Shown here: in pieces, positions 1 through 64,000 of the stretch
Position numbering within the stretch: the stretch's first letter is position 1
Layout: every line of letters begins with the position of its first letter
Source: Ornithinibacillus sp. 4-3
Lineage (GTDB): Bacteria; Bacillota; Bacilli; Bacillales; Amphibacillaceae
Assembly (NCBI RefSeq): GCF_040958695.1
Contig: NZ_CP162599.1
Location: 3,134,001 to 3,198,000, forward strand
Direction of reading: 5' to 3'
DNA length: 64,000 bases
Translations under genes and position numbers: made by a program
Notes under the pieces: model-generated
Database searches by the model: none
What the model saw: the letters and a program-made list of their open reading frames with translations, nothing else
Told to the model about the DNA's origin: nothing

Positions 1-1100
1 TTGTCCTCTGGCATCCAAAAATACGGAAGAACAATGTATTTATCTGTCTCATCCTCCGGTGGGAACACCAACACAAAGGCTGTAATGTCTGTTGTAGAAG
101 ATAGGTCAAGACCTCCATAGCATACCCGCCCTTCAAGACTTTCTGGTATAACTGGAAATGCACAGGCATCCCACTTTGCCATTGGCATCCATCGGACAGA
201 CTGTTTAACCCACTGATTCAAGCGCAATTGCCGGAAGCTATTTTCCTCAGCTGGGTTCTGCTTTGCACTTTCACAAGCAGCCCTTACCTTGTCAATCCCC
301 ACCGTAATTCCCAAGCTTGGATTTGCTTTCTTCCACACTTTTGGATCTGTCCAATCATCCTCTTCTTTGGCACCATAGATTACGGGATAAAAGGTAGGAT
401 CGTATTTTCTGCCCTCAATAATATCAACCGCTTTTTGGTGTGTTTCGTAGCAGATACTCTGAGTATCCGTCCCCGCAGTGGTGATAAGAAAATACAGCGG
501 TTGGGTCCTTGCATCCCCAGATCCTTTCGTCATAACATCAAATAGTTTCCGATTTGGCTGAGTATGAAGTTCATCAAAAACAACACCATGTATATTGAAG
601 CCGTGTTTGGAGTAGGCTTCAGCCGACAATACCTGATAGAAGCTGTTGGTCGGCAGGTACACCAATCGCTTAGTTGAAGCAAGCAACTTTACTCGTTTAT
701 TCAGCGCTGGACACATCCGCACCATATCGGCTGCTACTTCAAATACAATTGATGCCTGCTGGCGATCTGCGGCACAACCGTATACCTCTGCTCGTTCTTC
801 ACCATCTCCACAAGTGAGGAGAAGTGCGATTGCTGCTGCAAGCTCGCTTTTTCCCATCTTTTTAGGTATTTCTATATAAGCCGTGTTAAACTGACGGTAT
901 CCATTAGGTTTTAAGATACCGAATAAATCACGGACAATTTGCTCCTGCCAATCGATAAGTTCAAAAGGCTTGCCTGCCCATGAACCTTTCGTATGGGAGA
1001 GTGCTTCTATAAAAGCCACAGCGTAATCAGCAGCGTCCTTATCGTAATATGACCCTTCAGCTATAAAGGCGGTCGGCTTATATTTCTTCAGTTTCCGCAT
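1..1100 (-). CDS. Phage terminase large subunit (3' end outside window)
   Basis: ATPase-nuclease motor that packages phage DNA into the prohead. The reading frame is open from ATG 1100 to the window edge, giving 366 residues without the C-terminal nuclease part. A Walker A-like stretch IPKKMGKSE lies at about residues 78-86, and a Walker B strand VVFDELH lies in the 170s. This is the layout of HK97-type (COG4626) terminases. An SD-like GGGGCGG precedes the ATG. An intrinsic terminator lies just upstream at 1133-1169. The small subunit is 5.3 kb away, separated by an accessory block, which is wider than the usual TerS-TerL adjacency. The family call is firm; the C terminus cannot be judged. 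Confidence 0.93.
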   Translation of the reverse strand, partial: MRKLKKYKPTAFIAEGSYYDKDAADYAVAFIEALSHTKGSWAGKPFELIDWQEQIVRDLFGILKPNGYRQFNTAYIEIPKKMGKSELAAAIALLLTCGDGEERAEVYGCAADRQQASIVFEVAADMVRMCPALNKRVKLLASTKRLVYLPTNSFYQVLSAEAYSKHGFNIHGVVFDELHTQPNRKLFDVMTKGSGDARTQPLYFLITTAGTDTQSICYETHQKAVDIIEGRKYDPTFYPVIYGAKEEDDWTDPKVWKKANPSLGITVGIDKVRAACESAKQNPAEENSFRQLRLNQWVKQSVRWMPMAKWDACAFPVIPESLEGRVCYGGLDLSSTTDITAFVLVFPPEDETDKYIVLPYFWMPED

Positions 1101-1132
1101 ATACACCGCCCCTTTTATGGAAAAGGACATAA

Positions 1133-1169
1133 GAAAAGAGCCTCAATCCTATAGATGAAGCCCTTTTCT
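1133..1169 (-). terminator. Intrinsic terminator between DUF5049 gene and terL
   Basis: On the minus strand an imperfect hairpin (GGGCTTCA against TGAGGCTC, flanked by AAAA and TTTT) ends in a T-run. It lies between the last accessory gene and the large terminase. Confidence 0.6.
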
Positions 1170-1188
1170 CTATCCTATTTAGATTTAG

Positions 1189-1377
1189 TTATTTCTTTAT
1201 ATCCACTTCACCCGTCAGTATGAAATGGGCATATTCTGCTTTATGGTCTATTAAATAGACTACCAATTCATAAAACCCTCGTTCATTTGCCTCATACTGT
1301 ACTCGGTCCACATCAAACATATTTGTGACTCCACTTTCTCGGATGGAAAGGATTTGTTGCTTAATTATCTCATTCAT
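1189..1377 (-). CDS. DUF5049 small phage protein
   Basis: A 62-residue protein matching, from memory, the DUF5049 pattern (MNE-I-Q-IL-IR-SG-TNMFD ... FYELV-Y ... HFILTGE). Its function is unknown. The ATG at 1377 overlaps the 3' end of the cyclotransferase gene by 8 bases, so translation is probably coupled. It belongs to the accessory block between the two terminase genes and has no membrane segment or cysteine pair. The call rests on recalled family pattern and context. Confidence 0.7.
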   Translation of the reverse strand: MNEIIKQQILSIRESGVTNMFDVDRVQYEANERGFYELVVYLIDHKAEYAHFILTGEVDIKK

Positions 1378-1828
1378 TGGCTACCTCCTCCGATTCTATT
1401 GAATCAATTGTAGCTTTGCGCAGAATTTCCACATCGAAGCCCGCACTCTTATAGCCTTCTAAAATTGTACTGTAATAATAACAACTCGGCTGTCCAAGCG
1501 GTCTACCATCATTCATGATGTAGACCATCGCCTTGACGGTTTTGCTTCCCAACTTCACTTTTATTGTTTCCTTTCGATAAAGGAACGGCCATCCCTCGTA
1601 ACGGTCAAGTGCCGCTTCATCGGTCGGTGTAATCTCCCAAACTAAAACTGGTACGTTGCCACCCTCAAAAGGCTCGATTGTCGCCACAGCACCCGCGTGT
1701 GCCCCTCTAAATAATAGGCGGTGGTCATTAATTTGGCTTGCTCCTACCACCTTCGCTGTGGGGCATCTGTCGGCCATTTGCTTTAGATTAAGGTTGGAGC
1801 CATAGGCAAGGTATAATTTATTCTTCAT
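1370..1828 (-). CDS. Gamma-glutamylcyclotransferase (GGCT/AIG2-like) family protein
   Basis: A 152-residue AIG2/GGCT-fold enzyme. The signature loop YGSNLN at residues 9-14 forms the gamma-glutamyl pocket, and the YEGWP-L-R segment near residue 77 follows the family pattern. GGCT proteins split gamma-glutamyl-amine bonds by cyclisation to 5-oxoproline. It starts at ATG 1828 behind AAGGAGG and follows the amidoligase gene. Published comparative work on amidoligases predicts that such phage pairs make (amidoligase) and break (GGCT) isopeptide or gamma-glutamyl bonds on an unknown target. That role is inferred and not shown by this sequence. Confidence 0.88.
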   Translation of the reverse strand: MKNKLYLAYGSNLNLKQMADRCPTAKVVGASQINDHRLLFRGAHAGAVATIEPFEGGNVPVLVWEITPTDEAALDRYEGWPFLYRKETIKVKLGSKTVKAMVYIMNDGRPLGQPSCYYYSTILEGYKSAGFDVEILRKATIDSIESEEVANE

Positions 1829-1866
1829 TGTAATCCTCCTTCTTAGCTTTGTGGGTTAGGGGCAGC

Positions 1867-2766
1867 TCAGGCCGCCCGAAACCGCCATGCAGCTGAACCC
1901 GAAAGTGCTGCTGTCAAATGTTCTCTGCAGTTTGCAAATTCATCCCCAATGAAACCAATCCGGTTTAGATAGGTTCTCATGGCAAATTTCTCGTTTTCCA
2001 CCTGCGGTTTCTTTGCTGATGCGCACTTTTGTGTTAAGGCTTGGTGGTTGATGGCAAGTGCTAGAACAATGTAGCTTCTTATCTTTCCTGCATGAAGTTC
2101 GCTATTGAATCCTCTAAGTTCAACTGTATGGTTTCCGGTAAAAAAGCTGTGAAGGTTGAGGAAATGGTAGCGGCTGTTGTGGTAATGAGTGCTTCTACTC
2201 TCGCTGTAGCCCTCGTACCAAATGTCCTCAATTTGTCTCATGGTTTTAGGCTTTTTACGGTTTATCTTCTCAACCAAAATGCTATCCATCTTTTTGCAGT
2301 AATTCATTCTCTGCGGTGCAATCTGAAGTGCTTTATAAAATAAGTCGTTTTTGCTTGCAATGATATTTACAAAGTTTCGAATGCTTCGTGGGGTATGTTC
2401 AGCACCGTCTAGATGAATGTGAATTCCGCAAGATGTATTTGTAAAGGCTCCAGCTTTGCGAAGCTTTCTTACTAGTTCCTGCAAAGTTTCAATGTCCTCC
2501 CAGTATGTTAGGATTGGGCTAACCAGCTCAACACTATAATCTCTACCTGCAGCTACTTTTCTTCTACCTTCTTTTCTTTGGCAATTGATGCTCCCGTCGT
2601 ACATAAACTTCCACACTCGACCATCTGGAGTTTTTACCTTCTTGGTGTCGTAGTATGTCCCGCCTTCACTGTAAATGCCTTGCAAAAACTCTGCAGCTAC
2701 TTTAGCCGCCCTTTCCCTTGTAATCCCGGTAAATTCAATCTCAATCCCGAATTTTGCACTTAACAT
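1867..2766 (-). CDS. Amidoligase family protein (Amidoligase_2)
   Basis: A 299-residue ATP-dependent carboxylate-amine ligase of the glutamine-synthetase-like fold. The N terminus FGIEIEFTG (residues 6-14) carries the two metal-binding glutamates. An internal S-GIHIHLDG segment (about residue 115) and ELRGFNS (about 217) are further family landmarks. The C-terminal 44 residues (VENEK...GFIG...LSGSAA) form a tail also found on the neighbouring 262-residue protein. ATG 2766 sits behind AAAAGGAGCGAG. The gene is followed by GGCT and preceded by a promoter-like repeat at 2798-2839. Substrate and target are unknown. Confidence 0.88.
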   Translation of the reverse strand: MLSAKFGIEIEFTGITRERAAKVAAEFLQGIYSEGGTYYDTKKVKTPDGRVWKFMYDGSINCQRKEGRRKVAAGRDYSVELVSPILTYWEDIETLQELVRKLRKAGAFTNTSCGIHIHLDGAEHTPRSIRNFVNIIASKNDLFYKALQIAPQRMNYCKKMDSILVEKINRKKPKTMRQIEDIWYEGYSESRSTHYHNSRYHFLNLHSFFTGNHTVELRGFNSELHAGKIRSYIVLALAINHQALTQKCASAKKPQVENEKFAMRTYLNRIGFIGDEFANCREHLTAALSGSAAWRFRAA

Positions 2767-2797
2767 CGTGTCTCGCTCCTTTTAAAGTGTGTTTGTC

Positions 2798-2845
2798 CTT
2801 TCGGCATGTACATATATCACTCTAAAAGGCTTATATAGCAAGACA
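2798..2845 (-). promoter_or_regulatory. Repeated promoter-like element upstream of amidoligase
   Basis: On the minus strand this reads CTTG(C)TAT...AGCCTTT.AGAGTGATATATGTA...CCGAAA, with a possible -35 TTGCTA, a 17-base spacer and -10 GATATA. A near-copy lies before the 262-residue gene at 3937-3984. Conservation extends through the spacer, so this is more than two independent promoters. Confidence 0.55.
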
Positions 2846-2901
2846 ATTCTGCAATACAAATCTACATATTTACTGCCATATTGGGCTTAAAATGTGTATT
2901 T

Positions 2902-3129
2902 TTATTCTTCGATTTTCTTGCATAAATCCTCTCCAAAAACCACTCCAAGGGAACTGCCTGAATCCCAACTGACGTGGATAGTTCCCATATCATCAACACT
3001 AGTAACCGTACCTTTATCTCCTGGCTGAAGCTTGGTATAAGGGTCATTCATCTTAAGTAGCATGACACGAGTTCCTGGAGTGTAATAACTTCTAAGTTGC
3101 TTTAGCATTTCTGGATGAATGATATTCAT
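2902..3129 (-). CDS. DUF4314 domain protein
   Basis: A 75-residue protein with the DUF4314 pattern, in which a YTPGTRVML segment (about residues 16-24) is followed by PGDKGTV--VDD-GTIHV-WD-G--LGV. This resembles a small SH3-like beta barrel. It is common in Firmicutes prophages beside DNA-methylase and amidoligase genes, and its function is unknown. The ATG at 3129 overlaps the stop of the upstream 262-residue gene, so the two are probably translationally coupled. Confidence 0.8.
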   Translation of the reverse strand: MNIIHPEMLKQLRSYYTPGTRVMLLKMNDPYTKLQPGDKGTVTSVDDMGTIHVSWDSGSSLGVVFGEDLCKKIEE

Positions 3130-3917
3130 TATTCACTCACCTCCTCATGCTTGGCACTTCCGCTTTTGAAGGCAGAGCTACCCGACAGTTTGGAGAGGAG
3201 AATTTTTCGTTCTGTTTTGTATTCTGGCCCGATAAAGCCAAGTCTTAGAAGTAAACAACGGAAAGCGTACTTTTCATTCTCCACTGATTTCTCGGTCGAG
3301 TTGACGCGGGTCTGCTTCTTTGCCATTTCACAAAGTGCTGTTACAAAGTGGGTATAAGCCTTAACCTCCTCTGCGGAGCACTCACTCTGGAACCAAGGGA
3401 AGGTTATAAATTCCTCATTTATGATAATGGGAATAGAGTCAGTATCAAGTGCTTTCTTTATAAGGGTTTCTTTGCTTTCTACCAATCCTTTTAGGTTACC
3501 AAGTGCAGTTTCGCTAAAACCCTCCCTCGGCATTTGAATAATCAAACTAATAGCTTCTTCGGTTTCATTTGATTCGCTGTATACGGGAGGTTCTTCGTAA
3601 TCACTATTTGGACTTTCCCTACCCCCAAGAGCCGCTTCATTGGGAACTTGAATATTTTCAAGAACAGGCTCTGCTGCTGGAATTGGTGTGTCAAATTCTA
3701 CTGTAACCGCCTTAAAGTCATGAAGGCCTAATAGATCATTAACCAGTTCAGAATTATCTGGTCCTCTGACTACCCCGTTTTTGTCAATGTTGTAGTCTGC
3801 CACCTCATATGCAAATGTAGGTGCTCCAAGATATCTTGCAGGAGCATTCAGTTTTTGGCTGATTGCATTGACTAGCTCTTTTCTTTTTGCTCCTGTGACA
3901 TTATAGTTTATCTGCAT
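3129..3917 (-). CDS. Phage protein of unknown function with amidoligase-type C-terminal tail
   Basis: A 262-residue protein without a catalytic domain I recognise. Residues 1-85 are a compact region (KRKELVNAISQKLNAPARYLGAPTF) seen in prophage 'virulence-related' proteins. Residues 90-125 are acidic and proline-rich, probably a linker. Residues 212-252 match the C-terminal tail of the amidoligase at about 21 of 39 positions (VENEK-A-R--L-R-GFIG-E----R--L---LSGS-A) by hand alignment. It may be an adaptor or a substrate of the amidoligase, but this is inference. It is preceded by the same promoter-like repeat as the amidoligase and precedes the DUF4314 gene. Confidence 0.75.
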   Translation of the reverse strand: MQINYNVTGAKRKELVNAISQKLNAPARYLGAPTFAYEVADYNIDKNGVVRGPDNSELVNDLLGLHDFKAVTVEFDTPIPAAEPVLENIQVPNEAALGGRESPNSDYEEPPVYSESNETEEAISLIIQMPREGFSETALGNLKGLVESKETLIKKALDTDSIPIIINEEFITFPWFQSECSAEEVKAYTHFVTALCEMAKKQTRVNSTEKSVENEKYAFRCLLLRLGFIGPEYKTERKILLSKLSGSSAFKSGSAKHEEVSE

Positions 3918-3936
3918 TTTTTATACCGCCTTTCTA

Positions 3937-3984
3937 TTTTCGGTACATACATATATCACTCTAAAGGCTGTTAATATCAAGTCA
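3937..3984 (-). promoter_or_regulatory. Second copy of the repeated promoter-like element
   Basis: Minus-strand reading has CTTGATAT then AGCCTTTAGAGTGATATATGTA and CCGAAA. It matches the element at 2798-2845 apart from a 1-base gap and a few substitutions. A possible -35 TTGATA is 17 bases from GATATA. Confidence 0.55.
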
Positions 3985-4018
3985 TTTAGAGCATCTTTCT
4001 GTAGAAAATACTGTTCCA

Positions 4019-5260
4019 TTAATCGGCGGTAGCAACGTCTGGCAGGTCACAATATCTTATTTTCGAACCATCTCTTAAAAGAAACACACCGTCTGAGTTT
4101 CCAACTTGCTCAATATACCTTTTCACAATAACATCACAGTACTTTTCATCCAGTTCAATGGTGTAACAGATTCTATCTGTCTGCTCACAGGCAATCAGTG
4201 TGCTTCCTGAACCACCAAAAGGATCAAGCACGATACAATTAGAAAGGCTTGAATTCAAAATAGGGTAGGCCACAAGTGCAACTGGCTTCATCGTAGGATG
4301 ATCACTGTTTTTCTTCGGTTTCTCAAACTCCCAGATGGTGGTCTGCTTGCGGTCTGAATACCAGTTATGCTTACCTTTCTTTTTCCACCCAAAGAGAATA
4401 GGCTCATGCTGCCATTGATAAGGAGAGCGACCGAGAACAAGGGACTGCTTTTTCCATATACAAGTACCGGAAAGATAAAATCCTGCATCAGAGAATGCTC
4501 TTCTAAAATTGAGTCCTTCGGTATCCGCATGGAATACATAAATAGAAGCGTCCTTTGCCATCGCTGCTTCGGTGTTCTGAAATGCTGCAAGCAGGAAATC
4601 GTAGAACGCTTCGTTAGCCATATTGTCATTTTTGATTTTTCCAGCGGTGCCTTCATAGTTAACGTTATATGGAGGGTCCGTAACTACCAAATTAGCAGTT
4701 TTCCCATCCATCAAGACATCAAAGGTGTCTTTCTTTGTACTGTCTCCGCAGACTAATCGATGCTGCCCAAGTAGCCAAACATCCCCTAAATGCGAAACAG
4801 CGGGCTTTTTCAGCTCGCTGTCTACATCGAAATCATCTTCTTTTATATTATCCTTAAGGGAATTCTTGAAAAGATCGTCCAACTCTCCTGGGTCAAAACC
4901 TGTCAAAGACACATCAAAGTCTGAAGCATTTAAGTCCGTGATGAGAAGTGCTAATTTGTCTTTATCCCAATCACCACTTATTTTATTTAGTGCAATGTTC
5001 AGCGCCTTCTCCTTTTGCTCATCCATTTCAACAACTACGCATTCTATCTCATCCATGCCCATACTCAGCAGGATTTTCAAACGCTGATGACCTCCGATGA
5101 CTCTGCCTGTGGTCTTATTCCATATTACGGGTTCTACATATCCAAACTCCTCAAGGGAGCGTTTTAGTTTCTCATATTCCGGATCACCCGGTTTTAAATC
5201 CTTTCTTGGGTTATATTCAGCGGGGATGAGTTGTTTAGTCTTTATCTTCTCTATCAACAT
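4019..5260 (-). CDS. ParB-like / DNA (N4/N6) methyltransferase fusion
   Basis: A 413-residue phage DNA methylase. Residues 1-125 are a ParB/sulfiredoxin-type domain (NPR at 17-19, GGHQR at 56-60). The methylase part carries catalytic TDPPY (194-198), HPTMKPV (321-327) and the AdoMet-binding DPFGGSGST (346-354), with motif IV before motif I as in beta-class amino-methyltransferases. The start is ATG 5260 behind AGGCGGTGG; a longer frame from 5287 lacks an SD site. It overlaps the end of metK by 26 bases, so AdoMet synthesis and use are co-translated. The recognition site is unknown. It probably protects phage DNA or marks it for packaging. Confidence 0.9.
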   Translation of the reverse strand: MLIEKIKTKQLIPAEYNPRKDLKPGDPEYEKLKRSLEEFGYVEPVIWNKTTGRVIGGHQRLKILLSMGMDEIECVVVEMDEQKEKALNIALNKISGDWDKDKLALLITDLNASDFDVSLTGFDPGELDDLFKNSLKDNIKEDDFDVDSELKKPAVSHLGDVWLLGQHRLVCGDSTKKDTFDVLMDGKTANLVVTDPPYNVNYEGTAGKIKNDNMANEAFYDFLLAAFQNTEAAMAKDASIYVFHADTEGLNFRRAFSDAGFYLSGTCIWKKQSLVLGRSPYQWQHEPILFGWKKKGKHNWYSDRKQTTIWEFEKPKKNSDHPTMKPVALVAYPILNSSLSNCIVLDPFGGSGSTLIACEQTDRICYTIELDEKYCDVIVKRYIEQVGNSDGVFLLRDGSKIRYCDLPDVATAD

Positions 5261-6416
5261 ACTTTTCCACCGCCTTTCTAAATTCACTATACTTATTTAC
5301 ATCCTCCCACGGGAATAGACAACTATTAAAGTGACCATAAACAGCTGTATCAGAGTAAATCACATACCTTAGACGCAACTTCTCTATGATTGCCGCAGGT
5401 CTTAAATTGAAAATCTCCTGTGCAGCAAGAGTTAATATTTCGTCAGAAACAATACCTGTGCCAAGGGTATTTACAGAAAAGGCTACAGGATTTGCCTTAC
5501 CTATTGCATAGGATATACTAACTTCACATCTCTTTGCATAACCACACCAGACGATATGCTTTGCAATGTACCGAGCCATATAGGCACCGCTTCGATCAAC
5601 TTTGGTGGGGTCTTTACCACTAAGTGCGCCACCTCCATGGGATGCAAGTCCTCCATAGGTATCAACCATAATTTTTCTACCAGTTAAGCCTGTATCGGCA
5701 GCGGGACCACCTTCGACAAATCTACCAGAGGGGTTAATGAGAAGTTCTGTTTCATCATCAAATGGGAAATCCTCAAAGCACTGCCATAGGACATTGTTAA
5801 GGATATCTGTCTTTAGTTCTTCCTGTGTTTTATTCTTATCATGCTGTACCGATATCACGATAGTCTTTATTCGCACTGGAGTGTCCCCTTCATATTCCAC
5901 CGTCACCTGTGCTTTACCATCTGGGTGTATACCTTTTATCAGTTTCCCTTTTCGGCAATCATCCAGTCTCTTTACAATCCTGTGAGATAGTACAAGGGGT
6001 AGGGGAAGCATTTCTCCCGTTTCCTTTGTAGCATAGCCATACACAGTTCCTTGGTCTCCAGCACCTATCGAACCATACTGTTCGTTTATCCCATTTCTTA
6101 CTTCCAGTGCAGTATCCACGCCAGTTGCAATATCTACACTTTGTTTGTGTACAAATACATAAATCAAGAATTTAAGAGGGTTGTATCCAACCTCTTTAAG
6201 GACATTCCTAACAATGTATCGGATGTCTATTTTCTCGCTGCAGGAGATTTCGCCCGCCACGATAATTTTCCCTTTGGTTGCCATTACCTCACAAGCGACA
6301 CGTGATGCTTTGTCTTTACGTAAACATGCTTCTAAAATGCTATCTGCTATGATGTCGCATAGTTTATCAGGATGTCCAGCACATACACTTTCAGCTGTTA
6401 AATATCTTTTACTCAT
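5235..6416 (-). CDS. metK: S-adenosylmethionine synthetase (phage-encoded)
   Basis: Makes AdoMet from methionine and ATP. The protein has 393 residues, close to the usual bacterial length. Motifs are AGHPDK (13-18, catalytic His), GAGDQG (118-123, ATP binding) and GGGALSGKDPTKVDRSGAY (about 255-273), where the usual F is L. The start ATG 6416 has GAGGAG seven bases upstream; the longer frame to 6512 has none. It follows the small terminase and overlaps the methylase gene. Bacillaceae have their own chromosomal metK, so this is an extra, diverged viral copy, presumably boosting methyl donor for the adjacent methylase. Confidence 0.92.
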   Translation of the reverse strand: MSKRYLTAESVCAGHPDKLCDIIADSILEACLRKDKASRVACEVMATKGKIIVAGEISCSEKIDIRYIVRNVLKEVGYNPLKFLIYVFVHKQSVDIATGVDTALEVRNGINEQYGSIGAGDQGTVYGYATKETGEMLPLPLVLSHRIVKRLDDCRKGKLIKGIHPDGKAQVTVEYEGDTPVRIKTIVISVQHDKNKTQEELKTDILNNVLWQCFEDFPFDDETELLINPSGRFVEGGPAADTGLTGRKIMVDTYGGLASHGGGALSGKDPTKVDRSGAYMARYIAKHIVWCGYAKRCEVSISYAIGKANPVAFSVNTLGTGIVSDEILTLAAQEIFNLRPAAIIEKLRLRYVIYSDTAVYGHFNSCLFPWEDVNKYSEFRKAVEKYVDREDKD

Positions 6417-6433
6417 TACATATCTCCTCATCT

Positions 6434-6985
6434 TTATTTTCCTCTGCGGGCAGATAGCAGTCGCTCCATCACATCGTCCTGTGGGTTTAAACCAGAATAC
6501 TCTGTAGCACAATTCTCTTTAACGATTTGATAAATCTCCATCCACAATCTGTTTGTCTGACTCATAAAGTTCTGACTCATAGCTACATAAGGACTTTGAA
6601 TAGCATTGCCGGTAGTTGGATGCTTGGCAAGAAAGCCAAACTCAGTTATCGCCTCCTCACACTGTATCCATCTGGCCGCACTCATGGCATATCGTTCTAG
6701 AAGCTGTGGGAGCACCAAATGGGCACAGCCTCGCTCCTCAAGCCATTTCCAAGTAATTTCATAAATCTCGCTGGCTACTAGGGTTTTCCCGTCCTTTTGC
6801 ACCGCTGAGAGCATGGCCCTTGGCTTTGGCATTTCCTGCCCCTTCAGGTCAGCAGTATTTTGGAACTCAACGACTTCAAGCTTTCTTTTACCAGGGTTTC
6901 CCTCTGCAATTTTGTCAGCAAGTGGTTTCTTCTTTTGACCGGAGCCTATACGGGCGCCGCCACGATTTGTTCCATCTTTGGCCAT
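6434..6985 (-). CDS. Phage terminase small subunit (P27 family)
   Basis: A 183-residue DNA-recognition subunit of the packaging motor. The N terminus has the family hallmark of a glycine- and lysine-rich start (GGARIGSGQKKK) followed by AEGNPGKRKL (about residues 28-37). The rest is helical, and YVAMSQNFMSQTNRLW near residue 135 is the usual oligomerisation segment. ATG 6985 follows AAAAGAGGTGAGTG. It sits downstream of the HNH gene and the cos-like region, as in HK97-type phages, but is separated from terL by seven accessory genes. Confidence 0.88.
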   Translation of the reverse strand: MAKDGTNRGGARIGSGQKKKPLADKIAEGNPGKRKLEVVEFQNTADLKGQEMPKPRAMLSAVQKDGKTLVASEIYEITWKWLEERGCAHLVLPQLLERYAMSAARWIQCEEAITEFGFLAKHPTTGNAIQSPYVAMSQNFMSQTNRLWMEIYQIVKENCATEYSGLNPQDDVMERLLSARRGK

Positions 6986-7096
6986 TCACTCACCTCTTTT
7001 CGTCGATGGGCCTATTACCCCGTTTGAAACCGCGAATTTTCACGCGTTACCCCACGCCCGTTGCACAATCAATAAGCTGTAGAGATTTAATTCCCC
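6986..7096. other. Candidate cos / packaging start region
   Basis: A GC-rich 110-base gap between HNH and terS. Its minus strand holds two GGGGTAA copies flanking CGCGTGAAAATTCGCG, an imperfect dyad. The HNH-cos-TerS order is typical of cohesive-end phages in which the HNH protein helps terminase cut cos. The assignment is from context; no overhang can be deduced. Confidence 0.4.
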
Positions 7097-7456
7097 CTAC
7101 CGGGTTCCCCAACGGTCTCCATCTTTTGCAGTGATGGTAGAGTGACAGGAAGTACAAAGGGACATCAGATTGCTTCTATCATGAGTTCCACCTCTTGCAA
7201 GAGGAAGAATGTGATGCACCTCGGTTGCTGGGGTCAGCTTTCCTTGCCGTTTACACTCCTCGCAAAGAGGATGAGCCGCAATGTAACGGTCACGTATTCT
7301 TTTCCATGCACGGCCATATCGCTTACGGGTTGCTGGATCGCGGTCATACTTTTCATACCGTGCGGCTTCTTTTTTAGCATGTTCTTCACAAAAACGTCTG
7401 TCAGTCAGCTCTGGACAACCAGGATAAGAGCATGGTCGCTTAGGTTTCCTTGGCAT
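7097..7456 (-). CDS. HNH endonuclease (terminase-associated)
   Basis: A 119-residue HNH nuclease. Zinc knuckles (CSYPGC, CEEC, CTSC) frame the core EVHHILPLARGGTHDRSNLMSLCTSCH (about 82-108), which has the HH, N and H metal and catalytic positions. Starting at ATG 7456 puts AAAGGAGGTG at ideal spacing; a longer frame from 7477 does not. It is the first gene after the late promoter and precedes the small terminase, the standard place for HNH proteins that work with terminase at cos. Confidence 0.88.
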   Translation of the reverse strand: MPRKPKRPCSYPGCPELTDRRFCEEHAKKEAARYEKYDRDPATRKRYGRAWKRIRDRYIAAHPLCEECKRQGKLTPATEVHHILPLARGGTHDRSNLMSLCTSCHSTITAKDGDRWGTR

Positions 7457-7479
7457 ACTACACCTCCTTTTGCCCATAG

Positions 7480-7515
7480 AAAAAGCCCTCGCAGGAGAAA
7501 TGCTCCCGTGAAGGC
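7480..7515 (-). terminator. Intrinsic terminator in the late-operon leader
   Basis: Minus-strand hairpin AGCCTTCACGGGAG/CTCCTGCGAGGGCT (14-bp stem with G-U pairs and one mismatch), followed by TTTTT. It lies about 20 bases after the predicted late start site and before the HNH gene, so it would attenuate the late operon unless read through. Confidence 0.65.
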
Positions 7516-7535
7516 TACTGTTTATTAATATTCCA

Positions 7536-7610
7536 TACTACCATTATATAGCTTTCACTACGGACAAACAGTGTCATCGTATGCCAACCTGTGCCAAAGT
7601 GTGCCAACTT
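7536..7610 (-). promoter_or_regulatory. Predicted late promoter with three 10-bp activator repeats
   Basis: Minus strand: a perfect -10 TATAAT (7543-7548) with no good -35 (CTGTTT at 17-base spacing). Upstream are three consecutive decamers with the core TTGGCA (complement starts at 7582, 7592 and 7602), at about -46 to -74. Exact helical phasing and a weak -35 point to an activated promoter. The ArpU-like regulator is encoded immediately upstream. Confidence 0.65.
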
Positions 7611-8021
7611 TTATTTAGGCACCTTTAAATGCTGCAAGGCTGATGAGTGAAGTCTATGCACAGTTCTCATAGAAACATTAAGGTTGACACAGATTTCTTC
7701 CCAGTTAAGAAAGTTAATGTAGCGGTAGCGAAGAAGCAGCTTCTCATCTACGTTTTCCATCTGGTTAATCGCTTCACGAATATCTGACTTCAGCTTTATT
7801 AAACGTTCCACCTCTTGTTGTATCTGCTTCTCCAAATCTACTATTCTTATCACATATTTTTCAAAAGGTGGATCAGTACTTTTTGTTTTACTGACTTTTT
7901 CCTCAAGAACAGGAGATGAAACACTTCTTGAGAGTTCCCTTAGATTTTGCAACTCCTCTAGATCGGAATTAATCAGCTCATTTAAGCGATATGCTTGTTT
8001 CAAGAATTCCTTTGCCGTCAT
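7611..8021 (-). CDS. DUF1492 / ArpU-type sigma-like late regulator
   Basis: A 136-residue protein. The long central helix (about 40-95, heptad-like) and the C-terminal HTH (NWEEICVNLNVSMRTVHRLHSSAL, about 105-128) resemble sigma-70 region 4. Families DUF1492/ArpU regulate late transcription in Gram-positive phages. It is the last gene before the phased-repeat promoter that drives HNH and terminase, so it is the best candidate to act there. It overlaps the preceding gene by 4 bases. Confidence 0.8.
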   Translation of the reverse strand: MTAKEFLKQAYRLNELINSDLEELQNLRELSRSVSSPVLEEKVSKTKSTDPPFEKYVIRIVDLEKQIQQEVERLIKLKSDIREAINQMENVDEKLLLRYRYINFLNWEEICVNLNVSMRTVHRLHSSALQHLKVPK

Positions 8022-8239
8022 CGCACCACCTCCTCATGTAGCTTTTTAATTAGCATCTCAGGATCGAGGGATGTCAGGGTATTGAAATACCCGGAATGAA
8101 AGAAACGCTCAATCTCACGTTTCGTATATCTAGCAGAATCATTGCGAGGGTATTTTGCTAGTCTTTTCAAAGCAAAACGATAATCCTTGACCGCCTGTAA
8201 AATAATGGCATTTGCCAGTTTTTCAAATGCATCCATCAT
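8018..8239 (-). CDS. Small phage protein of unknown function
   Basis: A 73-residue protein (AIILQAVKDYRFALKRL...EIERFFHSGYFNTLTSLDPEMLIKKL). The pattern is common in Firmicutes prophages between an SNF2 helicase and a sigma-like late regulator, but no function is known to me. It starts ATGATG at 8239 behind GAGGAATG, overlapping the helicase stop, and ends overlapping the late-regulator start. It is basic and helical, with no membrane segment. Confidence 0.75.
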   Translation of the reverse strand: MMDAFEKLANAIILQAVKDYRFALKRLAKYPRNDSARYTKREIERFFHSGYFNTLTSLDPEMLIKKLHEEVVR

Positions 8240-9601
8240 ACTACATTCCTCGCTTTCCCCAGATTTGCTTTGACAGCGTTAATAAGATCGGACTGTGTCT
8301 TTTCCTTTTGTTTCAAGGCTCTCATCACATCTTCATCAATCGTGCCTTTAGTAATAATGTGATGGATAACCACCGTTTCATTTTGTCCTTGTCTCCAAAG
8401 TCTTGCATTTGTTTGCTGATAGAGCTCTAGACTCCAGGTAAGACCAAACCAAATAAGTGTTGAACCACCACTTTGTAAATTGAGACCGTGTCCTGCTGAT
8501 GCAGGATGGATAACCGCCACAGAAATATCACCGTTGTTCCAGTCCTTGATATCCTTGGATGTTTTAATTTCTCTGACATTGAATTTTGCCTTAATACGCT
8601 CTAAATCGTGATTATACCAATAGGCAATAAGCACAGGTTTGCCGTTAGCACCTTCAATTAAATCCTCAAGAGCATCTAGCTTGCGGTCGTGGATAATATG
8701 AGAGTTTTTATCATCATCATAGATCGCACCATTTGCCATTTGCAGAAGTTTACCTGAAAGGACAGCTGCATTCATGGCATCTATTTCTTCATCAGCAAAT
8801 TCAAGAACCATCTCTTCACGAAAGTGATCATATACGGATTGTTCTTTGTCATTTAGATACACAGGTACTTCATTGATCACGCACTCTGGCATTTTCAGAA
8901 AATCCACTGATTTCATGGAAATGGTGATATCCGAAATGAGCCGATATATGGCATCTTCAGCACCTGGCAATGGTTTATATGAAAATACGATTTGCTGATT
9001 GCGTTTATCTGGAGTAAAGAATGAATTGCGGTAGTGAGTTATGTATCTGCCGAGTCTTTTACCCATGTCGAGAATACGAAACTCTGCCCACAAATCCATC
9101 AAGCCGTTACTGGATGGAGTACCCGTAAGACCCACGATGCGTTTCGCTCTAGGTCTGACTTTTAGTAAACTCTTGAATCTTTTTGCTCCATAGGACTTAA
9201 AAGATGACAATTCATCAATGACCACCATGTCATAATTAAAAGGAATGCCACTTTTGTTTACCAACCAGTCCACATTTTCTCTATTTATAAGATAGACACT
9301 TGCAGGTTTTCTAAGAGCCGCCAATCGCTCCTGTTCTGTGCCGATGGCTACCGAAAACTCCAGTCCTTTTAAATGCTCCCATTTGTTTATCTCAGCTGGC
9401 CAAGTATCCCTTGCTACTCGAAGTGGGGCAATGACCAGAACCTTTCCAATTTCAAAACTATCAAGACATAAGTCAAATATAGCCGTTAGAGTAATGACAG
9501 TTTTGTCAACCCAAGCCCATATCCAAAAATAATGCAGAAACCGAATGATTTAAAATGTGGTCAATTGCGAATTTCTGATAATTGTGTGGTATGAACTTCA
9601 T
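8236..9601 (-). pseudogene. SNF2/DEAD-like phage helicase, frameshifted at Walker A
   Basis: The gene begins at ATG 9601 (overlapping the HNH stop) and would encode about 453 residues. The first frame runs through the Q-motif region and LFLDMGLG, then hits TGA. Four extra bases (minus-strand TGAC, 9505-9508) separate GLG from KTVITLTAIF, splitting the GLGKT phosphate loop. Downstream the frame is intact: VVIDELSSF (motif II), GLTGTPSSN (motif III) and QQTNARLWRQGQ (motif VI). A product restarted downstream would lack the ATP site. Removing the four bases restores one open frame of 454 codons including stop. Confidence 0.85.
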
Positions 9602-10077
9602 TGGGCATCACCCCCATTCCAAAAGACCCGTTCTCTCATGTGTAACTTTGCGTGTTCTGACTGCGATGGAAGCACCATTAGATTCTCTGGATCATTATTT
9701 CTTTTATTACCATCAACATGATGAACCACTTCTTCATCAGTCAGTGCTCTACCCAGTAGCTTTTCTGCAACAACCCGATGTTCATGAACACCAAAATATT
9801 TTGCATACGTAACTCCATTACCTGAACCTAACCGAGAATCACGTAGTTTTTGTCGTGTCTGTGGAGTCATTCTAGATGGATTTATTTCTTGATTAAGCTT
9901 AGAAAGATGTTCACTCATTTTTGTATAGTCCTTTAATTTCTTGTATCCTTCAGGGTTTCTTGTTTTGTTACTATAATCAGCTAGACATTTGCGGCAACAG
10001 AAATTAAAACGCTTTATTTGGGATGGGTAACGTGGTATTTCTATTCCACACCAGTCACAAGGAATTGTTAATTTCAC
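9598..10077 (-). CDS. HNH endonuclease, homing-type, between nuclease and helicase genes
   Basis: A 159-residue protein. The zinc-finger N terminus (CDWC and CCRKC, about residues 6-30) is followed by the HNH core EHRVVAEKLLGRALTDEEVVHHVDGNKRNNDPENL (about 98-133), with HH and N-N metal residues typical of free-standing homing nucleases. Starting at GTG 10077 gives GGAGGG at seven bases. It sits between VRR-NUC and SNF2 genes that are usually neighbours in this phage group, consistent with insertion of a mobile nuclease. The 4-base lesion in the helicase lies about 90 bases downstream of its stop. Confidence 0.85.
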   Translation of the reverse strand: MKLTIPCDWCGIEIPRYPSQIKRFNFCCRKCLADYSNKTRNPEGYKKLKDYTKMSEHLSKLNQEINPSRMTPQTRQKLRDSRLGSGNGVTYAKYFGVHEHRVVAEKLLGRALTDEEVVHHVDGNKRNNDPENLMVLPSQSEHAKLHMRERVFWNGGDAQ

Positions 10078-10339
10078 CCAGTATCCCTCCAATCTGCTCA
10101 ACATCATCAATGACATAGCAGGTAAAGCCTAACTTCTGTAATTGCTTTATTCTTCTAATCTGTAACAGGCGAGGTTTCTTTCCGGGAGCCTTTAATTCCA
10201 CAAAAGCCATCTTCCCATATGGTAAAAGCACTAGGCGGTCTGGCATCCCATCTAAACCCGGACTAACAAACTTCGCAGCAATGCCTCCCATCTTTTTTAC
10301 CTCAGCCACCAGTTTCTTTTCTATATATTTTTCAAGCAT
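10055..10339 (-). CDS. VRR-NUC domain nuclease
   Basis: A 94-residue PD-(D/E)XK nuclease. The family signature is complete: DGMPDRLVLLPYGKMAFVELKAPGKK (about 27-52) holds the PD-x-R and E-L-K catalytic residues. ATG 10339 follows GGGAGG. In this phage type it works with the SNF2 helicase, probably as a structure-specific or Holliday-junction nuclease. It overlaps the start of the HNH gene. Confidence 0.9.
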   Translation of the reverse strand: MLEKYIEKKLVAEVKKMGGIAAKFVSPGLDGMPDRLVLLPYGKMAFVELKAPGKKPRLLQIRRIKQLQKLGFTCYVIDDVEQIGGILGEINNSL

Positions 10340-10558
10340 AAATACCTCCCATATAAAAAGGCTCGGAACAAGAAAACAACTTTGACCCAATTTTCCTATA
10401 CGCGCGTGTATACGTGTATGCACAGGCTACTATTACTTCTTTTTACTATTTATAAATAAATAGGATACTTCTTGTTCCACTTGTTCCGAACCGTTGATTT
10501 TCCTTATCATTACTAACTTTAGGGAAAGAACCAGGATGGGAACAATGTAAGGTACAAC
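10340..10558. other. Non-coding gap upstream of VRR-NUC
   Basis: 219 bases without a credible gene. It contains several GGAACAAG/CTTGTTCC motifs (about 10363, 10468-10488) and an alternating GCGCGTGTATACGTGTATGCAC tract. No clear promoter was identified. Confidence 0.4.
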
Positions 10559-11965
10559 TTAGCGTTGTTCCTCGACTCGGGAATAAGCTCGTTGCTTTCC
10601 GTAGACAGGAAACGTCACAACACCATTCTTGTTCCCAGTGTACTTGTTCCACTCACTGATCTTTCTCATAATGGCACCGATGGCATAGGAATCTGAAGGC
10701 TTTAGCATTGATGCCTCTTTACCAAAACACTCACACCAAATTTCCATATTGCAGACAAGGGTTCTTTGTACTGTTCCAACCCGGGTGCCGCCGCCAAATT
10801 CGCTACCGCCAAGGAAATTTCTACGCTCGTACAAAGACATCGTGTCCCAATCATCCGGCAAGAGCGTATCCAAGTAAGTACGAACTAGTCCTTCTCGTTC
10901 ATCTGTTTCCATGGCATCTGCCTGTTCACTAGTTGCCATGGATACATCATCACCTTCAAGGTAGAGTTTTTCTCCATTCTCATAAAGCACTAGAGCCTCT
11001 GCCCAAATCTGCTGTACTTCCTCTTTGGTCATCTGCCAAGCTTTCTTTTTACTGTTTCCGCTAATACGGACTGGCCAGAATCTGCGGTTGCCTGTAATAT
11101 CCCGAAGAAATCCGCTTTCTGCATTGGTAGAACCTACAATTACGCATTGACGGGGATGGCTTTCCACGTTGACACCATAACTGGCACGGTACTTATCATC
11201 AGCCCTCGAAATAAAGGACTTCACAATCTCCACATCCGTCTTACGCATTCCTGCAAGCTCACCGAGTTCCAACAACCAATATCCTTGAAGTTTTTCAGCA
11301 CCTGATTTATCTTTCATGTCCGTAATGGTCAAACTGTCTGAAAACCAATCTCCGGCAAGCTTAGCAAAGAAGGTTGATTTACCGATGCCTTGAGGACCAT
11401 TTAAGATAAGAACACTATCAAACTTTGTGCCTGGTCTATAAATACGGGCTACCGCTGCAACCATCGTTTTGCGAATAATTGCCTTTGTGTAGGAATTATC
11501 TGTTGCACCGAAATAATCAATGAGTAGATTTTCTACTCGACTAATACCATCCCATTTTGGCAGTGAGTCGAGATACTCCTTAACAGGGTGGTAGGCTCGT
11601 TCTGACGCTACAGCTAACACAGCATCTTTGGTCTTGGTAGGGGAATAGACTCCGTATTTACTGCTTAAGTACACCTTAAGAAGCGCGTTATCCGAATCAT
11701 TCCAACCAGCCTTGATCTGTTCCCAAGGCAGACCACCTTTGGCATCGATCCCATCACGGTGGCAATTGAAAGCGATATGTTGTAATTCCTCATCATGCCG
11801 AATAATCAAGACAATGTTATCCAATGTGTCTTTTATCCGACCTTGCTTATCCAGTTCCAAACCTGTCTGCCAATCCTCAGCACTAAACTCCTCTTCAGCC
11901 TGAGCCTGTCTCTCCTTTGCGAACTCAGCTTTTACCGCTTCATCTTTTATAGCAAACTCGCACAT
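10559..11965 (-). CDS. VapE-family phage helicase (3' part of split primase-helicase)
   Basis: A 468-residue virulence-associated-E P-loop helicase: Walker A LNGPQGIGKST (188-198), Walker B region GYWLLELGELAGM, and an arginine-finger-like GNRRFWPV. It unwinds the replication fork of this phage type. In homologues I recall, one protein of about 790 residues joins this to the primase-like part encoded at 11947-12924. Here the ATG at 11965 lies inside the 3' end of that gene in the -1 frame. Either a 1-base deletion split an ancestral gene, or the overlap gives a coupled two-protein version. No strong SD precedes the ATG. Confidence 0.85.
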   Translation of the reverse strand: MCEFAIKDEAVKAEFAKERQAQAEEEFSAEDWQTGLELDKQGRIKDTLDNIVLIIRHDEELQHIAFNCHRDGIDAKGGLPWEQIKAGWNDSDNALLKVYLSSKYGVYSPTKTKDAVLAVASERAYHPVKEYLDSLPKWDGISRVENLLIDYFGATDNSYTKAIIRKTMVAAVARIYRPGTKFDSVLILNGPQGIGKSTFFAKLAGDWFSDSLTITDMKDKSGAEKLQGYWLLELGELAGMRKTDVEIVKSFISRADDKYRASYGVNVESHPRQCVIVGSTNAESGFLRDITGNRRFWPVRISGNSKKKAWQMTKEEVQQIWAEALVLYENGEKLYLEGDDVSMATSEQADAMETDEREGLVRTYLDTLLPDDWDTMSLYERRNFLGGSEFGGGTRVGTVQRTLVCNMEIWCECFGKEASMLKPSDSYAIGAIMRKISEWNKYTGNKNGVVTFPVYGKQRAYSRVEEQR

Positions 11966-12924
11966 TGCACAAAAGACGGCATCCTGCCAGGAGCCGTAGT
12001 AGTGGAAGCTCTATCATCTAAAGAGCCGAATTTATGAATACGAACGAGATCAAAAGCATTAAGAAGCAGGCCGCTTGCTGGGTCAGTAGCATGGTGGCTG
12101 TATGCAAATTTATCATCATAGATAATCACACCCGCACTACTGTCAGCTGGAATATAGTCATATCGACCTTCCATAGCAGATGGTTCATAAACTGCACCTA
12201 AAAATTTATCGATTGCTTCACGAACGGAATAGGAGCGACAGAAAGTTCCTACCACACCTTCCTTTGAAAGCGGATCTGCTTGATCTTTAAGACTGCGATT
12301 AATAACTTCAGACTGCCTGCTTGATACGGGCCAAGTTGATGTATCTCGCCAGTTTTCATATTTTGAAAGATAAACATCCGGGTCAAGTAATGCTCCATCC
12401 TGCTCTTCGTAGACAAATTCACCATTAGAGGAAGTAGATGGCCAATACATAAGGCGATGAGCTTCATATGTCGTATCATCGAAAAGGTCAATACCGATTT
12501 CTTTTGCCACCATACGTCCAACGGCTGCATATTCTTCTTCACTGATCTCACGAGCAAGTGGAACGATAAGCCTGAGTCTCGGATTTTCCGGTGTATGCTT
12601 ATGAGTGGAGTAAACGCAATATTTGAAATCGAAAAGCATACTGATTTGTTCCCAGATATCCGGTCTACCGTAATCCATATCAAGGGTAAGCAAAGAACGG
12701 CAGAGAACATTGCCCTTCTTTCGTCTTCCTTCTTTTAAATGTCCTCCGACAAAGCCACCAACATCTTTGATATCATCTTGCTGACCTTTTTTAAGTTTCC
12801 GATATTCTTCTACCGTTTCTGTGGTACGTTGGGTTGTCTTTACACGGGAGCAAAAATCCTCCCAGGAGATATCTTTGTTTTTCCATTTCCTGTCCATCCG
12901 GCTGTTGCCCACTGCAATTTTCAT
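11947..12924 (-). CDS. Primase-like N-terminal half of split VapE protein
   Basis: A 325-residue protein. LTLDMDYG (about residues 80-87) and YSTHKHTPENPRLRLIVPLARE (about 107-128) match the archaeo-eukaryotic primase-like N domain of phage replication proteins. The C terminus reads APGRMPSFVQ then out of frame CASLL-stop, while the adjacent frame continues CEFAIKDEAVK as expected for the joined protein. The 19-base overlap with the helicase gene suggests a 1-base deletion at about 11961-11966. The downstream half keeps all its motifs. Confidence 0.8.
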   Translation of the reverse strand: MKIAVGNSRMDRKWKNKDISWEDFCSRVKTTQRTTETVEEYRKLKKGQQDDIKDVGGFVGGHLKEGRRKKGNVLCRSLLTLDMDYGRPDIWEQISMLFDFKYCVYSTHKHTPENPRLRLIVPLAREISEEEYAAVGRMVAKEIGIDLFDDTTYEAHRLMYWPSTSSNGEFVYEEQDGALLDPDVYLSKYENWRDTSTWPVSSRQSEVINRSLKDQADPLSKEGVVGTFCRSYSVREAIDKFLGAVYEPSAMEGRYDYIPADSSAGVIIYDDKFAYSHHATDPASGLLLNAFDLVRIHKFGSLDDRASTTTAPGRMPSFVQCASLL

Positions 12925-13355
12925 AAACTTTCGACCTCCTCATGCTCCGGACTAAAATATCTGACAGTTTGTCTGCGTTTCTTGGCTATTTCAATCTCCC
13001 TTGCCATACCGCTTGAGATGGTATTGCCTAGCACCCAGACTTCCGAGCATTTGCCCATGAGTACGATATCCATGAATATGGCAAGCTCCCTTTCCTCTGG
13101 GTTTTCATCATTCATAAACTGCGGAAACATAAGGTGGGGAGCAATCGGAATACAATTACTTTCCAAGGCAAACCTGCAAAAGCTACGAGCCTTTTTAACA
13201 TTTTCTTCTACATCACCTGAATAAGGAGAACAGATATATATAAGCGGCTTAAAGGCAGATTTTTTCTCTGCCTTTTCCTTTCTCATTATGTTGGTCAGTG
13301 CTTCATGGGGAGTTGGGTCATGGTATCCTTCATGATTGAATTTGTTAATTCCCAT
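12921..13355 (-). CDS. DUF4406 (deoxyribosyltransferase-like) protein
   Basis: A 144-residue Rossmann-like protein. YICSPYSGDVEENVKKAR (about 40-57) and a later EVWVLGNTISSGMAREIEIA (about 107-126) match DUF4406, related to nucleoside 2-deoxyribosyltransferases. The glycine-rich S-GM-REI segment is the expected nucleotide-binding or catalytic region. It may act on nucleotides or on the NAD pool of the host; the substrate is unknown. The stop overlaps the primase start by 4 bases, and the ATG directly overlaps the antirepressor stop. Confidence 0.8.
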   Translation of the reverse strand: MGINKFNHEGYHDPTPHEALTNIMRKEKAEKKSAFKPLIYICSPYSGDVEENVKKARSFCRFALESNCIPIAPHLMFPQFMNDENPEERELAIFMDIVLMGKCSEVWVLGNTISSGMAREIEIAKKRRQTVRYFSPEHEEVESL

Positions 13356-14107
13356 TACGCACCCTCCATTTCTATCTGAGGCAAAATACCGTCTGCCTTC
13401 ATAAGTTCGTAAATGAAGAGTCTGCCTTTTTGAGTCCAGTATGTATGGACCTTTGTATGCTGTTGCCCGTTACTGCCAAGGTAGCTATGAGTCTTAGTGC
13501 TGGTGTAACCTTTTTCCGCATACTTCTGATATAAAAGCCAAATGCCGCCTTGTTTAAATTGGATGCCCTTTTTATTGAGATAGCGGTTCATCCAAATAGC
13601 TGACTTACCGTAATCTTTGGCGATTGCTGATGTGGAAATGAGGTCTTTGCAATTTAAAACCACATCGTAATAAGACACTTTCGGTTTCATTTCTGCAATT
13701 TGCTGATTCTGAACAGCAACCGTACCTTCAAGCACTTTATTTTGTTTCCTTAGTTGAGTTAGCTGTTGATTGGCAATCTGAAGTGCCCTTGCCATGATTG
13801 CTTCTGGGGAATTCCATCTTCTTTCTATTTCAAGAAAGTATTGACGGCACTCTTTCCCTTTTGGAGTTCGTTGTATCATGCATAGCTCTTTTGCCATGTC
13901 GATTGTTAACTGATGGTCTATAGCTGGTCTTCCACCTGTACTTTCCGACAGAAATGTCGAAAAGTCCGCCCCTTCCTCAAATCCGTACTCACACATTCTT
14001 GGAAACCATTTATCATAAGGTGTTTTTACTTCCAAGGCTTCATGTAAATCACGACCGAGTACGGTTGGTCGTTGATTTTCATAATTGATTTTTACTAATT
14101 CGTCCAT
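13355..14107 (-). CDS. Phage antirepressor (AntA domain plus KilAC-type C terminus)
   Basis: A 250-residue antirepressor. The AntA/AntB domain covers about residues 10-105 (LGRDLHEALEVKTPYDKWFPRM ... LCMIQRTPKGKECRQYFLEIERRW). A coiled coil follows (about 110-140), then a KilAC/phage pRha-like DNA-binding domain (TSAIAKDYGKSAIWMNRYLN). Such proteins inactivate CI-type repressors during induction. ATG 14107 follows GGAGG. Just upstream is a segment similar to the 3' end of the sigma-like gene (20675-20735), and the cargo genes begin beyond it. Confidence 0.88.
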   Translation of the reverse strand: MDELVKINYENQRPTVLGRDLHEALEVKTPYDKWFPRMCEYGFEEGADFSTFLSESTGGRPAIDHQLTIDMAKELCMIQRTPKGKECRQYFLEIERRWNSPEAIMARALQIANQQLTQLRKQNKVLEGTVAVQNQQIAEMKPKVSYYDVVLNCKDLISTSAIAKDYGKSAIWMNRYLNKKGIQFKQGGIWLLYQKYAEKGYTSTKTHSYLGSNGQQHTKVHTYWTQKGRLFIYELMKADGILPQIEMEGA

Positions 14108-14440
14108 ACGAATTACCTCCTGCAATATAGTCAGAGGAAAGTTCCTCTACCTAATAGCCACAGGAGGTAATGATTGTTGAGGATTTTGAAAAAATAAATT
14201 ATACATCCGGATTTTTGTTCGAAATTTGTGTATGTAAAATAGATTTAAAAGCTGATTCAGTAATTTTCTACTTTTACAAACGGACTAGATTGATGAACAA
14301 AAAATGGTAACGTAAACTGTAATAGGCCTATAGGATTTGGAGCTAATAAGAGAAGAGGAAAACAATCATTTTGGTATCATATTTTATCTATGACCTGGAT
14401 GAGTAAGGTTGGTAGAGCCTCGAGGAGAATCAATTAAAAT
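14108..14440. other. Non-coding gap upstream of antirepressor
   Basis: It holds the palindrome GAGGAAAGTTCCTC (about 14130-14145), a segment similar to 20675-20735, and AT-rich sequence without a credible gene. It marks the left border of the cargo insertion. Confidence 0.5.
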
Positions 14441-14480
14441 AAAAAATACAGAGCGAGAAATTCTCACTCTGTATTTTTTA
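14441..14480. terminator. Bidirectional intrinsic terminator at cargo border
   Basis: AAAAAATACAGAG(c)GAGAA / TTCTC(a)CTCTGTATTTTTT: a near-perfect hairpin with A and T runs on both sides. It closes the leftward cargo transcript. Confidence 0.85.
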
Positions 14481-14491
14481 TTTTACATCAT

Positions 14492-14710
14492 TCACTTATT
14501 GCTTTTACTTGATGTTATTTTACGAGTGGCTAAAGCTATGATTCCACCAACTGCAATAAATACAATGTCCAAAACGATTTCAAACCCTTGAAACGCATCA
14601 ATATAATTTACTAAAAACCAACTTTTTCCTCCATTAGTCAAATGATTGATTAATCCTCCTACTCCCTGAATAATAAAAAGTAGGCTGAGTCCACTGATAA
14701 TTTCTTTCAT
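14492..14710 (-). CDS. Small membrane protein of unknown function (cargo)
   Basis: A 72-residue protein with two hydrophobic segments (about 5-24 and 43-63) and a lysine-rich tail. ATG 14710 has AGAGGTG six bases upstream. It lies 25 bases downstream of the GAP-family gene in the same orientation and before a strong terminator, so the two form an operon. No family recognised. Possibly a small subunit or partner of the larger membrane protein. Confidence 0.7.
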   Translation of the reverse strand: MKEIISGLSLLFIIQGVGGLINHLTNGGKSWFLVNYIDAFQGFEIVLDIVFIAVGGIIALATRKITSSKSNK

Positions 14711-14735
14711 GATGAACACCTCTTTAATATTTTTT

Positions 14736-15449
14736 CTAATTTAATATGCCTCTAAGACCGATATTAAAAAAAACTGCACCTATGACTCCTGTCGCTACCA
14801 AGAGTGAAGAGATTGGAGCTTCATTTAATTTTGACCTCATTTTAACAAGAATTTGTTGCAATCTTTCTTTAAATATAATATTAACCCCTAACAGTAATAG
14901 AGAAGGAAGCACCATTACTAGATTGTATCCAATTATTATTAAGATAGCAGGTGTAGTCTCAATTGTTTGATGATTCATTAAAAAGATTGAATAAAAGTAA
15001 GGCAATGCCGTTACAAATTCAATTAGGAAAACAATGATTCCTAGTATAATCATCCCTTTAATTGTTGTATTTTTGGGGATAAATGAAATTAAACGTTTTT
15101 TTGTAGTCTCTTTTGGTTTACTGAAGCTTATTAGAACAAGAACTGCTCCAAGTAGGATATAAAACCAATTGATAAAGTCAAACTGAGACAATTGTTCTAT
15201 TCTCTTCAATAATGAATTTCCACCAAAGTAGAGTAATAAACCCGTGATGAAATAGCCTAACTGCGTGATGAATAAAAACACAAATAAACGAGAAGATAAC
15301 TGATTCGGTTGTGTCAGTAATAAATAGGCTGTTACAGTCAGTACACCGGGACTTAAAATATCAATTAAAGCACACAAAGAAATAATCATTAATGCTGAAG
15401 AAATGTCTAATGATGAAGAAGGCATCAATGCTTCAATAGTTTCGATCAA
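14736..15449 (-). CDS. GAP/SfLAP-like multi-spanning membrane protein (cargo)
   Basis: A 237-residue integral membrane protein with about six hydrophobic helices. SLCALIDILSPGVLTVTAYLLL at the N terminus resembles the LysE/GAP (sulfolipid-addressing, PF11139) superfamily of exporters. The start is TTG 15449 behind AAAGGAGG. It is transcribed divergently from a TetR regulator with shared operators at 15490-15530, the usual layout of a drug- or lipid-responsive efflux unit. Substrate unknown. It is more AT-rich than the adjacent phage genes and has no part in the phage replication module. Confidence 0.72.
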   Translation of the reverse strand: MIETIEALMPSSSLDISSALMIISLCALIDILSPGVLTVTAYLLLTQPNQLSSRLFVFLFITQLGYFITGLLLYFGGNSLLKRIEQLSQFDFINWFYILLGAVLVLISFSKPKETTKKRLISFIPKNTTIKGMIILGIIVFLIEFVTALPYFYSIFLMNHQTIETTPAILIIIGYNLVMVLPSLLLLGVNIIFKERLQQILVKMRSKLNEAPISSLLVATGVIGAVFFNIGLRGILN

Positions 15450-15489
15450 ACAAACTAGTCCTCCTTTAAATGTTGTGGTATTATCTATT

Positions 15490-15530
15490 TAACACATCGT
15501 GCTACAAAAAGATAATAACACACTGCGCTA
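15490..15530. promoter_or_regulatory. TetR operator pair and divergent promoters
   Basis: Two 15-base direct repeats, TAACACATCGTGCTA (15490-15504) and TAACACACTGCGCTA (15516-15530), are 26 bases apart. The first overlaps a rightward promoter TTAACA-N16-GATAAT (15489-15516) for tetR. A leftward TTGTAG-N16-GATAAT serves the membrane gene. Repression of both by the TetR protein is inferred. Confidence 0.6.
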
Positions 15531-15552
15531 AATAAAGGAAGTGATTTTTATA

Positions 15553-16152
15553 ATGCCAAAAATTGTTGATCATGATGAAAAGCGCAAACAAATTGCTGAG
15601 GCTGCATGGAATATTATTAGAAAAGAAGGGGTTGAGAAAGCGTCTATACGAAGAGTTGCAGCTGAGGCAGGGATGTCTTCTGGTGCGTTAAGACATTATT
15701 TTTCAACTCAAGATGAAATGTTATTATTTATTATGAATTACTACTTAGAAGAAGGGAAAAAACGTTCTCACAATAAAGAATGGTCAGAAAACCCAGTGCA
15801 GGCAGTAGAAGAAGTTTTATTAGAGCTAGTACCAATAGATGAAGAAAAGAAAATTGAAACGAGTGTTTGGTGGATTCTTGCATTACGTTCACTTACAAGT
15901 GATACAATAAAGGACAAAAAAGATGAAATAACGGACGGTACATATGAATTAGCAAATTCAATGATTGAAATCTTAGCTCTAAAAGGCGTATTATCAGATT
16001 CAATGAATGCAGAATTAGAAAAGAGTAGGTTAACGGCATTAATAGAGGGATTGTCGATTCATGCTTTATTAAGACCTGATGTATACTCTCCAGAAAAGGT
16101 GAAGGAAGTTATTCGTTATCATTTAGAGACACTCTGCAATAAAATCAATTAA
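15553..16152 (+). CDS. TetR/AcrR family repressor (cargo)
   Basis: A 199-residue regulator. The HTH at residues 28-52 (ASIRRVAAEAGMSSGALRHYFSTQDEM) is typical TetR, and the remainder is the helical ligand-binding domain. ATG 15553 follows AAAGGAAGTG; an in-frame GTG 12 bases upstream is disfavoured by spacing. It is divergent from the membrane-protein operon it probably controls. It sits within a phage replication region of opposite orientation, which marks it as lysogenic cargo. Confidence 0.88.
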   Translation: MPKIVDHDEKRKQIAEAAWNIIRKEGVEKASIRRVAAEAGMSSGALRHYFSTQDEMLLFIMNYYLEEGKKRSHNKEWSENPVQAVEEVLLELVPIDEEKKIETSVWWILALRSLTSDTIKDKKDEITDGTYELANSMIEILALKGVLSDSMNAELEKSRLTALIEGLSIHALLRPDVYSPEKVKEVIRYHLETLCNKIN

Positions 16153-16331
16153 GCTAATCGGTCGATGTATCAATTATTGTCCCATGTGTTTTTAATAGAT
16201 TTAGTCTTACCCCTTGATTTATTATTAACTTTATAGAGAGAGGAGTCAAAATCGGTTCTTTCACTATATTTCTTCAAGATTCGAATTTTAACCCTTTATT
16301 CCACAAAAATGGAGCGTTTATTAAACAAACA

Positions 16332-16374
16332 AGATAGCACGTACCGGTCATAAAATAAGTGCTATCCTGTTTTC
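16332..16374 (+). terminator. Terminator downstream of tetR
   Basis: GATAGCAC ... GTGCTATC with an 18-base loop, followed by CTGTTTT. It lies between tetR and the convergent DNA polymerase gene. Confidence 0.65.
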
Positions 16375-16436
16375 ATTATTTAAAAATTGAAGGTCTTTTA
16401 ACCTCCTCCCACACGATTATCCGATTACCAATTAAT

Positions 16437-18371
16437 TTAATCTTTTTGATAAAACTGACACTCATAACCATCAGCACTAAGCAACAGGCCATTTGCCCAT
16501 GTTGGTATCTTAGCCATCTGTTCACAGATAGCGGAAAGTGACGTCCCCATATCTGCCTCGATGATAATTTCATCGTGTACATGAGCCACAATGGAACAAT
16601 TCTTTAATGTCTGCATGGCATGACACAAAATGTCACGACTGATTGCTTGAACAATATTCTCTACAAATTTGGGACCGTAGCTTTCGATTCTTTCCCATTT
16701 CTTCGTTCCACCGACCCCTTCATAAGTAACCGACTCACCGCCAAACATATTCTCTCCCATACGAGGTTTCACATAGGCAAGCCGTCTGCCAGAAGGAAGA
16801 ACAATAAAGAGCATCCCTCTTTGATAGATAAATTTAATGCCGTGTGTCTCTGTGGGAGTTTTTTGCTTCACACAAGTTTTTACTGCTCGGTCTACTTTCC
16901 ACCAGAGTTTTGTAATATTGGGATTGGACCGCCTCCAGGCTGTTACAAGGGGTTGCAGTTCCTCTTCTTCAATTCCCATCTCCAAAGCACCCATTGATTT
17001 TAAAGCTCCAACAGAGCCTCCGTAACCGAGAGCAAGTTCAGCAATTTTTCCCTTCTGACGAAGGTGGCCATTCACACCATGCTTTTCAACAGGTACATTA
17101 AACATCTGAGAGGCACTGGCACAGTAGATGTCTCCGCCGTTTTGGAATACACCCATTCTCCATTTTTCACCTGCAAGCCAAGCAATGACGCGAGCCTCAA
17201 TTGCTGAAAAATCTGCCACAATGAACTTCATACCTTCTCGTGGTATAAAAGCAGTGCGGATAAGTTCCGACAGTACCTCTGGGATAGAATCATAGAGCAA
17301 AGTAAGTGCATCAAAATTTCCACTTCGAACTAAAGCACGAGCCTGTTCCAAATCAGACATATGATTTTGGGGGAGATTTTGTAACTGAATCAGCCTGCCA
17401 GAGAATCTACCGGTTCTATTGGCTCCGTAAAACTGAAACATTCCTCTTGCACGACCGTCACTACATACCGCATTCTCCATTGCAGTGTATTTTTTCACCG
17501 ATGATTTCGCAAGCTGCTGACGAAGTTCCAAAACAGTGCCTAGTGGTTCAGGTGCTGTCTTTAACATCTCAGCAACCGCTTTTTTACCAAGGGTATCTGT
17601 TTCTAGCCCGTTATCGGCAAGCCAGTCTTTCATTTGTTGTACAGAATTTGGATTCTCCAAATTGGTTATATCCTGCATTAAAGCCATTAGCTTTTCACGG
17701 GAATGTTCATCTATTGCAACAGCCTGTTTTACGAAAGTCATGTCAATGGCAATGCCACGATCATTGATTTCCTGGTCGAGATGATATTCCTCCCAGATGT
17801 TCTCAGGCATCGGAAACTTAGATAATTTCTGTTGTATAAACATCTCGGCTTCCACATCACGAAGGTTATATGCTTTAAACCGCTCCCATTTATCCATGTC
17901 ATGTTCTGGCAGATTACGAACTCGACCACCATTTGATTTAGTAGGGGAGCAAGGTGTACAGAAATATTTAATGAGGTCTTTACCCTCTGTTAACTTTTGT
18001 TTCTCCAAACCTAGAACTGCACCAACTCCCTCCAAAGAAAGAGGTAATCCCATATATGCCGACCATATCATGGAACATTTCCAGGATGCAGGATCAAGAT
18101 AATCTGCCAGGTTAAGCCATTTTGATAGACACACACGCTCAAACATTGCATTGAAAGCCCACTTGGTAACGGAATCATCCATAAGTGCGTTTATGATTTC
18201 ATCGGGGATTTCCTCCCCACTGGCAAGGTCAACCACCTGTACTTCACCGCCATCCACCGAATACCCAAATAGTAGAATTTCAAAATCATCACTCTCTGCA
18301 TAACGGTAAACTCCAGACTTTTGAAGGTTGGCACTACTAAATGTTTCAATATCAATAGAAATAGAATTCAT
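16437..18371 (-). CDS. Phage DNA polymerase, family A, with 3'-5' exonuclease
   Basis: A 644-residue replicative polymerase. The exonuclease motif I SIDIETFS is at residues 5-12. Polymerase motif A FIVADFSAIEARVIAW is at 383-398. Motif B is RQKGKIAELALGYGG and motif C is VAHVHDEIIIE near the C terminus. GRFSGRLIQLQNLP (about 321-334) is the family A nucleotide/template loop. ATG 18371 is preceded by AAAGGGCGG; a longer frame to 18389 is not. It follows the DUF2815 gene and precedes the cargo insertion. Confidence 0.95.
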   Translation of the reverse strand: MNSISIDIETFSSANLQKSGVYRYAESDDFEILLFGYSVDGGEVQVVDLASGEEIPDEIINALMDDSVTKWAFNAMFERVCLSKWLNLADYLDPASWKCSMIWSAYMGLPLSLEGVGAVLGLEKQKLTEGKDLIKYFCTPCSPTKSNGGRVRNLPEHDMDKWERFKAYNLRDVEAEMFIQQKLSKFPMPENIWEEYHLDQEINDRGIAIDMTFVKQAVAIDEHSREKLMALMQDITNLENPNSVQQMKDWLADNGLETDTLGKKAVAEMLKTAPEPLGTVLELRQQLAKSSVKKYTAMENAVCSDGRARGMFQFYGANRTGRFSGRLIQLQNLPQNHMSDLEQARALVRSGNFDALTLLYDSIPEVLSELIRTAFIPREGMKFIVADFSAIEARVIAWLAGEKWRMGVFQNGGDIYCASASQMFNVPVEKHGVNGHLRQKGKIAELALGYGGSVGALKSMGALEMGIEEEELQPLVTAWRRSNPNITKLWWKVDRAVKTCVKQKTPTETHGIKFIYQRGMLFIVLPSGRRLAYVKPRMGENMFGGESVTYEGVGGTKKWERIESYGPKFVENIVQAISRDILCHAMQTLKNCSIVAHVHDEIIIEADMGTSLSAICEQMAKIPTWANGLLLSADGYECQFYQKD

Positions 18372-18442
18372 GTAAACCGCCCTTTCCAATGCAAACGAGG
18401 TGGCAGAAGAACAACCTCCACCACCTCGTCTGTATTTATTCC

Positions 18443-18991
18443 TTATGCCAGAAAATCATCATCTTCAATAGTTGTGAAATCATCAGCCGCATTGCTTCTT
18501 CCGCCTAAAGGCTCCCCATCTCTTATCTTTTGGATGTTGCCAAGACCACAAGCTACACCCTTATTGCCATTAGAGTTAAAAGCATAGAAATTCAGGGATA
18601 CTCTTGCATAACAACCACTGTAAACCTCGTCGCGATCCAAGATAGGTCTGACTGCTTTATCTACTATTTGGGGTGGAGTCTTGCTGTTGGCATTTACAAA
18701 GTAATGTCCTTTGTAAGCCTCGTCATCACGTTCTACGTCACCATCTCGAAGTGGCAGTTTGATAGCAGCCTTATTCGGCTTTTTACCACCAAACTTTGCA
18801 AGGCCCTCTTCAATGGCTGCATCTACTGCTGCATTGATAGCATTGATAGTTTCCTTATCTGTTTTGGGAATCAATACGGATACGCTGTACTTTTCCGCTC
18901 CGCCATTGATGGATACCGGCTCCCAGCCGTGAAAGTAGCTAAGACGTGTGTTGACGCTTGTAACAACCTTCGTTCTGTTTTGATTATTCAT
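18443..18991 (-). CDS. DUF2815 protein (probable ssDNA-binding)
   Basis: A 182-residue protein with the DUF2815 pattern: TRLSYFHGWEPVSINGGAEKYSVSVLIPK (about 16-44), CYARVSLNFYAF (about 127-138), and an acidic tail DDFTTIEDDDFLA like that of SSB proteins. It is thought to be a phage single-strand DNA-binding protein that partners the DUF2800 exonuclease-like protein and PolA in recombination-dependent replication. It starts 5 bases after the DUF2800 gene ends. The function rests on family and context. Confidence 0.85.
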   Translation of the reverse strand: MNNQNRTKVVTSVNTRLSYFHGWEPVSINGGAEKYSVSVLIPKTDKETINAINAAVDAAIEEGLAKFGGKKPNKAAIKLPLRDGDVERDDEAYKGHYFVNANSKTPPQIVDKAVRPILDRDEVYSGCYARVSLNFYAFNSNGNKGVACGLGNIQKIRDGEPLGGRSNAADDFTTIEDDDFLA

Positions 18992-18995
18992 ATTC

Positions 18996-20132
18996 CTATT
19001 CCTCCGTTATCTCGTTAAATTCGTTTTTTACGTTTGATATATTCATAGCCTGCCGCTTATCCGAAAGTGGAACCAGCGTTGGCTTACCTGGTGGTTTATG
19101 TATGAGACCACCGAGGATTTCTTGAAATTTCGACTTACCCATCAGCTTCTGCATTTCCGTAAGGGTAATGAGACTCTGACGGTAAATATCTTTATAGCCG
19201 TTTGCCTTGGCTGCTTCAGCCACAGCCTCTTCGTCCTTATATTTACGGATAGACCTACCCTCAACTACCTTAAAACCGTGCCACTCTTTCCCGTGATTAA
19301 CGGCGGCATCCGTAGCATAAGAAATGATTTCATTTGCCCACTTTGTAAGGTCGGACAATTTAGAGAGAACTTCCTCAATTTCAGAATCTGTAAGCAGGGG
19401 TGGCAGTTTAAATTCCATCTGTGCTAATTTCAGCTTTTCTTCTGCTCTTGCACGGCATTTAACAGCCGCTCGGCAGAATGTACACCATTCACCTGGAAGG
19501 TAGTCACCTTCGCCTTCATAGGCCTTTTTCGCCTTTGGCTTCAGCTCGTTTTCTGCCCAGTCTTTTAATTCCTTTACCGGGATTGTCCATGTACTGACAT
19601 TTTCCCTGCGGGGTTGGAAGATGGTCATGGAAACCTCCTCGATATCATACAGGCTATCGTAGATTTCCAAAGCACCAAGGGCATACAATTTCATCTGCGG
19701 ATTATCCACCGCATCTACTAACACACCCATGCCATACTTAAAATCGATAATATGAAGCTTTTTATCGCCAATGATGATGCAGTCACCAGTTCCGAACCCC
19801 TGTGGTACATAGCAGGAAAAATCAAGACGTTGTTCAATAAGTATTAACGGGTCCGTACAGCTTTGTTTTGCCAGTTCAAACTGCTCCATTACAAATTCCA
19901 CATAAGCATCGCTGTGTTCTTCCATCTCATCGTTGTTATAAGTTGAAACAGGACGCTTACTTCTCATGTGAAGTGCTTTTTTAAGTTTATGTTCACAAAG
20001 AGCATGGGCGGCGGTGCCTTCAGCAGCTGCATTGGATTCGTTATTTTCAAATTCTAGTTCCAATCTTGCAGATGGAAGGCAATTCAGCCACCTATGGGAC
20101 CCCGATGCGGAAAGTACTGCGTGATCACTCAT
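18996..20132 (-). CDS. DUF2800 PD-(D/E)XK nuclease-like protein
   Basis: A 378-residue protein of the DUF2800/Cas4-RecB-like exonuclease group. GTAAHALCEHKL (about 39-50), GDCIIIGDKKLHIIDFKYGMGV (about 120-141, catalytic D and D-x-K) and a cysteine set in PGEWCTFCRAAVKCRARAE (about 214-232) form the nuclease and iron-sulfur-type signature. It probably processes DNA ends for recombination. The ATG overlaps the stop of the 107-residue gene by 8 bases. Confidence 0.85.
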   Translation of the reverse strand: MSDHAVLSASGSHRWLNCLPSARLELEFENNESNAAAEGTAAHALCEHKLKKALHMRSKRPVSTYNNDEMEEHSDAYVEFVMEQFELAKQSCTDPLILIEQRLDFSCYVPQGFGTGDCIIIGDKKLHIIDFKYGMGVLVDAVDNPQMKLYALGALEIYDSLYDIEEVSMTIFQPRRENVSTWTIPVKELKDWAENELKPKAKKAYEGEGDYLPGEWCTFCRAAVKCRARAEEKLKLAQMEFKLPPLLTDSEIEEVLSKLSDLTKWANEIISYATDAAVNHGKEWHGFKVVEGRSIRKYKDEEAVAEAAKANGYKDIYRQSLITLTEMQKLMGKSKFQEILGGLIHKPPGKPTLVPLSDKRQAMNISNVKNEFNEITEE

Positions 20133-20448
20133 TCCCTAGTACCTCCGCATCTTTCAACATATCTGCATAATGTTTCGGGTCAACTTCGCTTAATTTAGAG
20201 CCACCGTATTTTTGGATGATTTCTCTCACTTGGGCAGTAAGACCGGCTTGACTCTTTTCAGCGAGTTTTGCTCTTACTTCCTCTAGAGTGATCTCCTTTT
20301 TCTTTGGCGCAGGTTCTTTTACAGGTGAAGTCGGCTCTTTTGCTTCGACAGGTTCATTGCCCGCCATTGCATCGGCAACCGCTTGTATGCTGTCTGCCAA
20401 AGAGCGCATATCTGAAACCACATCAAGAAGTAGTTTGATTTTGCTCAT
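20125..20448 (-). CDS. Phage protein of unknown function with HeH-like C terminus
   Basis: A 107-residue protein. It has an N-terminal helix, a Pro/Glu/Lys-rich linker (about 32-52) and a conserved C-terminal module LEEVRAKLAEKSQAGLTAQVREIIQKYGGSKLSEVDPKHYADMLKDAEVL. This module recurs in Gram-positive phages, often under misleading names such as rRNA biogenesis protein. It is probably a small DNA-binding or scaffold element for the replication complex. ATG 20448 lies within the end of the previous gene. No catalytic residues identified. Confidence 0.72.
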   Translation of the reverse strand: MSKIKLLLDVVSDMRSLADSIQAVADAMAGNEPVEAKEPTSPVKEPAPKKKEITLEEVRAKLAEKSQAGLTAQVREIIQKYGGSKLSEVDPKHYADMLKDAEVLGNE

Positions 20449-20641
20449 GGTTTAATCCTCCCTCCTTAATCTCACTAATGGCGAGTTCCTGTACGGTGTC
20501 ACCCGGAACAAGGATAGTCAGTTTCTGCTTATCACCAAGTAAGAAACGGAGGAAACGCTCCCTTATGGTGACATTACGACAGGAAACAATCCCGCCAGAT
20601 TGTGGAGTTTTTGAAACACTGATTTTTAAGTTGTGTTTCAT
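20423..20641 (-). CDS. Small phage protein of unknown function
   Basis: A 72-residue protein (KHNLKISVSKTPQSGGIVSCRNVTIRERFLRFLLGDKQKLTILVPG). The RERFLR-LLG-K-K-TILVPGD pattern is typical of a small protein encoded just after the sigma-like gene in related prophages. ATG 20641 has AGAGGTG six bases upstream; the frame could start at 20650 without an SD. Function unknown. Confidence 0.7.
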   Translation of the reverse strand: MKHNLKISVSKTPQSGGIVSCRNVTIRERFLRFLLGDKQKLTILVPGDTVQELAISEIKEGGLNHEQNQTTS

Positions 20642-20687
20642 GTTCTTCACCTCTTTCCGAGAGCGTTTATTTGCTGCCCTCTATCTA

Positions 20688-21257
20688 TTAGCCGTGGCAA
20701 GAGGGGAAAGTTGAGGATTCTGGAAAAACTTTTTTGAAATTCTTCTTAGCTGTATCTAAACGGTGTGAAATGGCACTTTTACTAACACCCTCACGCTCTG
20801 CATACTCTGTTACAGAAACACCATCTAGGAATATAGCAATCAGTAACTCTGCTTGTTTCTCCTTGAGGGTCTTACGGATAATTTCACAGAGGTATTCATA
20901 CTCTTCTTGTTTCTCACGAGTCACTTCATCGGTGTTATCAGGATATAACTCAATCGTATTTTCCTTTATGTTTTTACCTTCATTGTCATCAGTAGCTTTT
21001 GAATATCCCCTTTTTCCATTTAGCTTCTTAGGCGGGGTAGTTGCAGCTGAATGACGATCAAGCTTATGCCAATTATTGTACTCTGGCTTGTTGAAACGCT
21101 CGTCCATAATTTCCTGTAGCGACCGTCGAGTCACCGTTTCCTTATCTTCGGCACAGGATAGCCTATCCTCATAGTCCATATCAATCATTACAGTGCAGTC
21201 CTCGTCTGGTACCTCCAAATAGGTAGGTTTGTTGTCGTACATAATTCTAATTTTCAT
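20688..21257 (-). CDS. Phage sigma-70-like regulator
   Basis: A 189-residue protein. The C-terminal HTH (IFLDGVSVTEYAEREGVSKSAISHRLDTAKKNFKKVF, about 144-180) corresponds to sigma region 4. The N terminus is a short beta-rich domain ending at DEDCTVMIDMDYEDR. It is the first gene of the early/replication operon and probably drives or modulates transcription of the downstream genes. ATG 21257 has GAAAGGATG upstream. The 5' leader contains a terminator (21297-21329) and a 20-codon ORF. Confidence 0.75.
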   Translation of the reverse strand: MKIRIMYDNKPTYLEVPDEDCTVMIDMDYEDRLSCAEDKETVTRRSLQEIMDERFNKPEYNNWHKLDRHSAATTPPKKLNGKRGYSKATDDNEGKNIKENTIELYPDNTDEVTREKQEEYEYLCEIIRKTLKEKQAELLIAIFLDGVSVTEYAEREGVSKSAISHRLDTAKKNFKKVFPESSTFPSCHG

Positions 21258-21296
21258 TTTGCATCCTTTCCGTCCCGGCATTGGGCGGTAGAATGC

Positions 21297-21329
21297 AAAA
21301 AGAGCCTGTGGTGAAGATGGCCACAGACT
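21297..21329 (-). terminator. Leader terminator upstream of sigma-like gene
   Basis: Minus strand AGTCTGTGG / CCACAGGCT stem followed by CTTTTTGC. It lies about 40 bases upstream of the ATG, the third phage terminator placed directly before a gene. Confidence 0.7.
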
Positions 21330-21358
21330 CCGCTTGTCCTAAATATGGGCACACGAAA

Positions 21359-21421
21359 TTACGGTGGGTGCATCTTCATTCCTAACATGGGCGTGTTTCC
21401 ATGTTCAGAACTCTTATGCAT
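21359..21421 (-). CDS. Possible 20-residue leader peptide
   Basis: ATG-to-TAA frame of 20 codons (MHKSSEHGNTPMLGMKMHPP) in the structured leader of the sigma-like gene. Five of the 20 residues are His or Pro and four are Met. There is only a weak SD (GGCGG touching the ATG). It lies between inverted TGTCCTA/TAGGACA repeats. Speculative. Confidence 0.3.
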   Translation of the reverse strand: MHKSSEHGNTPMLGMKMHPP

Positions 21422-21556
21422 TCCGCCGTCCGTATGCGCACTAGGACATTGAGATTGTTTTTTTGAGCGATAACCGCTCTGGATAAATCCCCCTGGGGGG
21501 AGAATAGGCAGGCTGATTATTCAAATCTGTCGCTACCTGTCAATTAAAATAAAAAA

Positions 21557-21700
21557 CTACTTCTTTTTGCTGGGTTTTGTTTGACTTAATGCACTACCAG
21601 CAACCGACTTGGAATTTTTGCTATAACGTCTGTCACTAAGAATCTTGCTTGCTTTTGATGCAACCTTTTTAGACGTTTGACGTGTATTACGCTTGACCAT
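21557..21700 (-). CDS. Lysine/serine-rich 47-residue mini-protein
   Basis: ATG 21700, TAG 21557, with GGAGTGA upstream at good distance. The protein has the pattern VKRNTRQTSKKVASKASKIL ... SKSVAGSALSQ followed by a KKK tail. It is strongly basic and low-complexity, with A-S-K and S-A-L-S-Q blocks. Similar tiny proteins (ASKA-K-L ... AKS-AGSALSQ) are familiar beside restriction and defence loci in many bacteria, but no function is known to me. It is divergent from the ABC-3C operon and shares its upstream region. Confidence 0.75.
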   Translation of the reverse strand: MVKRNTRQTSKKVASKASKILSDRRYSKNSKSVAGSALSQTKPSKKK

Positions 21701-21741
21701 TTGGTTTCACTCCTTTCACGATTTAAATTCGAACATTCACT

Positions 21742-21788
21742 TTCGTAAATAGAATGTATATTTTCGCAAATATTCGTGATAGAATATT
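21742..21788. promoter_or_regulatory. Direct repeats between mini-protein and ABC-3C operon
   Basis: TTCGTAAATAGAATGT (21742-21757), TTCGCAAATAT (21763) and TTCGTGATAGAATATT (21773-21788) are repeats starting 21 and 10 bases apart, in the divergent promoter region. A candidate operator for one of the small HTH proteins. Confidence 0.4.
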
Positions 21789-21846
21789 TTTGTCATCTCT
21801 TTTACTAAATGATGCTGAAATAAATCCTATCTACATAATAAAAAAT

Positions 21847-21886
21847 CCCACCTTTCGAACTGGGTACATCCCAGGTCGAAGGCGGG
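21847..21886 (-). terminator. Long hairpin in ABC-3C leader, terminator-like on minus strand
   Basis: CCCRCCTT(t)CGA and CTGGG/CCCAG stems form a 40-base hairpin. On the minus strand it is followed by ATTTTTT. It sits in the 5' leader of the rightward ABC-3C operon and could block antisense transcription. Confidence 0.5.
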
Positions 21887-21924
21887 TACAAAACGGGACA
21901 ACTATCTTGAAAGGAGTTAAGGTA

Positions 21925-23046
21925 ATGGAATTTAAAGATTTTTTCACCCTAATGAAACCTGTGCTAGGTAAAGAAAGAGCAAATTCTAAGTTGGTTCGAA
22001 ATCTAGTAGCAATGATTACCAAAACTGATAGTGATGTTGACCCTTCTCAAAATCAGTCGGATGATACATTGAAATCTTATTCAAATGGAAGAAGACCTTT
22101 GTCCCCGGAATATGCTCGAGGGATAATTGCAGAGGTTGAATTTCAAAATTTCGTTGATTCTGTAAATTCAAATGATGAAGTTGTTATTGAGAGATTGTCA
22201 GATAGCTTTAAACAGTATGATTCAACTGTAACTCCCGATGTTGTTGGTACAGTCGCAGGGGAAATTTTCTTGGATATTCTTTATAAAGCTGCTGGAGAGA
22301 ATGTTAATAAGCAAAAATCCATAGTCCCTTCAAAGTATTATTTAAGGCACAGATATGGGAATCAGTTACTAGTTGAAAATAAAGGTAGTTGTTCTTATAA
22401 GGGATGTGGAAAACCTCTTGTTTTAAGCAACAATGAATCCACTCAAGCATACTTTGATGTGGTTATGATAAATAACGATGATGGTGAACAAATTGATAAT
22501 CTTATTGCTCTTTGCCCTGAATGTGCAGGAAAATATCTATTATCACACTCAGAAGAAGATCAAGAGGAGTTACATGATTTAAAAGCTACTATGCATGAAC
22601 TTTTATTGACTCGGAAATCACTAACTGATATTAAAATCGAGGAATCTGTATCTGAGATATTAGAAATTATATGTGAAACTGATCCCAAAGAAATTACCAA
22701 TCTAAGTTACGAACCTAAATCAGTAAGAGATAAGATTTACAAGAAAAACTATCTGCTATTCAGAAGTAATATTGCTAACGTAACACAGTACTATCCATTC
22801 ATCGAAACACAGTTTAAATCTTTTTCTAGAGAAAAAAAGATGAATTATGAACGGCTTTCTATGCAGATAAGATCTGCTTATTTAACAGCAGCAGAAAAAA
22901 CAAGTCTACAAGACGAAATTTACACATCTCTAGTTGAGTGGCTTATGGACGTCACAAGAAAGCCTAGAGTATCTTGTGAAATTGTTATTTCGTTTTTTGT
23001 ACAGAAATGTGAGGTATTCGATGCTCCTACCAAACAAACTATTTAG
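21925..23046 (+). CDS. ABC-3C system component with HNH-like zinc module and CTD
   Basis: A 373-residue protein. Cys156, Cys161, Cys197 and Cys200 (CSYKGC ... CPEC) form a treble-clef zinc site resembling degraded HNH nucleases. The C-terminal half (about 220-373) is helical, as in the CTD of ABC-three-component systems, which docks effectors to the ABC ATPase. The start ATG 21925 has AAAGGAG upstream; the longer frame from 21754 has none and would cross the leader hairpin. It overlaps the next gene by 26 bases. Predicted to be the effector or substrate-sensing arm of a conflict system. Confidence 0.72.
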   Translation: MEFKDFFTLMKPVLGKERANSKLVRNLVAMITKTDSDVDPSQNQSDDTLKSYSNGRRPLSPEYARGIIAEVEFQNFVDSVNSNDEVVIERLSDSFKQYDSTVTPDVVGTVAGEIFLDILYKAAGENVNKQKSIVPSKYYLRHRYGNQLLVENKGSCSYKGCGKPLVLSNNESTQAYFDVVMINNDDGEQIDNLIALCPECAGKYLLSHSEEDQEELHDLKATMHELLLTRKSLTDIKIEESVSEILEIICETDPKEITNLSYEPKSVRDKIYKKNYLLFRSNIANVTQYYPFIETQFKSFSREKKMNYERLSMQIRSAYLTAAEKTSLQDEIYTSLVEWLMDVTRKPRVSCEIVISFFVQKCEVFDAPTKQTI

Positions 23047-23263
23047 CTATAAAGAAAGCACCTTATCTAAATTTCCAATACTTATTAAGTGCTTGATTAA
23101 TAGACCTTACTCGGTAGAGGAATTATATAACACAAATAAAAGTCTGTTTTTAGATATAGAAGATTATACAGAAACGTTGTGCTGTCTTTACGCATTAAGA
23201 AAAATTAAACTCGATGAAGAAAGGGGAGTGATTGTCCATGCTGAAGAAGATTCAGTGCGATAA
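23021..23263 (+). CDS. ABC-3C middle component (small winged-helix-like protein)
   Basis: An 80-residue protein (LLPNKLFSYKESTLSKFPILIKCLINRPYSVEELY ... YALRKIKLDEERGVI) with the length and winged-helix pattern of ABC-3C middle components. These bridge the ATPase and the CTD protein. ATG 23021 has GAGGT upstream. It overlaps both neighbours (26 bases on each side), so the three subunits are translationally coupled. Confidence 0.72.
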   Translation: MLLPNKLFSYKESTLSKFPILIKCLINRPYSVEELYNTNKSLFLDIEDYTETLCCLYALRKIKLDEERGVIVHAEEDSVR

Positions 23264-24875
23264 ATTCATTTCCAAAGGGCAAATGCGTCCACCGATAGAA
23301 TTTAAGAAAGGTCTTAATACTATTCTTGGAGGGGTGAATGCCAATAACTCCATTGGCAAGACAACTCTGCTACTGATTATTGATTTTGCATATGGTGGAA
23401 ACTCCTACCTTGATAGCGATGCTGTAAACCAAGTGGGACTTCATACGATTAATTTTGAATTTAAATTCAATGGTACATCCTATTTCTTTTCTAGAAGTAC
23501 AACACAGAGGTCTACAGTCAATAAATGTGACGAGCAATTTAATTTTGTTGAAGAAATTAACATTAAAGAGTTTTTGAATTTTCTACAAGAACAATATGGT
23601 ATTGATTTTTATGGAAGTTCATTTAGGGAGTTAATTAGTCGCTATTTTAGAATCTATGGAAAAAATAACCATGATGAAAGAAAGCCTCTACATAGCAATC
23701 CAAAAGAAAAAAATGTAGTAGCAATTACTGCATTAGAAAAGTTATTTGATTCATTTGAAGTTGTTGAATCGTATCGAACAGAACTCAAAAAAGTATCTGA
23801 TAAACTTGATGCTCTTAAAAAAGCCAAAAAGCAAGATGTTATATCTTACGGCTCTATCACCACAAAGAAACGTTATAACGAAAATCTTAATGAATTAGAA
23901 AAATTGAATGAAGATTTGAAGAATCTCGCAAGCTCTAATAACTCTAATTATGTAAGTCTTGATTTAGAACAGGCTAATCAAATAAGCCAGATTAAGACCC
24001 AATTGAGTGTTTTGATGAGAAATAGAACGTCAACTAAAACGCAATTAAGTCTTGTTGAAGATAATCTCTCTTCAAACCCAGAGATCCATCACGGACCATA
24101 TGAAGAGTTAGAACAATTCTTTCCAGGAGTTAATATTCGCAAGCTGTCTGAAATCGAATCATTTCATGAGAAACTAAGTGAAATATTGATGACTGAGTAT
24201 GAGCAGCAGAAAAACGAACTTAGCAAAACTCTTGAACAACTAAATAAAGAAATAGATAATCTAAAGAATCAGCTTTCTAAGCATGGAGAGCCAGCAAACT
24301 ATTCAACGACCTACTTAAATAAGTATAAAAATTTAAACCTTGCAATCGAAAGGCTAGTAGCACAAAATCGAGATTATCTTTTAGTTGAGGAATTAAATGT
24401 TTCAAAGAAGGATGTAAAAGAACAACTTCAGAAAGTCGAAGAAGCTGAATTACGTAGAATTGAGAGTAGTATTAATGAACAAATGGTGCGTTTTAACGAT
24501 AGAATCTACGAGAAAAAAAGGAAAGCACCTGTACTAGATTTAGACAGTGGTACAACCTATGAATTCTATACTCCTGATGATAGCGGTACCGGAACTTCCT
24601 ATAAAAGTCTTATTGTATATGATCTAAGTGTTTTAGAAACGACTATGCTACCTGCACTAGCACACGATTCGCTTCTGTTTAAAAACATTGGTGATGAACC
24701 ACTAAATAAGATAGTTCAGCTATACACAGAGTTTGACAAACAAATATTCATTGCTTTTGACAAAGACGAATCTTACTCAGAGGAAACTAGTCAAATCCTT
24801 AATAGCACAGCTGTCATTCGACTAAATGAAAACGGCGATGAACTATTTGGGCGCTCATGGAATATCAAGGAGTGA
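23238..24875 (+). CDS. ABC-3C ATPase (DUF2326 type)
   Basis: A 545-residue SMC/Rad50-like ATPase. Walker A lies in GGVNANNSIGKTTLL (31-45). A coiled-coil arm runs from about residue 180 to 420. The C-terminal DUF2326 block holds YEFYTPDDSGTGTSYKSLIVYDLSVL (signature region) and PALAHDSLLFKNI (Walker B/D-loop region). ATG 23238 has AAGGGGAGTG seven bases upstream. Relatives are ATPases of conflict systems that sense DNA or nucleoprotein state and switch an effector. It precedes the first HTH regulator by 5 bases. Confidence 0.85.
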   Translation: MLKKIQCDKFISKGQMRPPIEFKKGLNTILGGVNANNSIGKTTLLLIIDFAYGGNSYLDSDAVNQVGLHTINFEFKFNGTSYFFSRSTTQRSTVNKCDEQFNFVEEINIKEFLNFLQEQYGIDFYGSSFRELISRYFRIYGKNNHDERKPLHSNPKEKNVVAITALEKLFDSFEVVESYRTELKKVSDKLDALKKAKKQDVISYGSITTKKRYNENLNELEKLNEDLKNLASSNNSNYVSLDLEQANQISQIKTQLSVLMRNRTSTKTQLSLVEDNLSSNPEIHHGPYEELEQFFPGVNIRKLSEIESFHEKLSEILMTEYEQQKNELSKTLEQLNKEIDNLKNQLSKHGEPANYSTTYLNKYKNLNLAIERLVAQNRDYLLVEELNVSKKDVKEQLQKVEEAELRRIESSINEQMVRFNDRIYEKKRKAPVLDLDSGTTYEFYTPDDSGTGTSYKSLIVYDLSVLETTMLPALAHDSLLFKNIGDEPLNKIVQLYTEFDKQIFIAFDKDESYSEETSQILNSTAVIRLNENGDELFGRSWNIKE

Positions 24876-24880
24876 AAATT

Positions 24881-25105
24881 ATGGGTATCAGTCTAAGCTA
24901 CAACCGATTATGGAAACTGTTGATAGATCGAAGAATGACTAAACAAGATCTTCGAAAAATCACAGGTCTAAGCTCTGCTCCAATTGCTAAGTTAGGCAAA
25001 GGCCAGAATGTTAATACCGATGTATTAATTAGAATATGCAATGCATTAGACTGTGATTTACACGACATTGTAGAAACTGTTCATGATGAAAAAGTTGATA
25101 CTTAG
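24881..25105 (+). CDS. Cro/CI-type HTH regulator of the defence operon
   Basis: A 74-residue XRE-family protein: YNRLWKLLIDRRMTKQDLRKITGLSSAPIAKLGKGQNVNTDVLIRICNALDCDLHDIVE, the compact control-protein type used by restriction-modification and phage loci. ATG 24881 is behind AAGGAGTG, 5 bases after the ATPase stop. It is related to the broken regulator at 25515, sharing YNKLWK-LID--M-K-DL. It probably controls the ABC-3C operon. Confidence 0.85.
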   Translation: MGISLSYNRLWKLLIDRRMTKQDLRKITGLSSAPIAKLGKGQNVNTDVLIRICNALDCDLHDIVETVHDEKVDT

Positions 25106-25514
25106 AAACTAAAAGTTCGGTATTACCTAATAAGCATGTTGCTTCCAAATAAATAAAAAAATGGACACTCTATTCTTTTATTATAACGGGTTTCTTTATA
25201 TCATTAGATATGGGATTTGCAAGAAACTCAGTCTTTTTTATGTAGGAGGGGCATTATTGCAGTAAAAGAATCAAAAATATATAAGCTTATCTTTTCTACA
25301 ATACGAAGAAAATAAATTACTGAGCATCACTCTTATGCGGGAGTGCCTAATTTATGGCGAGACGATGGGGCTATACAGTGAGAGACTCCATCTAATAGAG
25401 ATACAGGTAGATTTCAGTTTTCACACGACAAATAGTATTATTAATAAGAGCTTAGTTGTGAAGTTAGATAAAGATGCTTATTCGGTTTCCAAGGGGACAG
25501 AAAGGAGACTCCTA
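25106..25514. other. Gap between the two HTH genes
   Basis: 409 bases of AT-rich sequence without a gene I can support. It includes a CACTC/GAGTG hairpin near 25328-25345. Separates the ABC-3C operon from the restriction module. Confidence 0.5.
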
Positions 25515-25737
25515 ATGAGGATTCAATACAATAAGTTATGGAAAGTACTTATTGATAAAGATATGAAGAAGAAAGATTTACAGAATGCTGCGTCATTCAG
25601 TTCTTATACTATCGCTAAATTAAAGAAAAATGAGCCTATTAGTATGAAAATATTTGTGAAAACCTCTACATCCTTAGATGTGTAGATTAGAGGATTTATT
25701 TGAGACATTTGCAAAATTAAAAGGAAGGGGTATTTAC
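25515..25737 (+). pseudogene. Second Cro/CI-type HTH regulator, 3' end frameshifted
   Basis: ATG 25515 follows AAAGGAG. The frame encodes YNKLWKVLIDKDMKKKDLQ ... STSLDV and stops at 25683, truncated by about ten residues compared with the first regulator. The next frame reads CRLEDLFETFAKLK. Skipping one G in GATGTGTAG would give LDCRLEDLFE, the usual C-terminal pattern. No in-frame stop then follows before the endonuclease ATG (25738). Likely a decayed control protein for the R-M system. Confidence 0.6.
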
Positions 25738-26811
25738 ATGGATAAACAAGGTTTTTGCTCTTTTGTTAATTCTATCACTAAACAACTTGAAAAAATGCAT
25801 ACTATTGAAAATGACTCCAGATTTTCTAGAAAGACATCTCCTACTGATTTTGAAAAATTAGTAGTGGATGCATCAAAGATAGTTATGGAGACAGATAAGA
25901 TTGCTTGTAAAATAGACTACACCGAGGGAGGGCATGCCTTTCCTGATATTGTTTACACTTTTGATGATAAGATATCTTACGGCATAGAAGTAAAGAGTTC
26001 GACTCAAGCCAATGCATCTGAAACTTCTTGGATTATCTTAGGAAATAGCATTTTAGGTAGCACAAGAATTGATGTGGATGATCTGTATATCGTTTTTATA
26101 AAAGTTGGCAATAATGGTTGTTTTATAAAGAGTGCTCGCTATGAAGATTCTGTCTCAGATGTTGCTGTTACACATAGCCCTAGATATAAACTAGATTTAA
26201 ATCAGTCAGCAGACCAATCTTTTTTCTCAAAAAGTGGCATATCCTACGATAAAATAAAGAACTCTGAAAATCCAATAGGTTTAGTAACCGACTATTTTAA
26301 AGACAAAGGATTAACTGCTTGGTGGATTGCAGAAAGCACCCCTGCCGTCATCAAAAATTGGAACGAATTAACCTTGGATGAAAAGAAGGAGATTCTCTCG
26401 AAATCTTTAATTCTATTTCCAGAAATCATATATTCAAGAAGCTCAGAAAAATATAAGAGACTTTCAAAATGGCTAGTGGCAAACTATAGTGTTGTTGATT
26501 CTAGTCTACGGGACAAATTCACTGCTGGTGGGAGAGCCACATTGACAAGCAATGGAGAGGTTTTCAATAATCTTCCAAAAATATTTGAAACCTTCCAGAA
26601 CCTGTCTGATCAATTTATAGTTGAAATAAAAAACGTATCATCAGAAGACATAGAGGAATTTTGGAATTCATATAATCTTCAAAATGATACACTTGATAAC
26701 AGATTGACTTATTGGTTAGATGTTGTTGCTCGTGGTTTCAGTACCGATAGTAGAGTTGATACCTACATAAAATTTATCAACAATGTATTATCCGAAGTAT
26801 ATAGGCCATAA
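25738..26811 (+). CDS. Type II restriction endonuclease, PD-(D/E)XK
   Basis: A 357-residue protein. FPD (68-70) and EVK (84-86), separated by 13 residues, form a canonical PD-...-E-x-K catalytic centre at the end of beta strands (FPDIVYTF and ISYGIEVKSST). ATG 25738 follows GGAAGGGG. The 3' end overlaps the convergent methyltransferase gene by 24 bases. I do not recognise the prototype or recognition sequence. The pairing with a C5 methyltransferase makes cytosine protection of the site likely. Confidence 0.85.
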   Translation: MDKQGFCSFVNSITKQLEKMHTIENDSRFSRKTSPTDFEKLVVDASKIVMETDKIACKIDYTEGGHAFPDIVYTFDDKISYGIEVKSSTQANASETSWIILGNSILGSTRIDVDDLYIVFIKVGNNGCFIKSARYEDSVSDVAVTHSPRYKLDLNQSADQSFFSKSGISYDKIKNSENPIGLVTDYFKDKGLTAWWIAESTPAVIKNWNELTLDEKKEILSKSLILFPEIIYSRSSEKYKRLSKWLVANYSVVDSSLRDKFTAGGRATLTSNGEVFNNLPKIFETFQNLSDQFIVEIKNVSSEDIEEFWNSYNLQNDTLDNRLTYWLDVVARGFSTDSRVDTYIKFINNVLSEVYRP

Positions 26812-28170
26812 ATCTTCAAGACGCTTAGCAATATGAAACGCCATTAATGGTGGAACAGCATTACCAATCATTTTATAAGCACTTGTTGCAGATACCCCCC
26901 CACGCCCTGGTCTTATAAATTGATAATTATCAGGAAATGATTGTATACGAGCACATTCCCTAATTGTTAAGCGTCTTTGCTTTTTCCCTTTGGAAAGCTC
27001 ATCAAAATGCATCCCACCATTTTCTTTTGAAAGCCTTCTAAATTCAATATTCCCGTGGTGTTCAGATCTGATTGTGGGTGCAATCCCACTTAAATCAACT
27101 TCAACTTGCCCCTGGCAATGTTTACCCATAAATTTAGCTTTTGAGTACCTTTGTTGGTCAATATCGGAAGACTCTTCTGGTTCATCTAAGTCGCTTAATA
27201 TTTCCTTAACCGTTACATAAGGCAATAGTCCTGCTTCACCTGAATTATTATGTGTTTTTAATGGATAAGGATCTAACTCAGGATAATCATGTATATTTTC
27301 CAACTTTTCTAGAATTCCTGGCTTCAAATCCTTTTTTCTAACCCCGATGAAAATAACCCTTTCCCTACTTTGAGAAACTCCATAGTCAGCTGCTAACAAG
27401 ACTCTTGTTGGAAATACGTAATAACCTCCTTCAGATATACTTGAAAAGTCCGACTCTATTATCTGCTTAATATCTCCTAAATTAGTTAATCCCTTAACAT
27501 TTTCCGCCACAAAAACTTTTGGTTGGGTGATAGATATAACTTCTCTCATCCACATGTATAATTGTCCCCTGCTCTCTTCCGTAGGGTCATCAACATCAAG
27601 CTTTCCACCATTATGGGAGCTTTCCGAATTAAATCCCAGCCTTTTACCTGCTATTGAAAAATCTTGGCAAGGGAAGCCTCCTGTCACTACATCAATATTG
27701 TCTGGGAATACTTTAATTTGATTCTTTTGATGCAGCTTTACAAGATCTACTATACTATCTAAACAATAGACAGGCTTCTTATCAGCAAAAAACTCTGACC
27801 ATGCAATTTGTGTTGCTGGAACAATGTCATTTGCAAAGACAGTTGTAAATCTTGTCTTGGGTAGTCTAATGAACTTATCGTTTACTTCTTCAACATTCCA
27901 ATCATTATTTATTCGAGGATTATATTGTTGTTTGAAAATATCGAAATGCCCTTCAAAGCCCAAATCCATACCTCCGCAGCCAGAAAACAATGAAAGTATG
28001 CGTAGTTCTTTTAACTTTTTATCATAGGGTTTCTGAGCATTCTTTGGGACTAGCCATACCCCACTCTGTTTAACTACTCCATCTATCTGTAACTGACGAC
28101 AATAATACTGGACTTGTCTTTCCGAAACTTTCCATTCTTCAGCTTTCTCTTTAACTGAAACATATTCCAA
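26788..28170 (-). CDS. DNA (cytosine-5) methyltransferase with N-terminal HTH
   Basis: A 460-residue C5-methyltransferase. Motif I SLFSGCGGMDLGF (60-72), motif IV TGGFPCQDFS with catalytic Cys168, motif VI ENVKG (about 230) and motif VIII QSRERVIFIGVR. Residues 1-45 form a winged HTH of MerR/excisionase type (EKAEEWKVSERQVQYYCRQLQIDGV), which in such enzymes represses the enzyme's own promoter. The start is TTG 28170 behind AAAGGGTGA; a longer TTG frame at 28191 would overlap an operator. It converges with the endonuclease. Confidence 0.9.
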   Translation of the reverse strand: MEYVSVKEKAEEWKVSERQVQYYCRQLQIDGVVKQSGVWLVPKNAQKPYDKKLKELRILSLFSGCGGMDLGFEGHFDIFKQQYNPRINNDWNVEEVNDKFIRLPKTRFTTVFANDIVPATQIAWSEFFADKKPVYCLDSIVDLVKLHQKNQIKVFPDNIDVVTGGFPCQDFSIAGKRLGFNSESSHNGGKLDVDDPTEESRGQLYMWMREVISITQPKVFVAENVKGLTNLGDIKQIIESDFSSISEGGYYVFPTRVLLAADYGVSQSRERVIFIGVRKKDLKPGILEKLENIHDYPELDPYPLKTHNNSGEAGLLPYVTVKEILSDLDEPEESSDIDQQRYSKAKFMGKHCQGQVEVDLSGIAPTIRSEHHGNIEFRRLSKENGGMHFDELSKGKKQRRLTIRECARIQSFPDNYQFIRPGRGGVSATSAYKMIGNAVPPLMAFHIAKRLEDLWPIYFG

Positions 28171-28182
28171 AACGCTCACCCT

Positions 28183-28234
28183 TTCGTTCAAACGAAATAT
28201 AACTCAATTATACTTCGTTCGAACGAAATGTCAA
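28183..28234 (-). promoter_or_regulatory. Methyltransferase promoter with two palindromic operators
   Basis: Minus strand TTGACA (28229-28234), 16 bases, TATAAT (28207-28212). The spacer is filled by the perfect 14-base palindrome TTCGTTCGAACGAA (28214-28227). A second copy with one mismatch (TTCGTTTGAACGAA) lies at 28183-28196 in the transcript leader just before the SD. Binding at either would block transcription; the enzyme's own HTH is the likely ligand. Confidence 0.75.
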
Positions 28235-28750
28235 GTTTAATAGAAACATTTGTTCTTTTGTGTTTTATTTTCTACTTGTCTCTCATTTCGCACCAATGGC
28301 GGCACAAAAATAAGTCACATCACTATCACTCTATCCTAAACCGAATGCATCCTTTAAAAATTACATTGTACAAAACGATGCAACAGAGAATTATGCTATA
28401 CGCTATTAAATTGTTCAACACTATTTGAACTACCTAGACAGATACCCACACGTTTTTCTTGCTTTGGTGGTGTTGGTGGAATGAAATGTACTTTTGGATT
28501 AACAGTTATATTACACCTCCGTGAAATAATAATAGGAGCAAACCAAAATTTGTTGAGTCACATAAATATACTTTTTAAATACGATCCGATTAATCGACTA
28601 TTCAGCATACCAAAAATAACCCCTATGATGAGTAGGCTATTTATTATATTTAATTAATTACATCTATTCTATCTCCACAACCCCATGAAGTTATCTAATC
28701 TGTCAACTCAACCCTACGCACTTTATAACAGTCGATATGTTTCCTCAATA
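28235..28750. other. Island-chromosome junction region
   Basis: About 500 AT-rich bases without a supported gene between the R-M promoter and the rlmCD terminator. The element's right end should lie here or in the 3' end of rlmCD. Attachment repeats cannot be identified without the other end. Confidence 0.5.
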
Positions 28751-28832
28751 AATAAAAATAAGGATTTTCAAGGTTAAAAGGTACTGCCAGAAATCAGGCA
28801 GAAAATCCTCCAACCTTGGAAATCCTTTATTT
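28751..28832 (-). terminator. Large branched terminator downstream of rlmCD
   Basis: Outer arms AATAAGGATTTTCAAGGTT / AACCTTGGAAATCCTTTATT (about 19 bp, few mismatches) enclose an inner CTGCC/GGCAG hairpin. On the minus strand it ends in TTATTTTTATTTATT. It begins about 20 bases after the rlmCD stop. Confidence 0.7.
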
Positions 28833-28852
28833 ATCAGTGCTTTGAATAGCCC

Positions 28853-30235
28853 CTATTTCTCCACCCGTGACATCAAGACAACACACTCAACATGTGTCGT
28901 CTGCGGAAACATATCTACTGGTTGTACTTCTTTTGTTTTATAGCCGCCATCTTCTAAAATACGTAAATCGCGGGCTAAGGTTGCTGGATTACAGGATACA
29001 TAGACAATACGCTTTGGTTTCATCGAAAGCATAGCTTGTAATAGAGCTTCGTCACAGCCTTTTCTTGGAGGATCTACAACGATAACGCTTGGTTTGAGGC
29101 CTTCTTTCGTCCATTGGGGCATAACTTTCTCAGCGCTACCTACGACAAATTCTACATTATCCATTCCGTTTAGCTCTGCATTTTTCTTTGCATCTGCAAT
29201 TGCTTCTGGGACAATCTCTACACCGTATACTTTTTTTGCTTTTTGAGCGAGGAATAGAGAAATAGTACCGATTCCACAATAAGCATCTATCACGACATCG
29301 TCTTCTTGAATATCTGCATAAGCTAATGCTTGTTCATATAACACTTCTGTTTGTAGTGGGTTTACTTGGTAAAAAGAGCGGGCAGAAATACCAAATTTAA
29401 GGCCATTTATTTCATCAAAAATATATTCCGAACCCCATAAAACATTTGTTTCATCTCCAAAGATTACATTCGTACGTTTAGGATTAATATTTTGAACAAT
29501 GGATTTTACATTTGGTAATGCTGTAACAAGTGCTTCAATCAATTTATCCTTTTGTGGTAGTTTCTTTGATCGTGTAATAAGCACAATCATTGCTTCTTTT
29601 GTTACTTTCGCGCGTCGCACCATAATATGACGGAGTATACCTCGATGCTCGGCTTCATCATAGGCAGTAAGCTCAAATTGATTGGCTATTTCTCTTACTT
29701 TTGCTACAAGTGCATCATTATCTTTTTCCGTAATCAAACAATTATCTTTGTAATCGATAATATGATGGCTACGGGATTGATAAAATCCAGTAATAAGTTG
29801 CCCGTCCTGTTCTCCAACTGGGACCTGAACTTTATTACGATAACGCCATGGATCTGCCATTCCCTTTGTCAAATGAACAGGGACGTCTGGTAGGTGCGCT
29901 ATTTTTTTCATCACATTGCGTACTTGATTTTGTTTCATTTCTAGCTGTAAATCATAGCTCATATGCTGAAGCTGACAGCCACCACAACGCAGAAATACCG
30001 GACAAGGAGCATCCGTACGATGAGTACTGGGCTTATGAATAGCTAATAATTTTCCATAGCTGAAGTTTCTATTTACTTTCAAAACCTTAATATCTACTTT
30101 TTCACCTGGTAGTGCATAGGGGATAAATATTGGGTAGCCATCTACTTTACCAACACCGCTTCCCTCTGCCGTTAAATCTTCTATCGATAAGATTAAGGTT
30201 TCATTCTTTTTTACAGGTGCTTGTCTCTTCACCAT
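28853..30235 (-). CDS. rlmCD: 23S rRNA (uracil-C5)-methyltransferase RlmCD
   Basis: A 460-residue RumA-family enzyme that in Bacillus methylates U747 and U1939 of 23S rRNA with AdoMet. Residues 1-62 are the TRAM RNA-binding domain. Cys78, Cys84 and Cys87 ([10 protein letters not shown]) plus a later Cys (about 166) ligate a [4Fe-4S] cluster. [14 protein letters not shown] binds AdoMet, DPPRKGCDE follows, and [12 protein letters not shown] carries the catalytic cysteine. It is the B. subtilis yefA orthologue. The 3' end of the rumA/rlmCD gene is a known docking site for integrative elements in Gram-positives, fitting the island next to it. Confidence 0.95.
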
Positions 30236-30276
30236 GAATTATCTTCCTTTATATTAATTTACTTTTTTTCTTACCT

Positions 30277-30308
30277 GAAAAAAAGAGATAGCCATATTGC
30301 AGCTATCT
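30277..30308 (-). terminator. Terminator overlapping the dgkB 3' end
   Basis: Minus strand AGATAGCtGC / GCTATCT hairpin followed by CTTTTTTTC. Separates dgkB from rlmCD. Confidence 0.75.
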
Positions 30309-31226
30309 TGTTTGGTTGTTATTCTTCTGTTCGTTAATAAATTCTTGTGGAACCATAAATTCAATATGCTGCTGTAAATTTCTAAATTCACCTGGTAATT
30401 GTCCACCATATTCACCATCTATATTCATTTGCATATCATCTGTCGGTGTGACTTTAATATGTTTCGCTTGTGTATAAATAACACTTTTATCATTAAGATG
30501 TGCTCCACGTAATGCAGATGTTGCCACACGAATAAAATCAGCCAAATGGCTTTTTAATAAAATAATCACATCAAAATAGCCATCATCTAGCTTAGCATTT
30601 GGTGCTAGCTTTTCAAAACCGCCAACAGAGTTTGAATTGGAGATTAAAAAAAGCATGATATCTTCTTCGATCACGCGATCATCTAGTTCAATAATAGTAT
30701 GCACTGGTTTAATAGATGGCAGCATTTCAATTCCTTTTATGTAATAAGCCAGTTGTCCAATCATTGTCTTTAATTTACTTGGTACATCATATGTTAATTC
30801 TGTTAGCTTTCCGCCACCAGCAATATTAATAAAGTATTGATCATTTGCTGCACCAACATCTAAATGCATTGAATTTCCATTAGTAATAACCTCTACAGCT
30901 TTCATAATATCAAGTGGGATATGTAATGCACGAGCAAAGTCATTTGTTGTACCTGCTGGAATAATACCTAATTTCGGGCGGTATGGTTTTTCAGCAATTC
31001 CATTGACGACTTCATTAATCGTTCCATCTCCACCTGCGGCAATAACGAGATCGTATTTTCTTTCAACAGCAATTCTCGCTGCAATTGTCGCATCCCCTTC
31101 AGAGGTTGTTGCATGGGCAGAAGTTTCATAGCCTATCTGTTCTAACTGTTGTAATATCTCAGCTATGTTCTTCTTTATTAGCTCTCGCCCAGCAGTAGGG
31201 TTATAAATGATACGTGCTTTTCTCAA
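30303..31226 (-). CDS. dgkB: Diacylglycerol kinase DgkB
   Basis: A 307-residue lipid kinase that recycles diacylglycerol from lipoteichoic-acid synthesis to phosphatidate. KARIIYNPTAGRE at the N terminus and AAGGDGTINEVVNG (about 66-79) are the DAGK catalytic signatures. PKLGIIPAGTTNDFARAL (about 88-105) is the nucleotide-binding loop. Starting at TTG 31226 puts GGAGGT at seven bases; the longer frame has no SD. The B. subtilis homologue (yerQ) has the same neighbours gatCAB and yefA. Confidence 0.93.
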   Translation of the reverse strand: MRKARIIYNPTAGRELIKKNIAEILQQLEQIGYETSAHATTSEGDATIAARIAVERKYDLVIAAGGDGTINEVVNGIAEKPYRPKLGIIPAGTTNDFARALHIPLDIMKAVEVITNGNSMHLDVGAANDQYFINIAGGGKLTELTYDVPSKLKTMIGQLAYYIKGIEMLPSIKPVHTIIELDDRVIEEDIMLFLISNSNSVGGFEKLAPNAKLDDGYFDVIILLKSHLADFIRVATSALRGAHLNDKSVIYTQAKHIKVTPTDDMQMNIDGEYGGQLPGEFRNLQQHIEFMVPQEFINEQKNNNQTR

Positions 31227-31250
31227 CTGTGGTACCTCCAATAGCCATAT

Positions 31251-31384
31251 AGCAAGAAGCTGAGACAAAAGTAATGATTACCTAGCCTATTTCCAAACAC
31301 ATATAAAGCGAATATCGGCTACGCTTTATTTACATATGGGTTGGTTTTTCAAACTAAGATCTTCTTTTGTCGCAGCCTCTCTTA
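31251..31384. repeat. Short inverted-repeat element between gatB and dgkB
   Basis: Bounded by AAGCTGAGACAAAAG and the complement of AGGCTGCGACAAAAG, with an internal AAAGCG/CGCTTT hairpin. MITE-like, with no coding potential. Similar AGGCTG-GA-A ends appear near 49890. Confidence 0.5.
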
Positions 31385-31391
31385 CTGGCGC

Positions 31392-32819
31392 TTATCGTTT
31401 TTCTATTTCTTCTACAAGAAGCTTATTAACCATTGGTGGGTTTGCTTGTCCTTTAGTCGCTTTCATGACCTGACCAACTAGGAAGCCAAGCGCACGACCT
31501 TTACCGTCTTTATAATCATTAATAGATTGTTCATTTTCATCAAGTACTTTACTGATGATTTCACGTAATTGTCCTTCATCAGAAATTTGTACAAGACCTT
31601 GTTTCTTCACAAACTCTTCTGGATCTCCGCCATTCTCTACTAATTCGGCAAAAACTTGTTTAGCAATTTTAGATGAGATAGTTCCATCTGCAATTAGCTT
31701 AATCATTTTCGCTAAACCTTCTGGAGTAATAGCTAATTCATCAAGTTCCTTTTGATGCTTGTTCATATACCCAGAGATATCACCCATTAACCAGTTAGAT
31801 GCTTGTTTCACATCTGCGCCAAGGGCAATTGTATCTTGGAAGAAGTCAGATAATGCTTTTGAGCTTGTTAAAACGCCTGCATCATATTCTGGTAAGTTAA
31901 GCTCTTCTATATAACGTTTTTTACGTGCATCTGGAAGTTCTGGAATTTCTGCACGAATACGCTCTTTCCATGCATCGTCAATATACACAAGTGGTAAGTC
32001 TGGCTCAATAAATGCACGATAATCATCTGAGTCATCTTTCACACGCATTAATGTTGTTTTCTTCGTCTTTTCATCATAACGACGAGTTTCTTGTTGCACT
32101 ACTCCACCTGATTCTAAAACTTTAGCCTGACGTTTTTCCTCAGATTCTAATGCTAAACGAATATAGTTAAAAGAGTTTAAGTTTTTAATTTCTGTTTTTG
32201 TACCAAATTCTTTTTGACCAACTGGACGGATGGAAATATTCCCATCACAACGAAGTGAGCCTTCTTCCATACGACAATCGGAAACGCCTGTATATTGAAC
32301 AATATTCTTTAGTTTTTCTAAGAAAGCATAAGCTTCTTCAGGCGAATTAATATCTGGCTCTGTTACAATCTCAATTAATGGTGTCCCTTGACGGTTAAAG
32401 TCGACAAGTGAACCATTAGCTGTATGCGATAATTTACCTGCATCTTCTTCTAAATGAATACGGTGAATTCCGATGCGTTTTGTCTTACCATCTACTTCAA
32501 TATCGACCCAACCATTTGCTCCGACTGGCTTATCACCTTGGGAAAGCTGATATGCTTTCGGATTATCAGGATAATAGTAGCTCTTACGCACAAAATTCGG
32601 TTCTGTCGCAATTTCACAGTTTAAAGCCATAGATGCTTTCATTGCGTAATTAAGTGCCTCTTCATTAATACGTGGAAGCGTTCCTGGATATGCTAGGTCT
32701 ACGATACCAATATTTGTATTTGGAGCTGCACCAAATCCGTTCGGGCTGGAGCTAAATACTTTAGCATTTGTTTTTAATTCAACGTGTACTTCTAGTCCTA
32801 TAATTGTTTCAAAACTCAT
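31392..32819 (-). CDS. gatB: Asp-tRNA(Asn)/Glu-tRNA(Gln) amidotransferase subunit B
   Basis: A 475-residue subunit that phosphorylates the mischarged Glu or Asp on tRNA and accepts ammonia channelled from GatA. It has the N-terminal signature [12 protein letters not shown] and the [11 protein letters not shown] and [17 protein letters not shown] segments (about 125-160). The C-terminal YqeY-like tRNA-binding domain ends with [13 protein letters not shown]. It overlaps gatA by 4 bases and has standard length. It is the last gene of the gatCAB operon. Confidence 0.97.
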
Positions 32820-34285
32820 TTGCTTGCACCCTCCAATACCGGACGTTTTTTATGATGATTTGTTGCTTGTTCATATGCATATGCAGCACGATAAATTGTT
32901 GATTCATCAAAATGCTTTCCGATAATTTGTAAGCCAAGTGGCATGCCTTCTTCTGTAAATCCACAAGGTAAAGAGATTCCTGGTACTCCTGCGATATTTA
33001 CTGGTACCGTTAATAGGTCACCTGCTTCAATTTCTTTTATATTACGATTCTTCTCACCTAATTTAAATGCAGCTGCTGGAGTTGTAGGTCCAACAATTAC
33101 ATCATAGTCAGCAAATACTTTATCGAAATCTTGACGAATTAGCGTTCTTACTTTCTGTGCTTTTTCAAAGTATGCTTCAAAGCTTCCAGCACTTAATATA
33201 TGTGAGCCTAATAAAATACGGCGTTTTGCTTCCTCACCAAAACCTTCACCACGAGTATGTTTCATCATATCAATCATATTCTCTATATTATCTGATCGAT
33301 AACCGTAACGCACGCCGTCATAACGTGCTAAAGATGTAGATGCTTCGGCAGCCATAATCATTGAATAAACAGCTGCAGCATATTTCGCATGTGGTAGGGA
33401 TACTTTATCAATTTTCGCACCAAGAAGTTCATACATTTGTAATGCATTCATAACTGTTTCTTTCACATCAGATGAAATACCTTCCATGAAAAATTCTTCT
33501 GGTACCGCAATTTTCATTCCTTTGATATCACCTTTTAATACATCTGTATAAGATGGGATAGAATGACTTGCTGTTGTATGATCCATCTTGTCATGTCCTG
33601 CAATAATTTCTAGAATACGTGCATTATCTTCTACATTTTTCGTAATTGGTCCAACAACATCTAAAGATGCTGACATTTGCACGGCACCGTGGCGGGAAAC
33701 TAAGCCGTAGGTTGGCTTCATTCCAACAACTCCACAATAGGAGGCTGGTTGACGTACAGAACCACCTGTGTCTGTACCTAATGCAAATAATACTTCTCCT
33801 GCTGCTACTGCTGCTGCAGAACCACCACTAGATCCACCTGGTATACACTCTGTATTCCATGGATTACGTGTTTTTTGATAATAGGACGTTTCTGTAGTAG
33901 ATCCCATCGCAAACTCGTCCAAGTTTAATTTGCCAAGCATAATACTTTTTTCATTATTTAATCTTTCTACTACTGTTGCATCATAAAGAGGATCATTAAA
34001 GTTTTCTAAAATCTTACTTCCACAGGTTGTGCGAACCCCTTTTGATACAATATTATCTTTAATACCGACTGGGATAGCGAATAACTTCTCACCATTTGAA
34101 CCAGCTTCATCTAATTCTTTTGCTTTCTGACGAGCATTTTCCTCATCCAAAGTGATAAATGCTTGTACTTGGTCCTCTACCTCATCAATACGTTTATAAG
34201 CCATATCAACAACATCTGTTGCTGAAAGCTCTTTTTTATGTAACTTTTCTTCTAATTCTTTAATGGTATATCCCGAAAACGACAT
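32816..34285 (-). CDS. gatA: Asp/Glu-tRNA amidotransferase subunit A (amidase)
   Basis: A 489-residue glutaminase subunit. The amidase signature spans [35 protein letters not shown] (about 152-186), containing the catalytic Ser-cisSer-Lys triad serines; the lysine is in GIKDNI (about 78). It releases ammonia from glutamine for GatB. It follows gatC by 13 bases and overlaps gatB. Nothing unusual in the motifs. Confidence 0.97.
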
Positions 34286-34298
34286 GCCAGCTTCCTCC

Positions 34299-34589
34299 TT
34301 AGTCCATTATGGATGGTACTTTAAAATGTCCGTCTTGTTGTTCCGGAGCATTTTGTAATGCTTCTTCTTGCGAAATTGTATATTCAGGCGTATCATCACG
34401 CATTACATTTTGTAGAACAATTCCATGGGTTGTTGGCTCAACATCATCAGTATTCACTTCATTTAAAAATTGAGCATATTCAAGTGAAGCGTTTATTTTT
34501 TCTGTGTACTTGTCCACTTCTTCTTCTGAGAGTGCTAATCTAACAAGGTCAGCAATTTTGATTACTTGTTCTTTTGATACTTTATCCAT
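34299..34589 (-). CDS. gatC: Asp/Glu-tRNA amidotransferase subunit C
   Basis: A 96-residue linker subunit that wraps GatA and GatB. It has the normal pattern of N-terminal helix [16 protein letters not shown] and C-terminal LRDD-like [18 protein letters not shown]...[10 protein letters not shown]. First gene of gatCAB; ATG 34589 follows TTTGGAGGTG. Confidence 0.95.
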
Positions 34590-34828
34590 TCTCTCACACC
34601 TCCAAATACGTTCTAGATGTATATTCCCTATTATTCCTGCTCATAATACACATCTTTGTATTTTTTCTTTCAAAACTATCTACACTATTATCTTCTATAA
34701 CATCCTTTATCATATCAGAAATGCTATCATATAGGCAAATTTGCGCTTAGTTACTAATAAAAAAACTTTTATTTTTTTGAACATAGAAAGAATATTTTGC
34801 CATTTTTTATATTCAAATAATTCAAAAG

Positions 34829-34863
34829 CAAAAAGAGCCGCAATATCAATCATTGCGACTCTA
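34829..34863 (-). terminator. Terminator of the substrate-binding protein gene
   Basis: Minus strand AGAGtCGCAAT / ATTGCGgCTCT stem followed by TTTTTGC, directly after the stop at 34879. Confidence 0.85.
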
Positions 34864-34878
34864 ACATCTTAAAATATG

Positions 34879-36495
34879 TTATTCATTCACAGAAGTATTC
34901 CAAAATACTGCTCCTAAAGGAACTTCTAAACCTTCTACTTTATCTGTAATACCATAAAGTGTATTTCCTCCACCTAAATTAATAATTGGTAGGTAATCCC
35001 ATGCATATTCCTGTAATTCATCCCACAGCTGATGTGCCTGATCTAAATCGGTAGAACTCTCGATTTCTTTTAACATACCGGTAATTTTTTCATCATTTAC
35101 TCCACCAGCCCATGTCGGACTCAGCATTAATAATTGCGGCGGTGTACTCGTCATGGAAATTCCCATTACTTCAATATCCCATTCTGCTGTTTTCGATTCC
35201 ATTTCATCTAAGGTTGGCCAGTCATAAACATCTAGACGTGAGTTAATCCCTACGTTGGTCAACTGTTCATTGACTACGACCCCTATTTGGTACATATATT
35301 CATAATCACGTGTTGCCATAATAACTACTTCTTCTCCATCATACCCATAATCCTCAAGCATTTGCTTTGCTTTTTCCGGATCATTGATATTAAAATTCTC
35401 ATTTCCAGCTGAGCTTGCCCACTCTAAAACATCTTTATGCATATAACTAGAATCTAACCAATAAAAATCTGGACTAGCAAAAGCTGCTAACATAATTTCT
35501 TCATAGTCTAAAGCCGTATTGATAATCTTACGGAATTCTTTATCTCCTGCCATACGTTCTACGTTATTTAACTTTAAAATCGTATTAGACCCTGGAACAA
35601 GAACTGGTTCTACTCCATCCGTATTTTGTAAAATATCATAGTTATCAGCTGGAATACTATAAGCAAAATCATATTCTCCAGACTGTAAACCTGCTAATCG
35701 GGTAGAACTATCTGGTACAAGGTGGAAGTAAATATCTTCTACTAATGCTTCCCGGCGTCCCCATAGTCCATCTGGCTCTTCATCACGCATTTGATAATCA
35801 TCATATTTCGTTAAATGAATAAATGCATCTGTTCTCCATTCCTCTAATTTGAATGGCCCTGTACCAATAATTTCGTCCACACCCTCTGCTGGTGCATTTT
35901 CAACAATTTCTTTCGGCATAATTGCTGGTGCATTTTTTGAGGTTGCCATCGTGTCAATAGTTAATGCCGAAGGAGTAGCTAATTCTAAATGAACCGTATA
36001 ATCACCATCTGCAGTCCATTCTGCACCATCAAAAATAGATCCAGATAAATTCGTTACCTCTAACCAACGCTTCATCGAAGCAATAACATCTTCTGAAGTC
36101 ATTTCTTCTCCATTGTGAAATTTAATGCCTTCTCTTAAATGGAAGGTATAACTTTTACTATCCTCACTAACTTCATAGGATTCTGCCAACATTGGTTGTG
36201 GCTTCAATTCTGCATCTGTTGTTATTAAACTCTCAAAAATTAAACGGGATACATCACGTGTAGCTGTCGCTGAGTTTTTTGGTTGGTCTAATGTCGGCGG
36301 TGTTGCATCCAGTGCAATATTTAGCACGGATTTCTTTTTTGTTTCTTCCTCTTCATTATCCTCGTTGTCTTCATTAGCTGTCTGACCATCGCCACCTGAG
36401 CTATTATTATTTGAATCATTACTACATCCAACAATTACAATAAGGGCTAAAAACATAATTAATATAAGTTTCCATGTTGATTTTGGTAAATTCAT
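34879..36495 (-). CDS. Oligopeptide-type ABC transporter substrate-binding lipoprotein
   Basis: A 538-residue family 5 (OppA/DppA-like) binding protein. Signal peptide with lipobox IVGC (Cys24) and an Asn/Ser/Glu-rich linker up to about residue 55. The family segment RDVSRLIFESLITTDAELKPQPMLAESYEVSEDSKSYTFHLREGIKFHNGEEMTSEDV (about 84-141) follows. It is anchored outside the membrane. No permease or ATPase genes are adjacent, so it is an orphan using a transporter encoded elsewhere. The ligand is not predictable. ATG 36495 follows GGAAGGGG. Not part of the B. subtilis gene order at this site. Confidence 0.9.
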   Translation of the reverse strand: MNLPKSTWKLILIMFLALIVIVGCSNDSNNNSSGGDGQTANEDNEDNEEEETKKKSVLNIALDATPPTLDQPKNSATATRDVSRLIFESLITTDAELKPQPMLAESYEVSEDSKSYTFHLREGIKFHNGEEMTSEDVIASMKRWLEVTNLSGSIFDGAEWTADGDYTVHLELATPSALTIDTMATSKNAPAIMPKEIVENAPAEGVDEIIGTGPFKLEEWRTDAFIHLTKYDDYQMRDEEPDGLWGRREALVEDIYFHLVPDSSTRLAGLQSGEYDFAYSIPADNYDILQNTDGVEPVLVPGSNTILKLNNVERMAGDKEFRKIINTALDYEEIMLAAFASPDFYWLDSSYMHKDVLEWASSAGNENFNINDPEKAKQMLEDYGYDGEEVVIMATRDYEYMYQIGVVVNEQLTNVGINSRLDVYDWPTLDEMESKTAEWDIEVMGISMTSTPPQLLMLSPTWAGGVNDEKITGMLKEIESSTDLDQAHQLWDELQEYAWDYLPIINLGGGNTLYGITDKVEGLEVPLGAVFWNTSVNE

Positions 36496-36957
36496 AAAAA
36501 TCCCCTTCCTAAAAATAGGCTTTTTTTATCTCATCTTACAACTACTAATAAAATCCCCCTTAATTAATCTCCCCCTCAAAGGTCAATATTTTGAAATAGA
36601 TGAAGTTCATTTCTCTATCACATTTTTATTAGAACTCATCTCTTAAAACACGATAGATATAACGATTATTCAATTTCAAAAAAATATTTCCGAATAAGAT
36701 TAGTATGAAATAAATGCTAAAACAAATTATTTATATATGAATAATTATTCACTTATTTTTATAATTATACTTTCATTTACTTTTATGTCAATAGTAAATT
36801 TGAAAATATAAAGCCTAAATATTTTCCTCTAAGTAAAAAAGAATAGCGAAGATGAGAGACATGCTTTCTATCCCCCTATCCCCGCTATTCATTAATGCTA
36901 ACGAAGCTTCATTTACCCTGTAAAATACGCATTCCAGAAAACTCATAAACATAAAAT
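36496..36957. other. Long upstream region of the substrate-binding protein gene
   Basis: About 460 AT-rich bases. It holds the perfect palindrome TGAATAATTATTCA (36738-36751), a possible leftward promoter TTGTTT-N17-TAATCT downstream of it, and a GAATAGCG/CGCTATTC long-loop repeat (36841-36890). No gene seen. Confidence 0.5.
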
Positions 36958-37002
36958 AACAAGATCCCAAATGGAGGTCTTACTTTCATTTGGGATCTTG
37001 TT
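36958..37002 (-). terminator. Terminator of camS
   Basis: Perfect 16-bp stem AACAAGATCCCAAATG / CATTTGGGATCTTGTT with a 13-base loop, followed on the minus strand by ATTTTATG. Confidence 0.88.
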
Positions 37003-37012
37003 CTATACATGA

Positions 37013-38233
37013 TTAATGAAAGACATGAACAGTTGGTTCTTCTTGGCCTGCTTCTCGATAAATAAAGCTTTCAACCTGATTACTTGATGTTATTTTTATC
37101 TCCAGGTCGAAGCTATCAGAGAAATTTTTCAGAACAACGCCATAAACATATTGCGTAAAACCAATAATCTCTCCTGCACTATAAAATTCGAGTGGGATTT
37201 CTATCGTTAATTTTCTTAAATTATCATCAACATAAAAACCTTGCCCAATATAACCTACATAATTTGGAAAGTACTCTGCAATATCTTGCCCAAAGCTCTG
37301 TAACACTTCCGAATCATCTACATGATCTTCTTTCGCTTCATCGGATGGGAATAAAACATTTTTCTCGTTTACATCTTCCCAGCCTTCTATTTGGTTTTCA
37401 TTTCCAGAAACGGTTGTCATTGCGATAAAATTACCTGGTATTGGCGAACCTTGCTCCTGTTCTTTATACAAGGCAATCATAATTGGTATGTTCTCTAATC
37501 CTTCCATTGCCCGAACACGTTCCAAAACAGTTTGGGCAATCTCTTTCCCTTGACTCATTACTTCATTATCTGGAAGTTTTTCATATAAATAAGGACCGCC
37601 TGTCTCTGTTTGAAAGCGATATACAGATTTTAATGCAATTGCTAATGAAATTCCCCGTAAGGTAATCGAATCATCATCTTTTTTCTCTAGAAAGTTATGT
37701 TCAAGGATGTGTGATACATACCGTGGATTACCTCTTTGCTCATCTTCATCTTGATTATTTTCAATCGGTGGATTCAATCCTGCTTGTAACTCTGCACGAA
37801 TAGCATCTTCATTCACTGTTCTTTGCTCTCGTTTTAGCCTAGAAATTTCATTATCTACTGCTTGTTCTAACTGTTCTTCTGTGAGCTGTCTTCCTAACCA
37901 TTGGTAAATTAAGGATTCTCCTAAATTTTGCCCTTCTTCAAAATAGTACTGTTCTGGGTCAAATACACTTGTTGATAAACGACGCAGCCCTGTTTCTATC
38001 TCGTTAATATCCATTCGGTTTGTCATTTGATTAACGATGACACCACGTGCCCGACTTGGACGATATGGTAAAATCATGCGATAATTTTCTTCTGACAACT
38101 TATAGTTAGGGACAATAGAAACTTCCTGGTCTGTGCCATCTTCTGTTTGTAAAATATCATTTTCAGGTTTCTGTATACAGCTTGTAAGCATCAGGAGTGC
38201 GCCAAGTAGCAATATACATATCTTCTTTTTCAA
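37013..38233 (-). CDS. camS: CamS family lipoprotein
   Basis: A 406-residue CamS-type lipoprotein (in staphylococci and enterococci the signal peptide is the precursor of a sex-pheromone peptide). Signal peptide with lipobox LTSC at about residues 16-19. The body has the family segments YRMILPYRPSRARGVIVNQMTNRMDINEIETGLRRLS (about 52-88) and YVSHILEHNFL. The B. subtilis counterpart is yerH, also next to ligA. The role of the mature protein is unknown. Gene follows ligA by about 20 bases. Confidence 0.93.
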   Translation of the reverse strand: MKKKICILLLGALLMLTSCIQKPENDILQTEDGTDQEVSIVPNYKLSEENYRMILPYRPSRARGVIVNQMTNRMDINEIETGLRRLSTSVFDPEQYYFEEGQNLGESLIYQWLGRQLTEEQLEQAVDNEISRLKREQRTVNEDAIRAELQAGLNPPIENNQDEDEQRGNPRYVSHILEHNFLEKKDDDSITLRGISLAIALKSVYRFQTETGGPYLYEKLPDNEVMSQGKEIAQTVLERVRAMEGLENIPIMIALYKEQEQGSPIPGNFIAMTTVSGNENQIEGWEDVNEKNVLFPSDEAKEDHVDDSEVLQSFGQDIAEYFPNYVGYIGQGFYVDDNLRKLTIEIPLEFYSAGEIIGFTQYVYGVVLKNFSDSFDLEIKITSSNQVESFIYREAGQEEPTVHVFH

Positions 38234-38252
38234 TTTATCTCCACTCCATTTG

Positions 38253-40283
<2,031 letters not shown>

Positions 40284-42506
40284 CTATTGCTTTGTAATGG
40301 GTGCAAATTTAGCTAATAACCGCTTAATACCAGTTGGTGCAGGGAATGCGATATCTAACTCCATATCGTCACCGTCCCCTTTCACTCGGACAACGGTACC
40401 TACTCCCCATACATTATGTTTTACTTTATCTCCTGGATTCCATGCTTTTGTTTCTGCTCCTGATGCTGATTCTATTTTTCTTGATTTACGCTTTACGACT
40501 GGTTTCGTTTTTTCCAATGTTTGATTGTAAAATCCAGAGCTTGTTGTTTCTTGCTTTTCTATGCCTTCTAGCAAATCTTCCGGAATTTCACGGATAAAAC
40601 GGCTAATTGGATTGTAATTGGTACGTCCATAGATTGTCCGCATTTTCGCATGTGTTATGTAAAGCTCTCGCTCTGCTCGTGTAATTCCCACATAGGCAAG
40701 ACGACGTTCTTCTTCCATTTCTTCATCATCCATTAAGGAGCGACTATGCGGAAATACATTTTCTTCCATTCCAATTAAGAAAACAACCGGAAATTCTAAC
40801 CCTTTTGCCGCATGTAAAGTCATCAATGTGATTTTATCCTGATTGTCTGGGTCTTCTTCATCTACTGCATCGATATCAGCAATTAATGCTAAGTCCGTTA
40901 AAAAAGCAATTAATGTTTTATCTTCTTCATTGGCTTTTTCAAAATTGCTCGTTACCGTCTTAAATTCTTCTAAGTTTTCCAAGCGGCTATCTGCTTCAAG
41001 TGACTGCTCATTAACTAGCATTTCTTCATATCCAGAACGCTCTAGCACCTCATCAACCATATCTGTCGCTGATAAAAACTCTTGTTGCTTACGAAGCGAA
41101 TCAATCAGCATATTGAATTTAGCCAATGCTTCTGCCGCCCTTCTCGGCACTCCAGTAAAATCAACTTCTTTTACTGCTTCATATAAGGAAATATCATGTG
41201 CAACTGCATAAGCACGTAATCGGTCAATGGATGTTTTTCCTATCCCACGTTTCGGTTCATTTGCTACACGCTCATAGCTTAAATCATCATTAGGATTAGT
41301 AATCAAACGTAAATAAGATACTAAATCTTTAATTTCCTTGCGCTCATAGAACTTCATCCCACCAACCATTTGATAATCAATTCCTGACTTTATCAATGTA
41401 TCCTCTACTGCACGGGATTGAGCATTTGTGCGGTACAGCACAGCAATTTCATTAGGCTGATATTTCTTTTGACGAATAAGCTCTTGAATGGTTTCAGCAA
41501 TAAAATAAGCTTCATCTCTCTCTGTTTCTCCTTGATAGTACTGAATCTTATTCCCTTGCTTATTTTCAGTCCATAAATTCTTTGGCTTACGTCCTTTATT
41601 ATGGTCAATGACTTCATTTGCAGCAGATAGAATTGATTTTGTTGAACGGTAATTTTGTTCAAGCAAAATAACTGTTGCTTGCGGATAATCCTTCTCAAAC
41701 GTCAATATATTAGCGATATTTGCACCACGCCAGCGATAAATAGATTGATCTGAATCTCCAACTACACAGAGATTTTGGTATTTTTTCGCAAGTTGCTTTA
41801 CTAAGTAATATTGCGCATGATTCGTATCTTGATACTCATCTACATGAATATATTGAAATCTTCTTTGATAATATTGTAAAACCTCAGGAACACGATCAAA
41901 TAATTGAATAGTCTTCATAATCAAATCATCAAAATCCATTGATTGATTCTTTAACAGCAATTTCTGATAAGCTTCATAAATTTGTGCGACTTGGCGATCA
42001 TAAAAGTTTCCAACCGTTTCACTGAATTCCTCTGGTGTAATTAGTTCGTTTTTTGCACTACTAATCTGCCCTAACATCGCACGAGGGTCAAAGTTTTTCG
42101 GATCTATATTTAAATTTCTTAAGACTTGTTTTATGACTGTTAATTGATCACTACTATCTAAAATCGTGAAGTTACGATCCATCCCAATTCGATCAATATC
42201 TCGACGAAGGATGCGCACACACATGGAATGAAAGGTAGATACCCAAATTTGATCCCCTTCAGGTCCAATTAATTTATTTACACGCTCTTTCATTTCCCTT
42301 GCTGCTTTATTTGTAAAAGTAATCGCTAAAATATTGCGAGAACCTACTTCTTTTTCTGTTAATAAATAGGCGATTCGGTGTGTAAGTACTCTTGTCTTCC
42401 CACTACCTGCTCCTGCCATGATAAGCAAGGGCCCTTCTGTATGTTGTACAGCTTCACGCTGTTCTTTATTTAAACCACTGAGTAAGCCATCCTTTGTTTG
42501 ACTCAC
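40284..42506 (-). CDS. pcrA: ATP-dependent DNA helicase PcrA
   Basis: A 740-residue UvrD/Rep-type 3'-5' helicase for repair and replication-fork maintenance. Walker [14 protein letters not shown] (about 32-44), motif [10 protein letters not shown] (about 224-231), motif [16 protein letters not shown], motif IV EQNYRST and motif [20 protein letters not shown]. The C-terminal Tudor-like [15 protein letters not shown] binds RNA polymerase in relatives. It precedes ligA by 15 bases. Confidence 0.97.
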
Positions 42507-42528
42507 TAGTTACACCACCTTATTTTCA

Positions 42529-43215
42529 TTATTTTACCGCAGTAACTGTTTCTAATGCCTTCACAAAATCATCATAGATAATGTTCCCAACAATAATCAC
42601 GTCGGCATGCTTCTTCATTTCCCGTGCCTTATCATGATTAACAATTCCACCGCCATAAAATAATAATGTTTGCTTTAATTCAGCCTTTACTTGTGCTACA
42701 AGTTCCGGATCTCCATACATTCCACTATATTCTATATAAAAAATCGGCAAGCTAAAGAAATGCTCTGCCATGTAGGCATATGCTATTACATCCTCTTGAT
42801 CAGGGCGTTTGCAATTTGTCTTTTTAAACGCTTTACAATCCTCATTTAGGATACAATATCCTTCAACAAGCAATGGAAGTCCCCAGTCTAGAAATGGCTT
42901 ATAATGCTTAATTGCTTTATGTTGAATATCCATCATCCATTTCTTTTCTGTACTATTCATAACCATTGGAATGAAATAATAATCGAAGCCAGGTACAATA
43001 GCATCCATTGTGGACACCTCAAGTAAACAAGGTAACGCATATGCTTGAACCTTTTCAAGTAAGCTCTCTACCTTGTCATATGTCACACCATCTGTACCAC
43101 CTATGATTATTGCATCTGTTCCTGATTGACATAATTGATCTATCTCATCATCAGATAATTCTTTCGCAGGATCAAGCTTAAAAATATGCTTCCAAGATTT
43201 CATCATTGGCTCCAA
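42529..43215 (-). CDS. pcrB: Heptaprenylglyceryl phosphate synthase PcrB
   Basis: A 228-residue TIM-barrel prenyltransferase that joins heptaprenyl diphosphate to sn-glycerol-1-phosphate, giving ether lipids in Bacillales. WKHIFKLDPAKELSD at the N terminus, IIGGTDGVT, VPGFDYYFIPMVMNS, and YIEYSGMYGD and FYGGGI (phosphate site) are conserved. Start TTG 43215 has GGAGG at 6 bases; ATG 43206 or 43203 is possible. A terminator separates it from yerC. Confidence 0.95.
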   Translation of the reverse strand: MEPMMKSWKHIFKLDPAKELSDDEIDQLCQSGTDAIIIGGTDGVTYDKVESLLEKVQAYALPCLLEVSTMDAIVPGFDYYFIPMVMNSTEKKWMMDIQHKAIKHYKPFLDWGLPLLVEGYCILNEDCKAFKKTNCKRPDQEDVIAYAYMAEHFFSLPIFYIEYSGMYGDPELVAQVKAELKQTLLFYGGGIVNHDKAREMKKHADVIIVGNIIYDDFVKALETVTAVK

Positions 43216-43298
43216 TTGAACTTTCCTCCATCATTTATTTCCATTCTATTATTATAACAGAAAAACAACTAATATTTTTTAAAATGCAATCTGAAAAT

Positions 43299-43324
43299 CG
43301 CCACTGTATCTATGTACAGTGGCG
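43299..43324 (-). terminator. Terminator between yerC and pcrB
   Basis: Perfect hairpin CGCCACTGTA-catagа-free loop-TACAGTGGCG, followed on the minus strand by ATTTTC. Confidence 0.65.
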
Positions 43325-43359
43325 ACATTAAAAAATAATTATATTTTCTTTTTCAGGTG

Positions 43360-43656
43360 TTATTTTGCATCCGGCAAGCGCCCTAATACAAGCTCATATC
43401 CACCGCTACCATAATCAATACATCTGCGCACTCGGGAAATTGTTGCAGTAGAGGCCTTCGTTTCTTTTTCGATATCATTGTATGTACGACCTTCTGTTAA
43501 CAATTTAGCCACTTGAAATCGCTGTTTTAATGAATTAATTTCATTCATTGTTGCCAAGTCATCAAAAAACTTATAGCAATCTTCTCTTGTCTCTAAAGAT
43601 AAAATAGCATCAAATAATTGGTCTAATTGTTCATCACGTAGCTTATCAATTTGCAA
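43360..43656 (-). CDS. yerC: YerC, TrpR-like DNA-binding protein
   Basis: A 98-residue protein of the YerC/YecD (TrpR superfamily) group. The HTH is TEGRTYNDIEKETKASTATISRVRRCIDYG (about 53-82). B. subtilis yerC lies in the same place and is implicated in control of histidine biosynthesis in recent work. ATG 43656 follows AGGAGGCG. The gene has its own terminator, so it is monocistronic. Confidence 0.93.
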   Translation of the reverse strand: MQIDKLRDEQLDQLFDAILSLETREDCYKFFDDLATMNEINSLKQRFQVAKLLTEGRTYNDIEKETKASTATISRVRRCIDYGSGGYELVLGRLPDAK

Positions 43657-43684
43657 AACGAACGCCTCCTATTATTTTTAATAC

Positions 43685-43958
43685 GTGTTCAAAAAGGACG
43701 ATAAAAAGCACCAAGTAGTTCAAGGTGACATCATTTTTACGAACGGACTTACGCGTGTGGTGGTGACTTCTGTGTTGTTCTCGTGACGTAGGCGGTTATA
43801 ACAGAAGTTCCTCTATGCTTTTAAATACGTGAGTATCGTAAAAATGGTATCAACGACTTGCGCGTGTGTGATGACTTCGACGTTCGACACAGGACGCGAG
43901 AGGAACTTAGTCGAAGTTCCTCTTTTCGATGTGTCATTTTGTTGGACTTTTTGAACAT
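43685..43958. repeat. MITE-like inverted-repeat element, copy 1
   Basis: Ends GTGTTCAAAAAG and the complement of ATGTTCAAAAAG. Length 274 bases, between yerC and yerB. Internal blocks CCAAGTAGTTCAAGG and ATACGTGAGTA.CG are shared with the copy at 55504-55651. GC-richer than the surroundings, no ORF. Confidence 0.7.
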
Positions 43959-43964
43959 CCTCTT

Positions 43965-44996
43965 TTAATTATTTATTTGGACAGATTGATCCATGCCTGG
44001 GCTTGTTGGAACAATATTAATCCATGTTTTCCCTGGCGTAAATCCTACTGTTTCTCCATCTTTCACAGGAATAATGTACCCATTTTCATTTTTCCATTCT
44101 AATGTCTCTACTTTTCCTTTGCGAATAAGTAATGCATTTCCTCCTGAAGTAATATCAACAGCACGACGCCCCTCATCATCAATAACTTCATGCTCTGTTT
44201 CTACAATAAAAATATTATCTGTCAAAATTGGTTCTTCTGTATCTAACTCAATAAATTGTTCTCCTCCCATGTATCGTGTATATTTTTCCAGTGTTTCATC
44301 ATAACGGTATTCAACAAGATCTCCAGCTGCATTTGAATAGGCGATTTCTACACTTGCGGCTGCTTCTCCAGATATTTCCTCTCCTTCTGCTACAAAAGGA
44401 AGTGGGGCTATATCTGTATTGATAGTATATCCTTCTGCTTCAGCCTCATCGTAAACGGCTTTCATTTGCAAATAAGAATTATGTGGTGCTTTACGGAAGG
44501 ATTCACGTTTAAATAAAACTCCATCATTATCATGGAATCCACCATCAATGTAATCAATACCACGATCTTTAATCATCTGACTGACAAATTTCGCGGCACC
44601 ATGATGAATATAGATAGCATCATAGCCTTGTGCAAGTTCAAAATAATATTCACGTGCACTTCGCACAGGACCTACTACTTCCGGTAAATCACTTTGATAG
44701 ATAGCAAGAAACCTAGTAATACTTGCTTCAGATAGAATTTCAAAAACGATATCTGCATTCGATAAACCAGTTTGTGGACGTGCTTGAATTTGATTATTAA
44801 CCATTACACTAATTGGGCGATTAGTAATTTCGCCCTCTACTGGCAAACCAGTTAATGGGGCAATATTTGTTGCTGTTTCTTCGGATTGTTCTGGTTCATT
44901 TGATTCATCTGGTTCAGATTCTTCTACTTTGTTTTTAGAACAAGCAGTAAGTAATACTACCATTAGAAGTACTAGTATCGCATATTTTCTTTTCAT
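43965..44996 (-). CDS. yerB: DUF3048 lipoprotein YerB
   Basis: A 343-residue lipoprotein. Signal peptide with lipobox LTAC (about 16-19), then a Glu/Ser-rich linker to about residue 45. The DUF3048 body has APLTGLPVEGEITNRPISVMVNNQIQARPQTGLSNADIVFEI (about 47-88) and DLPEVVGPVRSAREYY. Function unknown. Orthologue of B. subtilis yerB, between yerC and the pur operon. The stop lies 8 bases from the MITE-like element. Confidence 0.92.
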   Translation of the reverse strand: MKRKYAILVLLMVVLLTACSKNKVEESEPDESNEPEQSEETATNIAPLTGLPVEGEITNRPISVMVNNQIQARPQTGLSNADIVFEILSEASITRFLAIYQSDLPEVVGPVRSAREYYFELAQGYDAIYIHHGAAKFVSQMIKDRGIDYIDGGFHDNDGVLFKRESFRKAPHNSYLQMKAVYDEAEAEGYTINTDIAPLPFVAEGEEISGEAAASVEIAYSNAAGDLVEYRYDETLEKYTRYMGGEQFIELDTEEPILTDNIFIVETEHEVIDDEGRRAVDITSGGNALLIRKGKVETLEWKNENGYIIPVKDGETVGFTPGKTWINIVPTSPGMDQSVQINN

Positions 44997-45141
44997 CAGT
45001 ACATCTCCTAGTTTTGCATTTTAATCTTCTTCTTTTTATCGTTTTTACAATGATATCACTTTAAAGTACAAAAGTCTTTATTTAATAGAAAAAGTTTATC
45101 TTTGTTGTTGGTGTAAAACTACTTTTCGAGATCTCGACATA

Positions 45142-45183
45142 AGAAATCCGATGAGGGAAGTTTTTATCTCTCATCGGACTTTT
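45142..45183 (-). terminator. Terminator at the end of the pur operon
   Basis: Minus strand AGTCCGATGAGAG / CTCATCGGATTT hairpin with the T-rich tail TTTCTT, 30 bases after the purD stop. Confidence 0.75.
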
Positions 45184-45211
45184 GATTAAATTTCTTATCT
45201 TAAAAGGTTAT

Positions 45212-46465
45212 TTATAAACTCGATTTACCAATATCTTTACGGTAAAAGAACGCTTCATTAGCATCATATGCTTTTAAATATTCATATACTGCTTCTGACG
45301 CTTTTTGTAAATCCTTTCCTACAGAACCAACTAATAGCACGCGTCCTCCATTAGATACGATTCCTTCATTTGTTTGCTTTGTTCCTGCCTGAATAACAAA
45401 ACAATCTTCTGTATCTTCTACTGCGGGTAAAGGCACCTCTTTATTATAAGTTCCTGGATAACCAGTAGAAGCAAGCACAACACCTAAACATGCTTCCTTC
45501 TTCCACTTTAACTTCGGATCATTTCCAGCTACAACATCCTCCATTACTTGAATCAATTCATTTTCAAGTAATGGTAGAACAACCTGTGTTTCTGGATCAC
45601 CAAAACGAGTATTAAATTCGATTACTTTTGGACCTTCAGCAGTTTGCATTAATCCAGCATATAAAATACCCGTAAATGAACGGCCTTCAGCAACTAAGCC
45701 ATCAGCTGCTTTTTGTAGAATTTCTTTTGTTGCATAAGCAATAATATCATCTGTAATGTCAGGCACAGGAGCAAAAGCACCCATTCCACCAGTATTTGGT
45801 CCTTCATCATTATCATAGGCACGTTTATGATCTCGAGCTGGAGTCATTGGATATACTTGATGGCCATTAACAAATGCCATTAATGAAAATTCGACACCTG
45901 CAAGAAATTCTTCAATAACTATTGTCGAACCAGCACTCGCAAAACGTTTCTCCACCATCATGTCATCAATTGCTTGGATTGCGTCTTCCTTTGTTTCGGC
46001 AACAACTACTCCTTTACCTTCTGCTAGGCCATCTGCTTTAATTACAATTGGTGCACCTTGTTCTTCGATGTATCTCTTTGCCGCCTCTGCTTCTGTAAAT
46101 GTTTGATAGGAGGCAGTTGGAATTTGATATTTCTCCATAAAATCTTTAGCAAAGCTCTTACTTCCTTCAAGTAAAGCAGCTTCCTCTGTTGGTGCAAAAA
46201 TAGCTAGGCCTTCTTTCGTAAAACGATTAGCAATTCCAGCATTCAATGGATTTTCTGGTCCAACTACAGTGAAATCCACTGCATTTTCTTTAGCAAAGTT
46301 TATTAAAGCGTCGATGTCCATTTCATTAATTTCAACACATGTTGCATGTTGTTCCATGCCACCATTTCCAGGTGCTACAAAAATATTCTCAATGCGTTCG
46401 CTTTTTTTCAGTTGCATAACGATTGCATGCTCGCGGCCACCGCGGCCAACTACAAGTACATTCAT
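45212..46465 (-). CDS. purD: Phosphoribosylamine-glycine ligase
   Basis: A 417-residue ATP-grasp enzyme that makes GAR from phosphoribosylamine, glycine and ATP. It has NVLVVGRGGREHAIV at the N terminus, ADGLAEGKGVVVA (about 144-156), GPNTGGMGAFAPVP (about 214-227) and EFNTRFGDPETQ (about 274-285). Standard length and motifs. A terminator (46562-46594) and a 141-base gap separate it from purH, so its expression may be partly uncoupled from the operon. Confidence 0.97.
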   Translation of the reverse strand: MNVLVVGRGGREHAIVMQLKKSERIENIFVAPGNGGMEQHATCVEINEMDIDALINFAKENAVDFTVVGPENPLNAGIANRFTKEGLAIFAPTEEAALLEGSKSFAKDFMEKYQIPTASYQTFTEAEAAKRYIEEQGAPIVIKADGLAEGKGVVVAETKEDAIQAIDDMMVEKRFASAGSTIVIEEFLAGVEFSLMAFVNGHQVYPMTPARDHKRAYDNDEGPNTGGMGAFAPVPDITDDIIAYATKEILQKAADGLVAEGRSFTGILYAGLMQTAEGPKVIEFNTRFGDPETQVVLPLLENELIQVMEDVVAGNDPKLKWKKEACLGVVLASTGYPGTYNKEVPLPAVEDTEDCFVIQAGTKQTNEGIVSNGGRVLLVGSVGKDLQKASEAVYEYLKAYDANEAFFYRKDIGKSSL

Positions 46466-46561
46466 CTTCTAAAACACCCTTTTTTTGATTGATAAGAGCA
46501 ATTCGCTCCGGAAAAATTCTTACAAACTTTTATTAGTTATGTATTCAGCTTATCCTACTGT

Positions 46562-46594
46562 GAAAAAAGGGCTTATCGAATTTCGACAAGCCTT
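46562..46594 (-). terminator. Internal terminator between purH and purD
   Basis: Minus strand GGCTTgTCGAA / TTCGAtAAGCC stem followed by CTTTTTTC, 12 bases after the purH stop. Confidence 0.75.
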
Positions 46595-46606
46595 TCCCAT
46601 AAAAAA

Positions 46607-48139
46607 TCAATGTTTGAAATGGCGCATTCCTGTATGTACCATTGCAATCCCAGCTTCATTACAAGCGTCAATGGAAGCTTGATCTTGTTTGGATCCACCT
46701 GGTTGAATAATTGCTGTCACACCCGCTTTGGCAGCTGCTTCTACGGTATCTGGCATTGGGAAAAATGCATCAGATGCTAGCACGCTACCTTTTGCCTGTT
46801 CTCCCGCTTGATTAATTGCAATTTTTGCTGCACCTATACGATTCATCTGTCCAGCACCAATTCCAATGGTCTGATTACCTTTTGCTAAAACAATCGCATT
46901 TGATTTCACGTGTTTTACAGCTTTCCAAGCAAATAATAAATCTACTAATTCTTCTTCCGTTGGCTGACGTTTTGTCGAGCAGGTTAATTGTTCTTCTGTA
47001 ACCTCACCATCATCACTATGCTGGATAAGCACGCCACCTTTTACAGTAACGAATTTATAATAATCTTTATTATCTTTGTCCATTGTTAATTCAAGTAAGC
47101 GAATGTTCTTTTTCACAGTCAAAATATCCAATGCTTCTTGTGTGAAGCCTGGTGCAAGCACAATTTCGATAAATAGCTCACTAATTTGAGCAGCAGTTTC
47201 TTTGTCCACTTCACGGTTGCAAGCAATAATTCCACCAAAAATAGATATTGGATCTGCATCATAGGCACGCTTAAATGCTGTGCTAATCGATTCACCAGAA
47301 CCAATTCCACATGGGTTCATATGCTTAACCGCAACAACTGTTGGAGTATCATATTCTGTTACCATTTCTAAAGCTGCATTGGCATCTTGAATATTATTAT
47401 AGGATAGTTCTTTTCCGTGTAATTGCTTCGCTGTTGCTAAGCTCATACCCTTCTCTTGTGGATCTTTATAAAATGCAGCTTGCTGATGTGGGTTTTCACC
47501 ATAGCGTAAGGATTGGACCTTTTCATAGGTTACTGTATAAGCTTCTGGGAATTCTTCTTCTGTCACACCCATAAAATAACGCGCAATCATTGCATCATAA
47601 TTTGCTGTATGACGGAAAACCTTTGCAGCTAATTCCATTCTTTTCTTTTCATCTAGTTTATTAGCTTCTAAATCAGCAAGTACTTGATTATAATCAGTAG
47701 GATCTACAACAACTGTAACATCTGCAAAGTTCTTTGCGGATGCGCGCAACATTGTTGGGCCACCAATATCAATGTTTTCAATGATTTCTTCATGTGTTAC
47801 GTCTGTTTTAGCCAATGTTTCTTTAAACGGATATAAATTTACAACAACCATATCAATTGGATCAATTTCATTTGCTTTTAATTGTTCTACATGACTTGCT
47901 TCACTACGCTTTGCAAGTAGTCCACCATGAACTTTTGGATGTAATGTTTTTACACGCCCATCTAAAATTTCTGGGAAACCTGTTACTTCATCTACAGCAA
48001 TAGCTGGAACGCCAGCATCTTGAAGCAATTTTAATGTTCCTCCGGTAGAAATAATCTCAAAATTTAACTCTACTAATCCTTTAGCAAATTCTTCAATACC
48101 TGTTTTATTCGAAACACTGATTAAAGCTCTCTTCGTCAT
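46607..48139 (-). CDS. purH: Bifunctional AICAR formyltransferase / IMP cyclohydrolase
   Basis: A 510-residue enzyme for the last two steps to IMP. Residues 1-195 form the cyclohydrolase (RALISVSNKTG, FEIISTGGT, LDGRVKTLHPKVHGG). The rest is the transformylase (YGENPHQQAAFY about 216-227, VAVKHMNPCG with the catalytic Lys-His, SDAFFPMPDTVE and FRH-type MRHFKH terminus). It follows purN by 21 bases and is complete. Confidence 0.97.
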   Translation of the reverse strand: MTKRALISVSNKTGIEEFAKGLVELNFEIISTGGTLKLLQDAGVPAIAVDEVTGFPEILDGRVKTLHPKVHGGLLAKRSEASHVEQLKANEIDPIDMVVVNLYPFKETLAKTDVTHEEIIENIDIGGPTMLRASAKNFADVTVVVDPTDYNQVLADLEANKLDEKKRMELAAKVFRHTANYDAMIARYFMGVTEEEFPEAYTVTYEKVQSLRYGENPHQQAAFYKDPQEKGMSLATAKQLHGKELSYNNIQDANAALEMVTEYDTPTVVAVKHMNPCGIGSGESISTAFKRAYDADPISIFGGIIACNREVDKETAAQISELFIEIVLAPGFTQEALDILTVKKNIRLLELTMDKDNKDYYKFVTVKGGVLIQHSDDGEVTEEQLTCSTKRQPTEEELVDLLFAWKAVKHVKSNAIVLAKGNQTIGIGAGQMNRIGAAKIAINQAGEQAKGSVLASDAFFPMPDTVEAAAKAGVTAIIQPGGSKQDQASIDACNEAGIAMVHTGMRHFKH

Positions 48140-48160
48140 TCAAGCTCTCTCCTCATTTAC

Positions 48161-48724
48161 TTACTTCGTCGTTAATTGTCTAATAACACGCGGATATAAT
48201 TGATGCTCTACTTGATGGATGCGATTTTTTAACGTATCTAATGTATCGTCTTCTTTCACCAATACTTTTTCCTGAGCAATAATTGGCCCTGTATCAATGC
48301 CTTCATCTACATAATGTATCGTAACTCCTGTTTCTTTTACTCCAGCACGAAAAGCATCACCGATCGCATCTTTGCCTGGAAAATCAGGGAGTAAAGAAGG
48401 ATGGATATTAATAATTCTTCCTTCATATGCATTTAAAAATGTTGGCCCTACAATACGCATATAGCCAGCCAGGAAGACCCATTCGATATTTTCTGCTTGT
48501 AGCTTTTCGACAATTTCTTGCTCATAGACTGCCTTTGATTCATATGTCTTCGCATCAAAAACAAATGTCGACACATGAAAGGCTTCGGCTTTTTTGATTA
48601 CTGTAGCGCCTGGTTTGTCGCATACGAGTAATGTAATATCACAATTTAATTCACCAGCATTCATGATTGCTTCAAAATTACTACCTGTTCCAGAAGCAAA
48701 CACTGCGGCACGAGCTCTTGTCAT
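48161..48724 (-). CDS. purN: Phosphoribosylglycinamide formyltransferase
   Basis: A 187-residue 10-formyl-THF-dependent GAR transformylase. [12 protein letters not shown] (about 9-20) binds the ribonucleotide phosphate. [21 protein letters not shown] (about 106-126) contains the catalytic Asn-His pair, and the Asp lies in [13 protein letters not shown]. It overlaps purM by 4 bases. Confidence 0.96.
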
Positions 48725-49737
48725 GACGTAAACTGCACTCCTTCATTTGTGGTGATCTTTCCAATGATGGAGGCATCTTCCCCATTCTCTTTAAGGATTG
48801 CTAGAGCTTCCTCTGCGTCTTCTTCTTTTACAACTACTGCCATTCCAACACCCATGTTGAAAGTGCCATACATATCTTGTTTTGGAATTTCCCCTTTAGC
48901 TTGAACAAAGGAAATGATTTCTGGTACTTCCCATGTCCCTTCTGTAATTTCTACACCCAAGCCTTCTGGTAAAATTCTTGGTAAATTCTCATAAAATCCA
49001 CCACCAGTTATGTGGGAGATCCCGTTAATTGCTACCTTTTCTAAAAGCGCATGGATTGGCTTCACATAAATTTTCGTCGGTGTAAGTAAAAGCTCGCCAA
49101 GTGGTTTAGATAATCCATCATATTGCTTCGTTAAATCAAGATCCTCCACAATTTTGCGAACAAGGGAGTAACCATTTGAATGAATTCCACTAGATGGGAG
49201 TCCAATCACAACATCTCCTGCTGCTACAGCTTTCCCTGTAATTAATGCCGATTTCTCCGCAATTCCTACTGTAAATCCGGCTAAATCATACTCTTCTTCT
49301 GCGTACATTCCAGGCATTTCTGCAGTTTCTCCACCAACTAAAGCGGCTTCCGACTGCACACACCCTTCTGAAACACCTGCAACGATTTGTTCAATAACAG
49401 CGGGATTATTCTTTCCACAACCAATATAATCTAAGAAAAATAACGGTTTTGCCCCTTGTGCAACAATGTCATTTACACACATTGCTACTAAATCAATTCC
49501 AATTGTGTCATGCTTATCCAGTTCAAATGCTAATTTTAGCTTGGTTCCTACTCCGTCAGTACCTGAGACTAATACGGGCTCTTTGTAGTTTAAAGATGAA
49601 AGATCAAATAAACCTGCAAATGAACCTAATCCACCAATTACTTCTGGGCGCATTGTTTTAGCAACATGTTTTTTCATACGTTCAACAGCTTCATAGCCTG
49701 CTTCTACATCTACGCCTGCTTTTTTATACATCGACAT
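48721..49737 (-). CDS. purM: Phosphoribosylformylglycinamidine cyclo-ligase
   Basis: A 338-residue AIR synthetase that closes the imidazole ring of FGAM with ATP. Family landmarks are [11 protein letters not shown] (about 36-46), [14 protein letters not shown] (about 57-70), [14 protein letters not shown], and [15 protein letters not shown] (about 242-256). ATG 49737 follows AGGAGCGAG. An unusually long 314-base space separates it from purF. Confidence 0.96.
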
Positions 49738-50051
49738 ATTCCATCTCGCTCCTAGTGTATAATAATCTCTTATTTATTTTCATAGAGAAGGGACAATAGT
49801 AGTTTTTGAACCATTATCTGCACGTCGTAAATGTACTTCGTTTTATCTACAGATTGTTCATTTTTATACTAACCACTTCTTCTATCACAGCCTCTTCCTT
49901 TGTCCCATACTTTCTTTATCCCAATAAGTAAAACGAAGGTTCAGTTGGAGTTGAGAGCTTCAGCTGAACCTAGTCTGTTTTACTTTATAGAGTAAGAAAG
50001 TATAAAAATTGCGCAAAGTACTGCTAATTCAAAGCTAGCGTTGTCTAGCTC
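49738..50051. repeat. Long purF-purM spacer with inverted repeats
   Basis: No gene. Contains GGGACAA ends facing each other (about 49789-49797 and 49900-49907) and a GTAAAAC...GTTTTAC / GGTTCAG...CTGAACC nested hairpin (about 49927-49982). It looks like inserted short repeats within the operon. Confidence 0.5.
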
Positions 50052-51413
50052 TTATTCATGCATTTCTGCTAGTTTTTCGCCTTCTTCTGCGGGAAAGTCT
50101 CCTTCAAAGCAATGGCAAATTCCTTGATTAATTGTTTCTTCAGTAACGATCGCATTTTCTAATCCTTCTTGACTTAGGAATTCTAAGCTATCTGCACCGA
50201 TGATTTCTCGGATTTCTTCTATGGAGTGTTTAGCTGCAATTAATTCTTTTTTCGTCGTTACATCTACTCCACAATAGCAGCGATTCTCCATTGGTGGGGA
50301 TGCAATACGAACATGTACTTCTTTTGCTCCTGCTTCTTTTAATAACCCAACAATACGTCGACAAGTCGTTCCACGAACAATCGAATCATCAATCATCACA
50401 ACACGCTTCCCATCAACAATTCCACGAACAGGTGATAATTTAATTTTCACCCCTTGCTCCCTAAGTTCTTGTGATGGCTGGATAAATGTACGTCCAACAT
50501 AACGATTTTTAATAATTCCCATCTCATAAGGAATACCTGATTGCTCTGCATATCCAATAGCAGCAGAAATACTCGAGTCTGGAACCCCTGTTACTACATC
50601 CGCTTCAACTGGTGCTTCCTTCGCTAACTCAATTCCTGAACGTTTACGAGCTGCATGGACATTCACTGTATTTAAATCTGTATCTGGACGAGAATAATAA
50701 ATATATTCCATTGCACAAATTTTACGTGGTTCTCTTAAATTAAATCGAGTTGTTTTAACACCTTCGTCACTAATTGTCACAAGCTCTCCTGGTAAAATCT
50801 CACGAACAAAGTTAGCTCCAACAATGTTAAAGGCACAAGTTTCTGATGCTACTACATAAGCATCACCAAGTTTTCCTAAAGAGAGCGGACGAATACCACG
50901 AGGATCTAAAGCAATAAATAATTTATCATCTGTTAAGATCATAAATGCATAAGCGCCAACTACCTGCTTTAACGCATCAATAACTGAATCCTCATTAACA
51001 GCTCGTCCTTTTCTTTTAATTAAATGAGCAAGTACCTCAGGAGTGGAGTTTGTCTGTAAAATACTTCCCTCTGTCTCTAATTCCTTAATAAGCTCCTGTG
51101 TATTTTTAATATTTCCTTTATGTGCTACTGCCATGTTTCCAGAGAAAGAACGGAATAGAAGGGGTTGTACATTATCAACCTCTACCCCATTCTTACTCAT
51201 ATTCAACACATGACCAATTGCCGCATGACCTGGAAATTTTGAAAAATCAACTCGTTTAAATACATCATTAACTAACCCAGTATCTTTATGAAGTTTTAAT
51301 GTTTTTCCATCATTAACGATTAATCCAGCACCGTCTTGACCACGGTGTTGGAGTGCATGAAGGCCATAATAAGTTATTTCCGCCGCTTTTGGATGTCCCC
51401 AAATACCAAACAC
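50052..51413 (-). CDS. purF: Amidophosphoribosyltransferase with degenerate glutaminase domain
   Basis: PurF makes phosphoribosylamine from PRPP. The phosphoribosyltransferase half is intact (GVPDSSISAAIGYA, NRYVGRTFIQPSQ, RVVMIDDSIVRGTT). The N-terminal Ntn-glutaminase is not. The frame still reads NEEC just upstream (Cys codon 51417-51419), but an in-frame TAA at 51432-51434 and no start codon precede it, so translation would begin at GTG 51413 (SD GAGGA), after the nucleophilic Cys. Pocket residues are replaced: HVRYST by HVLNMS, AHNGN by AHKGN, SDTE by STPE. It would be expected to use ammonia only. The cluster-ligand motif CGQC reads QGIC. Confidence 0.9.
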   Translation of the reverse strand: MFGIWGHPKAAEITYYGLHALQHRGQDGAGLIVNDGKTLKLHKDTGLVNDVFKRVDFSKFPGHAAIGHVLNMSKNGVEVDNVQPLLFRSFSGNMAVAHKGNIKNTQELIKELETEGSILQTNSTPEVLAHLIKRKGRAVNEDSVIDALKQVVGAYAFMILTDDKLFIALDPRGIRPLSLGKLGDAYVVASETCAFNIVGANFVREILPGELVTISDEGVKTTRFNLREPRKICAMEYIYYSRPDTDLNTVNVHAARKRSGIELAKEAPVEADVVTGVPDSSISAAIGYAEQSGIPYEMGIIKNRYVGRTFIQPSQELREQGVKIKLSPVRGIVDGKRVVMIDDSIVRGTTCRRIVGLLKEAGAKEVHVRIASPPMENRCYCGVDVTTKKELIAAKHSIEEIREIIGADSLEFLSQEGLENAIVTEETINQGICHCFEGDFPAEEGEKLAEMHE

Positions 51414-51427
51414 AATACATTCCTCAT

Positions 51428-53635
51428 TTATTTATCTGATTTTAGTAAAGCTGCTGGGATAGCTTCTTCCCAAAGCTTTCTAAGTTCTTCTACTTGTTCC
51501 GAAACAACCAGCTCACTATCTACATTAATATTTAATGCTTGTTCTGCTGTTACACGTCCGATTTCTATTGCTCCTTCTACGAGGGTAGCAAATTTTTCTT
51601 TATTCTCTTCTTTTACTGTAACAATAAAACGTGATTGTGATTCACTAAATAATGCTGCTGTTGCGTCACCTGTTAATGTAACTTCTGCTCCAAGATCTTT
51701 TGTGACAATAGATTCTACTAAAGTAACAGCAACTCCACCTTCAGCAACATCTTGTGCTGATTCAACAACACCATGCTTAATTGCTTCTAATAATGCCTTT
51801 TGACGACTAAATTCTACATCTAGATCAATAGAAGGAGCTTGTCCCTCATATTTATTTAGTAATAAATTTTGTAGCTCACTTCCACCAAACTCGGCTTTCG
51901 TCTCACCAATTAAGAAAATTGCGTCTCCTGCTGCTTGGAAAGAGTTTGGCGTAATATGTTCTAGTGATTCATGTAATCCAACCATTCCAATAATTGGTGT
52001 TGGGAAGATAGGGACATTATTTGCTTGGTTATACATAGATACATTCCCACTAATTACAGGAAGTCCCATCACCTTACATGCTTCGCTGATACCATCGATA
52101 CTTTTATCCATTTGCCAGAAAATCTCTTCATTTGTCGGATTACCATAATTTAATCCATCTGTAACTCCTAATGGACGAGCTCCGGAACAAACGATGTTAC
52201 GTGCTGCTTCTGCAATAGCAATCTTTCCACCAGTTTCTGGATCTAAATAAATATAACGAGAATTACAATCTGCAGTAATTGCAATTGCTTTATCTTGATC
52301 ACCAATTTGTACTACTGCAGCTCCTGCACCTGGTCCAGCAATGGTATTCCCTCTTGCTTCCGAATCAAATTGCTCATAAATCCATTTCTTGCTAGCAATC
52401 GTTGGCTGTTGCAATAATTGCTTTAATGTTTCACCATAATTATCAACTTGAGGTGCATAAGGAGCCATTTCTTGGTAAGGCTTGAAATAAGATGCCTCTT
52501 TTGTCGGTAAATAATAAACTGGAGCTTTTTCATCTAAAGCATCAGCTGGAATATTAGCCATTACCTCCCCTTGATGCTTAATGCGAAATACTTGCTCTTC
52601 AATTACTTCTCCTACAACACAAGCAAATACATCATGCTTCTTAAAAATATCTAAAATTTCTTGTTCTTGTCCTTTTTTCACTACAAGTAACATACGCTCT
52701 TGTGTTTCAGATAACATCATTTCATATGCTGTCATATCTTCTTCTGCTTGAGGAACGAAGTCTAAGTTTAATTCCATTCCTGTGCCTGCCTTGCTTGCCA
52801 TTTCACTACCTGAAGATGTTAAGCCAGCTGCACCCATATCCTGCATCCCAACTAATGCGTCAGAATGAATAGTTTCTAAGCATGCTTCAATTAAACGTTT
52901 CTCTAAAATTGGATCTCCTGCTGCCGGTTTTGCATCTTCATTATCCTTATCATCCGAAGAATGTGTAGCTCCATGAATTCCGTCACGTCCAGTAGCTGCA
53001 CCTGCATAAATTACTGTATTTCCTACACCAGCTGCAATTCCTTTTTGGATATCATCATGATTTAATAAACCAACAACCATTGCATTTACAAGTGGTGTTC
53101 CTTCATAACAATTATCAAATTGAACTTCTCCACCAACAGATGGTACGCCTACTTGATTACCATAATCAGCCATTCCACGAACTACTTCTTTAAATAGATA
53201 ATTCGTACGTTCTGAACCTAAATTACCAAATCGTAGCGAATTCAATGCTGCTATCGGACGAGCTCCCATCGAAAAGACGTCACGTAGGATTCCACCAATA
53301 CCTGTTGCTGCACCTTCGTATGGATTAATACGAGATGGGCTATTGTGACTTTCCATTTTGAAAACAACTGCTTGGTTATCTCCAATATCAATAACACCTG
53401 CTCCTTCACCAGGACCAACTAATACTTGTGGTGCTTCGTTAGGGAATTTTCTTAATAATGGTTTAGATGATTTATAGCTACAATGTTCTGACCACATAAC
53501 GGAGAAAATTCCTGTTTCAGTGTAGTTTGGGTGACGGCCCATTACCTCTTTAGCTAATGCATATTCCTCATCTGTTAATCCCATTTCTTTGTACAACTTT
53601 TCGCTTTCGATTTGTTCTGGTTTCACGTTTTTCAC
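51428..53635 (-). CDS. purL: FGAM synthase large subunit (small-type PurL)
   Basis: A 735-residue synthetase subunit. In Bacillus it needs PurS and the glutaminase PurQ to convert FGAR to [26 protein letters not shown] (catalytic His), [24 protein letters not shown] and [15 protein letters not shown] are normal. GTG 53635 has AGAAGGGAG at nine bases; a frame from ATG 53656 would put the SD inside the gene. The genes for PurS and PurQ, normally directly upstream, are absent. The stop overlaps the ghost N terminus of purF. Confidence 0.95.
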
Positions 53636-53731
53636 GCTGGATTTCTCCCTTCTCATTTTCCAAAAATTAAAATAGGTTCATGCTAGTGCATCTATATTAA
53701 TGAAGCTTTATTGCAAATGTTTTTATTCTAC

Positions 53732-54865
53732 TTAAGCTTGATCATTTTCCTCATATGCTGCTACTTGCTTAGCTACTTTTTCAGCAGTGTCGGCGATAAA
53801 TGTAATATGTCCCATCTTACGCTTTTCTTTTGCCTCTGCTTTCCCGTAAAGATGTACATGTCCATTTTCGGATGTTTGCATATGATTAAGTACATCCTCC
53901 ATATGCTCTCCTAGAATATTTACCATGACAGATGGTTGCAATAATTCAATTGGTGTTAGTGGTAAGCCACAAATTGCACGGATATGCTGTCCAAATTGAG
54001 AAATATTACATCCTTCTATTGTATAATGCCCTGAATTATGTGGTCGTGGAGCCATTTCATTTAAATAAATATCATCCTTATAAACGAACATTTCAATGGC
54101 AAATGTCCCAACAATATTCATTTTTTCTCCAAGTAGCTTTGCTGCTTCCATTGCTTTTTCTTGTACAACTGTACTGATAGCTGCTGGAACTGTTGTTTTA
54201 TATAAAATATGATCTCGATGTTCATTTTCAGCTATTGGAAAATATGCTATTTCACCTGTTTGTGAACGAGAAAATACAACTGATACTTCTTTATCAAATC
54301 TAATCCATTGCTCGATAATACATGGATGATGAGCGTCAGCAAATTTAATTGCATCTTCTATATCTGCTACGGATTCAATTTTCAACTGACCTTTTCCGTC
54401 ATATCCGCCACGACAAGTTTTAATCACTGCTGGAAGATTAAATTCTGTTAATGCTTGTGCACATTCTCCCCCATTATGAACAATAGCAAATTGAGGGATT
54501 GGCAAATTCAAATCTTTCATAATTGTTTTTTCTTTTTCACGATTTTGTGTGATTTCTAGTGCATAAGCACCTTGAGGCAGCTTTCCTTTTTCTTCTATAT
54601 ACGTTGCTGCTGTTAAATCCACGTTTTCAAATTCATATGTAACTACATCACTAATTTCTGTTAGTTCCTTAATTGCGTCCATATCATCGTATGCTGCGAC
54701 AACATGATGATCTGCTATTTGAGCAGTGGGACAATCTGGCGTTGGATCTAGCACAGCAATTTTGTAACCCATATACCTTGCAGCAATTGCCATCATTCGG
54801 CCAAGCTGTCCTCCACCAATAATTCCAATCGTTTGACCAGGAAGTGTTACTTTAATATTCGGCAA
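53732..54865 (-). CDS. purK: N5-carboxyaminoimidazole ribonucleotide synthetase
   Basis: A 377-residue ATP-grasp enzyme that carboxylates AIR with bicarbonate. [15 protein letters not shown] at the N terminus, [21 protein letters not shown] (about 149-160) and [17 protein letters not shown] (about 267-283) are the expected motifs. It overlaps purE by 14 bases. In related genomes purB follows at once; here the next gene is purL after about 97 bases. Confidence 0.96.
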
Positions 54866-55343
54866 GGTTGTCCCTCATTTCTTCTACTTTAGTTTGCATA
54901 TTTCTTCGATATTCTTGAAGATTTTCTGCAATTCCTGTATCGAAAGCTCCAAGAATTTGTGCTGCAAATAATCCAGCATTCGTTGCTCCAGCTTTACCGA
55001 TTGCCATGGTTGCAGTCGGGACCCCACCAGGCATCTGTACAATAGATAATAAAGAATCAAGTCCATTTAATGCTCGGCTTTGTACAGGAACGCCAATAAC
55101 AGGCAAAGTTGTCTGTGATGCCACCATGCCTGGTAAGTGTGCTGCTCCACCTGCGCCTGCGATAATTACTTTTAATCCTCTTTCGCGAGCAGACTTTGCA
55201 TATTGAAACATTTCATCTGGTGTACGATGTGCAGAAATAACATCTTTTTCATAAGTAATTCCTAATTCGTCAAGAACGTCACATGCGTGCTTCATCGTCT
55301 CCCAATCAGAAATACTTCCCATAATAATGCCAACCGCTGTCAT
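54852..55343 (-). CDS. purE: N5-CAIR mutase
   Basis: A 163-residue class I PurE that converts N5-CAIR to [25 protein letters not shown] (about 9-29), SAHRTPDEM (about 39-47) and [14 protein letters not shown] (about 62-75) are conserved active-site segments. First gene of the operon; ATG 55343 follows AAGAGGG. The leader is about 340 bases and contains a MITE-like element. Confidence 0.97.
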
Positions 55344-55503
55344 ACAATCCCTCTTTCTTCAAAAATATTCAATTTTATTATCAAGTTTAAAATATAATCA
55401 TTTCTTTATCAGCTAGTCGAAAAAAGTAAAACTTTGGTTTATCTATTCCCTTTTGCCTCTCATTTTAATCCTGAAAAAGACAAACAAGGTTGTTATTAAA
55501 TCC

Positions 55504-55651
55504 GTGTTCAAAAAGGACGATAAAAAGGACCAAGAAGTTCAAGGCGGCGTAGCTTTGAGTAACGGAACGTATGTTTTTAGATACGTGAGTAACGGAAAAG
55601 CAAGCCAACGCAGAAATTCGCCATGTCATTTTTATTGGGCTTTTTGAACAT
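55504..55651. repeat. MITE-like inverted-repeat element, copy 2, in the pur leader
   Basis: 148 bases with the same GTGTTCAAAAAG ... CTTTTTGAACATCCTCTTT ends as the element at 43685-43958 and shared internal blocks. It lies between the pur promoter and purE, so it is transcribed as part of the 5' leader. Confidence 0.7.
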
Positions 55652-55689
55652 CCTCTTTAAGAAAACAACCTACGTTTTAACTGATATAT

Positions 55690-55719
55690 AGCATAACAAA
55701 ATTTGAAGAATACTGTCAA
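55690..55719 (-). promoter_or_regulatory. pur operon sigma-A promoter
   Basis: Minus strand TTGACA (55714-55719), 18-base spacer, TATGCT (55690-55695). It lies immediately downstream of the PurR boxes, as in B. subtilis. Confidence 0.8.
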
Positions 55720-55724
55720 TAAAA

Positions 55725-55767
55725 CATCGAACATTTTTATTCATTTTAATATTAATGTTCGGTTTTT
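55725..55767 (-). promoter_or_regulatory. PurR box pair
   Basis: Inverted CGAACAT boxes: AAAACCGAACATTAAT and ATGTTCG(A) about 17 bases apart, just upstream of the -35. They match the tandem PurBox layout bound by the Bacillus PurR repressor, whose DNA binding is relieved by PRPP. Confidence 0.85.
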
Positions 55768-55884
55768 GCTGTTTTTTGTTCAAATTTCTTCACACAAAAT
55801 TCATAAAACAGGAATTACTTGCTTAAAACTATAACTAAATTCGTACATAAAATCTGTTTACATAAAAGCACAAAGTTCAACCGT

Positions 55885-56286
55885 TTATTTACGAATCATT
55901 TTAAAAGTTGCCGTACTATGTGCAAGCAATTTATTAGTCTCATCATATAATTTGCCTTCTACCAACGCAGTCGAGCGAGTTCGATGCACAATATTCGCTT
56001 CTGCATAAACCTTGCCATTCGTTACTGAGCTTAAAAATTGAACATTCATCTGCAAAGTTACTGATCCATCCATACCGATTGTTCTTGAGGTTAATCCCAT
56101 CGTTGAATCAAGTATGGTCGCATAGATACCACCATGAAGCGTTCCATTAACATTTAGTAATGAAGGATGAATATTTAACTCTGTTTTTGCTGTTCCTTCT
56201 TTTATTTCAATAATATGTATCCCTAAAAACTGCCAAAAAGTACTTTCATTAAATTCTCTTTCTAACCTTTTTAATCGTTCTTCCAT
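55885..56286 (-). CDS. PaaI-like hotdog thioesterase
   Basis: A 133-residue hotdog-fold protein. HPSLLNVNGTLHGGIYATILDSTMGL (about 39-64) carries the N-G-x-x-H-G-G active-site pattern of the PaaI/COG2050 acyl-CoA thioesterases. ATG 56286 is behind AAGGAAG, right after the stop of the PLP-enzyme gene; the longer frame overlapping that gene lacks an SD. Co-transcription with D-amino-acid genes suggests the removal of an acyl-CoA by-product, but this is inference. Confidence 0.82.
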   Translation of the reverse strand: MEERLKRLEREFNESTFWQFLGIHIIEIKEGTAKTELNIHPSLLNVNGTLHGGIYATILDSTMGLTSRTIGMDGSVTLQMNVQFLSSVTNGKVYAEANIVHRTRSTALVEGKLYDETNKLLAHSTATFKMIRK

Positions 56287-56300
56287 AACTTCACTTCCTT

Positions 56301-57431
56301 TTAATACTTCCCACCGATTTCCCAAATATCTTCAACGATACCATTTCGTACACACATAAAACGTTGATATAAATTCACTGTTGGATCACAATGTGGAGCA
56401 ATCACTTCTACACGATCGCCAAGCTGGATAGAAACCTCTGCTTCATTAAAGCTTAATCTTCCATGCTCATCCCCTGAGAATTGAAAATCAATTTTCTGAT
56501 TCCCTTTAATTCGTGGATTAAATGTTCGATCTGTTGCCATCGCCTTTAATCCAGCATCAATGGTTGCAATACCAGAATGATTTTTGCTTACAACTGTAGC
56601 TAGTACAGTCAATGCATTATCAAAATCATCATATTCTGCTTTTTCTTTACCACCAATTAAATGATAATCCGTATCCATGAAAATATAAGAGCCTACTTGA
56701 AGCTCTGTCATCACACCAAAGGTCGGATCAATATTATATGTCCCTGTACTTCCACCAGTCATAATCTCTACTGGATAGCCCATTTCTTTAAGCTTTAAAA
56801 AGGTTTCCATTCCTGGTGTCATTGCTTCCTTTGAATGACGATAACGCTCTTGATACCCATGAATATGTGCTGATTTACCGCTATAGCATTGGACTCCACA
56901 TAACTGGATATGTGATTGCTTCATAATACAATCCGCCAATGCAATCGTTGCTGCTCCAGCAGCAACTCCTGTACGATTTAGATTTGGGTCAATATCAATA
57001 AGTACATTTAATTTTACGTTCGATTGACAAGCCACTTCATTCAATTGTTCTACATGTAATGCATTATCTACTACTGTTAGAAGGCTTGGTTGTTTTTGAG
57101 TCAATGCTACAAGCCTTTGGATTTTCTCACGCCCAGCCATTGGTGATGTAATTAAAACCCCTTCCACTCCTGCATCTACCATTGCTGTTGCTTCTTGAAT
57201 GGTTGCTGTACAAATACCCACAGCCCCAGCAGCTAATTGTCTACGAGCAATCTCTGGGGATTTATGCGCCTTTGAATGAGGACGAATATAAATCCCAACT
57301 TGTTTTGCATGCTCACTCATTTTCGTAATATTTTTTTCGAATAAATCTAAATCCAATAATAGAGATGGCGTTGGTAGTTCCTCAACGCTTTTCCCTAGAT
57401 ACTCCCGTCTATATTGTTCGATAGATGTCAT
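56301..57431 (-). CDS. DSD1-like PLP enzyme (D-threonine aldolase / D-serine dehydratase type)
   Basis: A 376-residue fold-type III PLP enzyme. TPSLLLDLDLFEKNI (about 20-34) and YIRPHSKAHKSPEIARRQL (about 48-66), with the Schiff-base lysine in HSKAHK, are followed by the alanine-racemase-like barrel. The C-terminal DSD1 domain holds GRLSFNEAEVSIQLGDRVEVIAPHCDPTVNLY, where the H-C-D metal site (Zn or Mn) lies. It acts on D-amino acids (D-threonine aldolase or D-serine/3-hydroxyaspartate dehydratase). It follows the deacylase gene by 13 bases, so deacylation and breakdown are co-expressed. Confidence 0.85.
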   Translation of the reverse strand: MTSIEQYRREYLGKSVEELPTPSLLLDLDLFEKNITKMSEHAKQVGIYIRPHSKAHKSPEIARRQLAAGAVGICTATIQEATAMVDAGVEGVLITSPMAGREKIQRLVALTQKQPSLLTVVDNALHVEQLNEVACQSNVKLNVLIDIDPNLNRTGVAAGAATIALADCIMKQSHIQLCGVQCYSGKSAHIHGYQERYRHSKEAMTPGMETFLKLKEMGYPVEIMTGGSTGTYNIDPTFGVMTELQVGSYIFMDTDYHLIGGKEKAEYDDFDNALTVLATVVSKNHSGIATIDAGLKAMATDRTFNPRIKGNQKIDFQFSGDEHGRLSFNEAEVSIQLGDRVEVIAPHCDPTVNLYQRFMCVRNGIVEDIWEIGGKY

Positions 57432-57444
57432 GTGATGCCCCCTC

Positions 57445-59034
57445 CTAAGCTAGGTCTTGAAGACGAATAACTTTTCCTGATGTTGTACCTGTATACTCAT
57501 TCTGCTTAATGGTTATTTCTCCATTAACAATAACGTACTCTATTCCAATTGGAGCTTGCATAGGATCTTCATAAGTTGCTTGATCTGTAACTGTTTTAGG
57601 ATCAAAGATAACAATATCTGCCCAATAATTTTCACGTAGTAAACCACGGTCATGTAATCGCAAAAATTGTGCAGGTGCCGCTGTCATTTTTCGAATTGCT
57701 TCTGCTAAGGTAAATACCCCTTCTTCACGTGCATACTTCCCAAGCACTCGTGGAAATGTTCCACTCACTCGTGGATGTGGACGTCCACCAAATATTCCGT
57801 CTGAACCTACCATTTGTAGCTCATGCTTCATTCCATAAATAATATCTTCTTCAAATCCCCATTCCACAATCATTGTCACTGCTGCATCTTCTTCAATTAA
57901 TAAATCAAACATGGCATCAAAAGGATCTTGTTTACGCAGCTCAGCCACTTCGTACATTGTTTTTCCTTCTAAAACTTTATTCGCTTCCGTAGCAACAAAA
58001 TTTATAGTAATCTTCTTCCATTCATTTTCATCTTTAAAATTCTTATAACCACGTGAAACATCATAATCTGCTTTCACTTGAGCCCGTGCTTTTGGATCCT
58101 TTAAACGCTCTAACATTTTCCCGGTGCCACCTGCATGCATCCAAGCTGGTAATATGGATAGCAGAACTGTTGAACCATGCACATAAGGATATTGATCAAA
58201 TGTCACTTCAATACCTTCTTCACGTGCTTCCATCATCTTATTTAAAAATATTTCGTATTTATCACGATTTCCTTCGCCCGCTACTTTAAAATGTGAAATA
58301 TGCAAACGTACACCAGATTGTCTAGCAACATCAACTACTTCATCTAAAGCTTCTAGACATGTATCGTCTTCATTACGAATATGCACAACAAGTGATCCAT
58401 GATATTTCGCTGATCCTTTACAAATCTCAATTAGTTCATCTTTATCTGAATATAAATTCGGCGTATATTCAAGCCCTGTCGATAAGCCAACAGCACCTTG
58501 ACGCATTCCTTCTTCCACAAGCAAACGCATTTGCTCCATCTCTTCCTTTGTTGCAATACGTTCCTCAAATCCCATAACTAAAGAACGCACAGCACCATGT
58601 GGCACTAAGTAAAGCGCATTACAAGGGATAGATGATTTTTCTAAAAAAGCTAAGTACTCTGCAATTGACTCCCATGGCCAATCACCAATATCTCCGTTTA
58701 ACGCTTTTAGTTGTTGCTGCCATAATGGACGAGTCTTATCAGAAACAGGTGCTACAGATATCCCATCTTGGCCAAGTAATTCTGTTGTCACCCCTTGCCT
58801 CAACTTTACTTTTTGCATCTCTGGCTTTGTGCAAAGTAAATCTGAATGGGAATGTGCATCAATAAAACCAGGAGATACAGCAAGATTCTTAGCATCGATA
58901 ATTTGTGTTGCTTCTGCGTCGCCTAAGTGCCCAATCTTTTTTATTTTTCCATCCTTTATTCCTAAGTCAAGCTGTGTTGCTGGATTCCCTGTTCCATCAT
59001 AAATTTGTCCATTTTTAATAATTAAATCGTACAT
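57445..59034 (-). CDS. N-acyl-D-amino-acid deacylase (D-aminoacylase)
   Basis: A 529-residue amidohydrolase that frees D-amino acids from N-acyl derivatives. SPGFIDAHSHSDLL (about 54-67, HxH metal motif), GLSTGLEYTP, and VVHIRNEDD and LHISHFKVAG (metal His) are in the order known for D-aminoacylases. The C terminus has SDGIFGGRPHPRVSGTFPRVLGKY (catalytic Asp). It is first in a leftward operon with the PLP enzyme and thioesterase, and divergent from the D-amino-acid transaminase gene. Confidence 0.92.
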   Translation of the reverse strand: MYDLIIKNGQIYDGTGNPATQLDLGIKDGKIKKIGHLGDAEATQIIDAKNLAVSPGFIDAHSHSDLLCTKPEMQKVKLRQGVTTELLGQDGISVAPVSDKTRPLWQQQLKALNGDIGDWPWESIAEYLAFLEKSSIPCNALYLVPHGAVRSLVMGFEERIATKEEMEQMRLLVEEGMRQGAVGLSTGLEYTPNLYSDKDELIEICKGSAKYHGSLVVHIRNEDDTCLEALDEVVDVARQSGVRLHISHFKVAGEGNRDKYEIFLNKMMEAREEGIEVTFDQYPYVHGSTVLLSILPAWMHAGGTGKMLERLKDPKARAQVKADYDVSRGYKNFKDENEWKKITINFVATEANKVLEGKTMYEVAELRKQDPFDAMFDLLIEEDAAVTMIVEWGFEEDIIYGMKHELQMVGSDGIFGGRPHPRVSGTFPRVLGKYAREEGVFTLAEAIRKMTAAPAQFLRLHDRGLLRENYWADIVIFDPKTVTDQATYEDPMQAPIGIEYVIVNGEITIKQNEYTGTTSGKVIRLQDLA

Positions 59035-59222
59035 AAAAAAAGAACACCTTCCTTAAATTTTAATAGAAAAATCCTTAATCCAACTTAATTTTACTGAACA
59101 TTTCTTATTCACTATAATCTTCCAACTAGCGTTGCTATTCCTTCTTCTCTATTATACAATAAAAATCAATAACGGTAGTTAATGGAAAGAGATTTCATTT
59201 AAACTTTTGAGGGGTGAAGTGC

Positions 59223-60056
59223 TTGGTTATTTATTACAAAAATGGCTTTATGGAAAGAGAAAATGCAAAAGTTGATATCGAAGATCGTGGTTATCAATTT
59301 GGAGATGGAATTTATGAAGTAGTCCGAGTCTATAATGGAAAGTTCTTTACATTAGATGAGCATTTAGCGCGCTTTGTACGCAGTGCAACAGAATTACATA
59401 TCAAGCTTCCTTTTACTGTAGAAGCATTAACAAACTTATTAGAGCAGCTAGTTGAAAAAAATGAATTAATCAACGGTTATGTATATATCCAGTTAACTCG
59501 AGGCGCAGCTGATCGTATCCATAATTATGCTGATAACTTAGAGCCAGTATTGACGATGTATTCAACCGTACGTGAAAGAGCCTTATCAGATATAGAAAAC
59601 GGTGTTGACGTATATTTACATGAAGATATTCGCTGGTTGCGCTGTGATATTAAAAGCTTGAATTTACTTCCAAATACCTTAGCAAATACTGCAGCTAAAA
59701 ATAAAGGTGGTCATGAAGCAATTTTACATCGTGGGGAAATTGTTACAGAAGCCAGCGCAAGTAATATTTTTATCGTAAAAAATAATGAGTTAGTTACACA
59801 CCCTGCTAATAATCTTATTTTAAATGGAATTACTCGTGGGAAAATATTGCAAATAGCGGAGGATTTGAAGATTCCTGTAAAAGAAGAAGCTTTTACAATT
59901 GAAGAATTATTCGCTGCGGATGAAGCATTTATAACGAATACTGGTGTTGAAATTGGACCAATTAACCATGTGGATGATAAAGCGATTGGCACTGGGAAGC
60001 CTGGGCCTGTTACTCGTAAATTACAGAAAGCTTTTGAAGCATTATTACCAAGTTAA
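59223..60056 (+). CDS. dat: D-amino-acid transaminase
   Basis: A 277-residue fold-type IV PLP enzyme that interconverts D-alanine, D-glutamate and other D-amino acids with 2-oxo acids. VDIEDRGYQFGDGIYEVVRVYNGKFF is the family signature, the PLP lysine is in CDIKSLNLL (about 143-151), and EASASNIFIVKN follows. Starting at TTG 59223 puts GAGGGG at about 9 bases; GTG 59214 overlaps the SD. Divergent from the deacylase operon, with which it forms a D-amino-acid utilisation cluster. Confidence 0.93.
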   Translation: MVIYYKNGFMERENAKVDIEDRGYQFGDGIYEVVRVYNGKFFTLDEHLARFVRSATELHIKLPFTVEALTNLLEQLVEKNELINGYVYIQLTRGAADRIHNYADNLEPVLTMYSTVRERALSDIENGVDVYLHEDIRWLRCDIKSLNLLPNTLANTAAKNKGGHEAILHRGEIVTEASASNIFIVKNNELVTHPANNLILNGITRGKILQIAEDLKIPVKEEAFTIEELFAADEAFITNTGVEIGPINHVDDKAIGTGKPGPVTRKLQKAFEALLPS

Positions 60057-60071
60057 AAATCAAGTTATTTA

Positions 60072-60110
60072 ATGAAGTATCCTAGGTAAATTTAGGATAC
60101 TTCATTTTTT
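60072..60110. terminator. Terminator between dat and yebE
   Basis: AATGAAGTATCCTA / TAGGATACTTCATT perfect stem with TTTTTT on the plus side. It serves the convergent ends of dat and yebE. Confidence 0.88.
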
Positions 60111-60123
60111 ACGAGAGAAATGC

Positions 60124-60804
60124 CTAATCATTCTCCTTATCCTTATTAACTTGCTCCACTTGATTTGTGTCATCTGTTTCTAATGCTTCTTTATGTTCAA
60201 CTGGTTCGCTACTTTGTGGTGGTTTATTTTCTTCCGGCTTCTTATTTTTATTCTTAAATAATCTTCCAGCACGAACTTGTTTGACCACAAAACCACCGCG
60301 GATTTGTTTTGGTTCATATGAAATAATAAATGCTTTTGGATCAATTTCTTTAATCGACTGATATAGCTTCAATTCATATTTTCTCGGAGTTAAAATTTGC
60401 ATTGATAATCGATCACCTTCCATCCCATATGAGGACCAACTTGTCACACCATATCCTTTATCGCGTAGCTTACGTGTAAACGCAAGATCTGGATTAGCTG
60501 AAACCACATTTACAGTAATATAGCCAAGCGCTAGTTTTTCTTCAATGATTGAACCAACAATAATTCCGATTCCAAACCCTATTGCATAAGCAATTAAATT
60601 TTGAATTTGATCTAAATTATCTAATACTAAACCAAGTCCTAAAATATAAACAACAATCTCAACCATACTAACAAGGGCAGCTAAATACCGTCGTCCCTTT
60701 AATGTTAAAATCATTCGCATTGTTGAAAACGTAACATATACAATATTAATGATAAGAATAATTAAGACCATTCCATATACATTACTTAATAAACTGCTAA
60801 GCAT
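60124..60804 (-). CDS. yebE: DUF2179 membrane protein YebE (UPF0316)
   Basis: A 226-residue protein. Three membrane segments occupy about residues 5-95 ([55 protein letters not shown]). The cytosolic DUF2179 domain follows ([35 protein letters not shown]), then a charged Lys/Glu/Pro tail. The UPF0316 family function is unknown. B. subtilis yebE is also beside purE, here displaced by the D-amino-acid genes. No operon partner visible. Confidence 0.9.
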
Positions 60805-60994
60805 TATGCATCTCCTTTAAAAATCCCAATCGGGAAACTAATGTACTACTTATGTTTCCTTCTTCTGCCGTCATTAAACGGTTAATTTTATGCAAAAGAA
60901 AATAGAGGATAGCTAAATTAACTATTTTATACCTCTATTTTCCTGTAAAAACCTACTTAACAATTATTTATTTTTTCAAATTTCCTTTTACATT

Positions 60995-61450
60995 CTATAT
61001 TTCAACAATAATCTCCACTTCTACAGATGCATTATTCGGTAACGCATTGGAACCAATTGCAGCACGAGCATGTTTTCCTTTTTCTCCAAATACCGCGTGT
61101 AATAAGTCAGATGCTCCATTCATTACTGCTGGCTGATCATAAAAATCATCAGCACTTTGTACAAAACCAAGTACTTTTACTATTTTCTTAATCTTATCTA
61201 GATCTCCTAGATGATCCTTTAAAACAGATAAGCAACGGATCATACATTGTTCTGCTGCTTTTTGTCCTTCTTCAACAGAAACCTCAGAGCCTAATTTTCC
61301 AGTTGAAACAAGCACTCCATCCTTTGCACAAACTTGACCAGAAGTATAAAGAAGATTTCCTGTTTGGTTGACCGGTACAAATTTATTAGCTGATGGCTGC
61401 GCTTCCTCTAGAGTAATGTTCAATTCCTTTAATCTCGCTTCAACAGACAT
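60995..61450 (-). CDS. ridA: RidA family imine/enamine deaminase
   Basis: A 151-residue YjgF/RidA-family protein, somewhat longer than the 125-130 typical of E. coli RidA and nearer to the COG0251 subgroup. NLLYTSGQVC and HARAAIGSNALPNNASVEVEIIVEI (about 126-150) hold the conserved Arg and the C-terminal Glu. These enzymes hydrolyse reactive 2-iminoacids released by PLP dehydratases, with release of ammonia. Its nearness to a D-amino-acid dehydratase-like gene and a transaminase fits that role. Confidence 0.88.
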   Translation of the reverse strand: MSVEARLKELNITLEEAQPSANKFVPVNQTGNLLYTSGQVCAKDGVLVSTGKLGSEVSVEEGQKAAEQCMIRCLSVLKDHLGDLDKIKKIVKVLGFVQSADDFYDQPAVMNGASDLLHAVFGEKGKHARAAIGSNALPNNASVEVEIIVEI

Positions 61451-62012
61451 TTTATCAACTCTCCTTATCGATTTCTTATTCTCACTTATTTTATCATAAT
61501 ATTATTAAAATTGCTTTTTATGAAAATCGCTCTAATCTCTAAAATCAAATATAGGTAAAATTAAGTTTATCAACACTTGTAAGGAGATTATGATAATGAG
61601 ATAGTTGCTTATTTATGAAATAATCTCCTAATACATAGAATATCTAATTGATAGATTTTTAAAGCTATTTCACTATAAGCAGTTGGTAAAACAGTATATG
61701 AATAGATGACAACAAACATTAGAGAAAAATTTAAAGAACAAATTTATGCAAAACATTTATACTTTTTTAATCTCTGAAAAAACTTTGAAGTTTAATTACT
61801 AAGAAGTTATTGAAGATCTATTAAATTATGCATTGTTAGGAATCATTTATTTAGAAAGTTAATTGGTGAAGCATTTACCGTTTTAGCAAAAGTTTTATAG
61901 ATGATACAAAGCCAATAAAAGTGCACAAAACAGGTTGATTCACTACACTTTTCGTTTAAATTCAAATATGCTACAGTTAAATACTAATACATCAAAGAAG
62001 GCTTGGCTTATT
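61451..62012. other. Gene-free AT-rich region
   Basis: About 560 bases with no supported gene. SD-like AAGGAG at 61581 leads only to ATGATAATGAGATAG. Short open stretches near 61800-61850 may be decayed coding sequence. No clear structure. Confidence 0.5.
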
Positions 62013-62429
62013 ATGAAAAAAAATATTATCAGTAAATTTTCCATTGGCTTATTAGTTATCTTTATCCTTACAATCTTTGTAGGGATTATATTTCTAGCAT
62101 TTATGGGGTTCTTCAAGTTAACAGATGTAATCTATGAATCTTATACATCATTATTTTTATTCGTTTTATTATTTATTGGGATTAGTCTTATTTTGGAAGG
62201 CGTCTCCAAATTAGTCATTTGGGCTTCTACACCAAAAGTAGAAAGTAAGCTGTCTAGTTTTATCCGACGCATGGTGATTGACTCCTTTTGCACATGGTTA
62301 GCGCTATACACTGCTGATGAATTTATGACGTCCATTCATGTTCCATTACATATAGAAATTATTATTAGTGTACTTCTCTTTTTATTAGAAGAAATTTTTG
62401 ATGATCGATACAAAAAGAAGAAAAAGTAG
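62013..62429 (+). CDS. YrvL-like integral membrane protein
   Basis: A 138-residue protein with four hydrophobic segments (about 9-33, 44-66, 85-102 and 108-128) and a KKKKK C terminus. The arrangement ISKFSIGLLVIFILTIFVGIIFLAFMGFF resembles YrvL of B. subtilis, a regulator in the sigma-O pathway, but the match is by eye only. ATG 62013 follows AAAGAAGG; an upstream in-frame ATG at 61935 lacks an SD. It is 11 bases before the ATPase gene and possibly co-transcribed. Confidence 0.6.
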   Translation: MKKNIISKFSIGLLVIFILTIFVGIIFLAFMGFFKLTDVIYESYTSLFLFVLLFIGISLILEGVSKLVIWASTPKVESKLSSFIRRMVIDSFCTWLALYTADEFMTSIHVPLHIEIIISVLLFLLEEIFDDRYKKKKK

Positions 62430-62440
62430 GACGTGATCAT

Positions 62441-63163
62441 TTGTTTTTGAAAAAGATTACTTTATTACGTGACAAAGTTCCTTCTTATCAAAAATATCCT
62501 TTTACCATTCCTTCCATTCATCATTTAGGGGAACTGAAAATAACAAAGCCAATTACTTTTTTTGTTGGAGAAAATGGTTCAGGGAAATCAACTTTACTTG
62601 AAGCAATCGCAGATAAATGTGGCTTTCATACAGCAGGTGGCGGGCGTAATAACGTATATGAGGTGCATGAGGCAGATGCGGCACTTGGAGACTTTATCCG
62701 ATTATCCTGGATGCCTAAAATAACAAATGGTTTTTTCCTCCGTGCAGAAACTTTTTATCATTTTGCTTCTTATCTAGATGAAATAGAAGGTGCTGATAGC
62801 TTAAAGCATTATGGTGGAAAATCATTACATCATCAATCACATGGGGAATCTTTTCTCTCGTTATTCAAAAATCGCTTTGGCAAAAAGGCAATTTATTTAT
62901 TAGATGAACCTGAGGCTGCTTTATCACCGCAGCGCCAGCTTACATTTTTAAGAATCCTTCATGACTTAACTAAAGAAAAGGATTGCCAATTCATCATTGC
63001 TACACATTCACCAATCTTACTAGGTTTTCCTGATGCAGCTTTAATTGAATTTACGGAAGAAGGATTAAAAGAGACATTATATCAAGACACTAGTCATTAT
63101 ATAATTACTAAATACTTCTTGGAAAATCGAACTCAATATTTAGCAGAAATATTAAAAGATTAG
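62441..63163 (+). CDS. Small ABC-type ATPase (COG3910-like)
   Basis: A 240-residue stand-alone P-loop ATPase. Walker A FFVGENGSGKSTLLEAIA (about 41-58), Q-loop region, shortened signature SHGESFLSLF (about 136-145), Walker B AIYLLDEPEAALSP (about 152-165) and switch ATHSPILLG (about 188-196). It has no membrane domain and is a predicted ATPase of the COG3910 type, related to AAA_21 families of repair and anti-phage systems. The start is TTG 62441 behind a weak AGGACG. Cellular role unknown. Confidence 0.82.
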   Translation: MFLKKITLLRDKVPSYQKYPFTIPSIHHLGELKITKPITFFVGENGSGKSTLLEAIADKCGFHTAGGGRNNVYEVHEADAALGDFIRLSWMPKITNGFFLRAETFYHFASYLDEIEGADSLKHYGGKSLHHQSHGESFLSLFKNRFGKKAIYLLDEPEAALSPQRQLTFLRILHDLTKEKDCQFIIATHSPILLGFPDAALIEFTEEGLKETLYQDTSHYIITKYFLENRTQYLAEILKD

Positions 63164-63200
63164 AAGTAAGGAATTTATTGTTCCTCGCTTCTAATCTTTT
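63160..63200. terminator. Bidirectional terminator between ATPase gene and argF
   Basis: TTAGAAG(ta)AGGAA / TTCCT(cg)CTTCTAA stem, followed by TCTTTT on the plus strand and by AATCTTTTAAT on the minus strand. Confidence 0.8.
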
Positions 63201-63204
63201 CCCT

Positions 63205-64000
63205 TTACATAATGGAAGCTAAAATTGCCTTTTGTGCATGTAATCTATTTTCTGCTTCATCAAACACTACAGAGTTTGGTCCATCAATTATTGCTGCCGT
63301 AACTTCTTCTTCACGGTGAGCTGGCAAGCAATGGAAGAAGGAATAATCATCTTTTGCATGAAGAACTAAGGCTTCATTCACCTGATAATCTGCAAAATCC
63401 TTTAAACGCTTCTCATTCTCGTCCTCCCAGCCCATACTCGTCCACACATCTGTATAAATCACATCTGCATCTTTACATGCTGCCACTACATCATGTGTTT
63501 GCTCAATTTTTGCTCCTGATTTCCCTGCTAGCTCCTGCGCTTTGGCAAAAATCGACTGATCTACTTCATAACCTTTTGGTGTTGTAATAACACAATCCAT
63601 TCCCATAATTGCACTTCCAATCATTAAGGAATGTGCCATATTATTCCCATCGCCAATATAGGTTAATTTCTTTCCTTCAAAGCTTCCCTTCTTCTCATAA
63701 ATAGTCATTAAATCAGCAAGCACTTGGCATGGATGATATTCATTTGTTAATCCATTAATAACTGGAACTGTTGCATTCTCTGCTAGCTCTTCGATAATAG
63801 AATGTGCAAACGTACGAACCATCATGCCATCCACATAACGAGAAAGAACCTTTGCCGTATCTGCAATTGTTTCTCCTCTACCCATCTGCAGATCATCTTT
63901 ACTTAAAAATAATGCATGCCCCCCAAGCTGAAACATTCCGGCTTCAAAAGATACACGCGTTCTTGTAGAAGATTTCTCAAAAATCATCCCTAATGTTTTT
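63205..64000 (-). CDS. argF: Ornithine carbamoyltransferase (5' end outside window)
   Basis: Catalyses carbamoyl phosphate plus ornithine to citrulline in arginine biosynthesis. The frame is open to the window edge; about the first 50 residues are missing. [26 protein letters not shown] (STRTR carbamoyl-phosphate loop), [39 protein letters not shown] and FFHCLPAHR are the family motifs. HCLPAHR favours OTC over aspartate transcarbamylase. It ends at the bidirectional terminator. Confidence 0.93.

Follow-up and report, generated by a model that had tools for sequence, protein, structure and literature searches.

How a PurF that lacks its N-terminal catalytic cysteine could serve purine synthesis is the question raised by the gene that we call purF2. 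It lies in the window, by which we mean the whole 64,000-nucleotide stretch that was analysed (forward-strand positions 3,134,001-3,198,000 of contig NZ_CP162599.1 of Ornithinibacillus sp. 4-3, GCF_040958695.1; genome G000 in our comparisons). The gene occupies positions 50052..51413 on the minus strand as an open reading frame of 453 aa with a GTG start, and its product matches TIGR01134 with a full-length score of 464.7 bits (cut-off 350). The GTG (51411-51413) corresponds to residue 3 of mature canonical PurF, and residue 1 of PurF2 aligns with residue 3 of the solved B. subtilis PurF (1ao0, 1gph). With this start, the product lacks the catalytic Cys that is exposed at the N-terminus by removal of a propeptide or Met.

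Upstream of the GTG, the reading frame contains an untranslated remnant, TAA-ATA-AAT-GAG-GAA-TGT-ATT (INEECI behind the stop; 51414..51434, minus strand), which includes an in-frame TAA (51432-51434) and the Cys codon (51417-51419), the latter followed directly by an ATT codon. None of the four codons between TAA and Cys is an ATG, GTG or TTG, and one is ATA; these coordinates bear out the initial annotation, which described NEEC as untranslated behind a TAA with no start codon between them. Its further claim that the TAA removes Cys1 is correct in that the TAA is present, but this is not the whole story, for the start lies at codon 3, on a GAGG motif, as in many relatives. This Shine-Dalgarno-like motif (51422..51425, minus strand; 8 nt before the GTG) is made by the old NEE codons, and such motifs precede codon 3 by 4-12 nt in 28/30 moved-start genes vs. 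24/74 canonical ones. The gene suggests that a nucleophile can be lost by a shift of the start codon onto a ribosome site that already existed in the coding sequence.

The arrangement recurs across the family of the window genome. Genome-wide, PurQ was not found over the cut-off in 28 of the 149 family genomes. PurF is present in 27 of these 28, and codon 3 appears to be its start in all but one (26/27); the exception, G156, lacks PurQ and yet has the canonical start. Ornithinibacillus gellani and Virgibacillus indicus are examples of PurQ-less relatives with a single PurF. Among the 26 moved-start PurFs, 21 have no ATG, GTG or TTG able to give a Cys-bearing product, while five retain a TTG further upstream from which a Cys1-bearing product is possible in principle; 13 have no Cys at all in the Cys1 column, and at locus L296 a TGA separates the Cys codon from the ATG. 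Wherever purQ and purS are neighbours of purF (68 loci), the Cys codon is retained, without exception; this count leaves out five loci that have a canonical PurF and lack a local purQ (L037, L046, L063, L075, and L083; some truncated by a contig end). A profile search returned database entries without Cys1 for 101 of the best 120 protein clusters, although neither 101/120 nor the 71/120 of the other search is a frequency, each search giving the best 120 of about 8000 candidates as picked by similarity to the query. On the PurF tree, the moved start needs three changes, two of them forced by the starred branches.

In the glutamine pocket, the conserved Arg, Asn, and Asp of PurF are replaced in PurF2 by Leu70 (codon 51204..51206; canonical Arg72), Lys99 (51117..51119; Asn101), and Thr124 (51042..51044; Asp126), all on the minus strand. 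These three substitutions, already listed in the initial annotation, are real: in the alignment, PurF1, the canonical PurF encoded elsewhere in this genome, carries Arg72, Asn101, and Asp126 at these positions. Tyr73 is also changed, to Asn, a substitution absent from that list. Among relatives, Asn101 is changed in most moved-start PurFs (retained in 7/29 vs. 27/27 canonical). Asp126 is intact in 25 of the 26 moved-start PurFs with which PurF2 was compared in the PurQ-less set. The pocket of PurF2 is the most decayed among the moved-start PurFs compared, and that of the moved-start PurF of G085 (L293) is unchanged. The PRPP-binding loop and phosphoribosyltransferase (PRTase) motifs are intact in PurF2, as initially annotated (VMIDDSIVRGTT, NRYVGRTFI, and VTGVPDS), and the loop motif VMIDDSIVRGTT shows at most two conservative changes in 29/29 moved-start proteins. 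Position Asn101 is relaxed in moved-start PurFs while the PRTase motifs are retained. All four positions of the C-terminal cysteines are kept, with one residue fewer between the last two in PurF2, where CxxC is shortened to CHC.

Comparison of purF2 with L012 gave differences of 0.12-0.14 at second and 0.54-0.56 at third codon positions, which are averages over the whole branch that pool the time before and after the gain of PurF1. These are the differences of a constrained gene and, together with the open frame of 453 aa, led us to reject a pseudogene. An AlphaFold model built with 42 sequences had a mean pLDDT of 80 and a TM score of 0.90 vs. 1gph over the chain (an earlier model with 7 sequences, pLDDT 49.7, was discarded). 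In the PurF tree, which holds no archaeal rows, the nearest neighbours of PurF2 are PurFs from its own bacterial family, and the end branch of PurF2 (0.34) is no longer than that of the sole PurF of G001 (0.49).

The operon that contains purF2, purEK-L2-F2-MNHD, has no purS or purQ. purL2 (51428..53656) encodes a small-type PurL paralog with ESHNSPS instead of ESHNHPS; it is equal in length to PurL1, its counterpart in this genome, and shares 65% identity with it. purK (53732..54865), purE (54852..55343), purM (48721..49737), purN (48161..48724), purH (46607..48139), and purD (45212..46465), all on the minus strand like purL2, were assigned by recognition and conserved gene order. Upstream of purE is an inverted CGAACA...TGTTCG pair (55728..55761, no strand assigned; one match, none in 100 shuffles), which resembles a PurR box (purine-repressor-type); a similar pair precedes purA in L005 and purE in L011 and L012. 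A purine riboswitch, which precedes purE in G001, was rejected for the window, with no match at the gathering score, nor at E<=1 in 55300-55900, and the PurR-type box present instead. A divergent purC of the putative ammonia-type set discussed below is located elsewhere in the window genome.

At the PurQ-less loci, PurL is small, with no fused glutaminase (10/10; stop-to-stop frames of 689-761 aa, of which the shortest is truncated at a contig end), and these lengths rule out a large PurL carrying its own glutaminase. The His-to-Ser change of PurL occurs at the same 10/10 loci and at two PurQ-bearing ones (L029 and L039), which weakens it as a mark of PurQ loss. The absence of PurS was read near purF only. 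PurC is present in 12/12 panel genomes; purB was not seen within loci L014, L015, L019, and L020, and a complete purine pathway is therefore unproven in these.

Losses of glutamine use extend beyond purines. Glutamine synthetase had no match in 7/149 family genomes, all of them PurQ-less (Fisher 4e-6, with kinship of the genomes ignored), and GlmS too is missing in part of the lineage's genomes. Virgibacillus sp. MSJ-26 is one of the isolates without glutamine synthetase. CarA has lost both Cys and His in the four glutamine-synthetase-less genomes examined (4/4), the nucleophile having changed from Cys to Gly. In one such genome, G001, the nucleophiles of GuaA and PyrG are lost as well; others retain the PyrG triad (G002, G003, and G007) and the GuaA triad (G007), so that glutamine use has not been lost across the board. 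GatA is retained, with its motif intact in 11/11 read (G007 is outside this count). Because some relatives are apparently unable to make glutamine, purines there are most likely built from free ammonia.

Our search for a second purF, a check suggested with the initial annotation, found an intact glutamine-type gene encoding PurF1 at G000:C1:1758751, in a purBCSQLF cluster on the single contig of the window genome; purF2 is not the cell's only PurF. By comparison, eight relatives (G001-G005, G007, G009, and G010) have one PurF each over the cut-off, with no canonical PurF beside the moved-start one. The window genome also encodes PurQ, PurS, and GlnA, and has a glnA-pyrG-glmS block in which pyrG1 and glnA are of foreign affinity. 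PyrG1 is Clostridia-like as read from distance alone, the PyrG tree being mostly unresolved, as is the GuaA tree, whose grouping of G000_2 with G001 is weak (78/75). A foreign origin of GlmS found no support (69-71% to the panel vs. 72-81% between panel pairs). The genome has both versions of PurF, PurL, PyrG, and GuaA, with nucleophiles lost in the second copies of GuaA and PyrG. It is likely that glutamine use was lost and then partly regained, with the ammonia-type copies retained.

Our results indicate that purF2 probably encodes a working phosphoribosyl-pyrophosphate aminotransferase that would use free ammonia and not glutamine, an activity predicted from sequence. Loss of the Cys from E. 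coli PurF leaves the enzyme able to use ammonia (PMC3261824). Translation would begin at old codon 3, on the ribosome site of the former NEE codons, and yield a protein without the nucleophile; the Ntn glutaminase domain would stay as a fold, with its pocket drifting and the PRTase domain maintained. The putative ammonia-type set, purEK-L2-F2-MNHD without purS or purQ plus the divergent purC, may have spread or arisen repeatedly in this Bacillaceae family, while glutamine use was lost in other reactions too and, at the extreme, glutamine synthetase itself disappeared. The window genome would later have gained a glutamine-type set, including purBCSQLF and glnA-pyrG-glmS, and kept both. For the lineage, the initial proposal that PurF would run on ammonia while its dead glutaminase domain persists as a fold is well supported (PurQ loss, PurS gone from the operon, GlmS and glutamine synthetase partly lost, PRTase motifs intact beside a relaxed Asn101); for the window organism, the proposal is tempered by the other PurF. 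An external donor and free ammonia are not separable there because PurQ and GlnA are present and, with canonical PurF1 present too, purF2 could be redundant.

Such redundancy is central to the view that purF2 is a relic, a former ammonia-type PurF now superfluous beside PurF1 and held by an operon with needed E, K, M, N, H, and D genes. PurF1 itself, the shortened CxxC, and a pocket decay exceeding that of 26 other moved-start PurFs are consistent with this view, which we nonetheless consider unlikely given the intact frame, PRTase motifs, and codon-position constraint, an end branch that does not exceed the one leading to the sole PurF of G001, the PurR-type box upstream of the operon, and the retention of purL2. 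It is more doubtful still that PurF2 and PurL2 are fed ammonia in trans, whether by PurQ/PurS of the second cluster, a mixed PurF1-PurF2 oligomer, or an unknown partner. Genes for PurQ, PurS, and PurF1 are indeed present in the window genome, and PurL2 equals PurL1 in length; however, relatives with the same PurF and PurL have no PurQ over the cut-off, and some of them lack the glutamine synthetase that a glutaminase would depend on.

Cys1 might also be made from an unusual start, such as the in-frame ATA between TAA and Cys, or the ATT, in purF2, or the upstream TTG kept by 5/26 relatives. We find this highly improbable, since the Cys column is without Cys in 13/26, a TGA intervenes in L296, the GAGG motif sits after the ATA with no such motif in the bases just before it, and the pocket residues are decaying. 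A sequencing or assembly error, the former named at the outset as what could restore an upstream start, has nothing in its favour and is rejected: the same arrangement recurs beyond chance in independent genomes (26/27 PurFs of PurQ-less genomes) and in 101 of the best 120 clusters, and the window genome is a single contig.

Returning to ammonia-driven PurF, we lean towards a wider reading in which the lineage largely gave up glutamine as a nitrogen currency, and the window organism regained glutamine metabolism laterally and now holds both economies. Free ammonia would supply the synthesis of purines and, in the most extreme members, that of carbamoyl phosphate, GMP, and CTP as well; the glutaminase domains of PurF, CarA, GuaA, and PyrG would have decayed, PurQ/PurS and GlmS would be absent, and glutamine synthetase would have gone last. 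The lateral gain (the glnA-pyrG-glmS block with its Clostridia-like pyrG, and purBCSQLF) would amount to a natural before-and-after experiment. Amidotransferase-type reactions are generally regarded as requiring glutamine in the cell; if the enzymes are truly ammonia-run, free-living bacteria would break this rule over an entire pathway, and close relatives would allow tests of why glutaminase domains and ammonia tunnels exist. Both versions of the four enzymes can be compared inside one cell in the window organism. The named database entries examined are labelled as plain amidophosphoribosyltransferase or glutamine-hydrolysing enzymes, and metabolic models of the group may therefore be wrong.

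Compared with known systems, PurF2 shares with B. subtilis PurF (1gph, 1ao0) the fold, domains, PRTase motifs, and C-terminal cysteines at 59% identity, and differs in having no propeptide, no Cys1, changed pocket residues, and the last two cysteines one residue closer. Vertebrate ammonia-specific carbamoyl phosphate synthetase I likewise retained a glutaminase-type domain after loss of its Cys; it is a separate enzyme in a separate kingdom, and the CarA case (Cys to Gly) is here found beside the PurF case. The single-domain NAD synthetase NadE, which uses ammonia, is described in PMC3376133 as running an amidotransferase-type reaction on free ammonia in vivo, with another fold and reaction, whereas several amidotransferases change in the lineage of the window genome. 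The closest known case is PurF' of Crenarchaeota, which, as described in PMC3261824, is a PurF homologue without the N-terminal Cys, near purine genes, and with a Cys-bearing, canonical PurF alongside in each crenarchaeon studied; its ammonia-dependent activity is a proposal of those authors. PurF2 has in common with it the lack of Cys1 and a place among purine genes. Unlike this archaeal protein, the moved-start PurF is bacterial, starts at codon 3, is the sole PurF over the cut-off in the PurQ-less relatives examined, and is tied to loss of PurQ and partly to loss of GlmS, glutamine synthetase, and other nucleophiles.

On the minus strand of the window, the genes run purE-purK-purL-purF-purM-purN-purH-purD, with no purB, purC, purS or purQ between purK and purL, in a genome (G000) that is a single contig of 3.69 Mb. 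The window purF (purF2) has 453 codons and starts with GTG at 51413, and the B. subtilis PurF of solved structure aligns with the product from its own residue 3 on. The initial annotation held that the old NEE-Cys is still coded but untranslated. Indeed, TAA-ATA-AAT-GAG-GAA-TGT-ATT lies in frame 5' of the start, so that the Cys codon is beyond the reach of any ATG, GTG or TTG. The three pocket substitutions it described (Arg72 to Leu, Asn101 to Lys, Asp126 to Thr) are all present, and Tyr73 is additionally changed to Asn. The nearest named records to this PurF in the database search were from Pseudogracilibacillus, Virgibacillus and Oceanobacillus, which places the bacterium probably in the Bacillaceae, close to these genera. 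A CGAACA-TGTTCG box lies 5' of purE, and a similar box precedes purA in the second purine cluster of G000. Between the PurR-type box and purE (55540-55670), repeat-like halves with two copies of CCGTTACTCA are possibly the remnant of a small mobile element. No purine riboswitch was detectable in the window operon; one precedes purE in G001, a genome of the same genus (locus L011, 18703-18802). PurL2 carries Ser in the ESHNHPS motif (ESHNSPS; codon at 53339-53341), as do 10/10 PurLs read from PurQ-less genomes and two PurQ-bearing loci (L029, L039).

An operon without purC, purS and purQ, together with an apparent PurF start at codon 3, was common to G001, two Pseudogracilibacillus, Ornithinibacillus gellani, Virgibacillus indicus, Virgibacillus sp. 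MSJ-26 and two Oceanobacillus. Eight of the 12 panel genomes had no PurQ over cut-off, each with a single PurF over cut-off. Among 149 family genomes (each at least 95% complete), PurQ was over cut-off in 121, and PurF in 27 of the 28 PurQ-less genomes, including a copy in G059 split over two frames. Codon 3 was ATG or GTG in 26 of these 27 PurFs, and none of the 26 had a canonical start ahead of the Cys position; as a control, the Cys codon and a start upstream of it were kept in 68/68 loci where purQ and purS adjoin purF. The best 120 protein clusters of a profile search comprised 99 that start exactly at residue 3, two more without Cys1 (by inspection) and 19 with Cys1. The moved start is a lineage trait. 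The sole exception among the 27 was G156 (L295), PurQ-less with a Cys-bearing canonical start. The G059 match (L318; G059:C3:173358-174682) breaks near its C-terminal end, by frameshift, error or decay, and G102, with neither PurF nor PurQ over cut-off, is possibly a purine auxotroph.

Cys was still coded upstream in 13 of the 26 moved-start genes and absent in 13; among the former, five had an in-frame upstream TTG and eight no start. A Shine-Dalgarno-like motif 4-12 nt 5' of codon 3 was found in 28/30 moved-start genes versus 24/74 canonical ones (any such motif), and in 21 of the 28 it was GAGG exactly 8 nt before codon 3. GTG already stands at codon 3 in 20/74 canonical purF genes. The motif is made up by GAG-GAA of the NEE codons, and we infer that the start shifted by way of it; a role as ribosome site would account for the survival of the NEEC remnant without translation.

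The claim of intact phosphoribosyltransferase (PRTase) motifs held across relatives, with at most two conservative changes to the loop motif VMIDDSIVRGTT in 29 moved-start proteins and NRY[VI]GRTFI in 27/29. Asn101 of the pocket was kept in only 7/29 moved-start proteins versus 27/27 canonical ones. Relative to the PRTase domain, the glutaminase (Ntn) domain diverges faster (slope 1.71 vs 1.43; pairs non-independent). The four C-terminal cysteine positions, which are Fe-S ligands in B. subtilis, were filled in PurF2 (with CHC in place of the canonical CxxC) and in 25-26 of 26 other moved-start PurFs. An AlphaFold model of PurF2 (42 sequences, pLDDT 80) matched 1gph with a TM of 0.90.

A genome-wide search (TIGR01134), as the initial annotation had proposed, revealed a better-scoring PurF (PurF1) at 1,758,751 (538 vs 468.6 bits), with a normal start (MLAEIKSINEEC), in the cluster purA-(aminotransferase)-purB-purC-purS-purQ-purL-purF (purQ and purC by family search, remaining genes by recognition). 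PurF1 and PurF2 share 63% identity, and PurL1 and PurL2 65%. PurF1 sits in a starred tree group of nine family rows, four canonical and five moved-start, so its origin lies within the family. This second purF alters the picture for the window cell, not for the lineage. In this cell PurF2 could either serve as an active branch fed by ammonia or survive as a relic next to PurF1. The codon-position differences between purF2 and locus L012 (0.24/0.14/0.56 in Ntn; 0.19/0.12/0.54 in PRTase), averages across the entire branch, resemble those of canonical pairs. We favour a retained, constrained enzyme over a relic.

Other glutamine enzymes were also affected. Glutamine synthetase (PF00120) had no match in 4/12 panel and 7/149 family genomes, and all seven were PurQ-less (Fisher 4e-6, kinship uncorrected, three genera). 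Matches were weak or atypical in G013, G014 and G112 (E 1e-14, 2.5e-38 and 1.8e-100); most of the family reached about 1e-130 or better. GlmS was over cut-off in 6/12 panel genomes. In the four synthetase-less panel genomes CarA carried Gly in place of Cys and Asn or Gln in place of His, and it was intact in eight rows from the remainder; among the best 120 clusters of a CarA profile search, the nucleophile was Gly in 71, 68 of these without His. In E. coli CarA, glutamine hydrolysis requires Cys-269 and His-353 (PMC6245113). In G001 and in the second copies of G000, GuaA lacked both Cys and His and PyrG lacked Cys; the GuaA of G002 and that of G003 had lost only the His. As counter-evidence, the PyrG triad was retained in G002, G003 and G007, and the GuaA triad in G007. 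The class I amidotransferase matches of G004, G009 and G010 included none of CarA length, and those of G009 and G010 none of usual GuaA length; G010 (2.0 Mb, may be incomplete) has a 695-aa frame. PurC was present in 12/12 panel genomes, in the PurQ-less ones as a divergent type below the TIGR00081 cut-off (L220, 2837-3520; L221, 3491-4186), which goes together with the ammonia-type operon; G000 has both types. A PurR-type box immediately precedes the PurC match of L180 (G007). At locus level only, purB was within the operon in L011, L012, L013 and L017 and absent from it in L014, L015, L019 and L020. GatA was over cut-off in 12/12 panel genomes with its motif intact in 11/11 read, so that Gln-tRNA amidation persists.

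G000 itself seems to have regained glutamine use. Its CarA is normal, whereas that of G001 is dead. A block of about 5.2 kb (L006 1849-7058; G000:C1 about 1653849-1659058) carries glnA, pyrG1 and glmS. GlnA shared 55-62% identity with panel GlnAs (77-84% in three panel pairs compared). PyrG1 shared at most 60% with panel PyrGs, 70-72% with named database matches (Clostridiales, Oscillospiraceae, other Eubacteriales) and up to 74% with unnamed ones, besides one near-copy at 95%. With PyrG1 nearest Clostridia and GlnA far from the family's own, the block looks acquired. A foreign glmS was not clearly supported (69-71% to the panel vs 72-81% within it). The order, loss and then regain, is our inference.

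With PurQ gone and no glutamine synthetase in some relatives, free ammonia would be the simplest nitrogen donor, and ammonia-rich habitats would fit such an enzyme set. In PMC3412718, which tabulates nitrogen genes of Bacilli, the Oceanobacillus iheyensis row lists one glnA. Among the titles listed in searches of open-licence PMC papers, we found no report of a Cys1-less PurF in bacteria, or of co-loss of glutamine enzymes. When its Cys is missing, the PurF of E. coli works with ammonia and not with glutamine, and the nearest case found to a Cys1-less bacterial PurF is crenarchaeal PurF' (both PMC3261824).
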